Source of the DNA: Flavobacteriaceae bacterium
Lineage (GTDB): Bacteria > Bacteroidota > Bacteroidia > Flavobacteriales > Flavobacteriaceae
DNA length: 64,000 bases
Assembly: GCA_013001285.1 (NCBI GenBank)
Contig: JABDMU010000003.1
Coordinates: 1-64,000, forward strand
Direction of reading: 5' to 3'
Part shown: one piece after another, positions 1 to 64,000 of the stretch
Layout: each line of letters begins with the position of its first letter
How positions within the stretch are numbered: the first letter of the stretch is position 1
Notes under the pieces: generated by a model
Told to the model about the DNA's origin: nothing
What the model saw: the letters and a program-made list of their open reading frames with translations, nothing else
Databases searched by the model: none
Made by a program: the position numbers and the translations under genes

Positions 1-272
1 AATGTATCGATCACCTCATTTTGAGTGCCTGCGCATAGGCAGGCCGTTCCGTTACAGACATATACTTTTTTACCTTTATTTTCAGGTTTTAAAAAATCAT
101 AGAACGACGCTGTTCCATAGGTATTTGCCTTACCCACCAAAAATTCCTCAGCCAGTTTTGCCAGTTCTTCGTCATTAGGAGCACCTTTGGGTTTTGCCAA
201 TTCACCTAGTTTATTAAAGAGGTTATCTTTAATTCCTTTTCTTCCTAATAATTCACTTAAATTATCTGACAT
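1..272 (-). CDS. NuoE/NuoF-like NADH-binding subunit of a formate dehydrogenase, N-terminal part only
   Basis: The first 90 residues are visible; the gene runs off the left edge. It starts MSDNLSELLGRKGIKDN and reaches VYVCNGTACLCAGTQNEV, which resembles the cysteine segment of the thioredoxin-like [2Fe-2S] domain of NuoE-type subunits. In NuoE-NuoF fusions this domain precedes the FMN/NADH-binding part. The start lies 6 bp downstream of fdhD on the same strand, so the most likely role is the electron-transfer (diaphorase) subunit of a soluble NAD-dependent formate dehydrogenase. A related NAD(P)H-dependent oxidoreductase cannot be excluded, because the rest of the protein and the catalytic subunit lie outside the window. 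Confidence 0.7.
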   Translation of the reverse strand, partial: MSDNLSELLGRKGIKDNLFNKLGELAKPKGAPNDEELAKLAEEFLVGKANTYGTASFYDFLKPENKGKKVYVCNGTACLCAGTQNEVIDT

Positions 273-278
273 TGTATA

Positions 279-1103
279 TTAACTAGCTTTTGTATTGGTT
301 TTATTTAATTTGGTGCGAAATGCATTGGCGTAACATGTGGCTCTTTGATCTCTACAAAATGCCATTAAGGTGATCCCGAGTTCTTTGGCATAATCAACTG
401 CCAAAGATGACGGTGCTGAAACGGCGGCCAAAAAAGGCACACTTGCTTTAAAACATTTGATGACGATCTCATATGAAATTCTTCCGCTTACGGTCACTAA
501 TTTGGCAGCATCAAGCCTACCTTCATTGATCAATTTTCCAACTACTTTATCAACCGCATTATGCCGTCCTATATCTTCCATTGAACAAAGCATATTTCCT
601 TTAAGGTCGAAGGCAGCCGCGGCATGCGTGCCTCCAGATTTGTTAAAATCATGTTGATAGCTGTTCATTTTATCGAACATCCCAGGTAATAGTGACATAT
701 CTAACTTATCGTTCTCATCAATGGTTTTTCCCATAAAGGTCAAATCACTAAGCTCTGTTTTTCCACAGACGCCGCATGATGACACCGATAATAGGCTTCT
801 GCTATTTGAATATCCTTCACCTAATTTGTCTTCAGGGATGTCCAGATTGACTATGGTAACGATCCCTTTTTCATTTTCTTTTTTTAAGATAACATCGGGA
901 TTAAAAGCAACATCATTTATGATTCCCTCAGAATGTAATAATCCACGGACTAAGCTGGCATCATCACCAGGAGTTCGCATCGATACCGTGAACGGCTTAT
1001 CGTTGATATTGATTTGCAAGGCTTCTTCAATGGTCAGCGCATCAACAATTTTGTTGACCTCGTTCGCATCAAATTTTTTACCTTCATAATTTCGAGTTGC
1101 CAT
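279..1103 (-). CDS. fdhD: Formate dehydrogenase accessory sulfurtransferase FdhD
   Basis: FdhD passes sulfur from a cysteine desulfurase to the molybdenum/tungsten cofactor of formate dehydrogenases and is needed for their activity in the cytoplasm. The 274 residues show the family signatures in order: the sulfur-carrying CGVC pair (Cys110, Cys113), GGTHAAA, EDIGRHNAVDKVVG, SGRISYEIV and VSAPSSLAVDYAKELGITL. Length is normal for the family. It lies between formate-THF ligase (107 bp upstream) and the NuoE-like subunit (6 bp downstream), all on the same strand, which supports a formate-handling operon. Confidence 0.95.
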   Translation of the reverse strand: MATRNYEGKKFDANEVNKIVDALTIEEALQININDKPFTVSMRTPGDDASLVRGLLHSEGIINDVAFNPDVILKKENEKGIVTIVNLDIPEDKLGEGYSNSRSLLSVSSCGVCGKTELSDLTFMGKTIDENDKLDMSLLPGMFDKMNSYQHDFNKSGGTHAAAAFDLKGNMLCSMEDIGRHNAVDKVVGKLINEGRLDAAKLVTVSGRISYEIVIKCFKASVPFLAAVSAPSSLAVDYAKELGITLMAFCRDQRATCYANAFRTKLNKTNTKAS

Positions 1104-1210
1104 AACTTTTTTGCCTTAATAGAGGGCTTCTAACAAAGTTAATGAATTTATTAATTGTGAATGTTAAAATAATATATGCTCATTTTAACATACTTATGCT
1201 TACCAATCAA

Positions 1211-2878
1211 TTAAAACAGTCCGGAAATATTACCATCGTTATCAATATTTATATTCTCCGAAGCTGGGTGAGCTGGAAGACCTGGCATGCGCATGATATC
1301 TCCAGAAATGGGAACTAAAAAACCAGCTCCAGCAGCGATTTCAATTTCTCTGATAGAAATTGTAAACCCCGATGGTCTACCTAATAATTTTGGATTATCT
1401 GAAAGTGATTTTTGAGTTTTGGCAATGCAAACTGGCAAATCCTCAAGCCCAAGGTTAGCTATGGTTCTTAAGTTCCTATTAGCCAAAGCAGTATAATCAA
1501 CACCATCAGCGCCATAAACCTTTTTGGCAATGGTTTCTATTTTGGTTTTAACATCAGATTTCCAATCATAAAGCGGTTTAAAGTTTGAAGAACCTTCGTC
1601 AACCACATCAATGACATGCTGCGCTAAATCTAGAGCCCCTTTTCCTCCTTTGGCCCATACTTCAGCCAATGCAACTCTAATACCTTTAGACTCGGCATAA
1701 GCTTTAATCGCAGCAATTTCATCATCGCTATCTGAAACAAATCTATTAATGGCAATAATTGGAGTTAATCCAAATTGCTGCACATTTTCTATATGTTTTT
1801 CTAAGTTGGGTAATCCATTTTTTAAAGCAGCTACACTGGGTATCGTGAGCTCTTTAAGGTCAGCTCCTCCGTGATATTTCAAAGCTCGAATAGTTGTTGT
1901 AAGAACCACTGCTTTAGGTGCTAACCCAGCACTCTGACATTTGATATCTAAGAATTTTTCGGCACCAAGGTCGGCACCAAATCCAGCTTCAGTAACTGTA
2001 TAATCAGACATACTCATGCCCATTCTAGTGGCGATCACGGTATTTGTACCTTGAGCAATATTTGCAAATGGACCGCCATGAATAATGGCAGGATTTCCTT
2101 CGATGGTCTGCACCAAATTTGGTTTTATTGCTTCTTTAAGTAAAGCAGCCATAGCGCCTTCAACCTTTAGATCTCTAGCATAAATTGGTTGTCTATCAAA
2201 AGTGTAGCCAATAAAAATACGCCCTAGTCGCTGCTTTAAATCGGCAAGATCATCAGACAAACATAAGATTGCCATGATCTCTGAAGCTGCTGTAATATCG
2301 AATCCTGTTTGTCTTGGCACGCCTGAAGTTGTGCCTCCAAGGCCTACGATTATATTTCTTAGTGCGCGATCGTTCATATCTAGAACGCGTTTCCAAGTCA
2401 CCGTTCTTGCGTCGATTCCCAGGGAATTCGTTTTACTTTGAATATTATTATCAATAACTGCCGAAAGTAAGTTATGTGCTTTTTCGATAGCTGCAAAATC
2501 ACCCGTAAAATGCAGGTTGATGTCTTCCATTGGAAGCACTTGAGCATAGCCACCACCTGTTGCGCCGCCTTTTATGCCAAAAACAGGACCTAACGAAGGT
2601 TCACGAAGCACAACTGTTGTTTGTTTCCCTAATTGATTAAGACCTTCTGATAATCCAATAGACATTGTTGTTTTTCCTTCCCCAGCAGGTGTTGGGGAAA
2701 TTGCCGTCACTAATATAAGATTAGACTTTTTCGCTTTTTCAAGATTGATTTTTGAGAGCGGGATCTTTGCTTTATACTTCCCATACATATCAATGTCTTC
2801 GGAATTTAAACCTAATTTTTCTGCAATTTGTGTAATGTGTTTTAGTTGAATTTGTTTGGCGATGTCCTGATCAGTCAT
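1211..2878 (-). CDS. fhs: Formate--tetrahydrofolate ligase
   Basis: Catalyses ATP + formate + tetrahydrofolate to 10-formyl-THF + ADP + Pi, feeding formate into the one-carbon pool. It is 555 residues, the usual length, with the P-loop TPAGEGKT at residues 63-70, the EPSLGPVFGIKGGATGGGYA segment and a C-terminal GDIMRMPGLPAHPA segment. It is the first gene of the fhs-fdhD-formate dehydrogenase group, so the same transcript may both oxidise formate and assimilate it. A TAGATTTG -7 element and a GGCATC/GATGCC hairpin lie in its 5' region. Confidence 0.97.
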   Translation of the reverse strand: MTDQDIAKQIQLKHITQIAEKLGLNSEDIDMYGKYKAKIPLSKINLEKAKKSNLILVTAISPTPAGEGKTTMSIGLSEGLNQLGKQTTVVLREPSLGPVFGIKGGATGGGYAQVLPMEDINLHFTGDFAAIEKAHNLLSAVIDNNIQSKTNSLGIDARTVTWKRVLDMNDRALRNIIVGLGGTTSGVPRQTGFDITAASEIMAILCLSDDLADLKQRLGRIFIGYTFDRQPIYARDLKVEGAMAALLKEAIKPNLVQTIEGNPAIIHGGPFANIAQGTNTVIATRMGMSMSDYTVTEAGFGADLGAEKFLDIKCQSAGLAPKAVVLTTTIRALKYHGGADLKELTIPSVAALKNGLPNLEKHIENVQQFGLTPIIAINRFVSDSDDEIAAIKAYAESKGIRVALAEVWAKGGKGALDLAQHVIDVVDEGSSNFKPLYDWKSDVKTKIETIAKKVYGADGVDYTALANRNLRTIANLGLEDLPVCIAKTQKSLSDNPKLLGRPSGFTISIREIEIAAGAGFLVPISGDIMRMPGLPAHPASENINIDNDGNISGLF

Positions 2879-2900
2879 GGTTAGTTGAATTTCAAATTAA

Positions 2901-2922
2901 GGCATCACATTATAAAGATGCC
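2901..2922 (-). other. Inverted repeat at the predicted 5' end of the fhs mRNA
   Basis: GGCATC (2901-2906) and GATGCC (2917-2922) form a 6-bp dyad with a 10-nt loop, just downstream of the TAGATTTG element. It could be a 5'-terminal RNA hairpin or a protein-binding site; the sequence does not decide between them. Confidence 0.4.
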
Positions 2923-2925
2923 TAA

Positions 2926-2933
2926 CAAATCTA
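2926..2933 (-). promoter_or_regulatory. Candidate -7 element for fhs
   Basis: TAGATTTG matches the Bacteroidota -7 consensus TAnnTTTG and lies 48 bp upstream of the fhs ATG. No TTTG is found at the ideal distance upstream, so only half of the promoter is supported. Confidence 0.45.
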
Positions 2934-2963
2934 TAAAAAATTTAGGAACGAAAAATGATATCA

Positions 2964-2994
2964 AAAAAACCCGTCTAAAATAGACGGGTTTTTC
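2964..2994 (-). terminator. Rho-independent terminator after the zinc-ribbon gene
   Basis: A perfect stem CCCGTCTA/TAGACGGG with loop AAA is followed on the minus strand by a run of T. It lies downstream of the 3087-3230 gene and insulates it from fhs. Confidence 0.85.
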
Positions 2995-3086
2995 AATTCT
3001 GATAAACTCAGAATAATTTCTTGTGAAAACAAGTTAAGCCCAGAATTAGTATTAATTCTGAATACTTGTTATAATTGAAAATTCGA

Positions 3087-3230
3087 TTAAGCTTTACCAA
3101 GAATTCTGAACATTCCAGTACCACAAGATGGGCACTTTCCTTTCATAGCTTTACGGCCATTTTTCATCGTTACTTCGTTAGCGTTGCTTATTTCTCTTTT
3201 CGCTTTACATTTTACGCAATATCCTTCCAT
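3087..3230 (-). CDS. Zinc-ribbon miniprotein, DUF5679-like
   Basis: A 47-residue protein beginning MEGYCVKCKAKREI and ending with a CPSCGTG knuckle and MFRILGKA. Two CxxC pairs (YCVKCK and CPSCG) separated by a basic linker make a zinc ribbon of the DUF5679 type, whose function is unknown. It is a stand-alone gene with a full consensus promoter (3270-3301) and its own terminator (2964-2994), which is strong evidence that it is real despite its size. A nucleic-acid-binding role is only an inference from the basic zinc-ribbon character. Confidence 0.85.
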   Translation of the reverse strand: MEGYCVKCKAKREISNANEVTMKNGRKAMKGKCPSCGTGMFRILGKA

Positions 3231-3269
3231 AATTTTTAAAAATAAATTGTTTAATTAAACTGTGAGTAC

Positions 3270-3301
3270 CAAATGTAGGATTTAAACTTTGTGTTTGCAA
3301 A
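3270..3301 (-). promoter_or_regulatory. Bacteroidota-type promoter of the zinc-ribbon gene
   Basis: On the minus strand TTTG (3301-3298), a 20-bp spacer and TACATTTG (3277-3270) match TTTG-N19-21-TAnnTTTG. The expected transcript start is about 35 nt before the ATG at 3230. Confidence 0.75.
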
Positions 3302-3459
3302 TAAATAAGGCTAAGAACGTGCTTAAAAAAGCTTTATTTGTGGTTTTTATGCATTTTTTGACCTTTTTTGCGCTCTTGAAGTGCATTTAGCTACAAAAAT
3401 CAGCTCTATTTTTGCTATTTTATCACTACTTAAAATCCAATAATCTTGAGTAAATAAAC

Positions 3460-4110
3460 TCAATTTAGACCTAAATTATTATAAATTATCTCTGCTGCGA
3501 CTTGACTTCCGGCTACTGAAGGGTGAAATCCATCGGGTCCATAATAGGAAAAATCATTGGTTTGTGTAAAATAAGACTTCCATACGGCACCTACAGGACA
3601 GAGTAAATCATTGTTCATTTCGGCGGCTAAAGTGTAACTTTCAATAACTCCATCAAAGGTGTTATAATTCTCTAATGCGGGCCATACCATATAGTATGCC
3701 AACTGAGAATTATTTGCCGTACATAAATCACTGATCAGTTGCCCATAGTCTAATAAAAGTTGACGCCCTTCGGGTTGAGATGATGGCCCCTGTTGCACAA
3801 TCACATAATCAAAAAGTCCGGTTTCAATAAACGGCTGAATGACACCATCATTCCAATGATCGATCAAAGCATAATTACCTCGCGCAACTACGGTTGCTGC
3901 TATGGTCACATCATTGCCTAGGCCCAAATCGGTTATGGTTTGTGGCAGGTTATTGCTATAGGTTAAGCTATTCCCTATAAATAAAAGGTGATAATCAGCC
4001 GGCGCATCATTGATCACAAACTCAGGTTCTGGAACGACAGTATAGTCTGATGCTTTATTGCTGCATCCGGAAATAATCAAGGTGAATAATAGGATTCGAA
4101 AAATTGTCAT
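3460..4110 (-). CDS. SGNH/GDSL-family hydrolase, lipoprotein
   Basis: A secreted esterase-like protein of about 216 residues. The start at 4110 gives a lipoprotein signal (MTIFRILLFTLIISGC, lipobox Cys16). A longer reading frame from 4209 would overlap the upstream gene and bury the signal peptide. The SGNH block I serine is in FIGNSLTYSNNLP, and the block V Asp/His pair is in DGFHPSVAG. Substrate is unknown; relatives act on acyl or acetyl esters of carbohydrates. It lies 79 bp downstream of the sorbosone dehydrogenase-like lipoprotein on the same strand and may be co-transcribed with it. A second, unrelated SGNH lipoprotein lies at 37828. Confidence 0.8.
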   Translation of the reverse strand: MTIFRILLFTLIISGCSNKASDYTVVPEPEFVINDAPADYHLLFIGNSLTYSNNLPQTITDLGLGNDVTIAATVVARGNYALIDHWNDGVIQPFIETGLFDYVIVQQGPSSQPEGRQLLLDYGQLISDLCTANNSQLAYYMVWPALENYNTFDGVIESYTLAAEMNNDLLCPVGAVWKSYFTQTNDFSYYGPDGFHPSVAGSQVAAEIIYNNLGLN

Positions 4111-4189
4111 GCCTTTTATTTGTACATAATATATAGGATACAAAATAGAGCAAATGGTTGCTTCTTCCACAGATAAAATCGTTACTTCT

Positions 4190-5638
4190 TTATTGAAGCG
4201 ATAAGTCATCTACCTTCTCCACAGGTGTTTTAAGATACGACTTTTTTGATCTTCGCGATTCCATTTCAGCCAATTGGGCCATACCAAAATTAGATTTATC
4301 ACCTTGAAAAAGTACGCGCCATATCTTACCTTGTTTAGATTCTGAAATATATAAAGAACCATCTGGACCTTGAGCCAATCCCATGGGTCTGTATTTAGCA
4401 TCCTGCATGCGTTTTAAAACATCCTTACCGGCAAATCCATCTGCGAATATTTCCATCTCACCGCTTGGCTGTCCTTTTTTAAAAGGAATAAATCCAACGA
4501 CATATCCAGATTGCGGATAAGGTGTTCGATTGGTAGATCCATGAAAAGCTATAAATGCACCATTTTTATATCGATCCGGAAATTGATCCCCTGTGTAAAA
4601 CAAAAGATCATTTGGCGCCCAATGTGCTGGCAGACCCATTATGGGGTCGGCATAGCCAGGTGCTTCAATTTTTCCATCACCACCATATTCCGGAGCAAGC
4701 ATGCGTTTCTCTTTAAAATGGTCATAATATGTATACGGCCATCCGTAATTTTCACCTTCTTTTATATTCATGAATTCTTCAGCAGGTAAAACGGCTTCAT
4801 GCCAGGTGCTATAATATTGAGGTGCGTGGTTGTACAAATAATCCCGACCATGATTTACGGCAAATAAACTATTGGTTTCATCATTCCAAGAAATACCTAC
4901 AACACTACGAACACCAGTAGCGTAGCGTTGACCATCTGAAGGTCTTTGATTGGTTTTATTGATGTCAAATTTCCAAATGCCTGCGAGAATATCTAATTGT
5001 GAACAAGGGTTTTCGCCTTTCACAATAGCATTGGGTTGACCACTTGTTAATCTGAGATCTTCACAAGCATTGGTTGGTGCACTAAAAGTCACATAAAGTC
5101 CGCCATCATTATCGAAGGCCAAAGATTTGGCATTGTGCCAACGAATTGGATACGGGTCTATAACAAGCACTTGCGGTTTCCCAAAAGGCACCAATTCACC
5201 AGGTGTTAGGCGTTGTCTGTAAACTCTGAGTTCAGAACTGAAATAGATATAACCGTCACGTATACGCATTTCGGTGGCGAAGCGACCATCATTTGGGTAG
5301 TCACCCCAGCGTTTCATGATATCAGCTTTCCCATCACCATTGGAATCTCTCAAGGCCATATTCCCGAACTTTCCAGTGTCTGTACGAAGTTTTATGTATA
5401 TGTCACCGTTGCTATTTACAGCTAGGTGACGTGCAGGTCCAACGCTATCGGTAACAACCAAAGCACCAAATCCATCTGGAAGGAATAAGCCCCCGTTATC
5501 TGGATCTGTTTTAAGAACAGGATCTGAATTTGAAGACGTCTGTTTCTCATCACTTTTTGGTATAGACGTCGTGTTACTGTCCTTGCAATTTGCCAATAAG
5601 AGCAAGGCTAATACAATGAAAAGGTGCCGGCCGGGCAT
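4190..5638 (-). CDS. Glucose/sorbosone dehydrogenase-family beta-propeller lipoprotein
   Basis: A 482-residue periplasmic or surface lipoprotein: MPGRHLFIVLALLLLANC gives a lipobox cysteine at residue 18, followed by a Ser/Asp-rich linker. The body matches the six-bladed soluble glucose/L-sorbosone dehydrogenase fold, with SVVGISWNDETNSLFAVNHG, EGENYGWPYTYY, a GLPAHWAPNDLLFY segment and a final GLAQGPDGSLYISESKQGK blade. Members with bound PQQ oxidise aldose sugars, but PQQ occupancy cannot be read from the sequence and the substrate is unknown. No cytochrome or other electron acceptor gene is adjacent. Confidence 0.85.
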   Translation of the reverse strand: MPGRHLFIVLALLLLANCKDSNTTSIPKSDEKQTSSNSDPVLKTDPDNGGLFLPDGFGALVVTDSVGPARHLAVNSNGDIYIKLRTDTGKFGNMALRDSNGDGKADIMKRWGDYPNDGRFATEMRIRDGYIYFSSELRVYRQRLTPGELVPFGKPQVLVIDPYPIRWHNAKSLAFDNDGGLYVTFSAPTNACEDLRLTSGQPNAIVKGENPCSQLDILAGIWKFDINKTNQRPSDGQRYATGVRSVVGISWNDETNSLFAVNHGRDYLYNHAPQYYSTWHEAVLPAEEFMNIKEGENYGWPYTYYDHFKEKRMLAPEYGGDGKIEAPGYADPIMGLPAHWAPNDLLFYTGDQFPDRYKNGAFIAFHGSTNRTPYPQSGYVVGFIPFKKGQPSGEMEIFADGFAGKDVLKRMQDAKYRPMGLAQGPDGSLYISESKQGKIWRVLFQGDKSNFGMAQLAEMESRRSKKSYLKTPVEKVDDLSLQ

Positions 5639-5829
5639 ATAGATTGGTTTATACTTTGAACAAATATCTAAAAATATTTATATCGATTGCCAAATATTCT
5701 AGCATTCTTTTCAAGAAATATAAAACTCATGAGGATTCCCTTAGTCAATATGAAAGCGAACAACTTTCATTGATCTAAATGGTATAAAAAATATTGGAGA
5801 CATTATCTGTTAACTAGAGATCAAAGCAA

Positions 5830-8800
5830 TTATGGCCCGATAATTAATTTTTTATTGAGAAGCCCAAAAGCCGTATTTACTTTTACAATATAAATGCCTG
5901 GATTGACTTGAACTGGTATAGAAATGCGCTCAGAATTCTCATCGATTGAATCTAATTCTATGATTCTTTGACCTATAGAATTATAAAGGGACATGTTTAG
6001 GGCCCTGTTGTTTTGTTGTAAATTAATTTGAATTGAAGAAGCTTGTGTATCATAATAAATTACATAATCATTATTGATTACGTCATCAACTGTTAGCACA
6101 ACTCCAAGTTGAAACACCAGTGTAAATCTAGAATTATATTCACCCGGTTCTAGTTGTATTTCAAATGGGCTATTCAAAATATTTTGGATTGCGCCCGTTA
6201 ACTCATCTTTGATATAAAGCTTAAGATTTGGATCTACATGTTCTAAGGCATCTATTCCTATTTTGATAGTTCCTGACTCATTTACGATCAATCCCAATGG
6301 AAATTCTTGGGTAACATCAAAATTGTTAACCCCTTGAATGACAAAGTTATTATCATCAATAATCCAATACATGTCTTCTTCATTGATATCGGCAATAAAA
6401 GCGTCATATCCAAGATCAAATCCATTGGTTGCTTCTGGTTTCTTACCCAATACAATTTGTCGGTGATATCCTTTTGGTGAATCATAGGTCAATCGTATTG
6501 TTGGTGTATTATCAATTATTTCTTCAGATATATTATTTCGAAATGGGAAGTCTCCTGTGACTTCATTTGCACTCATGAATATCGAATTTGATGCATCTTC
6601 CCGTACAAATACACGTTGGCTATTTTTAAATACAACGTCACCACCGTCAACGGTGCTGATTGGCACTCCATCATCATTGTTAAAGCCATCTAATGTGGTT
6701 GAAACAAAAAATCCTTGATTTACCGGGATATATGGTCCCGGGACTGTTAGACCTACTGCTGGATTTCCATTATCGGAGGTATTATTAATTAGAATGTCAT
6801 TAGAAATTGCAACTGCACCGCCTGTCAAATTTCTTGTGGCATAACCCCCGACATAATCACCTAGGATGTGCGAATTTTGTTCGCCAAAATGATTCCAAAA
6901 ATATAAAGCACCATTAAATATGGTTCCATTAGGGTTTGTGCCACCATCAGCAATACTTAAATTATCTAAAATAAACTCAGTGGCATCAATGGCTGACGGA
7001 TACGGATTACCTATCAATCTATCAACATTACCGGAGGAATTATCAAGTGGAACTGTAATGTCTCCGTTAAAAGGAATTCCTTTAAAGACATAATTTTGAA
7101 AATCTAATAATATATCAGTCGCTCCCGATGTTCCCTTCATGGTAAAGCCTTCCCCAGGTTGCAATGATGTATTTTCATCTATTGAATTCCATGCATTATA
7201 ATCATCTGATGCTCCGTAAAACTTATAAAACCAGTAAGAACTTACAGTTCTAGGATTTGTAGGTGTGTTTGAATCTGCAGCAGTATACGAAGGGCTAAAA
7301 GTTAGGTTTTGATATGCAGCTGATGATGTACCGTCATTTAGGAATCCGGATACTGAATAACTCGAATTCGTATTTGATATACCTGTTCCGCGTGTTAAGG
7401 TGTTTCCGGTTATAGGACCCACTGACGATGACCAATAATTATAATTAAACCCATTTGATGTTCCCTGCTGGTCACGTTCAATATAACCACCACTATCAGC
7501 GTCAATAATACTGCCTTCAGACTGAACTAATTGAGATTCACCAATAAGATCAATAACACCATCAATCTCCATATAATGTGTAACTGTTAATCCTTGTCCT
7601 GAATTGGTTTCATCCTGAGGGTCAGTTGGATCCGCTATTGTAATTGTTCCTGAATTATTTTTTAATCCTAATAGAACGATATCGCGATCACCCGAGGTTA
7701 TATTATGAGAGGTTTCAACAATATTCCAATCAATTATAGTCGTGCCATCTAAACTTAAAGAATTAGGAATTACCTGATCTGCATTATTACTCCATGTAGT
7801 GCCTGAGTCCCATGCGCCATCAGCAGCTGTTATGTAAGGTGCTGGTATTGACTGAGTTTCGGCAATGGTTTTATCCTTATTTAGATATTTCAGTCGTAAA
7901 AAATTTCGATCATCTGTAAGTCCTTCAATGGTTGAACCATAAAATGAATTAAAGTCGTAGTAGGCCTTTAGATTACTCCATGGAATACTAGCAACTTCAT
8001 TACTGGCACTCACTTGTGGTAATATTTTTCCAGTAACATAATCGGTGCCAGTGTTATCATAACGTTCAATTTCTTGATTCATAAGATATTTGACTTGATC
8101 ATGAGTTAATCCCTGATCCCAAACATAAACCTCATCAATTTCTCCTAAAAACGGATTAATGATGCTATTTTTATCTATGAATAAGGCCCCTAGAGAAAAC
8201 CGATTATAATTAGGCGTGGGTGCTTCTACATTTTGTTCTGACCTATCTAATACACCATCTATATATAAAAATATCGTTCCACTTTTATAAACAAAGGTCA
8301 CCTGATGCCATTTCCCATCATTTACGACCATAGAAGATGTAAATCTTGGCGTTACATCGTCATCTACCATAACTTCAATTTGATCTGAAGCATTTAATCT
8401 CAATTGCAACTTGCTTCCTTTGGCCATAATGGTTCTAACATTAGCACTAGACGCACTTTTTATCCACGCTGAAATAGTAAAAGCATCAATATTTAAATTG
8501 AGGGCATATTCACCAACTAAATAATCTCCAGCTGAAATACTTACAGACCTATTTCCTGTGAGCTTAGGAGCTTTACCAAAGGTGAAATATTTGGTGCCAT
8601 CGAAATCATACCAGGTTTGAAGATTCGATCCTCCATCAGATTTAAGTGGGATAACGTCAATAATGTCGCCATTTGCAAAATTATCATTATCAGCCACAAT
8701 TAATACGTATTCCTCGTCTGCAGTCTTGGAGAAACCACTAAAGGCAGCCGAAGGGATACTAACAAAGACGTTTCCAACATCACTTGAAGCTTCGGTCGAT

Positions 8801-10836
8801 TCAATAATTTTCCATTGTCTTGAAATTCTTGTCAATGATGTAGTAACACCAGTACTAATTGTAATTGTGTTAGAGCCACTTGCTGTATATGCGGCATTAT
8901 TACTGCCCCATGTCAAGAAATCTCCGTCTTTTTGAAATTCATTGGTATTGGCACTATTTGTTGAGAATATTCCATTTAAGCCTAAAGTGACCTCATTTAT
9001 TAAATTTATGGTTCTTGATTGTTTTTGATTTAAATCAGAAATAGAATCACGTCCAATTCCAGCAACATGATAATTGTATCCTGTATGTGCTGAAATATCC
9101 CATATAGAAGTCCCAAACGAGTTGATATAGTCCTTTTGTGCTTCATTTGATGAACCTAAAGTAATGCCATATTTAATTGCTAAATAGGACTCAATTTTTT
9201 GACGGTCGGCATCTGGCACCCTTTCAGCAAATGTAAAAATCTCAGCTACACGTCCATTTAAATTGCCTTGAAGGTCAAAGTTTTTTCCGATCAGGTATTG
9301 CGTACCCATAATAACATCAGGATCTGGTACAGTATCTAAATATCCAACATTAATGAATGGAATATCATCAACTGAAGACGTCGTCAATACGGACGAATTA
9401 TAAATAATATCCTGGCCAGTCGGTAATGTAGGGTCATTATTTCGGATATTGATAATTCCTGCGTTTGAGTACGAAGAATTTAATTCAGCATAGCCATTAA
9501 AAGCGCCAGCCGCAGCAACATCCTGATTATAAGAAAGTGTTTCATTGGTAAATTCTGTTGAATAATCTCCAAAACCAACACCTGTAATATCACCTGGGAG
9601 TCCTGTTGCTATGCCCGAAAAAATAGTGTTTCGAGATGACGTATTGGTCATTGTAGCATCTGGTATCATGACAATAAATATGTCCTGACTATAAAATCCA
9701 TTGCTTGTATTTTCTAAGTATTCTTCAACTGTTGCCCCATCATTCACAAATTTGATAACCGGATTAAAATTAATATTTGAAGCAGCTGTATCTAAAAAAG
9801 TAGGCTGATTAGCTGCTGTTCCTTGAGATGCATCTTTTCCATTTGATCCTAGGTCTTCCCAAAGCGACACTTTTCCTGCCGATTGGGTTATCCCTCGTGT
9901 TGACTTCAGCCAAAGTCTGAAATCTGCGGTAATACCTCCAGGACCTGGAATATCAAAATCAAACATTTCCGCACTTACATCAAAGGTAAATGTCGTGTTG
10001 TCACTGTTTGAGACGCTTATCGTAGAGGTAAGGGTTCCAGAACCTCCTACAGGACCAGTAAAGGTTACTATAAAAATAATAAAGGATCCAGGATTAATAC
10101 TTTCAGTGAGAAACGCTGGGGTATAATCTGGTAATAATACATAAGGGGCAACCGCAAAATCACTGAGTGAACTTGTTATAGATGTTATGTCTAATGGGCA
10201 ACTTCCTGTATTTGTTATGATAAAATTTCTAGAAACCGAAGCTCCTTCAGCTATGACTCCGAAATAGGTACCATTAATTGAACTCGTGGTGGTATCACCG
10301 TTTGATATATCTGCTAATGGCGAACCGCCCAATACTGAAATCACCGGCGAGCTATTCACTTCTAAGGTAAAGGTAAAATCAGATTGATTTTTGATCTCGA
10401 TAGTAACCAGCGTACTGGTTGTTGAACAGGTTAAATTTAGATTTTCAATTTCAAAATCTAATAATTTCTTGCCTCCGGGACAATCTTCTGGTTTTATATT
10501 CTTCTTTGGATTACCTGGATTAATATCAAAATCTGTTGTATTGGCAATATCAACATCTTCAATTTTCAAATTAGAACAATTGTTTGTCTCAATGTTAGTA
10601 ATCCGAAAATCCAAGCTATTACCTGCATTGATGGTAACAGTTGATCCTTGAGTTACCACAGATCCACCAATCACCTCAAGCTGCATGACTTGAGCATTAC
10701 CAATAAAGCCAAACAGAAATAATGCCAAGACCAAGCTCAAATGGCATAGTTTAGGCAGTTCATGTGTTCCATTAATTGTCTTATCAACCTTCGTGAAAAG
10801 ACAACATAGGAGGGCTTTTGGGAATAGGTTGTTCAT
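5830..10836 (-). CDS. Large cell-surface protein with LamG domain and T9SS type A sorting domain
   Basis: 1668 residues. An unusually long N-terminal export region ends in a hydrophobic core and GNAQ near residue 49. After it come a choice-of-anchor-D-like region (about 150-290; TNTGSCPLDI), a segment starting FRLWLKS (about 300-560) common in large Bacteroidota secreted proteins, and a LamG/concanavalin-like domain (about 760-925; DAFTISAWIKS, DGKWHQVTFVY, GEIDEVYVWDQGL). The last ~80 residues (LYNSIGQRIIELDS to VNPGIYIVKVNT and KKLIIGP) form a T9SS type A sorting domain, so the protein should be exported through the type IX system and attached to or released from the surface. An adhesin or polysaccharide-binding role is inferred. 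It is monocistronic, with a consensus promoter and paired direct repeats upstream. Confidence 0.9.
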   Translation of the reverse strand: MNNLFPKALLCCLFTKVDKTINGTHELPKLCHLSLVLALFLFGFIGNAQVMQLEVIGGSVVTQGSTVTINAGNSLDFRITNIETNNCSNLKIEDVDIANTTDFDINPGNPKKNIKPEDCPGGKKLLDFEIENLNLTCSTTSTLVTIEIKNQSDFTFTLEVNSSPVISVLGGSPLADISNGDTTTSSINGTYFGVIAEGASVSRNFIITNTGSCPLDITSITSSLSDFAVAPYVLLPDYTPAFLTESINPGSFIIFIVTFTGPVGGSGTLTSTISVSNSDNTTFTFDVSAEMFDFDIPGPGGITADFRLWLKSTRGITQSAGKVSLWEDLGSNGKDASQGTAANQPTFLDTAASNINFNPVIKFVNDGATVEEYLENTSNGFYSQDIFIVMIPDATMTNTSSRNTIFSGIATGLPGDITGVGFGDYSTEFTNETLSYNQDVAAAGAFNGYAELNSSYSNAGIINIRNNDPTLPTGQDIIYNSSVLTTSSVDDIPFINVGYLDTVPDPDVIMGTQYLIGKNFDLQGNLNGRVAEIFTFAERVPDADRQKIESYLAIKYGITLGSSNEAQKDYINSFGTSIWDISAHTGYNYHVAGIGRDSISDLNQKQSRTINLINEVTLGLNGIFSTNSANTNEFQKDGDFLTWGSNNAAYTASGSNTITISTGVTTSLTRISRQWKIIESTEASSDVGNVFVSIPSAAFSGFSKTADEEYVLIVADNDNFANGDIIDVIPLKSDGGSNLQTWYDFDGTKYFTFGKAPKLTGNRSVSISAGDYLVGEYALNLNIDAFTISAWIKSASSANVRTIMAKGSKLQLRLNASDQIEVMVDDDVTPRFTSSMVVNDGKWHQVTFVYKSGTIFLYIDGVLDRSEQNVEAPTPNYNRFSLGALFIDKNSIINPFLGEIDEVYVWDQGLTHDQVKYLMNQEIERYDNTGTDYVTGKILPQVSASNEVASIPWSNLKAYYDFNSFYGSTIEGLTDDRNFLRLKYLNKDKTIAETQSIPAPYITAADGAWDSGTTWSNNADQVIPNSLSLDGTTIIDWNIVETSHNITSGDRDIVLLGLKNNSGTITIADPTDPQDETNSGQGLTVTHYMEIDGVIDLIGESQLVQSEGSIIDADSGGYIERDQQGTSNGFNYNYWSSSVGPITGNTLTRGTGISNTNSSYSVSGFLNDGTSSAAYQNLTFSPSYTAADSNTPTNPRTVSSYWFYKFYGASDDYNAWNSIDENTSLQPGEGFTMKGTSGATDILLDFQNYVFKGIPFNGDITVPLDNSSGNVDRLIGNPYPSAIDATEFILDNLSIADGGTNPNGTIFNGALYFWNHFGEQNSHILGDYVGGYATRNLTGGAVAISNDILINNTSDNGNPAVGLTVPGPYIPVNQGFFVSTTLDGFNNDDGVPISTVDGGDVVFKNSQRVFVREDASNSIFMSANEVTGDFPFRNNISEEIIDNTPTIRLTYDSPKGYHRQIVLGKKPEATNGFDLGYDAFIADINEEDMYWIIDDNNFVIQGVNNFDVTQEFPLGLIVNESGTIKIGIDALEHVDPNLKLYIKDELTGAIQNILNSPFEIQLEPGEYNSRFTLVFQLGVVLTVDDVINNDYVIYYDTQASSIQINLQQNNRALNMSLYNSIGQRIIELDSIDENSERISIPVQVNPGIYIVKVNTAFGLLNKKLIIGP

Positions 10837-10890
10837 GAATTTGGGATTTTAACGACGCTTTTCTTTTCCTCTTCAATTATACTTTCGGAG

Positions 10891-10922
10891 CAAACCTATA
10901 TTAAATATCGACAAAATGCAAA
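10891..10922 (-). promoter_or_regulatory. Bacteroidota-type promoter of the 1668-residue T9SS gene
   Basis: On the minus strand TTTG (10922-10919), a 20-bp spacer and TAGGTTTG (10898-10891). The -33 box lies at the inner edge of a pair of direct repeats, so a bound regulator could contact RNA polymerase. Confidence 0.65.
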
Positions 10923-10940
10923 TTTTTTCGATGAAATGCA
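10908..10940 (-). promoter_or_regulatory. Paired 13-bp direct repeats, 20-bp period
   Basis: TGCATTTCATCGA (10940-10928) and TGCATTTTGTCGA (10920-10908) match at 11 of 13 positions and start 20 bp apart, about two helical turns. They overlap the promoter of the T9SS gene. A related pair precedes the T9SS gene at 22742. The geometry resembles operators of LytTR-type regulators, but the regulator is not known. Confidence 0.5.
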
Positions 10941-11261
10941 CTACATTTTGAGCATTCTACTTTCTTAAATATCATGTAGTCCTAATCCTAATATTAAAAA
11001 TTTACTTTTTAAAGCTCTTTTTTTACAATTCTTAAATTTTAATTATTCAAAATATTTGATTGATAAGAGTACGCTTAAAGTTAGGTTATTCTTTAGAACA
11101 GAAATGCATGAAATCCAAGGTATTTTAGTGATTTTAACCGCCTTGAAATGAGGCAAATAACTAGGAAATATCATAATTTTTCACTATCTTTAAAAGTTAA
11201 CTATAGTAGTTAGACTTTCAACTTAATGTTGTTTGGGAAATAATTAATTAATACACTAATT

Positions 11262-12164
11262 ATGAGTAAGCACACAAGTAAAGTCCATGGTAAATTAAAC
11301 TTTCTAATCGTGGCGGTTGTAGTAGTTATTGGAGCAGTCCTTTATTTACTAGTAGCCTCTGACACAAATGTATTTAATCCTGAAGAATTATCCGGTTCTG
11401 GCGGGAAATCAATTGATGGTGTCAAAAAAGCACAAAAGCACAACAACAAAAATGATGTTGTTGTCAGTCTTGACGGGGAAGATGTTCAGAAATTTCTGAA
11501 TAATCAAGATTTTCAAAAGATGGTTGCAAATCCGGAATTTGCAAAACTAGTCGCATCAGCAGATTTTCAAAAAATGATGACGACTCCTGATTTCCAAAAA
11601 ATGGTAGCTGCGCCTGACTTTCAAAAAATGATGGCCACACCTGACTTCCAAAAGATGTTAGCAAAGCCTGATTTTAAGAAAATGATGGCGACGCCAGATT
11701 TTCAAAAAATGTTGGCAGAGCCTGACTTCCAAAAGATGTTAGCATCTCCCGATTTTAAAAAGATGATGGCAACACCTGATTTTAAAAAAATGATGGCAAC
11801 ACCTGAATTTAAGAAGTTAGCATTGTCACCTAATTTTAAAAAGATGATGGCAACACCTGACTTTCAGAAATTGATGGCATCTCCTGATTTTAAGAAGTTA
11901 GCCTTATCATCTGATTTTAAAAAGATGATGGCAACACCTGACTTTCAGAAACTGATGGCAAAACCTGATTTTAAGAAGTTGGCCTTATCACCTGATTTTA
12001 AAAAGATGATGAGTTCTTCTGATTTTAAAAAGATGTTAGCAGCACCTGATTTTCAAAAAATGTTAGCAGCACCTGATTTCCAGAAAATGATGGCTAATCC
12101 AGATTTTAAAAAAATCGTTTCAGCTCCTGATTTTCAAAAAAGGATGACAACAACAGATTATTAA
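11262..12164 (+). CDS. Membrane-anchored protein made of 25 nonapeptide repeats
   Basis: I do not recognise a named family. The 300-residue protein has a short basic N-terminus, one transmembrane helix (about 13-33; LNFLIVAVVVVIGAVLYLL), a polar linker (34-74), and then 25 consecutive 9-residue units from residue 75 to 299. The consensus is F-[QK]-K-M-[ML]-A-x-P-D, with Y300 as the last residue. The N-terminal helix lacks a signal cleavage site, so the repeat part is probably periplasmic and tethered (N-in). Phe and Met/Leu at fixed positions suggest short amphipathic helices broken at each Pro-Asp. The units recall the NPxFQxM pattern of STI1-type motifs, but in an uninterrupted 9-residue frame. 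It is followed by its own terminator, then the gluzincin-barrel gene. Function is unknown. Confidence 0.85.
   Translation: MSKHTSKVHGKLNFLIVAVVVVIGAVLYLLVASDTNVFNPEELSGSGGKSIDGVKKAQKHNNKNDVVVSLDGEDVQKFLNNQDFQKMVANPEFAKLVASADFQKMMTTPDFQKMVAAPDFQKMMATPDFQKMLAKPDFKKMMATPDFQKMLAEPDFQKMLASPDFKKMMATPDFKKMMATPEFKKLALSPNFKKMMATPDFQKLMASPDFKKLALSSDFKKMMATPDFQKLMAKPDFKKLALSPDFKKMMSSSDFKKMLAAPDFQKMLAAPDFQKMMANPDFKKIVSAPDFQKRMTTTDY
11484..12158 (+). repeat. 27-bp tandem repeat array, 25 units
   Basis: The nonapeptide array is encoded by 25 in-frame 27-bp units. Units 12-20 (11808-12050) show a higher-order 81-bp period, with FKKLALS, FKKMMAT and FQKLMA units recurring in that order. This points to growth by duplication of triplets. 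Confidence 0.9.
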
Positions 12165-12186
12165 GAACCAGCTTAAGGAAAGAATT

Positions 12187-12220
12187 AAAGGAGAAAATTA
12201 TATTTTCTCCTTTTTTATTT
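12187..12220 (+). terminator. Rho-independent terminator after the nonapeptide gene
   Basis: An 11-bp stem AAAGGAGAAAA/TTTTCTCCTTT with loop TTATA runs straight into a T tract. Confidence 0.8.
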
Positions 12221-12230
12221 AACTTTATAT

Positions 12231-15200
12231 ATGAAAAAACGAATAATTTTAGCCTTTTTAAATTTATTGTTTTTAAATACAGTATGTTCTCAATTCAATA
12301 AAATTGAGACAAATGACTTTAACGTTGTTAGTACCAGTCCACAATTTGATTACGTCTTAAATCATGCCATACGCTGTTCGCATAACGCCTTAACCTTTCA
12401 TAAGCGCTTATTTGAATACGAACCAAAAGAGAAAATATTTGTATTGTTCCAAGATTTTGGTGATTATGGAAATGGAGGTGCAACTTCTCTGCCAAATAAT
12501 CTCATTTCTACCTGTATATCACCACTAAATTATGCCTTTGAATCAAGCGTTGCAGGTGAACGGGTCTTTTCAATTATGAATCATGAACTTGTTCATATAG
12601 CAGCATTAGACAATGCTTCAAAATCTGATTTATTTTATCGTAAACTATTTTTTGGCAAAGTTAAAAGTTCGAATGACCATCCTATTTCTATGTTTTATAG
12701 CTATTTAACTAGCCCCAGGTACTATTCCCCAAGATGGCTGCATGAAGGCATAGCTGTGTTTGTAGAAACCTGGATGGATGGTGGAAAGGGGAACGCTCTT
12801 GGAAATTATGATGAAATGTTTTTCAGAACAAGGGTCCTTGAAGATAGTAGGATCTATTCAGCTCAAGGATTAGCCTCAGCTGGTACATCGGCTGATTTCA
12901 TGTCTAAAGCCAATTACTATTATTATGGCACCCGATTTGTCAGTTATCTTGCCTATACACATGGCCCGGACAAACTCATAGAATGGGTGCAACGAAAAGA
13001 TGATAGCAAAAGAGGCTTTGCCTCAAGTTTTAAACACATTTATGGCATCTCAATTTCAAACTCATGGGACAATTGGATTGCTTTTGAAAAAGATTTTCAA
13101 CATAAGAATATAGAACTCATAAAAGAGAATGCCATCAGTAAGGAAGAACTCATTACCGATAAAGTTCTTGGTGGTGTTTCCTTTGCTTATTACGACAAAA
13201 AACGGGGTAAAATTTTTGTTGCAGTTAATTACCCTGGAAAAATACCGCATATAGCCGAATTAGACCTAGAAACAGGCAAAATTAAAAGATTAAAAGACGT
13301 TAAAGGTCCAACACTATTTAATGTAACCTCGCTGGCGTATGATGAAAAAAATGAGCTGCTTTTTTATACTACTGATAATGATGATAAAAGAGACTTAAAT
13401 TCATTCAGCCTAACGACAGGTCAATCAAAATTGTTACAAAAAGATTGCCGTATTGGAGATTTGGCATTTAACAAAGTTGATGAATCTATTTGGGGCGTAA
13501 AACATCTCAACGGCATTAGTACTTTGGTTAGAATACCTAAAATAGATAAAGAAAACCCGACCGACCACTACTCAACCTGGGAGCAAAAATATACACTGCC
13601 CTATGGTTCTGATATGTTTGACATCGATATTTCTCCTGACGGACAAAGTTTGAGTGCTGGATTAACCGATCTAAATGGCAATCAGTTCTTGAATATTTAT
13701 GACATCGATTCGTTTACATCATTTGAGGAGGCAACTATCACGTTTAAAGAAGTTTTCAATTTTGATGTTGCATCGCCACAAAGTTTTAAATTTTCTGAAG
13801 ATGGAAGCTATTTAATCGGCTCATCTTATTATTCTGGTGTAAGCAATATATTTAAAGTAGATACAAATTCTTTAAATATTGAAATTCTCACGAATGCTGT
13901 TTCAGGATATTTTAGGCCTGTACCAATTGATGATGATAAATTCTTTGCCTTTAAATACACAAGCAACGGGTTTGCCCCTATTTTTGTTTACTATAATGAA
14001 AATATCGAAGTTTCTCCAATAGAATTTTTAGGAAATAAAACGGTTGAGAAATATCCTGAGCTCGAAGACTGGAGAGTAGACGTTCCGAATTCTCAAAATT
14101 TTGATGATGAAAGCATTCAAGCTAAAACCGGTATATATATTCCTAAAAAAGAAATTAAATTAAATTATGCCTATCCAACTATAATAGGTTATAAAAACAA
14201 AATTGGGGTTGGTTATAATTTTAAACTTCAAGACCCTTTAGGTTTGAAGGCTTTAGACGTTTCAATAGCCTACACTCCCAATCAATGGGAAAACAATTTA
14301 GACGATTCGCAAAGTGATATTGAAAAGGATGAAGAATTCCATGCATCGGTCAAATATTCAACAGCCAAATTAAGCGGTCTTTTATCTGGTAAGTACGACT
14401 TTTACGCTCATTATAATCAAGCTGATTTTTACGATCTTTTTGGACCTACAAAACGCTCAAGAAAAGGAATAAACCTTGGTTTAGAATATACGCAATCTTT
14501 GATTTTTGATAATCCTAAAAATCTTGATTTAAGAATTGGTGCAAGTGCCTATTATGGGTTGAATCAGTCTCCAGAATTCCAACAAATAAATTTTGAGAAT
14601 CAAGATTTTAATACGAATCTGTTTTATAATATTTACAGCTCATTATCTTACAGAAACCTAAAGGGATCTGTAGGTGCAGTTGATGCCGAAAAAGGGATCA
14701 AGTCCAGTTTAACTGTGTCTAATTCAATCACAGAAGGGAATTTTTTTCCTAGGATAATAGGCAGCCTTGATATCGGGTTTCAATTGCCATTGAACCATAC
14801 CTCCTTTTGGGTAAGAACTGCTTTTGGGAACTCATTTAGTAAGAACATCAATCCATTTACCCGCTTCGGATTTGCCTCCTTCGGAAACAACTATATTGAC
14901 AATGCAGCGTCAAAAATGTATAGAGGGTCGTTTGCTTTTCCAGGTTTAAGATATGATTCTGAGAAAAGCATTATTGCGAGACGTTTTTTTAAAACAACTT
15001 TAGAACTGGCATTACCGCCTATACGTTATAGAAAACTTGGCTTTTTTAACATGTTCGCAACGCATTCTCATGCCACGATATTTACCAGTAGCCTTTTTAC
15101 ACATAACTATGGACCCACAATTACCGATGATGAAGTTATAACCGCAGAATACAATGAACAATTTCAAAATATAGGCTTTCAAATTGACACCAAACTCGTT

Positions 15201-15308
15201 TTATTCTCTCATTTATCTTCAACCTTTTCATTTGGTTGGGCAAGAGCGTTTGAAATTGGAAACGACAATAAATCTTATAATGAATGGATGGTCTCATTAA
15301 AATTTTAA
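12231..15308 (+). CDS. Exported gluzincin-type metalloprotease with propeller-like and predicted outer-membrane barrel regions
   Basis: 1025 residues with a Sec signal (MKKRIILAFLNLLFLNTVCS). The N-terminal third has a zinc protease signature: HELVH at 118-122 and a downstream PRWLHEGIAVFVE, where Glu172 is the likely third ligand as in gluzincins. Residues ~300-620 contain recurring TolB/WD40-like blades (IDISPDGQSLSAG, FKFSEDGSYLIG). From ~645 on, alternating polar/aromatic strands and a segment resembling C-terminal barrel proteins (YRGSFAFPGLRYDSEKS; terminal SLKF) suggest an outer-membrane beta-barrel. Automatic pipelines tend to call such proteins TolB-like, but the HExxH domain suggests proteolysis. 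It is probably co-transcribed with the PrsW-like gene 6 bp downstream. Confidence 0.75.
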   Translation: MKKRIILAFLNLLFLNTVCSQFNKIETNDFNVVSTSPQFDYVLNHAIRCSHNALTFHKRLFEYEPKEKIFVLFQDFGDYGNGGATSLPNNLISTCISPLNYAFESSVAGERVFSIMNHELVHIAALDNASKSDLFYRKLFFGKVKSSNDHPISMFYSYLTSPRYYSPRWLHEGIAVFVETWMDGGKGNALGNYDEMFFRTRVLEDSRIYSAQGLASAGTSADFMSKANYYYYGTRFVSYLAYTHGPDKLIEWVQRKDDSKRGFASSFKHIYGISISNSWDNWIAFEKDFQHKNIELIKENAISKEELITDKVLGGVSFAYYDKKRGKIFVAVNYPGKIPHIAELDLETGKIKRLKDVKGPTLFNVTSLAYDEKNELLFYTTDNDDKRDLNSFSLTTGQSKLLQKDCRIGDLAFNKVDESIWGVKHLNGISTLVRIPKIDKENPTDHYSTWEQKYTLPYGSDMFDIDISPDGQSLSAGLTDLNGNQFLNIYDIDSFTSFEEATITFKEVFNFDVASPQSFKFSEDGSYLIGSSYYSGVSNIFKVDTNSLNIEILTNAVSGYFRPVPIDDDKFFAFKYTSNGFAPIFVYYNENIEVSPIEFLGNKTVEKYPELEDWRVDVPNSQNFDDESIQAKTGIYIPKKEIKLNYAYPTIIGYKNKIGVGYNFKLQDPLGLKALDVSIAYTPNQWENNLDDSQSDIEKDEEFHASVKYSTAKLSGLLSGKYDFYAHYNQADFYDLFGPTKRSRKGINLGLEYTQSLIFDNPKNLDLRIGASAYYGLNQSPEFQQINFENQDFNTNLFYNIYSSLSYRNLKGSVGAVDAEKGIKSSLTVSNSITEGNFFPRIIGSLDIGFQLPLNHTSFWVRTAFGNSFSKNINPFTRFGFASFGNNYIDNAASKMYRGSFAFPGLRYDSEKSIIARRFFKTTLELALPPIRYRKLGFFNMFATHSHATIFTSSLFTHNYGPTITDDEVITAEYNEQFQNIGFQIDTKLVLFSHLSSTFSFGWARAFEIGNDNKSYNEWMVSLKF

Positions 15309-15314
15309 AATCCG

Positions 15315-16088
15315 ATGAATACTGTATTTAAAACGAGTTTTATCATGAGTATTCTCATAACATTGCTTTATGTGGTGTTATTTTATCCATTGGTTTTAAT
15401 TAATATTTTAACTTTTTATGACCTGTTATTGGTCAGTCTTTCCATTCTACCTGGGTTTCTAATTTTATCACTGATCTATAACTTGGACGCACAAAATAAA
15501 GAACCCTTATGGTTGCTTGCTATTGCTTTTATTTTAGGTGCTGTAAACTTGCATTTAGATATTGACATTTTAGAATACCTGTTAAGCTTTAATGATGATC
15601 AAAATAACTTAATAAGCGCTGGCGTTGAAGCACTCACCGTAGCTACAACCGAAGAATTATTAAAATTTTTAGTGGTCATGATAATTATTTATCCCAATAA
15701 ATATTTTGATGAACCATTTGACGGTATCGTCTATTCTGTATTCGTTGGAATGGGATTTGCTACTGCCGAAAATTTAACCTTTGTATTGCAAGGTTCGGCG
15801 TCGCTTGCTTTTATGAGAATGCTCACTGCAGTTCCAGCACACTTTGTGTTTGCTGTTATTATGGGCTACTATTTAGGAAAAGCCAAAAGTGATAAGAAAA
15901 AACAATTATTTTTTATCGTACTCTCACTTATATTACCCATTATTATTCATGCTCTTTATGATTATTTCTTATTTATAGACTTTATTCCTGGTATTTGGAT
16001 TGGTGGTATTGCAACTCTTATTATTGCCTTGTATATCGCAAATAAATCAATTCAAGAACATATGAACGCTTCTCCCTTCAAAAAATAA
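15315..16088 (+). CDS. PrsW-family intramembrane metalloprotease
   Basis: 257 residues with about eight hydrophobic segments. It carries the conserved PrsW motifs: TTEELLKF (Glu113-Glu114), GFATAENLTF (Glu152, Asn153), the PAHFVFAVIMGYYLG helix (His176) and HALYD (His212). PrsW in Bacillus cleaves an anti-sigma factor in the membrane; the substrate here is unknown. It starts 6 bp after the gluzincin-barrel gene, so the two predicted proteases form an operon. Confidence 0.9.
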   Translation: MNTVFKTSFIMSILITLLYVVLFYPLVLINILTFYDLLLVSLSILPGFLILSLIYNLDAQNKEPLWLLAIAFILGAVNLHLDIDILEYLLSFNDDQNNLISAGVEALTVATTEELLKFLVVMIIIYPNKYFDEPFDGIVYSVFVGMGFATAENLTFVLQGSASLAFMRMLTAVPAHFVFAVIMGYYLGKAKSDKKKQLFFIVLSLILPIIIHALYDYFLFIDFIPGIWIGGIATLIIALYIANKSIQEHMNASPFKK

Positions 16089-16161
16089 ATGAGCTTTCCT
16101 GTAATTTACACATATAGAACTCAATCAGGGCTTTAAGTGGTCTAAACTCGATATATATTAT

Positions 16162-16169
16162 TACATTTG
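16162..16169 (+). promoter_or_regulatory. Candidate -7 element for the ExbB/MotA-like gene
   Basis: TACATTTG matches TAnnTTTG and ends 21 bp before the ATG at 16191. No clear -33 box was found. Confidence 0.4.
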
Positions 16170-16190
16170 AGTTATCATTAATATATTATT

Positions 16191-16496
16191 ATGTTAGATT
16201 TATTTTACCAAGGAGGTACTTTGTTTATGAGTGTTCTCACCATACTTCTTTTTGCGGTATTGGCAAGTTTTTGGAAATTCCCAAAATGGACCAAAGAATT
16301 GGGACTAATAGCCTTAGCCATCGGGATATTAGGGCAGTTTATTGGATTATATAGCGCCTTTAATTCGATCGAGGAAATGGGCGAAGTTAGCCAAGGCATG
16401 TTAGCAGGAGGATTAAAAGTAAGTGCCATTACTACGATCTACGGCATTCTCATCTATATCATGTCACTTGCGTTGCGATTGATCAAAAAATCTTAA
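16191..16496 (+). CDS. Small MotA/TolQ/ExbB-like membrane protein
   Basis: 101 residues, three hydrophobic segments. The central part (LGQFIGLYSAFNSIEEMG, then LAGGLKVSAITTIYGI) follows the signature of the ion-channel core of ExbB/MotA proteins, but the protein is less than half the usual ExbB length. No ExbD or MotB partner is adjacent, so it may be a minimal stand-alone member. Function unknown. Confidence 0.65.
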   Translation: MLDLFYQGGTLFMSVLTILLFAVLASFWKFPKWTKELGLIALAIGILGQFIGLYSAFNSIEEMGEVSQGMLAGGLKVSAITTIYGILIYIMSLALRLIKKS

Positions 16497-16606
16497 TGTG
16501 AATCCGTATTGATGGTCGAGGTTTTGACTTAAGATAAATGAATGATTCGGCAAGCCAATATTCATTATTAATACCTGATCAATCATCTCACGAAATTTAA
16601 TCGTTT

Positions 16607-17992
16607 CTAGATCTTGTTTTTTCTAGATATTTTAGAAGCCTCAATTAAATTTTCCGATAAACTTTTCCCTTTCTCTATAGTTGTTTCCATCATATCAATT
16701 AAACCAAGTACGCGATCGTTTAGTTGCTCTTCTCTTAATAAATCAATTAGATCTTTTGCTGATGAAAAAGGCTCATTTAAGTCATGTGCTGAACGGTATA
16801 GAACCTCTTCTAATTCTTTAGTTTTAGTTTGTAATTTTTCCTCTAAGGATTTACGCTTCGAGATGTCTAACATCATAGCACAATAATAGGTTTTATTGCC
16901 TTTGTGACATTTACTTAAAACAAATTCTACAGGAAATTCCGTTCCATTTTTTTTCAATCCGGTCATTTCAATTGTAGGACTTGTATTTTGTTCATCAAGC
17001 ATCTTAACTGCCTTTAATAAAATAGAAATATGGCTTTTTCTACTTTTAGTTCCTATAAGTTTGGTTAAGGGCTTTCCTAGCATTTCAATTTCAGAATAAC
17101 CAAATGCCTGTTCTGCACCTTTGTTCCATTCAATAATATTTCTATCTGGATCAATTACTACAATAATTCCTGTATTAATAGACTGAAAAAGGGTACGGTA
17201 TTTCTCTTCATTATCTATAAGTTCCTTTTCTATCCCTTGTATTTCATCTACTTCTTGGGTTGAAATGGTTGCAGAGATAACTCTGCCATACTTATTCATT
17301 ACTGGTGTTATTTGAGATATAAAAAAGGTTTGACTCCCTTCTCTATTGTAATCCATTGTTTCATATTGACTTGGCTTTCCTTCTTCAAAAACCAATTTCA
17401 CAATATTTTTTACCATCTCGCGAAAGATGGGGTTTATATAGAGATATAAACTATTGCCAATAATTTCCTTAACGTTAAAATTTTTAATGCCATGATTTAT
17501 ATTCAATATCTCTCCAGATTCATTAATTGATAGAACTACTTTGGGAAAACTTGCCTTAATTTTTCTAAGATTACTGTCCTTTTCAATAATTTTGAAGTTA
17601 TTTTTAGTTGTTTGAGTAACGTCAACATAAAAAGCTACAAATTTATCTATACTACCACACTCATTTTTAATTGGCATAATAATAGTCTCTAGCCATATTA
17701 AACGTCCTTCAGGAGCAATATCAGAAAGGACACCTTTCCAGACGTGACCATTTTTTATGGTTTGCCATAAATCCTTATAAACTGGATCTGAATGCAGATC
17801 TGATTTAAAAAGCGCATTCACTTCTCCTAAAAGTGAATCTTTTGAATTTCCAGAAAGCTCACAAAATTGATCATTCACATAAATAATTCTTCCAAGAATA
17901 TCGGTAATTGTTATGTTAACATCACTCTTTAAAAAATCCATTAGCATAGCATCTGGATTGTCTCTCCAAATTTGATGGTTAATTAATTGCAT
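16607..17992 (-). CDS. Three-PAS protein with histidine phospho-acceptor domain but no ATPase domain
   Basis: 461 residues, no transmembrane segment. Three PAS domains (about 20-130, 143-255, 262-385) precede a dimerisation/histidine-phosphotransfer-like coiled coil with SAHDLNEPF, His403 being the candidate phospho-acceptor. The protein then stops at KISRKNKI, and the 110 bp before the convergent neighbour cannot encode a HATPase domain. It therefore cannot autophosphorylate alone; it would need a kinase in trans or act as a phosphotransfer or scaffold sensor. Its start overlaps the end of the STAS-like gene by 14 nt, implying translational coupling. The pair lies behind a predicted sigma-54 promoter and twin enhancer sites. 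Confidence 0.8.
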   Translation of the reverse strand: MQLINHQIWRDNPDAMLMDFLKSDVNITITDILGRIIYVNDQFCELSGNSKDSLLGEVNALFKSDLHSDPVYKDLWQTIKNGHVWKGVLSDIAPEGRLIWLETIIMPIKNECGSIDKFVAFYVDVTQTTKNNFKIIEKDSNLRKIKASFPKVVLSINESGEILNINHGIKNFNVKEIIGNSLYLYINPIFREMVKNIVKLVFEEGKPSQYETMDYNREGSQTFFISQITPVMNKYGRVISATISTQEVDEIQGIEKELIDNEEKYRTLFQSINTGIIVVIDPDRNIIEWNKGAEQAFGYSEIEMLGKPLTKLIGTKSRKSHISILLKAVKMLDEQNTSPTIEMTGLKKNGTEFPVEFVLSKCHKGNKTYYCAMMLDISKRKSLEEKLQTKTKELEEVLYRSAHDLNEPFSSAKDLIDLLREEQLNDRVLGLIDMMETTIEKGKSLSENLIEASKISRKNKI

Positions 17993-18398
17993 ATAATTTG
18001 ATTTGGGTTTTTAAACAATATTCTAATGCAGCAGTCTGTGAACTAAATATTTTAAATGGTGTATAAGGATCGTATAAGCGTTTGTAAGTAAGAATTAATA
18101 ATTTCATACCTATATTATTAATTACAAAAGCTTCAAATTGTTTTATCTTATGTAAGTCTGGATGTGTAGCAAACAATTTCGCAGCCTTATGTTCGAATCT
18201 ACCTTTTGTATTGCGCAGATCAATTATAAAGGGCATTGGGGTTTTATTTGTTACTTCAAGAATAACATCGATGTATTCCATAACTCTAGGGACCTCAAGT
18301 TTGCGGTAACTTTTGCAGTTTTTAAATTTGCAATAAAGCACTTCTTCTTCATCATCGACCCAGAATTTTGCATTTGGGAAAATTATGGTATGGCTCAT
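17979..18398 (-). CDS. STAS/SpoIIAA-like single-domain protein
   Basis: About 139 residues from the ATG at 18398 (MSHTIIFPNAKFWVDD). The frame can be extended to a GTG at 18440, but that codon lies inside the predicted -24 element, so ATG is preferred. The order of strands and helices, with MPFIIDLRNTKGRFEHKAAKLF in the middle, resembles STAS-fold proteins (SpoIIAA-like, DUF7793 type); similarity is loose. Such domains often work in partner-switching or bind small ligands. Overlap with the downstream PAS-histidine protein suggests both act in one signalling route controlled by the adjacent sigma-54 activator. Function is inferred only from context. Confidence 0.6.
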   Translation of the reverse strand: MSHTIIFPNAKFWVDDEEEVLYCKFKNCKSYRKLEVPRVMEYIDVILEVTNKTPMPFIIDLRNTKGRFEHKAAKLFATHPDLHKIKQFEAFVINNIGMKLLILTYKRLYDPYTPFKIFSSQTAALEYCLKTQIKLYAIN

Positions 18399-18423
18399 GA
18401 TTACATTGGTTTTATAATCTAAT

Positions 18424-18440
18424 GCCAATTGCTGTGCCAC
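18424..18440 (-). promoter_or_regulatory. Candidate sigma-54 (-24/-12) promoter
   Basis: On the minus strand TGGCAC-AGCAA-TTGG matches TGGCAC-N5-TTGC, with correct spacing between the -24 GG and the -12 pair and one deviation (G for C at -12). The predicted start at about 18413 leaves a ~15-nt leader before the ATG at 18398. No TAnnTTTG element is seen here, and a sigma-54 activator gene lies directly upstream. Confidence 0.55.
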
Positions 18441-18470
18441 AGAAATTAAAAGCGGAATAAATATTTTTAT

Positions 18471-18485
18471 CTCATTGATAATGAG
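18471..18485. promoter_or_regulatory. 15-bp inverted repeat between enhancer sites and promoter
   Basis: CTCATT-GAT-AATGAG has perfect 6-bp arms and lies between the twin upstream sites and the -24/-12 element. It may be a separate operator or a bending-protein site; nothing in the sequence says which. Confidence 0.4.
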
Positions 18486-18526
18486 TATTTTAAAAAATTT
18501 TTACAAAATAACTTGACATGTAATTA

Positions 18527-18582
18527 TCACGGAATACCGTAATTAAAATATGAAGAAATAAAAAAGTCACGGAATACCGTTA
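18527..18582. promoter_or_regulatory. Twin enhancer-like dyads TnACGG-N4-CCGTnA
   Basis: Two copies of TCACGGAATACCGT at 18527-18540 and 18567-18580, identical over 14 bp and exactly 40 bp apart (close to four helical turns). Each extends to the 16-bp dyad TnACGG-N4-CCGTnA. Their centres are about 120 and 160 bp upstream of the predicted sigma-54 transcript start, which is typical for enhancer sites. The distal copy overlaps the stop codon of the sigma-54 activator gene. Confidence 0.7.
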
Positions 18583-21500
18583 CTTTATCAAAGGCTTGAT
18601 TATGTTCAGTTTAGACATTTTGTCACGAAGTGTACTTGGTTTAAGATCCAGTAATATTGCGGCGCCATCTGGACCACTAATTTTCCAATTACATTGCTCT
18701 AACACGTGAAGAATATGATGGCGTTGAGCATGGTAAAAAGATAAACTATTATTATTAATTTCAGATCTTAACTTTTGGTTTTTAGACTCAAAACCTGGGA
18801 TGACTAAAGTCTCATTTGTAGATAGGATTACTGCTCTTTCAATTAGGTTTTCTAACTCTCTAATATTACCCGGCCACTCATAAGATCGTAATTGATGCAT
18901 AGTATCATCGGTGATGTACTTAATATTTTTGGCATAAGATTTATTGAATTTATCAATAAAATGCTCTACTAATAGAGGAATATCATCTTTACGATTTCTT
19001 AATGGAGGAATTTCTATTGGGAAAACATTAAGTCGAAAATACAGGTCTTCCCTAAAATTATTTTTCTCAATTTCCTCCTTCAGGTTTTTATTTGTTGCGG
19101 CAATAATTCTAACATCTAATTTTTTTGAACCTGTCCCGCCAACAACTTCAATTTCGCCTTCTTGTAAAAACCGCAATAATTTGGGCTGCATATCAAGAGG
19201 CAATTCTCCTATTTCATCTAAAAATAGTGTACCTCCGTCTGCCAATTCAAATTTCCCAACTTTATCATTAATTGCACCAGTGAACGATCCTTTTTTATGT
19301 CCGAAAAATTCACTTTCTATAAGCTCTCTTGGTATTGCCGAACAATTAACTTTAATTAAAGGTTTGTTATTTCGCTCACTGGTATTATAAATTGCTCTTG
19401 CTAATAATTCTTTTCCTGTACCAGATTCTCCTAATAATAATACAGTTGCATCTGTAGGGGCTACTTTTTCAACCTCAGTAAGTACATCGCTAAACTCAGA
19501 GCTTCCATAAACCATATCTTCATAATTAAATACTAAATCTAATTCCTCTCTTAGATAAACATTTTCTTGTTCTAATTGATCTCGCAATGCGTTTAGCTCT
19601 TTATTCGCAACTCTAAGTTGCTCATTAGCCATTTCTATTTTAGACTCCGAAAGCTTACGCTCGGTAATTTCAATCATCAAAGACACGACATTAGCAATAG
19701 ATATAGCAAATTCTTCTTCGTCATGATCCCAGGATTTGGTATAACCAACACGTTCAAAGCAAATAATCCCAAATAACCCATCTAATCCATTAATAGCAAT
19801 ACTAATTTTTGATGTAATGTTATTAGGTATTAAATAATCTTCTGCCATTGTTTTTGTGAGTGCATTGTCTACCGCATCGTTAACGCTCACAATACTCTTT
19901 TCTTCTAATTGCTTAAAATATTGTGGATGATCTACCCGTTTTAAAACCAAGCCATTACTAAATGAGTCTGAATTTAGATTGTATAATTTTTTACAATAAT
20001 TTTCTGTTTTCTCCTCATTAAACTCCCATACACTTACTCTATCCACATTCAGCGTTTTGGCCGCTAATGAAGTAATTCTACTTAATGATTCATTAAAATC
20101 TTGACCAACTAAAGTCGTTAAGTCAATAATTGTATTTTTTCTGAGGTTAGACTTTATAGCATTTTCCTCCAGTAATTTTTTAACTTTTTCTTCTTCTGAA
20201 ATATCTTTCATTGTACCGAAAACAGCGATGACTTCTCCTTTATCATTTTTAATATTCCCAGTTGAAAACGACGCTTTAAACTTTTCTTTATTTTTTCTAA
20301 TAAATTCAAATTCCCATGATAATCTTTTGCCATTTTCGATCTGCTGAATTGTAGATCTAATACTATCCACTTCATCAGTTATAGCAAAAGGGTAAGGCAA
20401 ATTAAGACCAATTAGCTCTTCACTTGAATAGCCAACTATTTCACAGAAAGAATCATTTACCATAATTATTTCACCTTCAAGATTAACAATTATTAAGCCT
20501 TCTTGCATAGACATTATTAGCTTATCGGAAAATTCTTTAGCAGTTTTTAATTCAATTTCTGCTTTTTTACGTTCGGAAATATCTCTAATTAGCCCTATTA
20601 AATACTTATTGCCCTGGTCATCAATAAATCTGGTTTTTTTTGTCGAAATTATTCGTGTTTCTTCATCCCTTATCGTAAGACTCTCCTCGTTGATGTTTTC
20701 AATTCCAGTTGAAAGTACTTCAGCATCAATCTTAAAGAATATTTCCATTTCTTCAGATGGCAAATCTTCAGCAAGTGTTTTCCCTAATATCTGCTCTCTT
20801 GAAAGGCTAAATAGGTCACAGAATGCGTCATTGACCAAGATCAATCGGCTTTGATCATCTTTAACAAATAGAGGATCCCCAAGGTTATTGACAAAACTAT
20901 CCAAGGACTTCTCACTATTTATTAATAACTCTTCAGCTTTTTTCTTTTCTGTAATGTCACTGAAAAAAATAGATAAGCCCTCAGAAGAAGGATAGACTCG
21001 GTTCTCAAACCATTTATCTAAAGGTTGATAATAATCTTCAAAAACTTGAGTTTGCTGGGTTTCAACTGCTTTATGATAAGCTTTATAAACGGGCTGCTCA
21101 ACAGCATCAGGGAATACGTCCCAGATATTTTGACCAATCAAATTTTCAAGAGATTTTCCTAAAAACTCACATGATTTACCATTTAAATAAGTATAGCGCC
21201 AATTCCTATCTAAAGCCACAAATCCATCAGAAATATTATTTAATGTAGATTCTAATTTATGAGTGAATTTTTGTTCTACTTCTTCTTTTTCAACTTTGAG
21301 GTCTAAATACTTTTTTTTGTAAGTAATTATTGAAAAAACATCTCTATCTTGATTGGCTATAAAACTTGCATTTTCATGCTCAGCGTCTATATATTTTAAA
21401 TAAATGTAAAGTATTGATGAAAAAACAAAAGCTGCAACAGATTTACCTATAATATGACCTATTAGCGCATTTGCAAAAGTGGGGTCTCCAAACCTAAGAA

Positions 21501-22059
21501 TAAAATTAAAGGCTAAAGCGTCAAAGACTAAAATTGCTTCAAGAGAAATAAAAAGTACGAGAAATAAATTGAGCTTATTTACTTTGCTGATCAGGAATTG
21601 ATATGTAATGACCAGTAAAATAAAATCAACCAATAAAATTAATGTGCCAATAGCAAAAAATTTATAATCTATGATAGAAATTGATTGTGCTAACTCTTCA
21701 GATACCATCCCTAGAAAATTACCTTGAATATAGGTAACCATGGTTAGGGCAGATAAAATAAAGTTTGTTAATATTATTCCTAGGATAAGGGTTCTCGCAC
21801 TGGCGACACCTTCTTTTATATAAATTAATAAAACCGCAAACAATACCGCAGAAAAGATGATTACCGATACTGGATAAATGGTGTAAGTTCCTAAAATTTC
21901 GAAATTTACATTAGAACTGGAAAAAACTTGAATATACTGTATGGCACCAACAAGAATATATAATGGTGCCAAACCTAATTTATTTCTAAACCTAAATAAT
22001 GCTAAAATGCATGATGCAATTAATAAAAACTCTATTAGAATTGTAGTAAATATGTTCAT
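18580..22059 (-). CDS. Membrane-bound sigma-54-dependent activator with PAS and GAF sensor domains
   Basis: 1159 residues. The N-terminus (1-235) has about seven transmembrane helices, loosely reminiscent of vitamin/queuosine-uptake-like membrane domains. Then come three PAS domains (about 270-375, 385-500, 510-630; the third followed by GTMKDISEEEK), a GAF domain (about 650-810; DRVSVWEF) and a coiled coil. The AAA+ sigma-54 domain (about 855-1080) has Walker A GESGTGKE, the sigma-54 contact loop GSFTGA (Ser for the usual Ala) and GGTLFLDEIGELP. A Fis-type helix-turn-helix (about 1115-1155; SGPDGAAILLDLKPSTLRDK) ends the protein. It should hydrolyse ATP to open sigma-54 promoters in response to a membrane or cytoplasmic signal. 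Most activators of this class are soluble; this one is tethered. The likely target is the adjacent STAS-PAS operon. Confidence 0.92.
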   Translation of the reverse strand: MNIFTTILIEFLLIASCILALFRFRNKLGLAPLYILVGAIQYIQVFSSSNVNFEILGTYTIYPVSVIIFSAVLFAVLLIYIKEGVASARTLILGIILTNFILSALTMVTYIQGNFLGMVSEELAQSISIIDYKFFAIGTLILLVDFILLVITYQFLISKVNKLNLFLVLFISLEAILVFDALAFNFILRFGDPTFANALIGHIIGKSVAAFVFSSILYIYLKYIDAEHENASFIANQDRDVFSIITYKKKYLDLKVEKEEVEQKFTHKLESTLNNISDGFVALDRNWRYTYLNGKSCEFLGKSLENLIGQNIWDVFPDAVEQPVYKAYHKAVETQQTQVFEDYYQPLDKWFENRVYPSSEGLSIFFSDITEKKKAEELLINSEKSLDSFVNNLGDPLFVKDDQSRLILVNDAFCDLFSLSREQILGKTLAEDLPSEEMEIFFKIDAEVLSTGIENINEESLTIRDEETRIISTKKTRFIDDQGNKYLIGLIRDISERKKAEIELKTAKEFSDKLIMSMQEGLIIVNLEGEIIMVNDSFCEIVGYSSEELIGLNLPYPFAITDEVDSIRSTIQQIENGKRLSWEFEFIRKNKEKFKASFSTGNIKNDKGEVIAVFGTMKDISEEEKVKKLLEENAIKSNLRKNTIIDLTTLVGQDFNESLSRITSLAAKTLNVDRVSVWEFNEEKTENYCKKLYNLNSDSFSNGLVLKRVDHPQYFKQLEEKSIVSVNDAVDNALTKTMAEDYLIPNNITSKISIAINGLDGLFGIICFERVGYTKSWDHDEEEFAISIANVVSLMIEITERKLSESKIEMANEQLRVANKELNALRDQLEQENVYLREELDLVFNYEDMVYGSSEFSDVLTEVEKVAPTDATVLLLGESGTGKELLARAIYNTSERNNKPLIKVNCSAIPRELIESEFFGHKKGSFTGAINDKVGKFELADGGTLFLDEIGELPLDMQPKLLRFLQEGEIEVVGGTGSKKLDVRIIAATNKNLKEEIEKNNFREDLYFRLNVFPIEIPPLRNRKDDIPLLVEHFIDKFNKSYAKNIKYITDDTMHQLRSYEWPGNIRELENLIERAVILSTNETLVIPGFESKNQKLRSEINNNSLSFYHAQRHHILHVLEQCNWKISGPDGAAILLDLKPSTLRDKMSKLNIIKPLIK

Positions 22060-22344
22060 TTCTTCCTATAGGTTATTGAAAAATAAATGCATAAACCGCA
22101 TTGATTTTTTAATAAAATTCAATTAGTATTCAAGTCTTACAAAATTTAATAACGTCTTTTAAAAAAGACTCTTATGGTGGTGTTTTTTAGAGGGATCTTC
22201 TTTAAAACGACTTTACTGATGTATTATTAACATTGTTTTTGACCTTGTTGGTTGGCTATTAATAATGAGTTCTAATTAATGAAATTAATTTCGTACAAAC
22301 TAACGACGAAATTCTCTATTAAGTTACAAAAAAAAACAAAAAAT

Positions 22345-22428
22345 ATGAGAAAATATGTTAAACTTTTTCTCTTGCTAGCGTTTTTAATGATAACTCTAAA
22401 ATCAAGACCTTTTTTTACAAATAATTGA
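22345..22428 (+). CDS. Possible 27-residue hydrophobic peptide
   Basis: ATG to TGA encodes MRKYVKLFLLLAFLMITLKS plus seven residues. It has the shape of a signal anchor: basic start, then a hydrophobic stretch. It may be a small membrane peptide, a decayed signal peptide or chance. No clear promoter was found. Confidence 0.25.
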   Translation: MRKYVKLFLLLAFLMITLKSRPFFTNN

Positions 22429-22539
22429 TTTTAAAAGAATTAAAAATGAGATTCTTCTATTGCATCTAATGCATCGGTAGTATTCTCTGGTAAAACCACA
22501 AAGAAACTTCACTGTTTTTTTAAAGTATATTTATAACTT

Positions 22540-22632
22540 ATGAAAATAAAAAAACCAATACAACAAAGGCTTTATAAGTTGTATAATACAACCTTAAAAC
22601 ACTTAGGTTTTAGCAAAAGAACATATAAGTGA
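22540..22632 (+). CDS. Possible 30-residue basic peptide
   Basis: ATG to TGA encodes a Lys/Arg/Tyr-rich peptide starting MKIKKPIQQRLYKLYN. Composition is unlike random AT-rich translation, but there is no homology I recognise and no promoter, so it is tentative. Confidence 0.25.
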   Translation: MKIKKPIQQRLYKLYNTTLKHLGFSKRTYK

Positions 22633-22657
22633 TTTCCTACCCTTAGTATAAAAATGA

Positions 22658-22690
22658 TGTAGTTCATCGAAATATGGCGTAATACGTCTC
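22658..22690 (+). promoter_or_regulatory. Direct-repeat pair upstream of the TSP3-repeat T9SS gene
   Basis: TGTAGTTCATCGA (22658-22670) is followed at a 20-bp offset by GTAATACGTCTC (22679-22690), matching it at 8 of 12 positions. The first copy matches the repeat upstream of the other T9SS gene (10928-10940) at 11 of 13. It lies 52 bp before the ATG. Confidence 0.45.
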
Positions 22691-22741
22691 CTAAATGACA
22701 TCTGTTTATTAAATTAGATTAAATATTTAACCTACTTAGTT

Positions 22742-24004
22742 ATGATTGTTTCTACTCTAAAAAAATGCTATTTGGCATTTTTTACCCTTGTCTTTTTACA
22801 AGGGAGCCACTACGCATTAACAAAGCATGAACATGCTATTGATGAGCAAAATGAACTGCTTTCTAACAACACAAAGCAAGCGTCCAGTGTTTCAGACAAT
22901 AGTTTTATGAATGACTGTAATGAAACGGCCTTTGCATTTTTAAACACTGACGATGATCCGTTAGCAGTCGATAACCAAAGCACATGCTTTATCCCACAAT
23001 TTAATCGTTGGGGTTGGACCACGTTTTTGGATTTTTCTGAAGACACTGGCCAGTCCTCTTATACCTTAGATATTTATGCTGGTGCAGGACAATGCGATTT
23101 ATCAAAGGGGTCTGATGTGGGTTCGGTGACTGTAACCTATAATGAAGACAGCACCATTACATTCAATTATAGTCTGGAAGGGTTTTTACTCAGTGAAGCT
23201 CACATTTATGTAGGCACCGAACCGTATCCAACAAATAATAGCGGAGCAGAAACCGTTGCTCCAGGCCAATATACATTTACAGATTCCGACTTCGGAGAGG
23301 TAGCAGATTTTACAGCTACACTTCCAGTTGAAGGCACAGGATTCTACATCATTGTTCATGGTGTAACTCAGGCAGAAGACTGCCCAGATGGAGAATGTGA
23401 AGACAGTGATGCTGATGGTATTTGTGATTCAGATGATGTTTGTCCAGGATTCGACGACACTATTGACCTTGACGGAAATGGTATTCCTGATGGCTGTGAT
23501 TGTGAGGACAGTGATGCTGATGGTGTATGTGATACAGATGATGTTTGTCCAGGCTTTGATGACAGCATTGACAGTGATGGTGATGGTATTCCTGATGGCT
23601 GTGATTGTGAGGACAGTGATGGAGATGGTGTATGTGACACTGATGATGTTTGTCCAGGATATGATGACACCATTGACAGTGACGGTGATGGTATCCCTGA
23701 TGGATGTGATAATGTAGCCTATGCTCCTCAGTTATTCGACGCGTATCCGGTTCCATTTAAAAATAAGTTAAATGTTCGTTACACCTTCGATTATGAAACC
23801 TATGTGAACGTGGAAGTTTATGATCTCAAAGGGACTAAGCTATTCGAATTCGAAAATAAAAACTATGTTGCCGGCACAGTAGGTCAGACAAAACTTGATC
23901 TTTCTCACGCCAGCGGTCAGTTATTATTTGTTAGGCTAACAACGGTAAAAAATCAGTTTGCAAAGAAGATCGTTTCTTCTAGTACGAAGCCGATTAAAAA
24001 TTAA
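22742..24004 (+). CDS. Secreted protein with three thrombospondin type 3-like repeats and T9SS sorting domain
   Basis: 420 residues. A hydrophobic N-terminus (to about 25) serves for export. Residues 80-210 form a beta-rich domain of unknown family. Residues 219-323 are exactly three 35-residue units of the pattern CEDSDxDGxCDxDDVCPG, Asp-rich loops that bind calcium in thrombospondin type 3 repeats. The C-terminal ~95 residues (YPVPFKNKLNVRYTF, VEVYDLKGTKLFEF, QLLFVRLTT) fit a T9SS type A sorting domain. Expected to be on or released from the cell surface, with the repeats as a calcium-stiffened stalk. A direct-repeat regulatory pair precedes it. Confidence 0.85.
   Translation: MIVSTLKKCYLAFFTLVFLQGSHYALTKHEHAIDEQNELLSNNTKQASSVSDNSFMNDCNETAFAFLNTDDDPLAVDNQSTCFIPQFNRWGWTTFLDFSEDTGQSSYTLDIYAGAGQCDLSKGSDVGSVTVTYNEDSTITFNYSLEGFLLSEAHIYVGTEPYPTNNSGAETVAPGQYTFTDSDFGEVADFTATLPVEGTGFYIIVHGVTQAEDCPDGECEDSDADGICDSDDVCPGFDDTIDLDGNGIPDGCDCEDSDADGVCDTDDVCPGFDDSIDSDGDGIPDGCDCEDSDGDGVCDTDDVCPGYDDTIDSDGDGIPDGCDNVAYAPQLFDAYPVPFKNKLNVRYTFDYETYVNVEVYDLKGTKLFEFENKNYVAGTVGQTKLDLSHASGQLLFVRLTTVKNQFAKKIVSSSTKPIKN
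23396..23710 (+). repeat. 105-bp tandem repeat, three units
   Basis: Three in-frame 105-bp units encode the 35-residue TSP3-like repeats. They are near-identical at DNA level, so copy number may vary by recombination. Confidence 0.9.
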
Positions 24005-24065
24005 TATAGTTTAGTATTTATAAGATATTCCCCTTAGAAATAACCTAAAAAAAGATAAATTGATG

Positions 24066-24087
24066 AATCCCGCCCTACGGCGGGATT
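24066..24087 (+). terminator. Hairpin downstream of the TSP3-repeat gene
   Basis: A 9-bp perfect stem AATCCCGCC/GGCGGGATT with loop CTAC, 62 bp after the stop codon. The following T content is modest (TTTGTT), so it is a likely but not certain terminator. Confidence 0.5.
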
Positions 24088-24120
24088 TGTTCGCTTACAC
24101 AAATTGCAATGGGCTAGCTC

Positions 24121-24221
24121 ACAAACAAAAAAGCCTCCCTTAAAGGAAAGCTTCTCATTGGAATACCAAATTGCTTTGGCATCACTACTAGAGCTTAAAA
24201 TTATTAAGCTCTCAACACAAC
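24121..24221 (-). ncRNA. Candidate ~100-nt small RNA
   Basis: A stand-alone transcription unit on the minus strand. A perfect TTTG-N19-TACATTTG promoter (24226-24256) is followed by an 8-bp stem GAGCTTAA/TTAAGCTC (24191-24211), a smaller CCAAA/TTTGG stem, and a 9-bp terminator stem (24132-24152, loop TTA) ending in six T. The one long frame across it shows no protein-like features and begins within the promoter. I cannot name the family from sequence alone; the Flavobacteria-specific Flavo-1 motif and 6S-like RNAs should be tested first. Confidence 0.6.
24127..24152 (-). terminator. Rho-independent terminator of the candidate small RNA
   Basis: On the minus strand AGCTTTCCT-TTA-AGGGAGGCT, paired throughout with two G-U pairs, then TTTTTT. 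Confidence 0.75.
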
Positions 24222-24225
24222 GAGG

Positions 24226-24256
24226 CAAATGTAAAACCTTTTCACTTATCTACAAA
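24226..24256 (-). promoter_or_regulatory. Consensus promoter of the candidate small RNA
   Basis: TTTG (24256-24253), exactly 19 bp, then TACATTTG (24233-24226): an exact match to the Bacteroidota housekeeping promoter. Confidence 0.8.
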
Positions 24257-24346
24257 CATTGTAACGAGATAATTCCCTAAATTATGCATAAGTCGAGATT
24301 GTTTTCTTGCCTTCGTTCCGAAAACGACCCATTGGATGGATCTGCG

Positions 24347-24555
24347 ATGAAGTGAATCCTTTACCGCCTTTGAACCAACGGGATTCATTTCTTTGCGCAG
24401 CAAAGAAATGGGCCCAAGGAGTGGACCGATAATGAAGTAGTATCCCTCCTCGCCTTCGGCGATGTCATTTTTTTATGGGAGTTCCTTGATATCAATCTCT
24501 CTGCAACTCCCATAAAAAAATCCCTCACACTATGTGTGAAGGATTCTACTTCATT
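24347..24555. repeat. Cluster of nested inverted repeats (REP/MITE-like)
   Basis: Outer arms at 24431-24445 and 24541-24555 pair at 14 of 15 positions (word TGAAGTAGwATCC). They enclose CGCC-TTC-GGCG (24451-24461), a perfect 17-bp arm pair (24467-24483 with 24505-24521) around a TTGATATCAA palindrome, and the tRNA terminator stem. A related word TGAAGTGAATCC at 24348-24359 pairs in part with GGATTC at 24381-24386, followed by a perfect 10-bp hairpin CATTTCTTTG/CAAAGAAATG (24386-24410). No coding content. Confidence 0.6.
24515..24545 (-). terminator. Terminator of tRNA-Asp
   Basis: On the minus strand, 12 nt after the tRNA, TCC-x-TCACAC-TAT-GTGTGA-x-GGA forms a stem with one mismatch (24521-24543) that runs into a T tract. 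Confidence 0.7.
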
Positions 24556-24556
24556 G

Positions 24557-24630
24557 CGGTCTGGACGGGACTCGAACCCGCGACCCCCTGCGTGACAGGC
24601 AGGTATTCTAACCAACTGAACTACCAAACC
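24557..24630 (-). tRNA. tRNA-Asp (GTC)
   Basis: A 74-nt cloverleaf: acceptor GGTTTGG pairs with CCAGACC (one T-G wobble), D-loop AGTTCAGTTGGTTAGAATA, anticodon stem CCTGC/GCAGG with loop reading GTC, T-arm GCGGGTTCGAGTCCCGT, discriminator G. The 3' CCA is not encoded. It is transcribed alone from the promoter at 24742-24772. Confidence 0.97.
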
Positions 24631-24741
24631 AAACCTCTTACCACATGGGTGCTAACTACAGTTAGACTTATAAGAATTTGCTTTTTCGGCCATTCCTTTC
24701 AGAACGACCAAACCATGTAAATTAATTCACATTAGCGCTGG

Positions 24742-24772
24742 CAAATATACACCCCATTTTTAATATGTCAAA
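24742..24772 (-). promoter_or_regulatory. Consensus promoter of tRNA-Asp
   Basis: TTTG (24772-24769), 19 bp, TATATTTG (24749-24742) on the minus strand. The predicted leader before the mature tRNA is about 105 nt. Confidence 0.8.
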
Positions 24773-24802
24773 CGTTTTTTGCTATTTTTTAAATAAAATC
24801 GA

Positions 24803-25732
24803 TTACACGAATTTTTGACGTTCTATCATATAGGTCGATAAAATCTTATTAAAGGGCGCATTGATATTCGCTTCCACATATTTGATCTTATACTGACCGC
24901 ATTTTAAACGGATATCATCAAAGTACTTTTTAACGGCCTCCTCATAATTGTCTTTTATATTTTGAGCATACAAATTTATATGTTCGCCAGTTTCAACATC
25001 AATAAAGCGTTTTGGCTTATTGTCGAAATTGAAAACCAATTCTTTTTCCCTATCAAATACATGAAATAGGATCACTTCATGCTTATTGTATTTTAAATGC
25101 CGTAGCGCATCAAACAGCTTGTCATTATCAATATCGGCCTCAAACATATCTGTAAACAAAAAAATCATCGAGCGTCTATGAATATTCTCTGCGATCTGAT
25201 GTAAATATTCATAAGTCTTTGTGGTTTTTTGCTTTGGTCTAGAAATGACCATCGAGCTCAATTGATCCAATAACATTCTATGATGACGCTCACTTCCCTT
25301 TTCTGGAGCATAGTAGTCATAATTATCACTATAAATGCTCAATCCAACAGCATCGCGCTGCTTCTTCAATATGTGCATCAATGAGGCAGACGCTAAAGCC
25401 GAAAATCCTATCTTATTTAACTGGTCTAGGCGCTGTTCTTTTACAAAAGGATAGTGCATCGAACTACTATTGTCAACAATAATATGACAGCGCAAATTGG
25501 TCTCCTCATCATAGCGTTTCGTGAACAGCTTGTCGGTTTTTGCATATAATTTCCAATCAATATGTCGCGTGCTTTCACCTCGATTATAGATCTTATGTTC
25601 GGCAAATTCAGCGGAAAATCCATGAAACGGACTCTTATGCATCCCAGCAATGAAGCCTTCCACCACCTGCTTCGCCAAGAGTTCAAGATTTTTAAATCCC
25701 GAGGTTTTTTGTAATTCCTTCTGTAAATCCAT
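24803..25732 (-). CDS. DUF58 domain-containing protein
   Basis: 309 residues. The N-terminal part carries the DUF58 signature (GFSAEFAEHKIYNRGEST, then HIDWKLYAKTDKLFTKRYD). The rest is a von Willebrand A-like fold with a MIDAS-like DNSSSMHY and LFTDMFEAD. DUF58 proteins usually pair with MoxR-type AAA+ ATPases in chaperone or metal-insertion systems, but no MoxR gene is present here. It lies on the same strand as trxA, separated by a terminator. Confidence 0.9.
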   Translation of the reverse strand: MDLQKELQKTSGFKNLELLAKQVVEGFIAGMHKSPFHGFSAEFAEHKIYNRGESTRHIDWKLYAKTDKLFTKRYDEETNLRCHIIVDNSSSMHYPFVKEQRLDQLNKIGFSALASASLMHILKKQRDAVGLSIYSDNYDYYAPEKGSERHHRMLLDQLSSMVISRPKQKTTKTYEYLHQIAENIHRRSMIFLFTDMFEADIDNDKLFDALRHLKYNKHEVILFHVFDREKELVFNFDNKPKRFIDVETGEHINLYAQNIKDNYEEAVKKYFDDIRLKCGQYKIKYVEANINAPFNKILSTYMIERQKFV

Positions 25733-25744
25733 AAGAGTCTAAAC

Positions 25745-25775
25745 TAAAAAAGGTTTGCCACTTGGACAAACCTTT
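25745..25775 (-). terminator. Terminator of trxA
   Basis: Stem AAAGGTTTG/CAAACCTTT (25749-25757 with 25767-25775), followed on the minus strand by TTTTTAGTTT. Confidence 0.75.
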
Positions 25776-25800
25776 ATACTTATTTTATGAATAATTCAAT

Positions 25801-26127
25801 TTAGCTTTCGGCCAATAACGAATCTAATGCTTCAGAATACGCGTTTTTAGGCGCAACACCAACTTGGCGTCCTACCACTTCTCCATTATGGAAAACCAAA
25901 ACTGTAGGAATGTTTCGTACGCCATATTTCGCTGCAAATTCCTGATTTGCATCAACGTCAACCTTTCCAACGATCGCTTTCCCATCATATTCATCGCTTA
26001 TCTGATCAATGATAGGTCCTACCATTCTACATGGCCCGCACCAAGCAGCCCAAAAATCAACCATTACTGGCTTATCGCTATTTAATACTGTTTCTTCAAA
26101 ATTCGCATCTGTTATTTCTAATGCCAT
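25801..26127 (-). CDS. trxA: Thioredoxin
   Basis: 108 residues from MALEITDANF, the usual thioredoxin length. An upstream ATG at 26178 in frame would add 17 residues not seen in the family. The active site WCGPCR follows FWAA, and the cis-proline loop is RNIPTVLVF. A cytoplasmic disulfide reductase, working with thioredoxin reductase (not in this window). Confidence 0.95.
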   Translation of the reverse strand: MALEITDANFEETVLNSDKPVMVDFWAAWCGPCRMVGPIIDQISDEYDGKAIVGKVDVDANQEFAAKYGVRNIPTVLVFHNGEVVGRQVGVAPKNAYSEALDSLLAES

Positions 26128-26250
26128 AATATTTAATTTATTTGTGTTTCCACTTAATTTATATGCAATATTAGTCAAAAATTATTCCAAAGCTTACAAC
26201 ACTGTCATTTGTTTTGTTTATTGACAAATTGACTGATGTTATACCTATTT

Positions 26251-26296
26251 GGGCGCATCCCTCTTTCGCTGAAGCTTCAGAGGGTCGGGCTTTCTC
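26251..26296. repeat. Flavobacterial dispersed-repeat-like element
   Basis: GGGCGCATCCCTCT, a CTGAAGCTTCAG palindrome (26269-26280) and AGAGGGTCGGGCTTTC form a hairpin with CCCTCT/AGAGGG arms. The GGGCG...GGTCGGGCTTTC frame resembles short dispersed elements I associate with Flavobacteriia intergenic regions. There is only one copy in this window. Confidence 0.45.
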
Positions 26297-26356
26297 AAGT
26301 CGCTTTTAAATATAAACAATTTAAAGAGCTCCAACAAGTGTTCAATCCCTTGCGCA

Positions 26357-29300
26357 TCAATTCAATTTATAAAACACCTTTTCATTGTCTAACTCTTCCA
26401 ACAATTCTTGCGAAATCTTTACTTTTTGTTTACGGCTTGGTAAATTCAGTTTGATCTGCTCCTCACTATCATAGATCAAAAAATTTAAATGATGATTGCC
26501 TTTATGCATTTTAAGCAACTCCTTTAAGGTCTTGATACGGTCTTCCTGAAGATCCTTAACATCCAACTGAATAGACAATTTTTTCGCCTGAGCATCCATC
26601 ACATCATGAAGCAATTGAAAGCTATTGAACTGAATTCTTGGGTCTCCTTTTTTACCAGTCTCTCTGTTTTCCCAGCCCTCTCGTATAAAGGCCTTCACGT
26701 AAACGAAACTATTCTTTAATAAGAAGTGTCTGAACTTGAGATACTCTTCTCCAAAAATTCTGAATTCATGACTGTCTACATAATCTTCAATAGTAAATAA
26801 AGCCCATCCTTTTCCTTGTTTGCTAATGCGATGTTGCACATCGGTAACCACGCCACCAAAACTCAATTCCCGGTTAACATAAAGCTCTACATTTTTGAAC
26901 AATGAAATTGTTGCATTACAAAAGGTATTCATTTCAATTTTAAAGTCATCCAACGGATGGCCAGAAATGTAGATCCCAACAACTTCTTTTTCCCGAGCCA
27001 GCTTTTCCATGGTTCCCCATTCTTCACAAGGTGGTACTTCTGGTTCCGGGATTTGAACTTCACTTGCCTCCCCAAATAAACTCACCTGAGATGAGTTCTC
27101 GTTCTCCTGAAATTTATTGGCATATTTGATGGTCTTTTCTAAGAAGGTAATGCCATCACCATCATCTTTAAAATACTGTGCACGATGCGTCGATTTGAAA
27201 CAATCAAAGCCTCCAGCATTCGCAAGATTCTCAAAGGCTTTTTTATTCGCTGCACGTAGGTCAATGCGTTTTGCCAAATCGAAGATCGATTTGTACGGCC
27301 CATCTTTCTTTCTATTCTCTACAATGGTTTTTACAGCACCATGACCCACACCTTTTATTGCGCCCATACCAAAACGCACTGCATTATCTTGGTTTACAGA
27401 GAATTTATAATACGATTCATTAACATCAGGACCAAGAACGTTCAACTTCATGCGTTTACATTCTTCCATAAAGAAGGTCACCGACTTGATATCGTTCATA
27501 TTGTTAGACAGTACAGCAGCCATATATTCAGCTGGATAGTGTGCCTTTAAATAAGCCGTTTGGTAGGCGATCCATGCATAACATGTCGAATGGGATTTAT
27601 TAAATGCATAACTCGCAAATGCTTCCCAATCTTTCCAGATCTTTTCAAGTTTATCTTTATCTAAGCCCTTTGCTGCAGCTTGATTAATGAACTTAGGTTT
27701 CATTTTATCAAGCACCGCTTTTTGCTTTTTACCCATGGCCTTTCTCAGGACATCAGCTTCACCTTTTGTGAAATCGGCAAGGCTTTGCGATAGTAACATC
27801 ACCTGCTCTTGATATACCGTAATACCATAGGTATCCTTTAAGTATTCTTCCATTTCCGGAAGATCATATACGATCTCTTCTTCACCATGCTTACGTCTAA
27901 TAAAGCTGGGGATGTATTCCATTGGACCAGGACGGTACAATGCATTCATCGCAATAAGATCATCAAAGACCGTCGGTTTCAAATCCTTTAAATGCTTCTG
28001 CATTCCTGGAGATTCGTACTGAAAAATACCTACCGTTTCTCCCTTTTGGAACAACGCATAAGTAGCCTCATCATCCAACGGAAAATTATCAGGATCTAAA
28101 TCAATGTTGTGCTTTGCCTTGACGATCTTAACAGTATCCTTGATCAATGTTAAGGTCTTTAACCCAAGGAAATCCATTTTTAATAATCCTGCATTTTCAA
28201 CAACAGAGTTATCAAATTGAGTCACATATAGATCGGAATCCTTTGCAGTAGCAACAGGCACGAAATTAGTGATATCACTTGGTGTAATGATAACACCACA
28301 GGCATGTATTCCCGTATTTCTAACCGATCCTTCAAGCACTCTGGCTTGATTTACAGTTTCGGCCTCGAGATCTTCTCCTTCCGATATATTGAGAAGCTGA
28401 TTGATCTTTTCTACATCTTCGGCACGAAACTTTGAGCGTAATTCCTTTTCATCAATACTAAATATCTTTTTCAGTTTAGACATTGTTGGAATTAACTTCG
28501 CGATCCTGTCAGCATCGTTCAATGGCAAATCTAATACACGTGCCGTATCACGAATTGAAGATTTAGCGGCCATCGTTCCATAAGTGATGATCTGGGCCAC
28601 TTGATTACTACCATACTTATTGATCACATAATCCATCACACGACCTCGGCCTTCGTCGTCAAAATCGATATCGATATCAGGCATGCTAATTCGATCCGGA
28701 TTTAAAAAGCGCTCGAAAAGCAAGTCGTACTTAAGTGGATCAATATTAGTGATCCAAAGGCAATAGGCCACCACAGATCCGGCAGCTGATCCACGACCAG
28801 GTCCAACCGAAACATTCATGTTTCTGGCTTCGCGAATAAAATCTTCAACAATTAAAAAGTAACCCGGATAACCCGTATTTTCAATGGTTGCTAATTCAAA
28901 ATTTATGCGCTCCTCGATCTCTTTTGTGATCTTACCATAGCGTTTTTTTGCACCTTGGTAGGTCAAATGTCTTAAATAAGCATTTTCTCCGCGTTTACCC
29001 CTATCTTCTTGATCTTGTTCATCAACAAATTCAGATGGTATGTCAAAATTTGGAAGCAAAACATCACGTGCAAGCTCAAAAGGCTCAATTTTATCAACGA
29101 CTTCCTGAATATTTAAAATAGCTTCCGGGATATCTTTGAACAAGCTTTTCATTTCATCGGCACTCTTAAAATAGTATTCCTGATTTGGCAATCCGTAACG
29201 ATATCCTCGGCCGTGACCTATTGGTGTTGCTTGTTTTTCGCCATCTTTAACACATAATAAGATATCATGAGCATTGGCATTCTCCTTTTCAGCATAATAA

Positions 29301-30739
29301 GCATTATTTGTGGCCACAAGTTTAACATCATGCTTTTTCGCCAACTGGATAAGTACAGGATTCACACGATCTTCATCTTCTTGTCCGTGACGCATCAATT
29401 CAACATACAAATCGTCTCCAAATTGTGCTTTCCACCAAAGAAGAGCCTCCTCAGCTTGGCGTTCACCTACATTTAAAATCTTTCCTGGGACTTCACCATA
29501 GAGATTACCGGTTAGGACGATGATGTCTTCTTTATATTTTTCAATTATCTGTCTATCAATTCTGGGCACATAATAGAAACCGTCGATGTAGGCGATTGAA
29601 GACATTTTGGCCAAATTTTGATAGCCTTTTTTCGATTTGGCCAGCATTACAATTTGATAGCCAAAGTCCTTTTGATTCTTATTGGTATGATCGTCACAAA
29701 CAAAAAACTCGCAACCAATGATTGGTTTTATAAACTGACCTGTTTTCTCTTCACCCTTTTCTTCAGCTTCAGTGTGTTGGATCTTAAGGTTTCTATTATA
29801 ATTTCCTACTTCTCGAACAAAATGAAATGCTCCCATCATATTGGCGTGATCTGTAAGTGCCACTGCTGGCATATTCGCCTGAGCTGTAGAAGCAATCAAC
29901 TGCTTGATACTCATTGTTGATTGTAAGATCGAAAACTGGGAATGTGTATGAAGATGCACAAATTCAGCACCTTTTAAGGATTCATGCTGTTCTTCATCAA
30001 TCTCGACAGCCAGATCATTCTGTACCTCCTGAAGCTTTTCATTTATAGCTTTTGACGCCTCTTTTAAATTAACATGTTTTAAGGCTATCCCTTGTATCTG
30101 AGATGGATTTTCTTCTTGAAACTTCGAAAAATAATCGGGTTGTACTTCTAGTTCTTCCTTGGTGAATTGCTCTGTTCTGATCAATTCGAAAAAGCACCGC
30201 GTAGTAGCTTCAACATCGGCAGTTGCATTATGCGCTTCTTCAAAAGGTTGATCAAACAAAAATTCATGTAATTCGGTAAGTGTAGGTAATTTGAATTTTC
30301 CACCACGACCACCAGGAAGCTGACATAAATTGGCTGTATGTTCGGTACAGGTATCTAAAACAGCTAGTTCGGTAAGTGGAGTTGCCAGATCATTCCGAAA
30401 GAATTCACAACCCATGATGTTAATATCAAAGCCTACATTCTGACCAACTACAAATTTGGCTTTGCCAAGCGCTTCGTTAAAACGTTCTAAAACTTCAGAT
30501 AGTGGTTTGCCTTCCTCATGGGCCAACTCTGTAGAAATCCCATGAATTTTTTCAGCATCATAAGGGATATTAAATCCATCAGGCTGAATCAAATAGTCTT
30601 GATGTTCGATACATTTTCCCATGTCATCATGCAATTGCCAGGCGATTTGAACGGCTCTTGGCCAATTATCAATATCACTTATTGGAGCATTCCAACGTTT
30701 GGGCAAACCCGTGGTTTCTGTATCAAATATTAAGTACAT
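26357..30739 (-). CDS. dnaE: DNA polymerase III alpha subunit with fused proofreading exonuclease
   Basis: 1460 residues. An N-terminal DEDD exonuclease domain (1-200; FDTETTGLP with Asp6 and Glu8, later HNATADVEAT) is fused to the DnaE polymerase. The PHP domain begins near 258 (FVHLHTHSQFSIL), the polymerase catalytic aspartates are in PDIDIDFDDEGRGR (about 685), and FNKSHSTCYAWIAYQTAYLK and a C-terminal OB-fold (SFGGVVTDVQHR) follow. DnaE of most bacteria is ~1160 residues and uses a separate DnaQ; the fusion seems usual in this lineage. It is the replicative polymerase in the cytoplasm. Monocistronic, with no sharp promoter seen. Confidence 0.95.
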   Translation of the reverse strand: MYLIFDTETTGLPKRWNAPISDIDNWPRAVQIAWQLHDDMGKCIEHQDYLIQPDGFNIPYDAEKIHGISTELAHEEGKPLSEVLERFNEALGKAKFVVGQNVGFDINIMGCEFFRNDLATPLTELAVLDTCTEHTANLCQLPGGRGGKFKLPTLTELHEFLFDQPFEEAHNATADVEATTRCFFELIRTEQFTKEELEVQPDYFSKFQEENPSQIQGIALKHVNLKEASKAINEKLQEVQNDLAVEIDEEQHESLKGAEFVHLHTHSQFSILQSTMSIKQLIASTAQANMPAVALTDHANMMGAFHFVREVGNYNRNLKIQHTEAEEKGEEKTGQFIKPIIGCEFFVCDDHTNKNQKDFGYQIVMLAKSKKGYQNLAKMSSIAYIDGFYYVPRIDRQIIEKYKEDIIVLTGNLYGEVPGKILNVGERQAEEALLWWKAQFGDDLYVELMRHGQEDEDRVNPVLIQLAKKHDVKLVATNNAYYAEKENANAHDILLCVKDGEKQATPIGHGRGYRYGLPNQEYYFKSADEMKSLFKDIPEAILNIQEVVDKIEPFELARDVLLPNFDIPSEFVDEQDQEDRGKRGENAYLRHLTYQGAKKRYGKITKEIEERINFELATIENTGYPGYFLIVEDFIREARNMNVSVGPGRGSAAGSVVAYCLWITNIDPLKYDLLFERFLNPDRISMPDIDIDFDDEGRGRVMDYVINKYGSNQVAQIITYGTMAAKSSIRDTARVLDLPLNDADRIAKLIPTMSKLKKIFSIDEKELRSKFRAEDVEKINQLLNISEGEDLEAETVNQARVLEGSVRNTGIHACGVIITPSDITNFVPVATAKDSDLYVTQFDNSVVENAGLLKMDFLGLKTLTLIKDTVKIVKAKHNIDLDPDNFPLDDEATYALFQKGETVGIFQYESPGMQKHLKDLKPTVFDDLIAMNALYRPGPMEYIPSFIRRKHGEEEIVYDLPEMEEYLKDTYGITVYQEQVMLLSQSLADFTKGEADVLRKAMGKKQKAVLDKMKPKFINQAAAKGLDKDKLEKIWKDWEAFASYAFNKSHSTCYAWIAYQTAYLKAHYPAEYMAAVLSNNMNDIKSVTFFMEECKRMKLNVLGPDVNESYYKFSVNQDNAVRFGMGAIKGVGHGAVKTIVENRKKDGPYKSIFDLAKRIDLRAANKKAFENLANAGGFDCFKSTHRAQYFKDDGDGITFLEKTIKYANKFQENENSSQVSLFGEASEVQIPEPEVPPCEEWGTMEKLAREKEVVGIYISGHPLDDFKIEMNTFCNATISLFKNVELYVNRELSFGGVVTDVQHRISKQGKGWALFTIEDYVDSHEFRIFGEEYLKFRHFLLKNSFVYVKAFIREGWENRETGKKGDPRIQFNSFQLLHDVMDAQAKKLSIQLDVKDLQEDRIKTLKELLKMHKGNHHLNFLIYDSEEQIKLNLPSRKQKVKISQELLEELDNEKVFYKLN

Positions 30740-30847
30740 CTATTCTGTTTCGACGATTAATTATCTAAACATTGGTCTGTTTAAATAAGGGGTATAAAAA
30801 TACAGAATATCATCCTTTATTTAAGAACAAGTTATAAACAGTTTTGA

Positions 30848-30878
30848 ACAAAAAAACGCAACCAAAATGGTTGCGTTT
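30848..30878 (-). terminator. Terminator after the PA2169-family gene
   Basis: An 11-bp perfect stem AAACGCAACCA/TGGTTGCGTTT with loop AAA, followed by T7 on the minus strand. Confidence 0.85.
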
Positions 30879-30900
30879 ATAAATTTGAATATTAAAATTT

Positions 30901-31350
30901 TTATGAAACTAACGCTTCATGCATTTTCTCCTTATTAATGGCCGCTTGAATTGCGTTTTTTTGCTTCATTAAAAGTGCATCAATTGATGGTGGTAAGGTT
31001 CTATCTGACAAGATTTCGTTATAATCTTTTAGACTTTCTTCTTCACCTTTTATAACTTCTTCAAGAACAACCTCTTCATTGTTTGAAGATAAGGCCGCTT
31101 TGAGTTTCACCCAATTTCTGTGCATTGTGCCTTTTAATGAACCGTCATTTTCTGGAATTTCGCCATATCTAATAATTTCGGTTCTTAAATCTTTGGCAAA
31201 TTCACTTCTTTCGGACGCTCTTTTCGTGAAGAACATTTTCAAATTTTTGTTATCAACACTATCAATTGCTTTTAAATAGCCTCTTTCAGCGTCATAATTT
31301 TTAACTAATAATTCGTTTAATTTTTTTGAAATTTTTTCTGAATACTTCAT
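30901..31350 (-). CDS. PA2169-family four-helix-bundle protein (DUF2383)
   Basis: 149 residues from MKYSEKISKKLNELL. Four long amphipathic helices with a ferritin-like pattern (KNYDAERGY, ASERSEFAKDLRTEI, EVIKGEEESLKDYNEIL) match the DUF2383 family, often stress-associated and of unknown activity. An ATG three codons earlier is possible. Monocistronic with its own terminator. Confidence 0.85.
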   Translation of the reverse strand: MKYSEKISKKLNELLVKNYDAERGYLKAIDSVDNKNLKMFFTKRASERSEFAKDLRTEIIRYGEIPENDGSLKGTMHRNWVKLKAALSSNNEEVVLEEVIKGEEESLKDYNEILSDRTLPPSIDALLMKQKNAIQAAINKEKMHEALVS

Positions 31351-31589
31351 ATTTATCATTTTTACATTTAAATTTCAATAAGTTCTTTTAAGATGCGTAT
31401 TGTTTCACATCTGATATATATAACATAACAAAATTTGTAGGAAAAGTCCAGCAAATTAACATCTTTAACAAAGATTTAAAGCTTTTTAACAAAAGCTATT
31501 TTTATCGAACTATTTTCCAATTAAGTATTGGATACGTATTAAATAATGAGAATTAATCTATATGAAGTATTACACCTAATAAAGGTGCA

Positions 31590-32276
31590 TTAAAGACAAT
31601 CTCCTAAGGAATCTACTAGAGCTTGTAAATTACCCGAACTATCTCCACATGCATTGATTTGAGCCGTTAATGCATTCTTATAAGCAAGACAAATGTCTGG
31701 ATATTCGGGTGAGGTTGAATCTGCCGCATTAAATGCCAAGAAGGCTATGGCAACTTGCTGTGTTGCTTGCAGACAAATACTTCCATTATCAATGACCACT
31801 AATCCACCTAATAAAGGCACATTATAAAAAACACCCTCACTGAAGTTAAAATAATTCAAACCATCTGCCGTGTAAGCATGAAACCAGAATGTTCCAATTA
31901 AGGTTTTAGGATCTGAATTGACAACATCTTCGACTATTATTTGGCCATCTGTTGGATAAAGGGATAAACTTGGATCAGGTGCATTTGCGGTAGAGTAAAC
32001 AACACCATTAGCGTCTTTAAATATGGCGACACTAGCACTTTCTCCTCCTAAATTAAAAGTTCCTTGAGTATCGTTTGAAGTAACTAATTGAACCGTTTCG
32101 AAGGAATTTCTTCCTTCTATCAAAAACCCGCCGTAATCAATGTCTGATGAAAAAAAAGTCGCTTTCCATAATTCATTCCCGTTTTTAATACCTTGAAGAG
32201 CTGGATTATTATCCTGTAAATCCTCACAGCTGTATAAAAATACCGCAAATATTGCGAATGTCCATAATTGTTTCAT
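31590..32276 (-). CDS. Lipoprotein of the DUF6252 type
   Basis: About 228 residues: a lipoprotein signal (MKQLWTFAIFAVFLYSC) then a beta-rich body (LWKATFFSSDIDYGGFLIEG) resembling DUF6252 proteins of Bacteroidota, and a C-terminal part with cysteines. Function unknown; probably facing the periplasm or surface. An ATG two codons earlier is equally possible. Confidence 0.7.
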   Translation of the reverse strand: MKQLWTFAIFAVFLYSCEDLQDNNPALQGIKNGNELWKATFFSSDIDYGGFLIEGRNSFETVQLVTSNDTQGTFNLGGESASVAIFKDANGVVYSTANAPDPSLSLYPTDGQIIVEDVVNSDPKTLIGTFWFHAYTADGLNYFNFSEGVFYNVPLLGGLVVIDNGSICLQATQQVAIAFLAFNAADSTSPEYPDICLAYKNALTAQINACGDSSGNLQALVDSLGDCL

Positions 32277-32298
32277 GGTCAAAAGATTTTTGGAGAAT

Positions 32299-32306
32299 CA
32301 AATGTA
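32299..32306 (-). promoter_or_regulatory. Candidate -7 element of the DUF6252-like gene
   Basis: TACATTTG on the minus strand, 22 bp before the ATG. It lies back to back with the rpsP promoter. Confidence 0.45.
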
Positions 32307-32324
32307 AGATAAAAAAGTAAAACA

Positions 32325-32358
32325 TTTGATTGATAATAAGAAAAATGTAATATCTTTG
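32325..32358 (+). promoter_or_regulatory. Promoter of rpsP-rimM-trmN6
   Basis: TTG (32330-32332), 18 bp, then TATCTTTG (32351-32358), continuing GCGCCC. An alternative TTTG at 32325-32328 gives a 22-bp spacer. Confidence 0.75.
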
Positions 32359-32405
32359 CGCCCTCATTAATAACCAAGGTCGAGAACCTTAAAAATTAAT
32401 TTATT

Positions 32406-32960
32406 ATGCCAGTAAAAATTAGATTACAAAGACACGGAAAAAAAGGGAAGCCTTATTATTGGATCGTTGCCGCTGATTCAAGATCAAAAAGAGACGGTAA
32501 ATATTTAGAAAAATTAGGTGCCTATAATCCCAATGTCAACCCAGCCATTATTGAACTCGATATTGATGGAGCCGTAAAATGGTTGAACAATGGTGCACAG
32601 CCAACAGATACAGCTAGAGCAATTTTATCTTATAAAGGTGCAATGCTTAAAAAGCATCTCGCAGTAGGTGTTGCTAAAGGTGCTTTAACCGAAGAGCAAG
32701 CCGAAACGAAGTTCAGTGCTTGGTTGGAAGAAAAAGCGGCCAAAATTCAAGCGAAAGCCGATGGTTTAGACAAAGCGAAAGCTGAGGCAAAAACAAAAGC
32801 ACTTGAAGCTGAAAAAGCTGTAAATGAAGCTAGACTTGCCCCACCAGTTGTTGAAGAAGAACCTGTTGCTGAAGAAAATGCTGAAACAGAAGTTGCTGCA
32901 ACTGAAGGTGAAGAAGCACAAGCTTCAGAAGAAGTAAAAGCTACTAACGAAGAAGAATAA
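32406..32960 (+). CDS. rpsP: 30S ribosomal protein S16 with acidic C-terminal extension
   Basis: 184 residues. The first ~80 are canonical S16 (MPVKIRLQRHGKKGKPYYWI, then GAYNP and ERAKYW-like ALKWLNNGAQPTD region). The remaining ~100 form a Lys/Ala-rich helix turning into a Glu/Ala/Val-rich acidic tail (VVEEEPVAEENAETEVA) absent from E. coli S16 and common in this phylum. First gene of rpsP-rimM-trmN6, with a terminator hairpin before rimM that may lower downstream expression. Confidence 0.95.
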   Translation: MPVKIRLQRHGKKGKPYYWIVAADSRSKRDGKYLEKLGAYNPNVNPAIIELDIDGAVKWLNNGAQPTDTARAILSYKGAMLKKHLAVGVAKGALTEEQAETKFSAWLEEKAAKIQAKADGLDKAKAEAKTKALEAEKAVNEARLAPPVVEEEPVAEENAETEVAATEGEEAQASEEVKATNEEE

Positions 32961-32983
32961 AACAACTAAAAGTTATATTTTTG

Positions 32984-33014
32984 AACCTGACAATAGAAAT
33001 TGTCAGGTTTTTTT
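32984..33014 (+). terminator. Intra-operon terminator between rpsP and rimM
   Basis: A 10-bp perfect stem AACCTGACAA/TTGTCAGGTT followed by T7. It ends 12 bp before the rimM ATG, so it probably attenuates and sets a high S16:RimM ratio. Confidence 0.8.
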
Positions 33015-33026
33015 ATACCATTTCTT

Positions 33027-33554
33027 ATGCAAAAAGATGACTGTTTTTACCTTGGTCGCATTGTAAAAAAATACAGTTTTAAAGGTGAGGTACTTGCCAA
33101 ATTAGATACTGATCAACCTGAGATCTATGAACATTTAGATGCCGTATTTATTTCGGTTAAAAATAGTTTCATCCCTTTTTTTATCGAAAGTTCTCAATTG
33201 CATAAATCCGATTTGCTCCGCATCAAATTCGAAGATGTCAATACCGAAGAAGATGCCGATTACCTGATCAAAAGTGAATTGTATTTGCCTCTTGAATCCT
33301 TGCCGAAACTTGAAGGGAATAAGTTCTATTACCACGAGGTTATTGGATTTAAGGTCATCGATAAAAAATTTGGCGAAGTCGGTATTATTAAAAGCATAAA
33401 CGATTCAACAGCTCAAGCGTTGTTTGTTATTGATCGTGATCAAGTCGAAATTCTAATTCCTATGAATGATGAGTTCATTACTAAGGTCGACAGAAATTCA
33501 AAAAGCATTCATGTAGATACGCCTGAAGGCCTTATTTCTCTTTATTTAGACTGA
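33027..33554 (+). CDS. rimM: Ribosome maturation factor RimM
   Basis: 175 residues from MQKDDCFYLGRIVKKYSFKG; a longer frame from a TTG at 33000 would start inside the terminator stem and is rejected. The N-terminal RimM barrel (GRIVKKYSFKGEV) and C-terminal PRC-like barrel (YYHEVIGFKVID, ILIPMNDEFI) are both present. RimM binds S19 and assists 30S head assembly, fitting its place behind S16. Its TGA overlaps the next ATG by one base. Confidence 0.93.
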   Translation: MQKDDCFYLGRIVKKYSFKGEVLAKLDTDQPEIYEHLDAVFISVKNSFIPFFIESSQLHKSDLLRIKFEDVNTEEDADYLIKSELYLPLESLPKLEGNKFYYHEVIGFKVIDKKFGEVGIIKSINDSTAQALFVIDRDQVEILIPMNDEFITKVDRNSKSIHVDTPEGLISLYLD

Positions 33555-34270
33555 TGTCAAACCAACCTTTTCATTTTAAGCAGTTTTTGATCAAGCAAGA
33601 TGCCTGCGCTATGAAAATTGGTACAGATAGCGTGTTACTTGGTGCTTGGGCACATATTGACCATCAGCCACAAACGGTACTAGATATTGGAGCAGGTTCT
33701 GGCGTGCTGGCCTTAATGATCGCACAACGCAGTCCGACAGTATTCGTTGAAGCCATTGAGATAGATGAAAAGGCCTTTGAGCAATGTGTCGACAATTTTG
33801 AAAATTCGCCTTGGAGCGATCGCTTGTTTTGCTATCATGCATCCTTAATAGAATTCGTAGAAGAAGTTGATGAAACTTATGACCTTATCATTTGCAATCC
33901 GCCTTTCTATTCTGAAGACTATAAAACCGAAAACAAATCACGAAACCTAGCGCGATTTGAATCATCTATGCCATTTGAGCACCTTATTTATTGTGCTATA
34001 AAATTACTTTCGACACAAGGACATCTAAATGTGATCATTCCCTTAAAGGAAGAACATCGCTTCTTGACCTTAGCTAAGTCGATGCAGTTATTCCCAGAGC
34101 GCATCACAAGAATTAAAGGCAATGATCAGTCAGAATTAAAAAGAAGTTTGATAGATCTTTCATTTGATAAAAAGGAAACAAAAGAAAACATCCTCGTTAT
34201 TGAAACTGAGCGTCACAAGTATACCGAAGATTATATTGAGCTCACCAAAGATTTTTATCTGAATATGTAA
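33554..34270 (+). CDS. trmN6: tRNA1(Val) (adenine-37-N6)-methyltransferase-like protein
   Basis: 238 residues, a Rossmann methyltransferase. SAM motif I is VLDIGAGSGVLALMIAQ; the N6-adenine catalytic motif is CNPPFYS. It matches YfiC/TrmN6, which methylates A37 of tRNA-Val. It starts within the rimM stop, so it is translationally coupled. Its stop codon touches the stop of the convergent hydrolase gene with no spacer. Confidence 0.88.
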   Translation: MSNQPFHFKQFLIKQDACAMKIGTDSVLLGAWAHIDHQPQTVLDIGAGSGVLALMIAQRSPTVFVEAIEIDEKAFEQCVDNFENSPWSDRLFCYHASLIEFVEEVDETYDLIICNPPFYSEDYKTENKSRNLARFESSMPFEHLIYCAIKLLSTQGHLNVIIPLKEEHRFLTLAKSMQLFPERITRIKGNDQSELKRSLIDLSFDKKETKENILVIETERHKYTEDYIELTKDFYLNM

Positions 34271-35170
34271 TTAATAGGATCTTAACAGAGGCCGTGTCAA
34301 ACACGTTGGTCCGCCACCTCCTTTGATGCTGATCTCTCCTCCTAAATAAGTGAGTACATTACAATTGGCATTTTCTAATGCTTTTTTGGTTTTTGGATTG
34401 CCCTCTACCATCACACAGGTTCGAGGTGCAATGGCCAAAACATTACAGCCCATAGTGTCAAATTCTTCATCCGGAACTTCAATGAGGTCAAAGCCTCTGT
34501 CCAACAATTCATTTCTAAAGGCTATTGGCATCAATGGTGAATACACCAGGGCTAAATCCTTGTCAATCGGACTTAAAATAGACATCAAATGGAATACATC
34601 ATTTTTGCCCCTATAATGTGGTAATTCTGCAACGATTATAGAAATTCCTTTGGGTTCTAAAAATTGTTTTAATTGTTGAATTCCTTCCTTATTAGTTCTA
34701 TAAGTATGCCCAACAGCAAGAGTTTTCTCATCCAACCAAGCCACATCACCTCCTTCTAAAGTACCAGGTGAGCTAATAACACCCAGAATAGGAATAGCAT
34801 TGTCTTCAAACACTTTCATTTGACAAGAGGGTTCGTTCTTTCGTTTATCTTTCCCCATATTACAAATGATCATCCCAAAATCTGTTGCAATAGATGCATC
34901 ACGGCAATAAATGGAATCAATGGTAACCTTATCATCTTGAGGAAAAAAATACAACCCAACGTCGGCGTCGATCAGAAAATTCTCAAATACTCTATATTCA
35001 TCTAATGCGGCATCAAAATCTGGTCTCGATAAATAATTTAATTCTCGCCATTCTTCGCTTAAATGAATGTCTGAAATAAAGGCCTTTCTAGCCGATTTCA
35101 AATACACCGATCGTAATTTCAAGTATTCTGAATGATGTGTTTGTCTCATAGTTACTTTTGTTGATTCCAT
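34271..35170 (-). CDS. Dimethylarginine dimethylaminohydrolase/arginine deiminase-family hydrolase
   Basis: 299 residues of the guanidino-group-modifying superfamily. The catalytic cysteine is in KGGGGPTCLTRPL near the C-terminus, the histidine in NDVFHLMSILSP, and acidic residues in GTLEGGDVAWLD. The length fits DDAH-type enzymes, which release citrulline from (methylated) arginine, rather than full arginine deiminases (~410). The start overlaps the upstream AdiC-like antiporter gene by 19 nt (a second ATG at 35149 would avoid the overlap), so the two proteins probably handle the same substrate. The exact substrate cannot be read here. Confidence 0.8.
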   Translation of the reverse strand: MESTKVTMRQTHHSEYLKLRSVYLKSARKAFISDIHLSEEWRELNYLSRPDFDAALDEYRVFENFLIDADVGLYFFPQDDKVTIDSIYCRDASIATDFGMIICNMGKDKRKNEPSCQMKVFEDNAIPILGVISSPGTLEGGDVAWLDEKTLAVGHTYRTNKEGIQQLKQFLEPKGISIIVAELPHYRGKNDVFHLMSILSPIDKDLALVYSPLMPIAFRNELLDRGFDLIEVPDEEFDTMGCNVLAIAPRTCVMVEGNPKTKKALENANCNVLTYLGGEISIKGGGGPTCLTRPLLRSY

Positions 35171-36456
35171 TTCATCATTACATAAAAAGGAATCCCTATC
35201 AATAAAAGCAATAATCCATAAAAAACGGTTTCACTGCCTGAACCATAAATAGCCCAAAGTGAATAGGCAAACCCAAGGCTTCCCAAGGTGAATGTTTTAA
35301 AAAAACTGTTGATATGAAGTTTCTTGTTGATCACTATTATAATATAGGCTGCTGCAACAAATAAATAGGGCACTAATGCTGTTAACACAGTTAGATTAAG
35401 CATAAATGAAAATTGCTCAACCAAACCATCAGTATAGTTCATAAGCATAACCACAGAGGTTAATACACTTCCTATGATCAGTCCAAAAAGAGGAACACCG
35501 TGTTTATTTTCTTTTTTAAAGATCTTCGGAAATAAATTATCCTTAGCTGTAGCCATTGGAATCTGGCCTGATATTAGTATCCATCCATTTAAAGCTCCAA
35601 TCCCTGAAATCGCTGCACCGGCTGCTACAAAATAACCGCCACTGTCGCCAGCAATAATTCTTCCCGCTTCCGCAAACGGTGCTGGAGAATCTTGCAAGAT
35701 ATCAACAGGAAGTATCCCAAACAAAACGACAGTCCCAATAATGTAAACGCAGGTGACTAAAATAGTGCCCATCATTGTTGCTTTTGGTACAATTTTTTCA
35801 GGATTTTCAATAGTTTCAGCTGGAATAGTAGCACATTCGATCCCTAAAAATGCATATAAGGTCACTGCAGCCACCATTGGAAAGGTAGCAAAATCAGATG
35901 CCTCGGTTAGATTGAACTCTGGGAAGTTTTTTATGTCGAAAAAGAAAATGCCTAAAAGGATAACAAAAACCAATGGGGCTAACTTTAATATTGTGGTCAA
36001 CACCTGCACCTTTCCAGAAGTACTGACTCCTTTGGCATTTATCCAAGTGAATAACCAGATAAAGCCCAATCCAATACTTATTGATAATATAGGATTTGTC
36101 TCAAGTTCCGGAAAAAAGAAAGATAACGCTCCAATAATGGCGATTACTATGGCTGCATTACTGATCCAAATAGATATCCAATAACCCCAGGCTACAAGAA
36201 AGCCAACAAAATCGCCAAAACCTTCTCGCGAATACGTATAGGGACCGCCGCTTTTATTCACAACAATCTTACTAAGATTACTGAAAATTTTCGCAAGAAT
36301 TAGTGCTCCTGCTGCAGTAAAGATCCAACCCAATAAACTGATGCTTCCAAAACGTGCTAAGGTGGCAGGGATAAGAAAAATACCAGCACCTATCATATTT
36401 CCAACGACTAAGGATGTTGCTGTGATCAATCCAATTTTTTTAGGTTGCGTCGGCAT
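35152..36456 (-). CDS. AdiC-like APC-family amino acid antiporter
   Basis: 434 residues, about 12 transmembrane helices. The start KKIGLITATSLVVGNMIGAG and the later SGGPYTYSREGFGDFVGFL match the AdiC/PotE branch of the APC superfamily (arginine/agmatine, putrescine/ornithine). Located in the inner membrane. It is translationally linked to the arginine-hydrolase-like gene downstream, so arginine, methylarginine or citrulline are likely substrates by inference. Confidence 0.85.
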   Translation of the reverse strand: MPTQPKKIGLITATSLVVGNMIGAGIFLIPATLARFGSISLLGWIFTAAGALILAKIFSNLSKIVVNKSGGPYTYSREGFGDFVGFLVAWGYWISIWISNAAIVIAIIGALSFFFPELETNPILSISIGLGFIWLFTWINAKGVSTSGKVQVLTTILKLAPLVFVILLGIFFFDIKNFPEFNLTEASDFATFPMVAAVTLYAFLGIECATIPAETIENPEKIVPKATMMGTILVTCVYIIGTVVLFGILPVDILQDSPAPFAEAGRIIAGDSGGYFVAAGAAISGIGALNGWILISGQIPMATAKDNLFPKIFKKENKHGVPLFGLIIGSVLTSVVMLMNYTDGLVEQFSFMLNLTVLTALVPYLFVAAAYIIIVINKKLHINSFFKTFTLGSLGFAYSLWAIYGSGSETVFYGLLLLLIGIPFYVMMKWNQQK

Positions 36457-36566
36457 TTAATTTTTATTTAAAATTTATATCAGGAATAATCGAAGATACA
36501 ATATAATGGCTAGAGTTGTTCAATAATATTTCATCATAAAAGTCCGAAAAATTCGTTGGCATTAAT

Positions 36567-36574
36567 TAAATTTG
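36567..36574 (+). promoter_or_regulatory. Candidate -7 element of the acyl-CoA dehydrogenase gene
   Basis: TAAATTTG matches TAnnTTTG, 23 bp before the ATG. No matching -33 box. Confidence 0.35.
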
Positions 36575-36597
36575 AAACATATTATAAATCCACATAA

Positions 36598-37776
36598 ATG
36601 AAGCCAGATTTATTCGAATCTCCAGATTATTACAACCTTGATGAATTACTTACAGATGAGCACAAATTAGTTCGTGATGCTGCTCGAGAATGGGTTAAAC
36701 GCGACGTTTCTCCTATTATCGAGGAATATGCTCAAAAAGCTGAATTTCCAAAGCAGATCATTAACGGATTAGCAGAAATTGGTGCCTTCGGACCTTATAT
36801 TCCTCATGAATATGGTGGTGCAGGATTAGATCAAATCTCCTATGGATTGATCATGCAAGAAATTGAACGCGGCGATTCTGGAGTACGCAGTACAGCTTCA
36901 GTTCAATCTTCATTGGTCATGTATCCTATTTGGAAATATGGCAACGAAGAACAGCGTCAAAAATACCTGCCAAAATTAGCATCTGGAGAATGGATCGGTT
37001 GTTTTGGATTAACAGAACCCGATCATGGTTCAAATCCCGGAGGTATGACCACTAATTTTAAAGATATGGGCGACCACTATCTTCTAAACGGCGCAAAAAT
37101 GTGGATCTCGAATGCCCCTTTTGCACATATTGCTGTGGTATGGGCTAAGGATGAATCGGGACGAATTCATGGCCTTATCGTTGAACGTGGCATGGAAGGG
37201 TTCACAACTCCAGAAACACATAATAAATGGTCATTACGTGCCAGTGCAACCGGAGAATTGATCTTTGACAACGTCAAGATCCCGAAAGAAAATTTACTTC
37301 CCAATAAATCTGGATTAGGCGCACCACTCGGATGCCTAGATTCTGCACGATATGGTATTGCCTGGGGTGCAATTGGAGCTGCAATGGATTGTTATGATAC
37401 CGCACTACGTTATAGCAAAGAACGCATCCAGTTTGGAAAACCGATAGGACAATTTCAATTACAACAAAAAAAATTAGCCGAAATGATCACAGAGATCACT
37501 AAAGCGCAATTAATGGCTTGGCGTTTAGGGGTCATGCGTGAGGCTGGAACTGCAACCACTGCTCAAATTTCAATGGCTAAGAGAAACAATGTAGATATGG
37601 CCATCAATATTGCTCGAGAAGCGCGTCAAATGCTTGGTGGCATGGGTATTACTGGGGAGTATAGCATCATGCGCCACTCGATGAATTTAGAAAGCGTAAT
37701 CACCTATGAAGGCACTCACGATATTCACTTGTTGATCACTGGATTAGACGTTACAGGATTGAATGCTTTCAAATAG
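36598..37776 (+). CDS. Glutaryl-CoA dehydrogenase-like acyl-CoA dehydrogenase
   Basis: 392 residues, the normal ACAD length. FAD-binding segment IGCFGLTEPDHGSNPGGM, followed by WISNAPFAHIAVVWAKD, and the catalytic Glu in VITYEGTHDIHLLITG. The last motif and TGLNAF ending match glutaryl-CoA dehydrogenase, which converts glutaryl-CoA to crotonyl-CoA in lysine/tryptophan breakdown. A saccharopine dehydrogenase-like gene at 58987 points to lysine catabolism in this organism. Confidence 0.85.
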   Translation: MKPDLFESPDYYNLDELLTDEHKLVRDAAREWVKRDVSPIIEEYAQKAEFPKQIINGLAEIGAFGPYIPHEYGGAGLDQISYGLIMQEIERGDSGVRSTASVQSSLVMYPIWKYGNEEQRQKYLPKLASGEWIGCFGLTEPDHGSNPGGMTTNFKDMGDHYLLNGAKMWISNAPFAHIAVVWAKDESGRIHGLIVERGMEGFTTPETHNKWSLRASATGELIFDNVKIPKENLLPNKSGLGAPLGCLDSARYGIAWGAIGAAMDCYDTALRYSKERIQFGKPIGQFQLQQKKLAEMITEITKAQLMAWRLGVMREAGTATTAQISMAKRNNVDMAINIAREARQMLGGMGITGEYSIMRHSMNLESVITYEGTHDIHLLITGLDVTGLNAFK

Positions 37777-37827
37777 ACCATAACCTTATTGTTCTTTTAG
37801 ATTGCAAATAATTAGTACTTTACGAAT

Positions 37828-38538
37828 ATGAAATCTTGTTTAAGACGGTTCTCTATTATATTTATACTTCTATTAAATGGTTGCAGCGTTTCAGATGGAA
37901 TTAATTCTGACCAAGTAAATTCAAATCCCCAAACCGATACTAATTTAAAGGTTCTAAGTTTGGGTGATAGCTATACCAAAGGAGAAAGTGTATGTTCATC
38001 TTGTGGTTTCCCTGTTCAATTAAAGGATAGTTTGAATATGCGTCTGGCAAATGTTATTGTTCAAAACCAAGTGATCGCTCAAACGGGATGGACTACAACT
38101 AATCTAATTACAAATATCAATAATGCCACTTTACAAAACGACTACGATCTAGTCACACTTTTAATTGGTGTCAATAATCAATTCCAGGGTAAACCTTTCT
38201 CATTGTATGAAGCAGAATTTCCTCAGCTCGTCAATCGGGCCATTGCCTATGCAAAAGGTGATAAAAATAGAGTCATTGTCCTTTCTATACCAGATTATGC
38301 GTTTACGCCATTTGGGCAAGGCAATTCTGCAATAAGTGATAACATTGATGAGTACAACGCATTTGCACAAAATTATTGCAACAACAATGGTATTACCTTT
38401 GTCAATATCACTGATATTTCTAGGCTTGGCTTAGACGTTCCAGAGCTCGTTGCTGCCGATGGTCTTCATCCTTCAACCTTGGCGTACACTAGGTTTGTTG
38501 AACGCCTCTTACCCTTCGCAATTCAAAAAATCCAGTAA
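37828..38538 (+). CDS. SGNH/GDSL-family hydrolase, lipoprotein
   Basis: 236 residues. Lipoprotein signal (LRRFSIIFILLLNGC), block I SLGDSYTKGES with the catalytic serine, block III-like LLIGVNNQF and block V DGLHPSTLAY. Probably an exported esterase of unknown substrate. Only distantly similar to the SGNH lipoprotein at 3460; a CSSC pair near residue 55 is distinctive. Confidence 0.85.
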   Translation: MKSCLRRFSIIFILLLNGCSVSDGINSDQVNSNPQTDTNLKVLSLGDSYTKGESVCSSCGFPVQLKDSLNMRLANVIVQNQVIAQTGWTTTNLITNINNATLQNDYDLVTLLIGVNNQFQGKPFSLYEAEFPQLVNRAIAYAKGDKNRVIVLSIPDYAFTPFGQGNSAISDNIDEYNAFAQNYCNNNGITFVNITDISRLGLDVPELVAADGLHPSTLAYTRFVERLLPFAIQKIQ

Positions 38539-38589
38539 GTTAATTGTTGCTGGTTTTTTTCTGATTATTTTAGTCGAAACTATTAATCG

Positions 38590-39489
38590 ATGTTTTCTTC
38601 AAAGAAACGCCTAGACAAAGCTTATAAGGAAGCCAAAGTTGTACCATTCAGCAATTCTGATAAGATTATTTTATTCAGTGATTGCCATCGTGGTGACAAT
38701 AGTTTTGCCGACGATTTTGCCAACAACAGAAATATCTATTTTCATGCCTTAAAGCACTACTATGCAGAAGGGTTTCACTATTGCGAACTTGGTGATGGCG
38801 ACGAATTATGGGAGAACATTTCCTTTGAATCCATTTTCAATGCACATAAAAACGTTTACATGCTCATGAAGTTATTTCATGAAGACAATAGGCTGCATAT
38901 GATTTGGGGAAATCATGATATGGTTTATCGTGATCCCAATTATGTCAGTAAGCATTTATCTACCTATTTCGATCAAAAAACTGGAGAAGAATTAGAACTT
39001 TTTTGTAATATTCAATATCACGAAGCTATAATTTTAAAACATATTGAATCTGGTCAAGAGCTTTTTCTGTCGCATGGACATCAGGCCGATTGGTGGAACT
39101 ATGCCTTTTGGCGCTGGAGCCGATTTATGGTGAGAGTACTTTGGAAACCACTCAACGTTATGGGCATTGCTGATCCTACCAGTCCAGCAAAAAACTACAA
39201 AGAACTCATCAAGGTTGAACGTCGGATTAAAAAATGGATCGTTGAAAATAAAAACCGACTTACCGTTGTTGGTCACACGCATCGCCCTAGATTTCCAGAA
39301 CCAGGTGATATCGCCTTTTTTAATGATGGTAGTTGTGTGCATCCTCGAAGTATTACAGGCATAGAAATTGAAAATGGAGGTATTTCACTTATCAAATGGC
39401 AAATAGCAACCACAGACGATGGAACTCTAAAGATTGTAAGAGTGCTTTTAGAAGGTCCACAAAAGTTAATCGATTATAAAACAGAATGA
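38590..39489 (+). CDS. Calcineurin-like metallophosphoesterase
   Basis: 299 residues. Metal-binding blocks appear in order: FSDCHRGD, LGDGDELWE, WGNHDMVY, LSHGHQADWW and VVGHTHRPRFP. The set fits a di-metal phosphoesterase of the UDP-diacylglucosamine hydrolase-like type. Substrate unknown. Its stop touches the stop of the convergent ferredoxin gene. Confidence 0.88.
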   Translation: MFSSKKRLDKAYKEAKVVPFSNSDKIILFSDCHRGDNSFADDFANNRNIYFHALKHYYAEGFHYCELGDGDELWENISFESIFNAHKNVYMLMKLFHEDNRLHMIWGNHDMVYRDPNYVSKHLSTYFDQKTGEELELFCNIQYHEAIILKHIESGQELFLSHGHQADWWNYAFWRWSRFMVRVLWKPLNVMGIADPTSPAKNYKELIKVERRIKKWIVENKNRLTVVGHTHRPRFPEPGDIAFFNDGSCVHPRSITGIEIENGGISLIKWQIATTDDGTLKIVRVLLEGPQKLIDYKTE

Positions 39490-39822
39490 TTAGCTCTCTG
39501 GTGCAATTTCTACCTCAAGCCCTTCCATTTCAGGGGTAATTTGAATTTGACATCCTAAGCGACTATTTTCTTTTACATAAAACGCTTCGGAGAGCATTGC
39601 CTCTTCATCATCTTGCATATCCGGAAGTTCATGATCTGAATTTACATAGCACTGACATGATGCGCACATGGCCATACCACCACAAATGCCAATAGTTCCT
39701 TCTGGAGCCAATTCATAGACTTTAATGACTTCCATTAAATTCATAGCCATATCTGTTGGGGCATCAATTTCATGATGGATCCCGTCGCGATCTATGATTT
39801 TAATTTTAATATCGGCTTCCAC
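39490..39822 (-). CDS. [2Fe-2S] ferredoxin, adrenodoxin type
   Basis: 110 residues. Cluster ligands C47-x5-C53-x2-C56-x34-C91 (CGGMAMCASC and RLGCQI) give an adrenodoxin/Isc-type ferredoxin. The start codon is GTG and shares a base with the stop of the reductase gene (TAGTG), so translation is coupled. It should pair electronically with the reductase upstream and may supply Fe-S assembly or oxygenases. No other start is available close by. Confidence 0.92.
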   Translation of the reverse strand: MEADIKIKIIDRDGIHHEIDAPTDMAMNLMEVIKVYELAPEGTIGICGGMAMCASCQCYVNSDHELPDMQDDEEAMLSEAFYVKENSRLGCQIQITPEMEGLEVEIAPES

Positions 39823-40889
39823 TATTCAATAGCTTTTACAATGGCTTTTGGAGCCGATTTGCTTGTGCCATCAAATCCGTGTACGCCACTTACAGTCGTA
39901 TACTTAAGAACATAACGTTTTCCAGGATTGATGATCTGATATGCTGCCTGACACATGAGGGTAGCTTCATGAAATCCGCATAGAATGAGCTTAAGTTTTC
40001 CTGGATAAGTATTAACATCACCAATGGCAAATATTCCAGGAATGTTGGTTTGGTAATCGAGAGTATTATCAACTTTGATCGCATTTTTTTCAATATCTAA
40101 GCCCCAATTAGCAATTGGACCCAATTTTGGTGCGAGGCCAAACAAAGGAATGAAATGATCTGTTTCGATCATATATTCCTTATCGATATGGATTTGGTCT
40201 GACTCTTTCACTTCAACTCCTTTCACTTCAAAATCACCAACGATACCAACAACTTCGGCTGGTGTAATGAGTTTAATTTTTCCTTGATTCTTCAATTCTT
40301 GAACTTTCTCTACTGAATCTAATGCGCCACGGAATTCATTTCGCCTATGAATTAAGGTCACTTCTTTTGCAATATCAGCTAAAAAGATACTCCAGTCTAA
40401 TGCCGAATCACCTCCACCTGCTATAACAACACGTTTGTTGCGATACATCTCAGGTTCTTTGATCATATATTCAACCCCTTTGTCTTCAAACGATGCAATG
40501 TTGTCAATCAAGGGTTTTCTGGGTTCAAAACTGCCAAGGCCGCCAGCAATAGCCACTACAGGTGCTTGATGCTTTGTGCCTTTATTGGTGGTTACAATAA
40601 AGGAACCGTCTTCTTGTTTTTCGATAGTTTCGGCACGTTCGCCAAGAGTAAATCCCGGTTGAAATTGCTTGCATTGTTCCATTAAATTATCAACCAATTC
40701 ACCGGCCAAGATCTCAGGAAATCCTGGGATATCATAAATTGGTTTTTTAGGATAAATTTCAGAACATTGACCTCCAGGTTGTGGTAAAGCATCAATAAGA
40801 TGACAACGCAGTTTTAATAAACCCGCTTCAAATACCGTAAAAAGTCCAGTAGGTCCAGCTCCAATAATAAGTATATCTGTAGAAATCAT
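39822..40889 (-). CDS. Thioredoxin-reductase-like ferredoxin--NADP reductase
   Basis: 355 residues. FAD motif LIIGAGPTGLFTVFEAGL, NADPH motif VVIAGGGDSALDWSIFLA and the second FAD motif PGIFAIGDVNTYPG are present, and there is no CxxC redox pair. This is the profile of YumC-type ferredoxin--NADP(+) reductases. Co-transcribed with its ferredoxin. A Crp/Fnr-like dyad lies about 50 bp upstream of the start. Confidence 0.9.
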   Translation of the reverse strand: MISTDILIIGAGPTGLFTVFEAGLLKLRCHLIDALPQPGGQCSEIYPKKPIYDIPGFPEILAGELVDNLMEQCKQFQPGFTLGERAETIEKQEDGSFIVTTNKGTKHQAPVVAIAGGLGSFEPRKPLIDNIASFEDKGVEYMIKEPEMYRNKRVVIAGGGDSALDWSIFLADIAKEVTLIHRRNEFRGALDSVEKVQELKNQGKIKLITPAEVVGIVGDFEVKGVEVKESDQIHIDKEYMIETDHFIPLFGLAPKLGPIANWGLDIEKNAIKVDNTLDYQTNIPGIFAIGDVNTYPGKLKLILCGFHEATLMCQAAYQIINPGKRYVLKYTTVSGVHGFDGTSKSAPKAIVKAIE

Positions 40890-40937
40890 TTAGTCAAAAA
40901 TTATCACGTAAAAATATGAGTTCATGTTTTAAAATTC

Positions 40938-40953
40938 TGTGACAAATGTCACG
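40938..40953. promoter_or_regulatory. Crp/Fnr-type dyad upstream of the ferredoxin reductase operon
   Basis: TGTGA-CAAATG-TCACG, with a perfect inner inverted repeat GTGACA/TGTCAC, fits the TGTGA-N6-TCACA pattern of Crp/Fnr-family regulators. A weak -7 box TATTTTTA lies at 40909-40916 (minus). With a start near 40904 the dyad would centre at about -41.5, the class II activator position; the start is my estimate. Confidence 0.5.
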
Positions 40954-40961
40954 TTATGAAC

Positions 40962-41198
40962 CTAAATATTAATGACGCTTTCAATTTGAGGCGCATATTT
41001 TTTAATGGTCATCTCAACCCCTGATTTTAAAGTCATTTGATTCACTGTACAATTGGTACAGGCCCCTTCGAGTTGCACTTTGACGTGCTTATTATCTTCA
41101 ATTCCAATTAGGGAAATATTTCCTCCATCACTCTCTAAAAAAGGGCGGATCTCATCAAGAGCTTTTTCTACGTTGAGTTTCAATTGTTCGCTATTCAT
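40962..41198 (-). CDS. NifU-like Fe-S scaffold protein (Nfu domain)
   Basis: 78 residues comprising only the NifU C-terminal domain, with the cluster-binding pair in GACTNCTVNQMT. Such proteins carry [4Fe-4S] clusters to target enzymes. It starts 3 bp after the Mrp gene, giving an Mrp-Nfu pair for Fe-S transfer. Confidence 0.92.
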   Translation of the reverse strand: MNSEQLKLNVEKALDEIRPFLESDGGNISLIGIEDNKHVKVQLEGACTNCTVNQMTLKSGVEMTIKKYAPQIESVINI

Positions 41199-41201
41199 AG
41201 T

Positions 41202-42338
41202 TTATTTGTTAACCGCTGAGCATCCAGCCATTGTTGTGATTTTAATTGCTTCTGTTGGCGGCAAATTGGTATTCCTATTGACCACTTCCTGAACTATATT
41301 TTGAGTAAGCTTTTCGAAGGCCTTCTCAATTGGCGTTGCTGTTTGTAATGCCGCTGGATGTCCTACATCGCCCGCTTCTCTGATACTTTGAACAAGTGGA
41401 AGTTCTCCTAAAAAGGGAACCTGTAAGTCCTCTGCTAAATTCTGTGCACCTTCTTTCCCAAAGATATAATACTTATTATCGGGCAATTCTTCAGGTGAAA
41501 AATACGCCATATTCTCTACGATACCAAGAACCGGAACATTGATGCTTTCTTGTTGAAACATAGCGACACCTTTTTTCGCGTCGGCTAAGGCCACGTTCTG
41601 AGGCGTACTAACAACAACAGCACCTGTTATAGGAAGCGATTGCATGATACTTAAGTGAATATCGCCAGTGCCAGGCGGAAGATCAACTAAAAGAAAATCA
41701 AGTGTTCCCCATGCCGCATCAAAGATCATTTGATTCAATGCTTTTGCTGCCATAGGACCACGCCAAATCACGGCCTGATCTGGTCGTGTAAAAAATCCAA
41801 TAGATAAGACCTTGACACCATAATTCTCTACAGGTTTCATTTTTGATTTACCATCAACAGTTTCTGCTAGAGGCCGCTCATTGACCACATCAAACATAAT
41901 GGGGATTGAAGGACCATAAATATCGGCATCTAAAATCCCAACTTTAAAGCCCATTTTTGAAAGGGTAACCGCAATATTGGCCGTTACAGTAGATTTCCCT
42001 ACACCACCTTTCCCTGATGCTACAGCCACAATATTGGTAATTCCAGGAATTGGATTTCCTTTAATCTCATTGACCTTTGGTTTTACCGGAGCATCTACTT
42101 TCACATTCACTGTAATTTTGGCTTTTTCATAAACCTTTTCATGAATGGTTTTCAAAATATCAACTTCGGTGCGTTTCTTCGCCTGAAGACTCGGATTAGA
42201 AATCGTGATATCTACAATGACCTCATCGGCAAAGGTCACCACATTTTTTACTGCGCCACTATCAACCATATTCTCTCCTTCGCCAGGAACTGTTATAGTT
42301 TTAAGCGCATTTAATATATCTTGTTTATTTAGCTTCAT
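41202..42338 (-). CDS. Mrp/NBP35-family P-loop ATPase, Fe-S carrier type
   Basis: 378 residues. An N-terminal DUF59/MIP18 domain (1-85) precedes a deviant Walker A GKGGVGKS (109-116), the VDLPPGTGD Walker B, and ENMAYFSPEELP. In most Mrp proteins the segment after ENM(S/A) carries a CxxC that binds the bridging cluster; here it is missing, and the only cysteine in the protein is Cys373 in the tail TMAGCSAVNK. Partner of the adjacent Nfu domain protein. A Per/Fur-like dyad lies at its promoter. Confidence 0.92.
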   Translation of the reverse strand: MKLNKQDILNALKTITVPGEGENMVDSGAVKNVVTFADEVIVDITISNPSLQAKKRTEVDILKTIHEKVYEKAKITVNVKVDAPVKPKVNEIKGNPIPGITNIVAVASGKGGVGKSTVTANIAVTLSKMGFKVGILDADIYGPSIPIMFDVVNERPLAETVDGKSKMKPVENYGVKVLSIGFFTRPDQAVIWRGPMAAKALNQMIFDAAWGTLDFLLVDLPPGTGDIHLSIMQSLPITGAVVVSTPQNVALADAKKGVAMFQQESINVPVLGIVENMAYFSPEELPDNKYYIFGKEGAQNLAEDLQVPFLGELPLVQSIREAGDVGHPAALQTATPIEKAFEKLTQNIVQEVVNRNTNLPPTEAIKITTMAGCSAVNK

Positions 42339-42345
42339 ATGTAAT

Positions 42346-42360
42346 TTAGAATTATTCTAA
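42346..42360. promoter_or_regulatory. 7-1-7 dyad resembling a Per/Fur box
   Basis: TTAGAAT-T-ATTCTAA is a perfect 15-bp inverted repeat. It matches the PerR-box layout TTATAAT-N-ATTATAA except for one symmetric change in each arm. It lies between the predicted -7 element and the mrp ATG, across the likely transcript start, as expected for a repressor site. Confidence 0.5.
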
Positions 42361-42364
42361 AGTG

Positions 42365-42372
42365 CAAATATA
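42365..42372 (-). promoter_or_regulatory. Candidate -7 element of mrp-nfu
   Basis: TATATTTG on the minus strand matches TAnnTTTG. No TTTG at the right distance upstream. Confidence 0.45.
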
Positions 42373-42445
42373 AGGCTTAAACTTAAGAAATTGAAGCTGG
42401 AATATTGATTTGATTTATTGATTAATTTAGAATAGTGATAGAGGG

Positions 42446-42775
42446 CTACAATTCTTTTGAGGGATTCCAAAACACCTTTTCAAAATCTTGAATTTGATTG
42501 TCGATAACAACAATACCTTCGTTTTGTAAAAGTTGTTGCATAAGATTAGTCCCGTCAAAATGAAATTTTCCCGTCAACAAGCCTTTTCTATTGACCACAC
42601 GATGAGCAGGCACGTCCTTTGTGTGAGAAGCGTTCATAGCATATCCTACCATTCGGGCACTTCTAGCAGCTCCTAAATATGTGGCTATCGCTCCATAACT
42701 GGTCACTCTGCCATGAGGAACAAGGCGAACCACTTCATAAACACGATCAAAAAAACTTATGGTTTCAGGTTTCAT
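42446..42775 (-). CDS. Alkyltransferase-like DNA-binding protein (MGMT family, no active-site cysteine)
   Basis: 109 residues with the MGMT C-terminal fold: FFDRVYEVVRLVPHGRVTSYG and GYAMNAS. In the active-site motif the cysteine of PCHRV is replaced by alanine (PAHRV, Ala57). Such alkyltransferase-like proteins cannot remove alkyl groups; they bind O6-alkylguanine and recruit nucleotide excision repair. It follows the LysE-type gene by 3 bp in the trmB-lysE-ATL operon. Confidence 0.88.
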   Translation of the reverse strand: MKPETISFFDRVYEVVRLVPHGRVTSYGAIATYLGAARSARMVGYAMNASHTKDVPAHRVVNRKGLLTGKFHFDGTNLMQQLLQNEGIVVIDNQIQDFEKVFWNPSKEL

Positions 42776-42778
42776 ATA

Positions 42779-43408
42779 CTATAATTCTCTTAAAATATTA
42801 ATGAAAGTCCATAGTGCTATCAAACCAGTAATACTTCCAATGACGTAGTTCATGTTTTTTTGTGAGGTCAATTGTTTATTCTTGATCTTATCAAAAAAGA
42901 ATATATATATGTATAACATGATAAACGTTCCCATGGCGGCGCCGGCAACGTAAGCTAGAATGCTCGTCGTCTCAAAAGATAACCATCCAACCGAAGCCAA
43001 TGTAATGGTCATATATGCTTGATATGGAATGGGAAACATGTTCAAACTCGATAACAACATGCCTTGAAAATACCGAGAGTGCTTACTTTTGGCGTCAGCA
43101 TCTATATGAGGTTTTGGTTGCTTTTGCGCAAGTTTCAGGAAATAAATGGTGATCAAAACGAAGATCACAAAAGCCACGCGTTGCAAGATCTCAATAACAT
43201 CTGGATGATTACTTAAATAGCGCGCAAAAATAGCAGCGATATAAGTTTGAAGCATGACTATGGTACATACACCAATAGAAAAGATAATACCGCGGTTATA
43301 ACCTTCTTTAAGGCTAATTTTTGCAGCGGTCATATTTAATAATCCCGGAGGTATCACGCCAATTAATGCAATGATCAATCCTAAAAAAAATATGAGTGTA
43401 ATGTTCAA
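42779..43408 (-). CDS. LysE-family transporter
   Basis: 209 residues, about six transmembrane helices. The N-terminus GVIPPGLLNMTAAKISLKEG is the LysE/RhtB signature (PGP-like loop, then a kinked helix). Likely an inner-membrane exporter of amino acids or other small metabolites. Within the trmB-lysE-ATL operon, with 3-bp gaps on either side. Confidence 0.8.
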   Translation of the reverse strand: MNITLIFFLGLIIALIGVIPPGLLNMTAAKISLKEGYNRGIIFSIGVCTIVMLQTYIAAIFARYLSNHPDVIEILQRVAFVIFVLITIYFLKLAQKQPKPHIDADAKSKHSRYFQGMLLSSLNMFPIPYQAYMTITLASVGWLSFETTSILAYVAGAAMGTFIMLYIYIFFFDKIKNKQLTSQKNMNYVIGSITGLIALWTFINILREL

Positions 43409-43411
43409 ACT

Positions 43412-44086
43412 CTATTTTATTTTAAACCTAATATACGTAATTGGTTTGTTTTGCTCTAAATACTGTGACTCATAAAAGGTTTGAATGGCCGTTACTTCAT
43501 TTGGGCTACCTTCATTTTTATAAACATCATGGTTCGCATAAATCACTTCGTGACCTTCACCATGTAGTAACCCTAAGGTATAACCATGCATGAATTCTGA
43601 ATCTGTTTTAAGATGCACTATACCATCAGGTTTTAATATTTTTTTATACGCCTTTAAAAAATGGGTATTTGTCATTCGGTGTTTTGTGCGTTTGTATTTG
43701 ATTTGTGGGTCTGGAAATGTGATCCATATTTCGTCCACTTCGTTTTCAGCAAAAGCATGTTCGATCAATTCAATTTGTATTCTTAAAAATGCAACATTTT
43801 CTATGCTTTCTTCAACCGCCGTTTTAGCACCACGCCAAAAGCGAGCACCCTTTATATCAATTCCAATAAAATTTCTATCTGGATTGCGTCTGGCCAATTC
43901 TACACTATATTCACCTTTGCCACAGCCCAGTTCAAGTACGATTGGATGATCGTTCTTAAAAACGTTTTGTTGCCATTGCCCTCGTTGATCAAAATTTGAA
44001 GACGTCAAATCTTCCCTTGAAGGTTGATAGACATTTCCGAAGGTTTCATTTTCCTTAAATCGTTTCAGTTTGTTTTTGCTGCCCAA
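43412..44086 (-). CDS. trmB: tRNA (guanine-46-N7)-methyltransferase
   Basis: About 224 residues from a TTG start at 44086, giving (M)GSKNKLKRFKENETF, the N-terminus I expect for flavobacterial TrmB. No ATG exists near; the next upstream in frame (44245) would run over 100 bp into the divergent glycosyltransferase gene and add 53 unrelated residues. SAM motif VLELGCGKGEYSVELA and TFPDPQIKYKRTKHR are diagnostic. First gene of a three-gene operon. Confidence 0.92.
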   Translation of the reverse strand: MGSKNKLKRFKENETFGNVYQPSREDLTSSNFDQRGQWQQNVFKNDHPIVLELGCGKGEYSVELARRNPDRNFIGIDIKGARFWRGAKTAVEESIENVAFLRIQIELIEHAFAENEVDEIWITFPDPQIKYKRTKHRMTNTHFLKAYKKILKPDGIVHLKTDSEFMHGYTLGLLHGEGHEVIYANHDVYKNEGSPNEVTAIQTFYESQYLEQNKPITYIRFKIK

Positions 44087-44128
44087 TTTTTCGTAGTTTT
44101 TGCCAAAATTAAGCAAACATTTTAGCTT

Positions 44129-44136
44129 TATCTTTG
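44129..44136 (+). promoter_or_regulatory. Candidate -7 element of the glycosyltransferase gene
   Basis: TATCTTTG matches TAnnTTTG and ends only 5 bp before the ATG at 44142, implying a leaderless or near-leaderless mRNA. The nearest TTTTTG is 26 bp upstream, too far for a standard spacer. Confidence 0.35.
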
Positions 44137-44141
44137 TTTTG

Positions 44142-45194
44142 ATGAATCGAATTTTAATTGCACCATTAAATTGGGGATTAGGCCATGCTACCCGATGTGT
44201 TCCAATAATTGATACCATACTCAAAAATGGAGATGAGGTCATCATAGCTAGTGACGGTCAGGCATTATTATTTCTTCAAAGGCAATACCCTTTGGTAAAA
44301 TGCTTCGAATTTCCCAGTTATGATATTTCATATTCAAAAAAAGGAAAGTTTCTTAAATGGAAACTTTTAAAAGCTGTTCCTAAAATAAATAAAGCTATTA
44401 AAGCCGAACATAAATTAACCTCTAAACTCATCGCATCTGAGGGCATCACAGGCATCATTTCTGATAACCGTTTGGGTGTTTATAACACAAATGTGCCAAG
44501 CGTAATTATCACCCATCAATTGAGAGTTTTTAGTGGATGGGCTACATGGATATCAACTAGAATACATCAAAATTTTATAAAAAAATTCGATCGATGCTGG
44601 GTGCCTGATGTCGATACTAAACCAAATTTATCAGGACGATTAGGTCATCGCAAGAACACTTCAATAAAAGTAAAATATCTTGGTATCGTAAGTCGGATGA
44701 AATTTAAACCTCTTCCAAAAGTTTATGACCTAATGGTATTGTTATCAGGTCCAGAACCCCAAAGAAGTCTTTTAGAACAAATCTTGTTTGAGCAACTTAA
44801 AGACTATCAAGGCAAGATATTATTTGTAAAAGGCATTGTTGAAGCAGAACAATTCATCCAACAAAGAAAACAATTCACCGTAATAAATTATATGATTGGC
44901 GAAGCATTGCAAACTGCATTAAACGAAAGTGATCTCATCATTTCACGATCGGGTTATTCTACAATTTTAGATCTAGCTGTTTTAAATAAAAAGGCTTTTT
45001 TTATTCCAACTTCTGGTCAAACTGAACAAGAATATCTAGCCAAAAAATTTGATGAAGAAAATATAGCTCCTTATTGTACTCAGGAAGAATTTGATCTGGA
45101 TCAATTAAGACGTGTAGAAAACTATTCTGGATTTAATGATTTTAACTCCAAAAACAATATCGAGGCATTACTTGACTTTTTCAAGTGTGAATGA
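44142..45194 (+). CDS. MurG/GT28-like glycosyltransferase
   Basis: 350 residues from MNRILIAPLNWGLGHATRC; this start, rather than an ATG at 44100, fits the N-terminal GGxGH-like donor loop (NWGLGHATR). The C-terminal half has the GT-B signature region (SDLIISRSGYSTILDLAVL and IPTSGQTEQEYLA). The substrate is unknown; relatives transfer sugars to lipids or cell-wall precursors. Its 3' end overlaps the convergent histidine kinase gene by 27 bp. Confidence 0.82.
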   Translation: MNRILIAPLNWGLGHATRCVPIIDTILKNGDEVIIASDGQALLFLQRQYPLVKCFEFPSYDISYSKKGKFLKWKLLKAVPKINKAIKAEHKLTSKLIASEGITGIISDNRLGVYNTNVPSVIITHQLRVFSGWATWISTRIHQNFIKKFDRCWVPDVDTKPNLSGRLGHRKNTSIKVKYLGIVSRMKFKPLPKVYDLMVLLSGPEPQRSLLEQILFEQLKDYQGKILFVKGIVEAEQFIQQRKQFTVINYMIGEALQTALNESDLIISRSGYSTILDLAVLNKKAFFIPTSGQTEQEYLAKKFDEENIAPYCTQEEFDLDQLRRVENYSGFNDFNSKNNIEALLDFFKCE

Positions 45195-46211
45195 GAATTC
45201 ACTTCCAACCCCAATTTCACTTTCGATATAAATCTTCTCATCATGTGCTTCAATAATGTGTTTTACAATTGCCAGACCCAATCCTGAACCACCTTCTTTT
45301 CGTGAGCCACTTTTATCAATTCTATAAAAACGTTCGAAAATTCTAGGCACATGCTCTTGTTCAATACCTTCGCCATTATCGGTTACTCGAACAATAACCT
45401 TGTTCTTTATCAAGTTCTCAATACTGATTTCTGTTGTCCCTTTCTCTCTACCATATTTAATTGAATTCACTACGAGATTTGAAAGAACTTGCTGAATACG
45501 TTCTTTGTCACCCAGTACCATAATGGGCTCGGGGTAATTCATATCGAAACTTAAGGTTATCTTTTTCTTGCCTGCTTTTATCTCGAGTAAATCGAATACA
45601 TTTTTAATGAGTTCAATGATATCAAAAGATTCAATGTCTAAGCTCAGGTCACCCACCTCAAGTTTAGTGATCATATCAAGATCTTTAATAATATAGGTCA
45701 AACGTTCTACGCCTTTATCGGCGCGTTTTAAATATTTTTTTCGAATTGATTTATCCTCAATTCCGCCATCCAATAGGGTTGAGATATAACCTTGTACAGT
45801 AAATAAAGGCGTCTTTAATTCGTGTGAAACATTTCCAATGAATTCTTTTCGATAGGCTTCACGTACCTTCAGCGTTTCGATCTCTAATTTTTTGTCCTTC
45901 GCATATTTATCAATCTCACGGGTTAAGGTGGCCATATCTGTAGTGATCTGTTCCTTTTTAAAAGAGCTTGACTCAAGTAAGGTAAGGTCATCGTATATCT
46001 TTTTAATCCGTTTATAGATAAACTGCTCTACTCGAAATTGAATTATAAAAAAAGAAATAGCAAAACCGATCACAAAAAATACAGCTGTCTTTATTGGGTC
46101 AACCGAATAATAGTAAAATAAAAAAACACTCAAGACAAGTGTCATTATCAAACTTATAAACAAAGCCGATTTGAAAGCGAATTTATACGATTTTTTAAAT
46201 GATCCCGACAT
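45168..46211 (-). CDS. PhoR-like sensor histidine kinase
   Basis: 347 residues: two N-terminal transmembrane helices (about 13-35 and 43-60) with almost no periplasmic loop, a linker, then a complete HisKA domain (FIGNVSHELKTPLF, His130) and HATPase (NLVVNSIKYG, VTDNGEGIEQEH, GGSGLGLAIVKH). The short loop suggests sensing within the membrane or through a partner. Its ATG overlaps the stop of the response regulator by one base. Confidence 0.92.
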   Translation of the reverse strand: MSGSFKKSYKFAFKSALFISLIMTLVLSVFLFYYYSVDPIKTAVFFVIGFAISFFIIQFRVEQFIYKRIKKIYDDLTLLESSSFKKEQITTDMATLTREIDKYAKDKKLEIETLKVREAYRKEFIGNVSHELKTPLFTVQGYISTLLDGGIEDKSIRKKYLKRADKGVERLTYIIKDLDMITKLEVGDLSLDIESFDIIELIKNVFDLLEIKAGKKKITLSFDMNYPEPIMVLGDKERIQQVLSNLVVNSIKYGREKGTTEISIENLIKNKVIVRVTDNGEGIEQEHVPRIFERFYRIDKSGSRKEGGSGLGLAIVKHIIEAHDEKIYIESEIGVGSEFSFTLEKVK

Positions 46212-46894
46212 TAACTTTCAAACTTATATCCTACGCCTTTTACTGTCTTAAATGAAGCGTCACCTATTTTTTCTCTAAGTTTTCTTATATGAACATCGAT
46301 GGTTCTGCCGCCAACAACAACTTCATTCCCCCAAACCTTATTCAAGATCTCATCACGTTTGAATACTTTACCTGGTTTTGAAGTCAATAATGACAATAAT
46401 TCAAATTCTTTTCTTGGAAGAATGATCTCTTTGCCTTTAAAAACAATTTTATAAGCTTCACGATCAATGGTAAGATGCCCGATTTTTACAATGTTGGACT
46501 CTTCGATGTTGGAATTTAATCGCCGTAACAAAGATTTAACCTTACTTATTAGAACTTTTGGTTTTATCGGTTTTGTGATATAATCATCAGCACCTGCATC
46601 AAAGCCTGCTAGCATCGAAAAATCTTCGCCTCGTGCCGTAAGAAAAGTGATTACGGTATTCTTAAGTTCGGGAATTAATCTAAGTTGCTCACAAGCCTCG
46701 ATCCCATCCATTTCAGGCATCATGACGTCCAAAATGATCAAGTGAGGTTTTTCTTTTTTCGCAAGTTTGACACCTTCCAACCCATTTTCTGCAGTAGAAA
46801 CTGAGTAGCCTTCTTTCCTTAAATTATAGCTAACAATTTCCAAAATATCGGGTTCATCATCAACAAGTAAGATGCGTATGTCCTTGGTATTCAT
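46211..46894 (-). CDS. OmpR/PhoB-family response regulator
   Basis: 227 residues. Receiver domain with acidic pair VDDEPD and phospho-acceptor Asp56 (LIILDVMMPEMDG), Thr and Lys in FLTARGE and ITKPIKP; C-terminal winged helix (LPRKEFELLSLL, GRTIDVHIRKLREKIG). Forms a two-component pair with the downstream kinase. In Bacteroidota similar pairs respond to phosphate or envelope conditions; the signal is not shown here. Confidence 0.93.
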   Translation of the reverse strand: MNTKDIRILLVDDEPDILEIVSYNLRKEGYSVSTAENGLEGVKLAKKEKPHLIILDVMMPEMDGIEACEQLRLIPELKNTVITFLTARGEDFSMLAGFDAGADDYITKPIKPKVLISKVKSLLRRLNSNIEESNIVKIGHLTIDREAYKIVFKGKEIILPRKEFELLSLLTSKPGKVFKRDEILNKVWGNEVVVGGRTIDVHIRKLREKIGDASFKTVKGVGYKFES

Positions 46895-47102
46895 TTTTTA
46901 ACAATCGTTTAAAGATGTAAAGATAAAACTAATCGCCTAAATGGGTGTCTTTTAAATATATTATAACAATATAATAACATTGGTTTGTATTCGATTTTGT
47001 TTTTTAATTAAACTTTTTTAAGGGTAACATGAAGGGCTGTTGTAACTGATTAAAAAAGTTGTTTAAGCCTCATTTTCATTAGTAAATACCTAATATTCTT
47101 AT

Positions 47103-47110
47103 TATATTTG
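47103..47110 (+). promoter_or_regulatory. Candidate -7 element of the A-B-B-A T9SS gene
   Basis: TATATTTG, 26 bp before the ATG at 47137. No well-placed -33 box. Confidence 0.45.
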
Positions 47111-47136
47111 ATGTTCAACTTTTTTAAAATTAAATT

Positions 47137-49194
47137 ATGAAAAAACTTTACTTTTTATTCGTTGCCCTAATCGTATCGTCCATTTCATTTGGTCAAGATC
47201 TTGTCATCACGGGAGTGATTGATGGACCACTTCCTGGAGGCACTCCTAAGGGTCTAGAATTATATGTCATCAATAATATTGCTGATTTAAGTATTTATGG
47301 AATAGAAAGTTCAACGAATGGTGCTCCAGCTGTTGCTCAAGAATTCACTTTCCCTGCAGTTGCCGCAACAGCAGGTCAATTTATTTATATTGCATCTGAA
47401 GCGCCTAATTTTACTCAATATTTAGGGTTTGCACCAGACTATGTTGATGGTGTTATAGGAGTTAATGGAGATGATCCTGTAATTTTATATATGAATGGCG
47501 GTATAGTTGATATTTTAGGGACATTTGTTGATGGAACTGGACAACCCTGGGAATACCTCGATGGTTGGGCTTATCGCGTAGATGGTCAAGGTCCGACTGC
47601 CACATTTTCAGGCGCAGAATGGACCTTTAGCGGCCCTAACGCCTTAGATGGTTGTGATCTTGGAGATGATACTGGAACAAATGCAGGTTGTGGATCAGTA
47701 TTCCCTGTTGGAACCTATTCGCCAACAGCAAATAACACCCCAACGATTAACGTAGGTGGAGCTGTTACCGGTCTTGATTATTTTGAAGGAAATGGACCAT
47801 CTGCAGAAGATTCTTTTAATGTGTCTGCACTAAATTTAGGTGATAATCTTGTTGTAACAGCACCAACTAATTTTGAGGTAGCAACCGATGCTTTAGGCCC
47901 TTATGGCGCTTCTGTATCTTATACGCCTGACGGAAGTGGCACCGTAGCTACAACTCAGGTTTATGTTAGGCTACAGGCCGGCCTTTTATCTGGTCCTTAT
48001 GCTGGTGATGCTACTGCAACTGCAACTGGCGCAACAACACAAACCGTTTCTCTTAGTGGAACTGTTTCACCTCCCGATCCTCAAATTTCGATCACAGGTG
48101 GTGTTGGTTCATTAGATTATTCATTTGGAGCAGGACCTTCACCGGAAGATAGTTTTAACGTTTCTGCCTTGTTTTTACAAGCAGATTTAACAGTAACAGC
48201 ACCTGCAAGTTTTGAGGTTGCCACAGATGCATTAGGTCCTTATGGCCCTTCTGTTGCCTTTACACCTGATGGCAATGGAGAGGTTATATCTAGTCCTGTT
48301 TTTGTGCGTTTGGCTGCTGGTTTAGCAATTGGCCCATATTCGGGAGATGTAACAGCATCTTCAACCAATGCTCCAGATCAGACCCTTGCCGTAAGTGGAA
48401 ATGTTTTTGGTCCTCCAACAAATGCCTTAATATTAACAGCAGCATTTGACGGACCTTTAGGTGGTGGAACTCCAAAAGGAGTAGAGATTTATGTCGTTCA
48501 AGATATTCCAGATTTGAGTTTATTTGGTATTGGAAGCGCCAACAACGGTGGTGGAACTGATGGTCAAGAATATACATTTTCTGGCTCAGCTATAGCTGGT
48601 TCATTCATATATGTTGCTTCGGAAACTATTGAATTTACCAATTTCTTTGGATTTGCTCCTGACTTTGACGCTGGTAGTACTATGGGAATTAATGGTGATG
48701 ACGCTATTGAACTATTTGAGAATGGTCAAGTCATCGACACATTTGGAGATATCAATATGGATGGAACTGGAATGCCTTGGGATTACCTTGATGGTTGGGC
48801 TTATCGTTCAAACAATACAGGACCAGATGGTGGCACTTTTGTTATCGGAAATTGGTCGTTCAGTGGTATTGACGCACTAGACGGAGAAACATCGAATGGT
48901 ACCGCAGTGGCGCCTGTTCCTGTTGGAACCTTCTCAACGACTTTATCTGTGAATACTTTTGATACAACCAATTTCACCTTATATCCTAATCCTAATAATA
49001 TCGGACAATTATATATTGCATCATCGAATAATGCTGCGATGGCCATCCAAATATTTGATGTTTTAGGAAAAGAGGTGATCACTGAAACTGTTCAAAATGG
49101 AAGTTTAGATATTTCTTCTCTAAACTCTGGTTTATACATAGTAAAATTATCTCAAGGAAATGCTTCTACAACTAAGAAATTAGTGGTAGAATAA
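47137..49194 (+). CDS. Secreted protein with mirrored A-B-B-A domains and T9SS sorting domain
   Basis: 685 residues. Sec signal MKKLYFLFVALIVSSISFG. Domain A (about 20-195; GTPKGLELYVINNIADLSIYG, WEYLDGWAYR) looks like a lamin-tail-type fold. It is followed by two tandem ~110-residue B domains (SAEDSFNVSAL, FEVATDALGPYG), a second A domain (429-600; GTPKGVEIYVVQDIPDLS, WDYLDGWAYR) and a T9SS type A sorting domain (about 615-685; LYPNPNNIGQLYI to GLYIVKLSQG). Probably a surface or secreted protein; a nucleic-acid- or ligand-binding function is not established. Own terminator. Confidence 0.88.
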   Translation: MKKLYFLFVALIVSSISFGQDLVITGVIDGPLPGGTPKGLELYVINNIADLSIYGIESSTNGAPAVAQEFTFPAVAATAGQFIYIASEAPNFTQYLGFAPDYVDGVIGVNGDDPVILYMNGGIVDILGTFVDGTGQPWEYLDGWAYRVDGQGPTATFSGAEWTFSGPNALDGCDLGDDTGTNAGCGSVFPVGTYSPTANNTPTINVGGAVTGLDYFEGNGPSAEDSFNVSALNLGDNLVVTAPTNFEVATDALGPYGASVSYTPDGSGTVATTQVYVRLQAGLLSGPYAGDATATATGATTQTVSLSGTVSPPDPQISITGGVGSLDYSFGAGPSPEDSFNVSALFLQADLTVTAPASFEVATDALGPYGPSVAFTPDGNGEVISSPVFVRLAAGLAIGPYSGDVTASSTNAPDQTLAVSGNVFGPPTNALILTAAFDGPLGGGTPKGVEIYVVQDIPDLSLFGIGSANNGGGTDGQEYTFSGSAIAGSFIYVASETIEFTNFFGFAPDFDAGSTMGINGDDAIELFENGQVIDTFGDINMDGTGMPWDYLDGWAYRSNNTGPDGGTFVIGNWSFSGIDALDGETSNGTAVAPVPVGTFSTTLSVNTFDTTNFTLYPNPNNIGQLYIASSNNAAMAIQIFDVLGKEVITETVQNGSLDISSLNSGLYIVKLSQGNASTTKKLVVE

Positions 49195-49216
49195 TCTCTT
49201 TTTAGATATAACTTTT

Positions 49217-49250
49217 AAAAGCGTTGCCAATTGGCAACGCTTTTATTTTT
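49217..49250 (+). terminator. Terminator after the A-B-B-A T9SS gene
   Basis: A 28-bp perfect palindrome (14-bp arms AAAAGCGTTGCCAA/TTGGCAACGCTTTT) followed by ATTTTT. Confidence 0.9.
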
Positions 49251-49266
49251 ATATACATTTGTTTTC

Positions 49267-50247
49267 ATGATCGATCCGTCTGACATATTTAAAATATCAA
49301 ATGAAAACGATTTTGAAACATTAGCTTTAAAAGTGTTTCAATTTCAATTTGAAAATAATGCGGTTTACCGTTCATTTTGTGACCTCTTGTATATTAATCC
49401 CAGTGATATTTTCTCGTCAACGGATATTCCCTTTTTACCCATACAGTTTTTTAAAACGCATAAAGTTTTGAGCTCTAAGGCTCCTATTCAAAAAATATTT
49501 GAAAGTAGCGGTACTACCGGAAGCCAAACCAGCAAACATTATGTTACTGATCTTGATCTTTATAGAAACGCCTTTATGAAAGGCTTTGAATATAATTATG
49601 GTTCGGTAAATAATCTGGTGATATTGGCATTACTGCCATCCTATTTAGAACGCGACAATTCTTCTCTAGTGTATATGGTTGATGGCTTAATTAAACGCTC
49701 AGCGCAAACTGAAGGCGGTTTCTTTTTAGATGATTTTTCAACATTAATTGCTACACTGAAACAACTCGAATCGAAAGGCCAAAAGATCGTATTAATAGGA
49801 GTAACTTTCGCTTTATTGGATCTTTTGGAAATTGAGAATTTTGACTTAAACAACTGCATCATCATGGAAACAGGTGGCATGAAAGGCAAACGGAAAGAAC
49901 TCGTTAAGGAAGAACTTCACAAGCAATTAAAAAAAGGGTTTGGTGTTGATCATATTCATAGTGAATATGGCATGACTGAATTAATGTCGCAGGCCTACTC
50001 GACCTCCAATAACTTATTTCATACGCCACCCTGGATGAAGGTCATTGCCCGAGATACCGAAGACCCATTTACACATTTAAATTCTGGTAGGACCGGAGGT
50101 TTAGATATCATTGACCTTGCAAATATCAATTCCTGTGCCTTCATATCAACTCAGGACCTTGGGCGAATACATCCTAATGGATCTTTTGAGGTCCTAGGAC
50201 GATTTGACCATTCTGATATAAGAGGCTGTAATTTAATGGTATTGTGA
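49267..50247 (+). CDS. LuxE-like acyl-protein synthetase/acyl-CoA reductase-family protein
   Basis: 326 residues from MIDPSDIFKIS; the longer frame from 49231 begins inside the terminator palindrome and is rejected. ATP/AMP-binding signature IFESSGTTGSQTSKHY, then ETGGMKGKRKEL and HSEYGMTELMSQ, as in LuxE and related adenylating enzymes. No luxCDAB genes are present, so bioluminescence is not implied; LuxE-like proteins also activate acyl groups for cell-surface polymers or secondary metabolites. Confidence 0.75.
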   Translation: MIDPSDIFKISNENDFETLALKVFQFQFENNAVYRSFCDLLYINPSDIFSSTDIPFLPIQFFKTHKVLSSKAPIQKIFESSGTTGSQTSKHYVTDLDLYRNAFMKGFEYNYGSVNNLVILALLPSYLERDNSSLVYMVDGLIKRSAQTEGGFFLDDFSTLIATLKQLESKGQKIVLIGVTFALLDLLEIENFDLNNCIIMETGGMKGKRKELVKEELHKQLKKGFGVDHIHSEYGMTELMSQAYSTSNNLFHTPPWMKVIARDTEDPFTHLNSGRTGGLDIIDLANINSCAFISTQDLGRIHPNGSFEVLGRFDHSDIRGCNLMVL

Positions 50248-50329
50248 AAGTTTTTATAAAAAACTACGACAAAAACTCTAATAGCAATCTTTGTTATTAA
50301 AAAGAAAAATTAGGTTGGTTAGTTTTTAG

Positions 50330-50363
50330 GGTCTGGCTGTTTTCTCAATAGGGCAACCAGACC
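50330..50363. terminator. Candidate hairpin between convergent genes
   Basis: GGTCTGG/CCAGACC 7-bp stem with a 20-nt loop lies between the LuxE-like gene and tyrS. No strong T tract on either strand, so termination is uncertain. Confidence 0.35.
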
Positions 50364-50369
50364 TTAATA

Positions 50370-51665
50370 TTATATAGCTTTAATGATAAAGGTTTTTCTT
50401 TTGCCACGATTTATTATAATGTATTTATCATTAATTAAATCCTGCTCTGAGAGTTGGTAAGACTCGGTCACCTTTTCTTTATTTACCGAAATCGAGTTCT
50501 CCTTAAGGGCTCTTCTCGCTTCACCATTTGAGGCTAAGAAATTTGTTTTGGCTGCAAGGGCTGCAATCATATCAAAGCCATCTATGATTTCAGATTTGGC
50601 TATTTCGGCTTGAGGGACACCTTCAAAAACATCAAGAAATGTATTTTCATCAAGGCTGGAAATATCAGTTTTAAAAGACTGACTGAACAAAATGTTTGAT
50701 GCTCTTTCGGCATTTTCAAAATCGTCCTTTGAATGCACCATAGTAGTGATTTCTTCAGCAAGTCGCTTTTGCAAACCGCGAAGATGTGGTGCCTCTTGAT
50801 GTGCTTTTATTAAATTATTAATCTCTTCTTCAGACAGAAAAGTAAATATTTTGATATACAATTCGGCATCATCATCGCTTGAATTCAGCCAATATTGATA
50901 AAATTTATAGGGCGAAGTTCTATTCGGGTCTAACCAAACATTTCCGCCTTCAGTTTTACCGAATTTAGAACCGTCACTTTTTGTTATTAACGGGCACGTA
51001 ATGGCAAAACCTTTTCCATTACCAATGCGTCTTATTAATTCAGTTCCTGTTGTGATGTTTCCCCATTGATCGCTACCTCCCATTTGTATGGTACAGGTAT
51101 GTTCTTTGAATAAATGCAGGAAGTCATAACCTTGTACTAATTGATAGGTGAATTCAGTAAAACTCATACCTTCCGAAGCTTCGGCTGATATTCTGTTTTT
51201 AACTGAATCTTTCGCCATCATATAATTTACTGTAATGTGCTTTCCAACATCACGAATAAAATCTAAAAACGAAAAATCTTTCATCCAATCATAATTATTC
51301 ACCATGACCGCGGCATTTTCTGCAGAACTTTCGAAATCTAAAAAATGAGCCAGTTGCTTTTTAATAGCCTTCTGATTATTACGGAGTGTATTTTCATCCA
51401 ATAAATTACGTTCATTCGACTTTCCCGAAGGGTCGCCAATCATACCTGTTGCGCCACCAACTAATGCATATGGCTTATGTCCGCAACGCTGATAATGTGC
51501 CAATAACATTATGGGAACTAAATTTCCTATATGTAATGAATCAGCCGTTGGATCAAAGCCTACATAGGCAGCTCTCATTTGTTCAGATAAGTGCTCATCT
51601 ACACCAGGCATAGCATCATGGATCATATTTCTCCAGGTCAATTCTTCAAGAAAATTTTTTGACAT
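50370..51665 (-). CDS. tyrS: Tyrosine--tRNA ligase
   Basis: 431 residues, standard bacterial TyrRS. Class I signatures: HIGN (45-48) in [12 protein letters not shown], the tyrosine-binding [13 protein letters not shown], and the KMSKS equivalent [10 protein letters not shown]4 RNA-binding domain at the C-terminus ([14 protein letters not shown]). Consensus promoter upstream; divergent from the epimerase gene. Confidence 0.97.
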
Positions 51666-51682
51666 CTAAAATTGAATTTGAG

Positions 51683-51712
51683 CAAAGATAACTGATTAGC
51701 ATTTCTTGCAAA
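51683..51712 (-). promoter_or_regulatory. Promoter of tyrS
   Basis: On the minus strand TTTG (51712-51709), 18 bp, TATCTTTG (51690-51683); 18 nt from the -7 box to the ATG. Confidence 0.7.
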
Positions 51713-51734
51713 ATAAAATTGGTATTTTAGTGCT

Positions 51735-52748
51735 ATGATTTTAGTCACAGGAGGAACCGGCTTGGTTGGGAGCCATTTGTTATACAAACTCGTTAAAAAA
51801 CATGATTTTGTTCGCGCAACATTTAGACGACAACATAAAATTAAAGCTGTAAGGCATGTATTTTCCTATTACTCAGAAGAGGCAGAAACACTATTCAAAA
51901 AAATAGAATGGGTTGAAGCTAACTTAAATGACATTCCAAAATTAACTCTTGCATTTAAAGATATTACGCAGGTATATCATTGTGCAGCTATGGTGTCGTT
52001 TGATCCCAATGATTATCATCAATTAAGACAAATAAATATTACTGGTACAGCAAACATTGTAAATCTCTGCCTATCGCATAATATCACAAAATTATGCTAT
52101 GTGAGCTCAATTGCAGCTATTGGAAATGAAGATGATACTTCAAATATTACTGAATCTGTTCCTTGGAACCCAGAAGAAAATCATAGTGTCTATGCCATAA
52201 CCAAATATGGTGCTGAAATTGAGGTTTGGCGTGGAATTCATGAAGGACTAAATGCGGTTATAGTTAATCCCGGAATGATAATAGGCCCAGGGTTCTGGCG
52301 ATCAAGTAGCGGTGTTTTAATAAGAACAATTCATAAGGGATTAAAATATTTTACTACTGGTATTACTGGTTATGTCGATATCTTTGACGTCGTGGATTGT
52401 ATGACGATTCTTATGGCGTCAGATATTCAGAATGAGCGATTTATTTTGATCTCTGATAATTTGTCATTTAAATCTTTTGTTGAAAAAGTAGCGAAACATT
52501 TACAGGTTAATCCACCCAAAAAGGAGGCAAAACATTGGCAATTACAATTAGCATGGCGAATGGATTGGTTGCGACATTTATTGCTTAGAAAAAGAAGAAG
52601 ACTTACAAGAAATACGGTGAAATCTATTTCCACGAAACAGTACTACAATAATTCTAAAATTAAAAATGCCTTAAATTTTGAGTTTAGGCTAATTGACAAA
52701 TCCATTAAAGAAACCTGTGATCACTATATAAATGATCTTAAAGATTAG
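51735..52748 (+). CDS. NAD-dependent epimerase/dehydratase (extended SDR)
   Basis: 337 residues. Rossmann motif VTGGTGLVGSHLLYKL, active-site Ser-Ile segment CYVSSIAAIG, and YAITK (Tyr-x3-Lys) of extended SDRs. The C-terminal part is rich in Arg/Lys (LLRKRRRLTRN). Substrate unknown; possibly a nucleotide sugar or steroid-like compound. Its end overlaps the convergent DUF4296 gene by 11 bp. Confidence 0.85.
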   Translation: MILVTGGTGLVGSHLLYKLVKKHDFVRATFRRQHKIKAVRHVFSYYSEEAETLFKKIEWVEANLNDIPKLTLAFKDITQVYHCAAMVSFDPNDYHQLRQINITGTANIVNLCLSHNITKLCYVSSIAAIGNEDDTSNITESVPWNPEENHSVYAITKYGAEIEVWRGIHEGLNAVIVNPGMIIGPGFWRSSSGVLIRTIHKGLKYFTTGITGYVDIFDVVDCMTILMASDIQNERFILISDNLSFKSFVEKVAKHLQVNPPKKEAKHWQLQLAWRMDWLRHLLLRKRRRLTRNTVKSISTKQYYNNSKIKNALNFEFRLIDKSIKETCDHYINDLKD

Positions 52749-53199
52749 GTTTTATTTTTTTAGTTGATGAGCGTGAACGGTCTCTCAGGGTATCCTTGGT
52801 TGGATTTTGTCTTGATTTCCTGATAGAATCAAGACGTCTTTTTTCAATTTCAATTTCTTTATTGAACGCTTTTTTATCTGCTTGCAATTTCAATTTTACC
52901 CTTGAAAATAAATCGTCATAGGTTTTTATATCATACGCATAGTAATTATTACTTTCCGCAAATTGTAAGCTATCAATTTCATATTTCTCATAAATAAAGG
53001 CTTCAGGGTTGATGCCTTTACTTTCAAGGGCTCTCTTATTAACACCTTTTGCAGCACTTAGAAGTGACATGTCGTATAAAATGTCAACCATTTTGTCTTT
53101 TGAAATTAGATTTTTAGGTTTTTCAGGTGGTTTTATACTGTTGTCTTTGCACGAGGTCACCAGTAATAGAATACACACTATTGAAATCAGTCTCATCAT
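52738..53199 (-). CDS. DUF4296 lipoprotein
   Basis: 153 residues. Lipoprotein signal MMRLISIVCILLLVTSC, then the DUF4296 pattern (PEKPKNLISKDKMVDILYDM, YDDLFSRVKL). Function unknown, restricted mainly to Bacteroidota. Its ATG overlaps the stop of pyrC (ATGA). Confidence 0.88.
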   Translation of the reverse strand: MMRLISIVCILLLVTSCKDNSIKPPEKPKNLISKDKMVDILYDMSLLSAAKGVNKRALESKGINPEAFIYEKYEIDSLQFAESNNYYAYDIKTYDDLFSRVKLKLQADKKAFNKEIEIEKRRLDSIRKSRQNPTKDTLRDRSRSSTKKIKPNL

Positions 53200-54536
53200 C
53201 TGTTGAAAGTTAATCGCTTTGCCACTTTAACGTCATTCACTTTAAAGTTGTTGTATACAAGAGTTCCATTAACAAAAGTATGTGAAATTCTTGATCTGAA
53301 GGTATTACCTTCAAAAGGAGACCATCCGCATTTGTACATTAAATTCTCTTTAGTGACCGTCCATGGATTGTTGGGATTAATGATGACGAGATCAGCATAA
53401 TAGCCTTCTTTTAAATAGCCTCGTTTTTCAATGTCAAATAAAATCGCTGGATTATGGCACATTTTTTCAACGATCTTTTCTATGGAAATCACATTGTTAT
53501 GATAGGCCTCCAAGATAGCCGCCAAGGCATGTTGAACAAGCGGCCCACCAGAAGGTGATTTAGTATATTTGTTTTGTTTTTCTTCAAGCGTATGTGGCGC
53601 ATGATCAGTGGCAATGACATCTATACGATCATCTAATAAAGCCTTCCACAATTGATCACGATCAGCTGCAGTTTTTACGGCTGGGTTCCATTTTATTAAA
53701 GTGCCTTTTTCTTTGTAATCTTCATCAGAAAACCACAAATGATGCACACAAACCTCAGCTGTGATTTGTTTATCTTTTAAGGGAACCTTATTACTTAAAA
53801 GTTTGGTTTCTTTACCTGTTGATAAATGAAATACATGTAACCTTGCGCCTGTTTTCTTCGCTAGAGCTATAGCTTTTGACGAGGAAAGATAACAAGCATC
53901 TTCACTACGAATAATAGGATGATATTTAATTGGAATATCCTCGCCATATTTATCAATATGTTCTTTTAAATTTTTTTGAATAGTTGCTTCATCCTCACAA
54001 TGCACTGCGATAACCAATTTAGTGCTTGAAAATATCTTTTCTAAAACTTCAGGATCGTCAACCAGCATATTTCCTGTTGAAGAGCCTAAAAATAGTTTGA
54101 GTGCTGCTACTTTTTTCGGATCGACCTTTAAAATCTCATCAAGATTGTCATTGGTGCCACCAAACATAAATGAAAAATTGGCGTGAGAAGTTTTAGATGC
54201 AATGTCAAATTTATGCTCAAGTTTTTCAATAGTAGTGGCTTGAGGTACCGTATTTGGCATCTCTATAAAAGATGTAATTCCGCCAGCAACGGCTGCCTTA
54301 GATTCAGTTTCAATTGTAGCCTTATGTGTTAATCCCGGCTCTCTGAAATGGACCTGATCATCAATGACTCCGGGGATAACAAAATTATTTTCAGCATCAA
54401 TAACTTGAATATCTGCAGATTTAGCGCTAATCGCATCAGCAATTTCTTTAATGAATTCACCTTCTATTAAAATATCGCCATGCGTGATCTTGCCTTCATT
54501 AACAAGTCTTGCATTTTTTATCAGTGTTTGTCTCAT
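53196..54536 (-). CDS. pyrC: Dihydroorotase
   Basis: 446 residues. Amidohydrolase metal site DDQVHFREPGLTHKA, later AVHCEDEATI, VFHLSTGKE and ATDHAPHTLEEK. It cyclises N-carbamoyl-aspartate to dihydroorotate in pyrimidine synthesis. It sits between a dolichol-phosphate-mannose synthase-like gene (6 bp) and the DUF4296 gene (4-nt overlap). Confidence 0.95.
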   Translation of the reverse strand: MRQTLIKNARLVNEGKITHGDILIEGEFIKEIADAISAKSADIQVIDAENNFVIPGVIDDQVHFREPGLTHKATIETESKAAVAGGITSFIEMPNTVPQATTIEKLEHKFDIASKTSHANFSFMFGGTNDNLDEILKVDPKKVAALKLFLGSSTGNMLVDDPEVLEKIFSSTKLVIAVHCEDEATIQKNLKEHIDKYGEDIPIKYHPIIRSEDACYLSSSKAIALAKKTGARLHVFHLSTGKETKLLSNKVPLKDKQITAEVCVHHLWFSDEDYKEKGTLIKWNPAVKTAADRDQLWKALLDDRIDVIATDHAPHTLEEKQNKYTKSPSGGPLVQHALAAILEAYHNNVISIEKIVEKMCHNPAILFDIEKRGYLKEGYYADLVIINPNNPWTVTKENLMYKCGWSPFEGNTFRSRISHTFVNGTLVYNNFKVNDVKVAKRLTFNR

Positions 54537-54542
54537 TCTTTA

Positions 54543-55268
54543 TTAGCCTTTAGCAAATAAACTTTTAAATTTCATTTTAATAACTCCAAAAATAGCTTCA
54601 AAAATTATGCCTCCACTAAGTTTTGATTCGCCTCTAATTCGGTCAGTAAATATAATAGGTACTTCAACCAATTTGAATTTATTTAAGTGTGATTTAAATT
54701 TCATTTCTATTTGAAAGGCATAACCAACAAATTTAACTTGGTCTAAATCGATAGCTTCTAGTACGTTTCGCTTGTAACATATGAATCCAGCTGTAGGGTC
54801 ATAAATTCTCATCCCTGTTATTAAACGCACATAAAGGGAGGCGGTGTAACTCAGTAGTACGCGACCCAAAGGCCAGTTAACCACATTAACTCCTTTCACA
54901 TATCTTGAGCCAATGGCAACATCGGCTTGTTCATGTTGACATGCATATAGAAGACGCTGAAGATCTTTCGGATTATGAGAGAAATCGGCATCCATTTCAA
55001 AAATATAATCATAATTATGGTTCAAGCACCATTTAAATCCGTGAATATAGGCTGTACCTAACCCAGACTTCTCTTTTCTTACTTCGAGAAATAGGCGGTC
55101 TTTAAATTCGTTTTGAAGCTCCTTAACCTTGAGTGCTGTATGATCTGGTGAATTATCATCTACAACCAAAACATCAAAAGGAACTTCTTGGGTAAATACC
55201 GCCCGAATGATCGCTTCAATGTTTTCAATTTCATTATAGGTTGGAATAATGACTATAGCCTGATGCAT
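54543..55268 (-). CDS. Polyprenol monophosphomannose synthase-like glycosyltransferase (GT2)
   Basis: About 241 residues from MHQAIVIIPTYNEIENIE; an ATG seven codons earlier is less likely. GT-A motifs VVDDNSPDHTA, EMDADFSHNP (DxD) and GSRYVKG. Catalyses transfer of a hexose from an activated sugar to a polyprenyl phosphate in related enzymes. First gene of a three-gene operon with pyrC. Confidence 0.88.
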   Translation of the reverse strand: MHQAIVIIPTYNEIENIEAIIRAVFTQEVPFDVLVVDDNSPDHTALKVKELQNEFKDRLFLEVRKEKSGLGTAYIHGFKWCLNHNYDYIFEMDADFSHNPKDLQRLLYACQHEQADVAIGSRYVKGVNVVNWPLGRVLLSYTASLYVRLITGMRIYDPTAGFICYKRNVLEAIDLDQVKFVGYAFQIEMKFKSHLNKFKLVEVPIIFTDRIRGESKLSGGIIFEAIFGVIKMKFKSLFAKG

Positions 55269-55343
55269 CAAAGAATTAATTTTATGCAAAAGTAAGTTAT
55301 TTAGAGGACTAATTTTATAGATAATTCTTCATAATTTAGCCGT

Positions 55344-55985
55344 ATGTTACGCAATATCATATCGAATGAATGGTTCACTATTTTAATCGTCTTGTGCTTG
55401 ATCATTATTGCCTTTACAAAATTATCTTTTTCACGGCGTTTTAATGATTTTGTAACTGTAGTAGGCAATTCTAATTATTTGAAGATCTACAGGCGCGATC
55501 AAAAATTTATCGATCAATTTGATGGCCTTTTGTTTTTAAATTTGGTGATTTCTGCATCAATTTTCGTGTTTCTAGCATTTACTACATTAATTGATCCTAT
55601 TGAGTTCGATATTTTTCTGTTTATAAAAATCTTGGTTGCCATTGGAGCCATTATTTTGATAAAGGTTCTTCTTGAACGTTTAATTGGAAGTTTATTTGAT
55701 ATTGATGATCTGATGGATAGCTATATATTTCAAAAAACAAATTATAGAAACTTCACTGGATTGTTTTTGTTACCAATCAACATCCTCTTGATTTACAGCT
55801 TTGAACCAACTTCTGTTATTATTTATGTGGTCATGGCATTTATTGTCCTTATTCATCTAATTGGTTTTCTTACAACCTTTAAATCGTATCAAAACGTCAT
55901 AATTGAGAACTTATTTTATTTTATTTTGTATCTTTGCGCACTTGAATTTGGGCCTTATATTCTATTGTATAAGGTTTTTAACTAA
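55344..55985 (+). CDS. DUF4271 membrane protein
   Basis: 213 residues with about six transmembrane helices and the family-typical KLSFSRRFNDFVTV near residue 30. Function unknown. It is followed by hemD, an arrangement I associate with Flavobacteriaceae. Confidence 0.88.
   Translation: MLRNIISNEWFTILIVLCLIIIAFTKLSFSRRFNDFVTVVGNSNYLKIYRRDQKFIDQFDGLLFLNLVISASIFVFLAFTTLIDPIEFDIFLFIKILVAIGAIILIKVLLERLIGSLFDIDDLMDSYIFQKTNYRNFTGLFLLPINILLIYSFEPTSVIIYVVMAFIVLIHLIGFLTTFKSYQNVIIENLFYFILYLCALEFGPYILLYKVFN
55929..55936 (+). promoter_or_regulatory. Candidate internal promoter for hemD
   Basis: TATCTTTG inside the end of the DUF4271 gene, 81 bp before the hemD ATG; the nearest TTG leaves a 23-bp spacer. 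Confidence 0.35.
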
Positions 55986-56017
55986 TAACAAGTAGAGAAA
56001 ACTCGTATTCAGTGCCT

Positions 56018-56764
56018 ATGAAAGTGAAAACAATTTTGGTTTCTCAACCTGAGCCTAAGGTAGAAAACTCTCCTTATTTCGATTTGCAAGAAAAACAACG
56101 TGTAAAAATTGATTTTAGACCATTTATTCACGTCGAAGGCGTACCCGCAAAGGAAATTAGGTTACAAAAAGTGGATTTAGGACTATATACTGCTATTATC
56201 TTAACAAGTAGAAATGCAGTTGATCATTTTTTTCGAGTAGCTGATGAAATGAGATTTAAGGTGCCTGACACGATGAAATATTTTTGTCAGTCTGAAGCAG
56301 TTGCCTATTATTTACAGAAATATGTGGTGTACCGAAAGCGTAAGATCTATGTTGGTAAACGCAACTTTACCGAGCTGTCTCCTTTGATCAAAAAATATAA
56401 GGATGAAAATTTCTTGTTACCAACAACAGATAAATTAAAACCTCAAGTTCCTTCAACGCTTGATGAATTAGGTGTAAAATGGAAACAGGCTACATTTTAT
56501 AAAACTGTAATTAGCGATTTGTCTGATCTTGCTAATGTATATTATGATATTTTGGTGTTTTTCAGCCCTTCAGGTATTGAATCACTTTTACATAATTTTC
56601 CTGATTTTCAACAAAACAATACACGGATAGCAGTCTTCGGAAATACTACTATGGATGCTGTAAAAAATAGCGGGCTCAGAGTTGATATTTTGGCACCAAC
56701 TCCGGAAACTCCTTCGATGAGCATGGCCTTGGAAAAATATATTGAGGTTGCGAATAAAAAATAA
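56018..56764 (+). CDS. hemD: Uroporphyrinogen-III synthase
   Basis: 248 residues from MKVKTILVSQPEPK (a GTG two codons earlier is possible). The weakly conserved two-lobed HemD fold is recognisable from ILTSRNAVDHFFRVAD, FLLPTTDKLKPQVP, VFFSPSGIESLL and FGNTTMDAV. It closes and inverts the D ring of hydroxymethylbilane in haem/sirohaem synthesis. A bidirectional terminator follows. Confidence 0.85.
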   Translation: MKVKTILVSQPEPKVENSPYFDLQEKQRVKIDFRPFIHVEGVPAKEIRLQKVDLGLYTAIILTSRNAVDHFFRVADEMRFKVPDTMKYFCQSEAVAYYLQKYVVYRKRKIYVGKRNFTELSPLIKKYKDENFLLPTTDKLKPQVPSTLDELGVKWKQATFYKTVISDLSDLANVYYDILVFFSPSGIESLLHNFPDFQQNNTRIAVFGNTTMDAVKNSGLRVDILAPTPETPSMSMALEKYIEVANKK

Positions 56765-56781
56765 ACAGATTAAAATTAAAT

Positions 56782-56815
56782 AAAAAAAGGACGATTTATA
56801 AATCGTCCTTTTTTA
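56782..56815. terminator. Bidirectional terminator between hemD and pckA
   Basis: Stem AAAAAGGACGATTT/AAATCGTCCTTTTT with A and T tracts on both sides; serves both converging genes. Confidence 0.9.
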
Positions 56816-56830
56816 TTATGTGTCATTTTA

Positions 56831-58441
56831 TTATCTCGCTTTTGGAGCTCCGGCCATGATCTCTTCATTGGCGTATTCCTCAAACTTCTTAAAATTATCT
56901 ATGAATGATCTTGCTAATTTATCTGCGGTATTGTAGTAGCCTTCATCATTATTCCATGTCGATCTCGGACTGAGTACATCTGTGGGTACCCCTGGACACG
57001 ATCGTGGTTGTGCGACTCCAAAAACAGAATGAATATGATAGGTTTCATAACTGTATTCACCCAAATCTCCATTCATGGCCGCCGAGATCATAGCTCTTGT
57101 GTATTTGAGTTTCATACGTTTTCCTATACCATAAGGTCCACCTGTCCAGCCTGTATTGACCAGCCACACATTTACACCAGAATCCTTCATTTTCTTACTT
57201 AACATCTCGGCATATTTGGTAGGATGCAATGGCATAAATGGAGCTCCAAAACAAGCTGAGAAACTTGGTAATGGCTCATCAATACCTGCTTCAGTTCCTG
57301 CCACCTTGGCGGTATATCCTGAAATAAAATGATAAGCTGCTTGACCTGGTGTTAGTTTTGAAATTGGAGGTAATACACCGAAGGCATCAGCGGTTAAAAA
57401 GAAAATGTTTTTTGGATTTCGGCCAATTGAAGGCACCTGAATATTCTCTATATGATAAATAGGATAACTTACACGTGTATTTTGAGTTATTGATGTATCA
57501 GTGTAATCAACTTCTCCATTTTTATCAAGGATTACGTTCTCTAAAATAGCTCCCTTTTTAATGGCATCATAGATTTCTGGTTCATTATCTCTTGACATAT
57601 TAATGACCTTAGCATAACATCCACCTTCAAAATTAAATACAGTATTTTCATTGGTCCAGCCATGTTCGTCGTCTCCAATTAAACTTCTATCAGGATCAGT
57701 AGATAAGGTTGTTTTTCCTGTTCCAGATAGTCCAAAGAAGATAGAAGTATCTTCATTTTTTCCAACATTTGCACTACAATGCATTGGTAATGTGTTCTTA
57801 TAAACTGGAAGGATCAAATTAAGTGCAGAAAATATTCCTTTTTTTATTTCTCCCGTGTATCCGGTTCCTCCAACAAGAGCGATCTTTTTGGTAAAATTAA
57901 GAATCGCAAAGTTATGTTGACGCGTTCCATCAATTTCTGGATCTGCCATGAAACCAGGTGCATTTACAACAATCCAATCAGGATCAAAATTTGTTAGTTC
58001 TTCTTCATTTGGTCTTAAGAACATATTGTATACAAACATGTTGCTCCAAGGATATTCGTTCATCACCCGAATATTCATTTTATAATTGACGTCTGCACAG
58101 GCATAACAATCACGAACAAAAACTTCCTTTTCACTTAAATAGTCAACAACTTTATCATATAATTTATCGAACTTATCACTGTCAAATGGAATATTAATTT
58201 TTCCCCACCAGACAACATCCTTAGTAATGTCATCTTCAACAATAAATCTATCATTTGGTGATCTTCCTGTAAATTCGCCAGTGTTCACTGCCAAAGTTCC
58301 AGAAGTTGTTTCTACTCCTTGACCTTTTTCTACAGTGATCTCTTGTAACTTGCTAGGAGATAATTGATAGTGGACTTTTGCATTTTGGATTCCGTATTGA
58401 TCCAACGAAATCGATTTCGTGGTTTTGGTATTATCTACCAT
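56831..58441 (-). CDS. pckA: Phosphoenolpyruvate carboxykinase (ATP)
   Basis: 536 residues from MVDNTKTTKSISLD; an in-frame ATG nine codons earlier lies across the -7 element and is unlikely. Motifs: TGRSPNDRF, FFGLSGTGKTTLS (P-loop), DDEHGW and NTGWTGG. Converts oxaloacetate + ATP to PEP in gluconeogenesis. Confidence 0.96.
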   Translation of the reverse strand: MVDNTKTTKSISLDQYGIQNAKVHYQLSPSKLQEITVEKGQGVETTSGTLAVNTGEFTGRSPNDRFIVEDDITKDVVWWGKINIPFDSDKFDKLYDKVVDYLSEKEVFVRDCYACADVNYKMNIRVMNEYPWSNMFVYNMFLRPNEEELTNFDPDWIVVNAPGFMADPEIDGTRQHNFAILNFTKKIALVGGTGYTGEIKKGIFSALNLILPVYKNTLPMHCSANVGKNEDTSIFFGLSGTGKTTLSTDPDRSLIGDDEHGWTNENTVFNFEGGCYAKVINMSRDNEPEIYDAIKKGAILENVILDKNGEVDYTDTSITQNTRVSYPIYHIENIQVPSIGRNPKNIFFLTADAFGVLPPISKLTPGQAAYHFISGYTAKVAGTEAGIDEPLPSFSACFGAPFMPLHPTKYAEMLSKKMKDSGVNVWLVNTGWTGGPYGIGKRMKLKYTRAMISAAMNGDLGEYSYETYHIHSVFGVAQPRSCPGVPTDVLSPRSTWNNDEGYYNTADKLARSFIDNFKKFEEYANEEIMAGAPKAR

Positions 58442-58465
58442 AATTTTGAGAATTGTTTTATGGTA

Positions 58466-58473
58466 CAAAAATA
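58466..58473 (-). promoter_or_regulatory. Candidate -7 element of pckA
   Basis: TATTTTTG on the minus strand, 24 bp before the ATG at 58441; no -33 box seen. Confidence 0.4.
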
Positions 58474-58508
58474 GAAATTTTTTAATGAACCCTTAATTTA
58501 AAAAGACA

Positions 58509-58898
58509 TTAATCGGACTTCTTTTTAACAAAATTTAAAATAAGTACGCCCCATGACAAAATGAGCAATAACCCACCTATTGGGGTGATGAATCCAAAGG
58601 GTTTAAAATCGATTGCCGTTAAAACATTGGTTGAGAGAGCATAGATTGATCCCGAAAAAAGAAGAACACCACCTAGTATAAGTATATATACGATCTTCTT
58701 GTATTTGTCAGCCAGCCATTTTGTGCTGCCCACCAATAAAAGTAGAAGCGCATGATACATTTGATAACGCACACCAGTTTGAAACGAATCCATGGCAGAG
58801 ACTTCAATTTTTGGCTTTAATCCATGAGCAGCAAAGGCTCCCAAAACCACAGATAAAAGCCCGAATACAGCTCCTGTGATAAGAATTTTTTTGTCCAT
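58509..58898 (-). CDS. DUF423 membrane protein
   Basis: 129 residues, four transmembrane helices. GAFAAHGLKPKI near residue 22 and FGFITPIGGLLLI at the end are the DUF423 hallmarks. Function unknown. Confidence 0.9.
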   Translation of the reverse strand: MDKKILITGAVFGLLSVVLGAFAAHGLKPKIEVSAMDSFQTGVRYQMYHALLLLLVGSTKWLADKYKKIVYILILGGVLLFSGSIYALSTNVLTAIDFKPFGFITPIGGLLLILSWGVLILNFVKKKSD

Positions 58899-58986
58899 AA
58901 TTATTTGTAGTTTCTATTTTAATAACCTCAACATTTCATTACATTCGTGACGTAATTATTTGCTAAACTACTTAAGAAAAATCACT

Positions 58987-60351
58987 ATGCGAAAGATTTT
59001 GGTCATAGGTTCTGGGAAATCATCATCATACCTAATAAAATATTTCTTAGACAAATCATCTTCTGAAGATCTTCAACTCACCGTTGGCGATATAAATACT
59101 GAAAGCGCCAAAAAACTTATTGGTGATCATCCCAAAGGAAGAGCAATTGAACTCGATGTTTTTAATCAGGAATCTAGGCAGAATGCCGTTAAGGAAGCTG
59201 ATATCGTAGTGTCAATGTTACCCGCCAGATTCCATATTGAAGTTGCTAAAGATTGCATATCATTTGGAAAGAATTTAGTGACAGCCTCTTATGTTTCGCA
59301 AGAAATGCAAGATCTTGATAAAGATGTGAAGAACAAGGGATTGATCTTTATGAATGAAATTGGTGTTGATCCCGGTATTGATCATATGAGCGCCATGCAG
59401 GTTATTGACCGCATTCGTGATAATGGAGGTGAGATCCTACTATTTGAATCATTCACCGGTGGTTTGGTAGCCCCAGAAAGTGACACTAATTTATGGAACT
59501 ATAAATTCACCTGGAACCCAAGAAATGTTGTTGTGGCTGGTCAAGGTGGTGCCGCTAAATTTATTCAGGAAGGCACATACAAATATATTCCATATCATCG
59601 CTTATTTAGACGTACCGAATTTTTGGACATCGATAATTTTGGACGATTTGAAGCTTATGCCAACAGAGATTCTTTGAAATACCAATCGGTTTATGGCTTA
59701 GATAATGTTAAGACCTTATATCGTGGTACCATGCGTCGCGTTGGTTTCAGCAGAGCCTGGAATGTTTTTGTGCAACTCGGCATGACAGAAGATAGCTATA
59801 CTATAGACGACAGTGAAAACATGAGCTATCGGGATTTCGTAAATTCGTTTTTACCCTATAGTCCAACCGATTCTGTTGAATTAAAGTTTAGACATCAATT
59901 AAAGATTGATCAAGACGATATTGTATGGGATAAATTTCTTGAATTGGATATATTCAATCCCAAGAAAAGGGTCGAATTAAAAAAAGCGACACCAGCACAG
60001 ATCTTGCAAAAAATATTAACCGATAGCTGGACACTTGACCCTGAAGATAAAGATATGATCGTCATGTACCATAAATTTGGTTATAAGTTAAATGGGGAAA
60101 GCCATCAAATAGATGCTACCATGGTTACCGTTGGTGAAGATCAAACCTATACGGCTATGGCAAAAACCGTTGGTTTACCTGTTGCTATTGCTACACTGGG
60201 TATTTTAAATGGAAAGATCAAAACTCCAGGCGTTCAAATTCCTATTTCAAAAGAGGTTTATGAACCCATTTTAGAGGAACTAAAATCCCTAAAAATTGAA
60301 TTTCAAGAAAAGGAAGTGCCTTACTTTGGTTACAATCCGTTAAATCTCTAA
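58987..60351 (+). CDS. Saccharopine dehydrogenase-family oxidoreductase
   Basis: 454 residues from MRKILVIGSGKSSSYLIKYF; a TTG 27 bp upstream is rejected. Rossmann N-terminus and the family signature FMNEIGVDPGIDHMSAMQVI. Fits the saccharopine reductase/dehydrogenase type that splits saccharopine to glutamate and aminoadipate semialdehyde, but no lysine-ketoglutarate reductase gene is adjacent, so direction and substrate are open. An Lrp-type regulator follows 62 bp downstream on the same strand. Confidence 0.85.
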   Translation: MRKILVIGSGKSSSYLIKYFLDKSSSEDLQLTVGDINTESAKKLIGDHPKGRAIELDVFNQESRQNAVKEADIVVSMLPARFHIEVAKDCISFGKNLVTASYVSQEMQDLDKDVKNKGLIFMNEIGVDPGIDHMSAMQVIDRIRDNGGEILLFESFTGGLVAPESDTNLWNYKFTWNPRNVVVAGQGGAAKFIQEGTYKYIPYHRLFRRTEFLDIDNFGRFEAYANRDSLKYQSVYGLDNVKTLYRGTMRRVGFSRAWNVFVQLGMTEDSYTIDDSENMSYRDFVNSFLPYSPTDSVELKFRHQLKIDQDDIVWDKFLELDIFNPKKRVELKKATPAQILQKILTDSWTLDPEDKDMIVMYHKFGYKLNGESHQIDATMVTVGEDQTYTAMAKTVGLPVAIATLGILNGKIKTPGVQIPISKEVYEPILEELKSLKIEFQEKEVPYFGYNPLNL

Positions 60352-60413
60352 TTTCCCTTACACTTGTTAATCATTTTATTACATTTATACTATAGATTAT
60401 AAATAATATAGAG

Positions 60414-60884
60414 ATGAAAGTTGTAAACCAGAATGTACAGATTGATGGTATTGATAAAAAGATACTAAGAGCTTTAATGGAAGACGCACGCACACCAATT
60501 TTAGAGATTGCCAGAAGTGTAGGTGTTTCTGGCGCGGCTATTCATCAACGTTTAAGAAAGCTTGAAAAATCTGGATTGCTTTCAGGGTCAAAATTTATCT
60601 TAAATCCGAAGATCCTCGGATATACCACCATGGCTTTTGTAGGTATCTTCTTGGATAAGGCTATGAATAATCCAGATGCGGTTAGACAACTTAAAAAGAT
60701 TCCAGAAGTCTTAGAATGTCATTACACAACTGGAAATTGGAGCATACTAGTAAAAATCTTATGTAAGGATAATGCACATTTAATGCATGTGCTGAACAAA
60801 GAAATTCAATCTATAAGTGGTGTCTCCAGAACTGAGACTTTTATTTCCTTAGAACAACAAATAGACCGTCAAATAAAGATATAA
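60414..60884 (+). CDS. Lrp/AsnC-family transcriptional regulator
   Basis: 156 residues. N-terminal AsnC helix-turn-helix (IDKKILRALMEDARTPILEI, ARSVGVSGAAIHQRLRKLE) and C-terminal ligand-binding RAM domain (VLECHYTTGNWSILVKILC). Its position behind the saccharopine dehydrogenase-like gene suggests amino-acid-dependent control of that gene (inference). Confidence 0.93.
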   Translation: MKVVNQNVQIDGIDKKILRALMEDARTPILEIARSVGVSGAAIHQRLRKLEKSGLLSGSKFILNPKILGYTTMAFVGIFLDKAMNNPDAVRQLKKIPEVLECHYTTGNWSILVKILCKDNAHLMHVLNKEIQSISGVSRTETFISLEQQIDRQIKI

Positions 60885-60907
60885 AAAAAGCCCTGATCAC
60901 TCAGGGC
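60884..60907 (-). terminator. Terminator of the zinc metallopeptidase gene
   Basis: GCCCTGA/TCAGGGC stem followed by T7 on the minus strand; on the plus strand no T tract follows, so the regulator gene may read through. Confidence 0.75.
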
Positions 60908-60930
60908 CTGAATTTATTTCTTATTTTAAT

Positions 60931-61632
60931 TTAGTCTCTACCGAAAATTTGAAATGCCCAATAAAGCAATGATGCTAAGGCGCCAATAGCGGCAACTAAA
61001 TAAGTTCGTGCAGCCCATTTCAAGGCGTCTTCTGAGCCCTTGTATTCTTCTTGAGATACCATGTTTTTATTCTTTAACCAGGCTAATGCTCGATTACTTG
61101 CATCATATTCAACTGGTAAAGTAACAAAGCTAAATAATGTAGCGAATCCCATCATACCCAAACCTGCTAGTGCCACCCAATAGCCTAAACCAAGACCAGC
61201 TGCAGCACCTAAAACAAGGCCACCTATGATTAACCACTGTGACATCCCAGAAGTTACACTTACCACTGGCACCAAAGTTGAACGCATTTGTAACCAACTA
61301 TAAGCCTGTGCATGCTGCACAGCGTGTCCACATTCATGAGCTGCTACTGCAGCAGCGGCCGCATTACGCTGATTGTAAACGGCTTCACTTAGGTTTACGG
61401 TTTTATCTTTCGGATTATAATGATCTGTTAATCTTCCGGCAGTAGAGACAACCTGAACATCAGAAATACCATGATCGCTCAACATTTTTTCTGCGATCTC
61501 GGCTCCACTCATGCCATTGCGCAAATGCACCTTTGAATATTTTTCAAATTTTCGTTTTAAAGTATTACTCACCAACCAGCTTACTAACATGATAGCACCG
61601 ATCAGTATATAATATCCCATTCCTATTCCCAT
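60931..61632 (-). CDS. YugP-type neutral zinc metallopeptidase
   Basis: 233 residues with a membrane helix at the N-terminus (about 5-22) and two or three near the C-terminus. Zinc motif HECGH at 99-103 in VAAHECGHAVQHAQAY, followed by VEYDASNRALAWL. Membrane-bound protease of unknown substrate. Two adjacent in-frame starts (MGIGMGYY) are possible. Confidence 0.92.
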   Translation of the reverse strand: MGIGMGYYILIGAIMLVSWLVSNTLKRKFEKYSKVHLRNGMSGAEIAEKMLSDHGISDVQVVSTAGRLTDHYNPKDKTVNLSEAVYNQRNAAAAAVAAHECGHAVQHAQAYSWLQMRSTLVPVVSVTSGMSQWLIIGGLVLGAAAGLGLGYWVALAGLGMMGFATLFSFVTLPVEYDASNRALAWLKNKNMVSQEEYKGSEDALKWAARTYLVAAIGALASLLYWAFQIFGRD

Positions 61633-61721
61633 AATTTTTTTAATTTAAATCAATGATAAATTTAGACTATTTATAGCAAAAAATAAGCCAAAATTTAGTT
61701 AAGACATTTTGTCTGAAAAAT

Positions 61722-61976
61722 TTAAGATTTTTTTGAATATATATACTTGAAATACATCAATAAAAAAGCAGAAACTACTGTAATACTATTGGCAACGATC
61801 ATTGATGGACTATCTATTTGAATGCCATATACGAGCCATAGAACGATCCCAATAAAAAACAAGAGTAACATTGGCATTGACAAGCTAGACACATCTTTAG
61901 ACTTATAAGTTTTATAAACTTGTGGTAAAAAGGCCGCCGTAGTCAAAAAGGCCGCTATAAATCCAATAATTTCCAT
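61722..61976 (-). CDS. SemiSWEET-type sugar transporter
   Basis: 84 residues, three transmembrane helices forming one PQ-loop/SWEET unit: GFIAAFLTTAAFLPQVYKTY (with the PQ motif) and VANSITVVSAFLLMYFKY. Such proteins dimerise to move sugars across the inner membrane. It starts 1 bp after leuS, so it is in the leuS operon. Confidence 0.92.
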   Translation of the reverse strand: MEIIGFIAAFLTTAAFLPQVYKTYKSKDVSSLSMPMLLLFFIGIVLWLVYGIQIDSPSMIVANSITVVSAFLLMYFKYIYSKKS

Positions 61977-61977
61977 A

Positions 61978-64000
61978 TTATCCTACAATATTGACAATTT
62001 TACCAGGAACCACGATTACCTTTTTAGGTTCACGTCCTTGCAATTGTTCTTTAGTCTTTTCGTCATTCAGAACGGCAGCTTCAATTTCTTCCTTGCTCAT
62101 ATCTAATGGCAATTCTATTGTAAAACGCATTTTTCCGTTGAAGGAGATAGGATAGTTTTTAGAACTCTCTACCAAATGCCTTTCGTCAAATTTTGGGAAT
62201 ACTACAGTTGAAATAGATTTATTATGGCCAAGAGCTTCCCATAATTCTTCAGCTATATGCGGCGCATAAGGGGAAATAAGAACCGCCAGTGGTTCTAAAA
62301 TGTCTTTACTCGAACACTTTTGGGCTGTCAATTCATTTACAGCAATCATAAAGGTAGACACTGAAGTATTGAAGGAAAAGTTCTCAATATCCTCCTCTAC
62401 TTTTTTAATGGTCTTATGCAAGGTTTTCAAGTTATCCTTAGTTGGTTCTACATCTGACACTTTAAGACCATTATCATCAAAATATAGTTTCCATAATTTC
62501 TTCAGAAAGGAATGTACGCCTGTGATCCCAGCTGTATTCCACGGCTTGTATTGCTCTAATGGCCCAAGGAACATTTCGTACATCCGTAAACTATCGGCTC
62601 CATAACGCTCACAGATAGCGTCCGGATTGACCACATTATATTTGGATTTAGACATTTTTTCAACGTCTCTTTTCACCTTATATGTGCCATCATTTTCACA
62701 TATAAATTCAGCATCCTTATATTCCGGACGCCACTTTTTAAATGCTTCTATATCTAATTCGTCCGAGGCATTTACGAAAGACACATCGGCGTGAATCTCC
62801 TGAACATTTTGATTCTCAATAAGATTTTTTGAAATGAATTTGTTTTCACCTTCAATGCGATAAACAAAAGCACTCGTCCCGAGAATCATTCCTTGATTGA
62901 TCAATTTCTTGGCGAATTCATCAACAGGTACTAAGCCCATATCAAACATAAACTTTTGCCAAAAACGCGCATACAATAAATGTCCCGTCGCATGTTCACT
63001 TCCACCTATATACAAATCAACTTGTTGCCAATAGTCAATGGCGTCCTTCGAAAAGATCTCTTTATCATTCATAGGATCCATATAACGATTAAAGTATTGC
63101 GAACTTCCTGCCCAACCTGGCATCGTATTTAATTCTAAAGGGAAGGTTGATTTATGATCAATCTCTTCATTTTCAACAACCGAATTGGTTTCAGTATTCC
63201 ATGCCCAAACTGTAGCATTACCAAGCGGTGGTTCTCCAGTTTCTGTTGGTAAATATTTTTCAACTTCAGGTAAACGTAATGGTAAGTGTTCGTCAGCAAT
63301 CATCTGTGGCATACCATTGATATAATAAACCGGGAAAGGTTCACCCCAATAGCGCTGTCTAGAAAAAACAGCATCACGCAATCTGTAATTGGTTTTGCCT
63401 TCTCCTTGACCCAATTGCTCTAATTCGTAAATCGCTCGTTTGGTAGCCTTCTTGTAATTTAATCCGTTAAGGAAATCGCTATTCCCAATAACTGTTTTTT
63501 CTTTATCAGCAAAAGCCTCTTCAGATATATCAACACCTTCAAATATGTTCGGAATAGAGATATTAAAATGCTTGGCGAAATCGTAATCACGCTGATCACC
63601 ACATGGGACGGACATCACCGCTCCAGTACCATAGCCAGCGAGGACGTAGTCACCTATCCAAACCGGAATGGGTTCTTTTGTAAAGGGATGCTCAGCATAA
63701 GCTCCGGTGAACGCACCGGAAATGGTCTTTACATCAGCCATACGTTCACGCTCCGATCGTTTGGCGGTAGCTTCGATGTAGGCATCAACCTCCTCTTTTT
63801 GTTCTGAAGTTGTTATTTTAGCAACAAGATCGTGCTCTGGAGCTAAGGTCATAAAACTTGCTCCAAAAATAGTATCAGGTCGAGTAGTAAAAACTTCAAT
63901 TTTAGCATCGTGATCCTTGACATTGAAAGTCACTGAAGCACCTACTGATTTCCCGATCCAATTACGTTGACTTTCCTTAAGTGCATCCGTCCAATCAATA
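61978..64000 (-). CDS. leuS: Leucine--tRNA ligase, C-terminal part (runs off the right edge)
   Basis: About 674 codons are visible; the N-terminus with HIGH lies beyond position 64000, and the frame is open to the edge (DWTDALKESQRNWIGKS before FNVKDHDAKI). The CP1 editing domain (EVFTTRPDTIFGASF, GTGAVMSVPCGDQRDYDFA), WAGSSQYFNRYMDP, the KMSKSKYN loop and the anticodon-binding domain (FLGPLEQYKPWN) are present. Charges tRNA-Leu. Followed by the SemiSWEET gene. Confidence 0.96.
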   Translation of the reverse strand, partial: IDWTDALKESQRNWIGKSVGASVTFNVKDHDAKIEVFTTRPDTIFGASFMTLAPEHDLVAKITTSEQKEEVDAYIEATAKRSERERMADVKTISGAFTGAYAEHPFTKEPIPVWIGDYVLAGYGTGAVMSVPCGDQRDYDFAKHFNISIPNIFEGVDISEEAFADKEKTVIGNSDFLNGLNYKKATKRAIYELEQLGQGEGKTNYRLRDAVFSRQRYWGEPFPVYYINGMPQMIADEHLPLRLPEVEKYLPTETGEPPLGNATVWAWNTETNSVVENEEIDHKSTFPLELNTMPGWAGSSQYFNRYMDPMNDKEIFSKDAIDYWQQVDLYIGGSEHATGHLLYARFWQKFMFDMGLVPVDEFAKKLINQGMILGTSAFVYRIEGENKFISKNLIENQNVQEIHADVSFVNASDELDIEAFKKWRPEYKDAEFICENDGTYKVKRDVEKMSKSKYNVVNPDAICERYGADSLRMYEMFLGPLEQYKPWNTAGITGVHSFLKKLWKLYFDDNGLKVSDVEPTKDNLKTLHKTIKKVEEDIENFSFNTSVSTFMIAVNELTAQKCSSKDILEPLAVLISPYAPHIAEELWEALGHNKSISTVVFPKFDERHLVESSKNYPISFNGKMRFTIELPLDMSKEEIEAAVLNDEKTKEQLQGREPKKVIVVPGKIVNIVG

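Follow-up and report, generated by a model that had tools for sequence, protein, structure and literature searches.

Two described signalling systems come closest to the locus considered here. In B. subtilis, according to the part of the source considered here, site-1 cleavage of RsiW, an anti-sigma factor, is carried out by PrsW (PMC3498285). The proteins of the Dma family, as presented in the consulted part of their description, combine on one chain an N-terminal anti-sigma domain, a transmembrane helix, a long disordered tether and a C-terminal beta-barrel, and have an ECF21 sigma factor as a partner (PMC13088901). For the operon reported below, no description was found among the papers listed in our literature search, with subscription journals mostly outside its scope.

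The window, i.e., the whole analysed stretch of 64,000 nucleotides from a marine Flavobacteriaceae bacterium (assembly GCA_013001285.1), is part of a 65-kb contig in a genome of 2.88 Mb in 88 contigs. It contains an operon of three genes on the + strand, in the order repeat gene, C1 (after a gap of 66 nt) and PrsW (after a gap of 6 nt); the two proteases that the first-pass annotation had predicted beside the repeat gene indeed adjoin it, downstream and on the same strand. The features of the operon are as follows.

11262..12164, + strand: gene of the membrane-tethered nonapeptide-repeat protein, 300 aa (open reading frame; relatives found)
11262..11300, + strand: N-terminal tail, residues 1-13, presumed to be cytoplasmic (identical in 10 relatives at 12 of its 13 positions)
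11301..11357, + strand: transmembrane helix, residues ~14-32 (hydropathy; helix in the AlphaFold2 model)
11406..11507, + strand: conserved linker, residues 49-82 (alignments A1 and A6, linker profile)
11484..12158, + strand: array of 25 nonapeptides, residues 75-299 (Tandem Repeats Finder, unit-by-unit analysis)
12187..12213, + strand: hairpin resembling a terminator, in the gap that separates the repeat gene from C1 (recurs in other loci)
12231..15308, + strand: C1, 1025-aa protein with a predicted metalloprotease, propeller and barrel
12582..12596, + strand: HELVH zinc motif of C1, residues 118-122 (invariant in 15/15 aligned C1 proteins)
15315..16088, + strand: intramembrane protease of the PrsW family, 257 aa (121.7 bits with Pfam PF13367, whose cut-off is 23.5)

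In its proposed working the repeat protein of the window is partly Dma-like and partly PrsW/RsiW-like, and by the features compared here it is a member of neither system. Like Dma it has a transmembrane helix (by hydropathy), which is preceded by 13 residues only, with no N-terminal anti-sigma domain, which is present in the fused proteins of the related loci that we call class I; where Dma has its tether stands a periodic array, modelled as helical at low confidence, and the chain ends with this array, the barrel strands being found in C1. No sigma gene was found within 7 kb in the window. The class I loci share with Dma, as far as the consulted description goes, the ECF sigma partner, the anti-sigma domain, one predicted inner-membrane helix, the long, presumably periplasmic region and a predicted outer-membrane barrel; unlike in Dma, the barrel belongs to a separate protein, C1, which also bears a predicted protease and a propeller, the presumed periplasmic region consists of a repeat under selection, not described as disordered, PrsW is encoded in the operon, and the window version is devoid of the anti-sigma domain (PMC13088901). 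As to PrsW/RsiW, on the same partial footing, class I likewise has a PrsW-family protease beside an anti-sigma factor and an ECF sigma factor, whereas the repeat ectodomain and C1 are additional here, and in the window PrsW occurs without an anti-sigma factor (PMC3498285).

The repeat protein

The array of 25 uninterrupted nonapeptides, noticed already in the first-pass annotation, is gap-free in the frame claimed and makes up 225 of the 300 residues, the three quarters that had been stated, and the only hydrophobic helix found by hydropathy is the N-terminal one. Tandem Repeats Finder detects a 27-bp array of 22.1 copies (score 377) at 11562-12159. The first unit, VQKFLNNQD, is divergent, and 24 full units follow from 11508. 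Among these, F and K are invariant (24/24), the D position is occupied by D in 21, by E in two and by N in one, and P is present in 20; the M/L positions are more variable. The 24 units comprise 23 distinct sequences at the DNA level and 21 as peptides. Since pS between them is near saturation (0.72, with pN of 0.22) and dN/dS is ~0.11, the array is old and held at the protein level by purifying selection; fresh slippage as its origin is rejected on account of the synonymous saturation. The 18-mers of a related locus, L010, are under weaker constraint (dN/dS of 0.31).

The AlphaFold2 model gives each unit a helix of ~7 residues and a turn of two, which bears out the helical repeat proposed earlier, at low confidence (mean pLDDT 56, pTM 0.26); a fold search with this low-confidence model produced no match (best E 0.21). 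In 18 of the 26 nine-residue arrays examined, S, T, N or D stands three residues before F in at least 70% of the units; the share is 51-57% in L010 and L082, and the feature is absent as a rule in L075, L089, L133, L159, L161 and L162. This unit grammar agrees with a helix that begins anew in every unit, whether proline is present or not.

The linker of the window protein carries the motif I-x-G-V-x-K-A-x-K, followed by D-G-E-x-x-Q. The N-terminal tail (residues 1-13) shows 97% identity in ten relatives starting with MSKHT, the following segments showing 64-75%, and its DNA in those ten relatives contains synonymous changes. The tail may have a role in the cytoplasm or in recognition by PrsW.

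The first-pass annotation recognized no named family with this exact frame, which needs qualification. Five Pfam models (STI1-HOP_DP, Ribos_L4_asso_C, UBQLN1, BA_2335-like and DUF1965) and the NCBIfam model TPR_END_plus pass their cut-offs on the window protein; all these matches span stretches of ~19-43 residues only. The STI1/HOP DP model scores 38.2 bits against a cut-off of 29.1, its best stretch covering 24 of 55 positions. Because many unrelated models pass together on short stretches, we read these matches as an effect of periodicity, which is arguable, and in our judgement set aside membership in the STI1/ubiquilin and TPR-end families. What the array does share with STI1/HOP DP and ubiquilin (PF17830, PF23195) are short helical motifs of the N-P/D-P-x-F type, but it has an unbroken nine-residue period, and the match extends over ~20-45 residues per stretch. 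The nonapeptides of the coagulation factor V B-domain also have a nine-residue period with S-P-D (phmmer E 9e-24); factor V, unlike the bacterial array of the window, is a vertebrate plasma protein, and kinship with it was rejected, the likeness being taken as a chance effect of periodic sequence. A phage origin of the repeat gene was rejected as well, as a search of viral contigs with six short patterns found no relative of the repeat protein.

C1, PrsW and the operon

Residues H118, E119, H122 and E172 of C1 are invariant in the 15 aligned proteins, which come from all three classes of locus; the gluzincin-type combination of HExxH with a downstream glutamate is thus present in 15/15, and E172 is a candidate for the third zinc ligand. 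Pfam Peptidase_MA_2 matches the C1 of the window at E 2.1e-4, below the cut-off, and six of the 15 members at E<=0.1. In the AlphaFold2 model of C1 (mean pLDDT 66, pTM 0.54) there are a helical domain, a propeller at ~300-590 and a run of long strands, which we read as a probable barrel. Foldseek places TolB first (E 2.4e-7), and the propeller re-aligned to TolB gives Z 22.1 (rmsd 2.9, 241 aligned residues); as several other propellers score equally high (~Z 22), the propeller fold is supported and kinship with TolB is not. Nearly all matches listed by these fold searches are propellers and have no bearing on the other domains of C1. The profile of the C1 N-terminus found no match in PDB below E 0.33.

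The PrsW protein of the window, which passes the Pfam cut-off, scores 144.7 bits with the NCBIfam PrsW model, below its cut-off of 225. Of 36 loci, 29 have a terminator-like hairpin no more than 120 nt past the end of the repeat gene, 3.17 being expected from shuffles; among the remaining ORFs of these loci, 45 of 391 are followed by one. In 26 of the 36 it lies strictly within the gap between the repeat gene and C1, and in L085 it is weak (9 of 100 shuffles score equally high). Such a hairpin may lead to an excess of the repeat protein over C1 and PrsW.

The divergent neighbour of the operon (5830-10836, - strand) encodes a protein of 1668 aa that contains a Laminin_G_3 domain and a tail for type IX secretion; a protein 58% identical to it is encoded near the same operon in L011 (16363-19362). 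At 23396-23710 the window has a 105-bp tandem repeat in three copies (88% matches), D-rich and, by eye, calcium-binding-like. In L075, two ORFs of 808 and 207 aa (11101-14315) take the place of an undivided C1.

Distribution

The profile of the N-terminus (alignment A1) has matches, at E<=0.001, in nine of 397 genomes of the family and seven of 296 genomes of the phylum, the own genome being counted in both, and two short patterns yielded 15 named loci, all from Bacteroidota. Relatives of the gene therefore exist, and its absence from all relatives, which would have spoken against the first-pass annotation, was not found; the gene is rare, yet scattered across the phylum Bacteroidota. Three weak matches, in G068, G232 and G480 (E 5.5e-4, 4.4e-4 and 1.1e-4), were rejected as relatives, with neither C1 nor a repeat gene in their regions; G232 is counted in the nine genomes of the family search and G480 in the seven of the phylum search; the ORF in G068 is presumably PpiD-like.

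Of 395 phylum genomes, 29 have a strict relative of C1 (E<1e-60), after which the matches drop to E 2.8e-16, and in the family search six of 299 genomes match, all of them strongly. The resulting table comprises 40 loci, 33 from 32 genomes (own included) and seven named, with duplicate contigs excluded and the strict-C1 genomes G500, G767 and G475 left out. One genome (G324) harbors two separate copies of the repeat gene and C1 (L086 and L087). At 36 of the 40 loci an ORF lies directly upstream of C1 on the same strand, with a spacing from a 31-nt overlap to 247 nt; at the other four (L134, L142, L147, L151) the contig ends within 480 nt upstream. Among the 36 upstream ORFs, 30 have a clear period, L136 is borderline (period score 0.19, unrelated ORFs reaching 0.21), L137, L138, L139 and L141 have none, and L146 contains a run of N. 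The unit is of nine residues in most loci, of 12 in L140 and of 15/16 in class III.

Eight further C1 loci, fetched after the pattern had been recognized, served as a held-out set. Five of them have upstream sequence; in each of these the linker profile, run on 73 ORFs, detects the linker (E 7.6e-33 to 9.4e-8), and an anti-sigma-like N-terminus and a helix precede it. Four of the five have a clear period of nine or 18 residues, L163 being irregular; the sigma gene is seen in four of the five, the contig of L161 being too short to show one, and PrsW in 7/7 loci with a readable downstream side. The contigs of the other three stop within 450 nt of C1. The contigs of L134, L142, L144, L147, L151, L158, L160 and L164 end within 480 nt upstream of C1, at the expected site of the array; apparently the repeats interrupt assembly.

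The comparison of repeat numbers across relatives, suggested in the first-pass annotation, gave a twofold answer: the number is stable among close relatives and ranges from ~13 to more than 40 units between genera. The paralogues L081 and L084 (399 aa each) have an in-register array identity of 68%, compared with at most 43% when shifted; four relatives of 408 aa each align in register at 71-87%; L070, L071 and L073 score 0.79-0.87 in register and at most 0.68 shifted. Stability is unclear for L072 and L070 (0.733 versus 0.707 at a four-unit shift) because of an 18-residue period.

Three classes of locus and their descent

The loci fall into three classes by our own definition. Class I, with an ECF sigma gene upstream, includes 11 loci of the table; L134 and L139, where contig ends truncate the locus, were added to it by means of the C1 tree. 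Genes of the STAS and HATPase_c_2 types accompany the sigma gene in 9/11 class I loci (checked with Pfam for L091). An anti-sigma-like region, recognized by its likeness to the proteins of L091, L092 and L094, is fused before the helix of the arm, as we call the repeat protein and its counterparts, in L091, L093, L133, L135, L136 and the five held-out loci, and is encoded by a separate gene in L092, L094, L137, L138, L140 and L141; the anti-sigma domain is fused to the repeat protein in about half of the class I loci. The separate gene of L092 matches an NCBIfam anti-sigma model at E 3.6e-5, below the cut-off, and no Pfam model. In class II (16 loci, including the window) no sigma or anti-sigma match was found within 7 kb on the same strand, and a class I anti-sigma query in the genome of the window retrieved only the helix and linker of the window protein itself (E 0.115). 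Class III consists of 11 loci with a secreted-looking array of 15/16-mers.

PrsW is present in 14/14 class II and 17/18 class I loci with a readable downstream side, the exception being L136, and was not found in 11/11 class III loci. The arms of classes I and II carry a transmembrane helix, those of class III start with what by eye appears to be a cleavable signal peptide. Behind this signal peptide, a short stretch V-x-x-A-x-R-x-R is similar to the linker (E 1.6e-4 at a probability of 50% over 13 columns in hhalign), and the linker profile of classes I and II gave nothing significant on class III (best E 0.14), so that a kinship of the linkers is weakly suggested.

A tree of 45 C1 proteins recovers class II as a monophyletic group (1.0) and, with the root placed on class III, nests it in class I (0.99), the sigma-bearing L138 and L140 lying outside. 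Because of this nesting, and with the rooting taken as an assumption, class II was most likely derived from a class I-type arrangement by loss of sigma and anti-sigma, a loss that would also have affected the operon of the window.

In class III, L149 has 16 identical 16-mers, and L148 near-identical 15-mers with dN/dS of 0.03. Oligopeptide-type permeases and a Ser/Thr kinase are encoded near 8/11 class III loci (region of L143-L152; Pfam for L145, and an SBP_bac_5 match in L144); L142, L147 and L151 are without them, and the upstream side is missing from these contigs. Tandem peptide precursors are a general kind of system to which class III may be compared: secreted identical units, a protease and a peptide-type transporter nearby are common to both. 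In contrast, the units of the window are varied (21 distinct of 24), membrane-tethered and without an adjoining transporter.

Discussion

The occurrence of the repeat protein beside the same C1 gene, together with its partial fusion to anti-sigma factors, suggests an undescribed kind of signalling between two membranes. We propose, with about an even chance of being right, that the window protein serves as the periplasmic arm, anchored in the inner membrane, of a proteolytic signalling module that spans two membranes; the arm would engage C1 and be released by PrsW. The operon, its recurrence, the fusions and the selection on the units were observed directly. The topology, docking, cleavage, signal and output of the module would be as follows. 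The transmembrane helix would anchor the repeat protein in the inner membrane, and the helical nonapeptide array would extend through the periplasm. The conserved linker, perhaps together with the array, would engage C1 at the outer membrane, with its metalloprotease and TolB-like propeller. A change in this engagement would let PrsW cut near the membrane and so release the arm; the repeat protein is a likely PrsW substrate, as it is the evident single-span protein of the class II operon. In class I, where the arm carries or accompanies an anti-sigma factor, the release would switch on the ECF sigma factor, while in class II, including the window, the arm, C1 and PrsW would have been retained after the loss of sigma and anti-sigma. 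This proposal is favoured by the upstream ORF in 36 of 40 C1 loci and in all five readable held-out loci, by the anti-sigma-like regions fused to the arm or encoded beside it, by the nesting of class II in class I, by the conservation of HExxH and E172 in 15/15 C1 proteins, by the role of PrsW in B. subtilis and by the fact that PrsW tracks the anchored arms of classes I and II, not the secreted-looking arms of class III. Against it stand the 0/16 class II loci with sigma or anti-sigma genes within 7 kb, the anti-sigma query that retrieved from the genome of the window only the helix and linker of its own protein, the four class I loci without a clear repeat (L137, L138, L139, L141), L136, in which no PrsW was found, and the weak likeness between the class III stretch and the linker.

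Several other explanations have to be weighed against this module. The identical or near-identical units of L149 and L148, the R/K at the unit end that closes the complete proteins of L143, L145, L148, L149, L150 and L152, the permeases and kinase near 8/11 class III loci and the hairpin, with the excess over C1 that it suggests, would all agree with a multi-copy peptide precursor, cut by C1 (and PrsW) into short signal peptides that are secreted or re-imported. We give this only a small chance, however, as the window protein is membrane-anchored, 21 of its 24 units are distinct, the number of units hardly changes among the related proteins compared, and no oligopeptide-type transporter is found among the genes around the window operon. 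That same constancy of length (the four proteins of 408 aa, the paralogues of 399 aa in register) and the helical unit grammar speak for a mechanical tether or spacer, a rod that, by way of C1, fixes how far apart the membranes lie, PrsW being a protease of quality control; but the unit number varies from ~13 to over 40 between genera, four class I loci have no clear repeat and the array model is of low confidence, and we consider this explanation no less doubtful than the precursor.

The pass of the STI1-HOP_DP and UBQLN1 models, on L091 as well as on the window protein, could mean that short helices of the STI1 kind make up a hydrophobic groove to which unfolded envelope proteins bind, and that stress is sensed in this way. 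Given that unrelated models pass simultaneously, that the matched stretches are short and that the unit is replaced altogether in other lineages, such a client-binding surface is quite improbable. Finally, a constant N-terminus with variable repeats next to a barrel protein is reminiscent of two-partner export, in which C1 would be the exporter and the repeat protein a cargo recognized through its conserved linker. Two of 15 C1 proteins do match Omp85_2 weakly (best E 0.002), but these matches are below the cut-off and POTRA models are absent from the Pfam matches of the 15 proteins; we consider export very improbable.

A wider variant of the module, to which we attach a modest minority chance, would unite all three classes in a single system: a metalloprotease/propeller/barrel protein of the outer membrane would read, or cut, a partner built of tandem repeats. 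Class III would then be a peptide circuit (identical secreted 15/16-mers, C1, an oligopeptide importer and a Ser/Thr kinase), class I would use the repeat as the ectodomain of an anti-sigma factor, and the window would represent a sigma-free version with a new output, e.g., the almost invariant 13-residue tail, which PrsW would release.

How information is transferred across two membranes in Bacteroidota is largely open. The proposed module, with its built-in pair of proteases, looks phylum-wide, and its arm has units of 9, 12, 15 or 16 residues or no clear repeat while the partner remains constant. If the proposal is true, the role of the repeat ectodomain in regulated proteolysis would be testable by removing or swapping units, and class III would be an unusual tandem-peptide signalling system.
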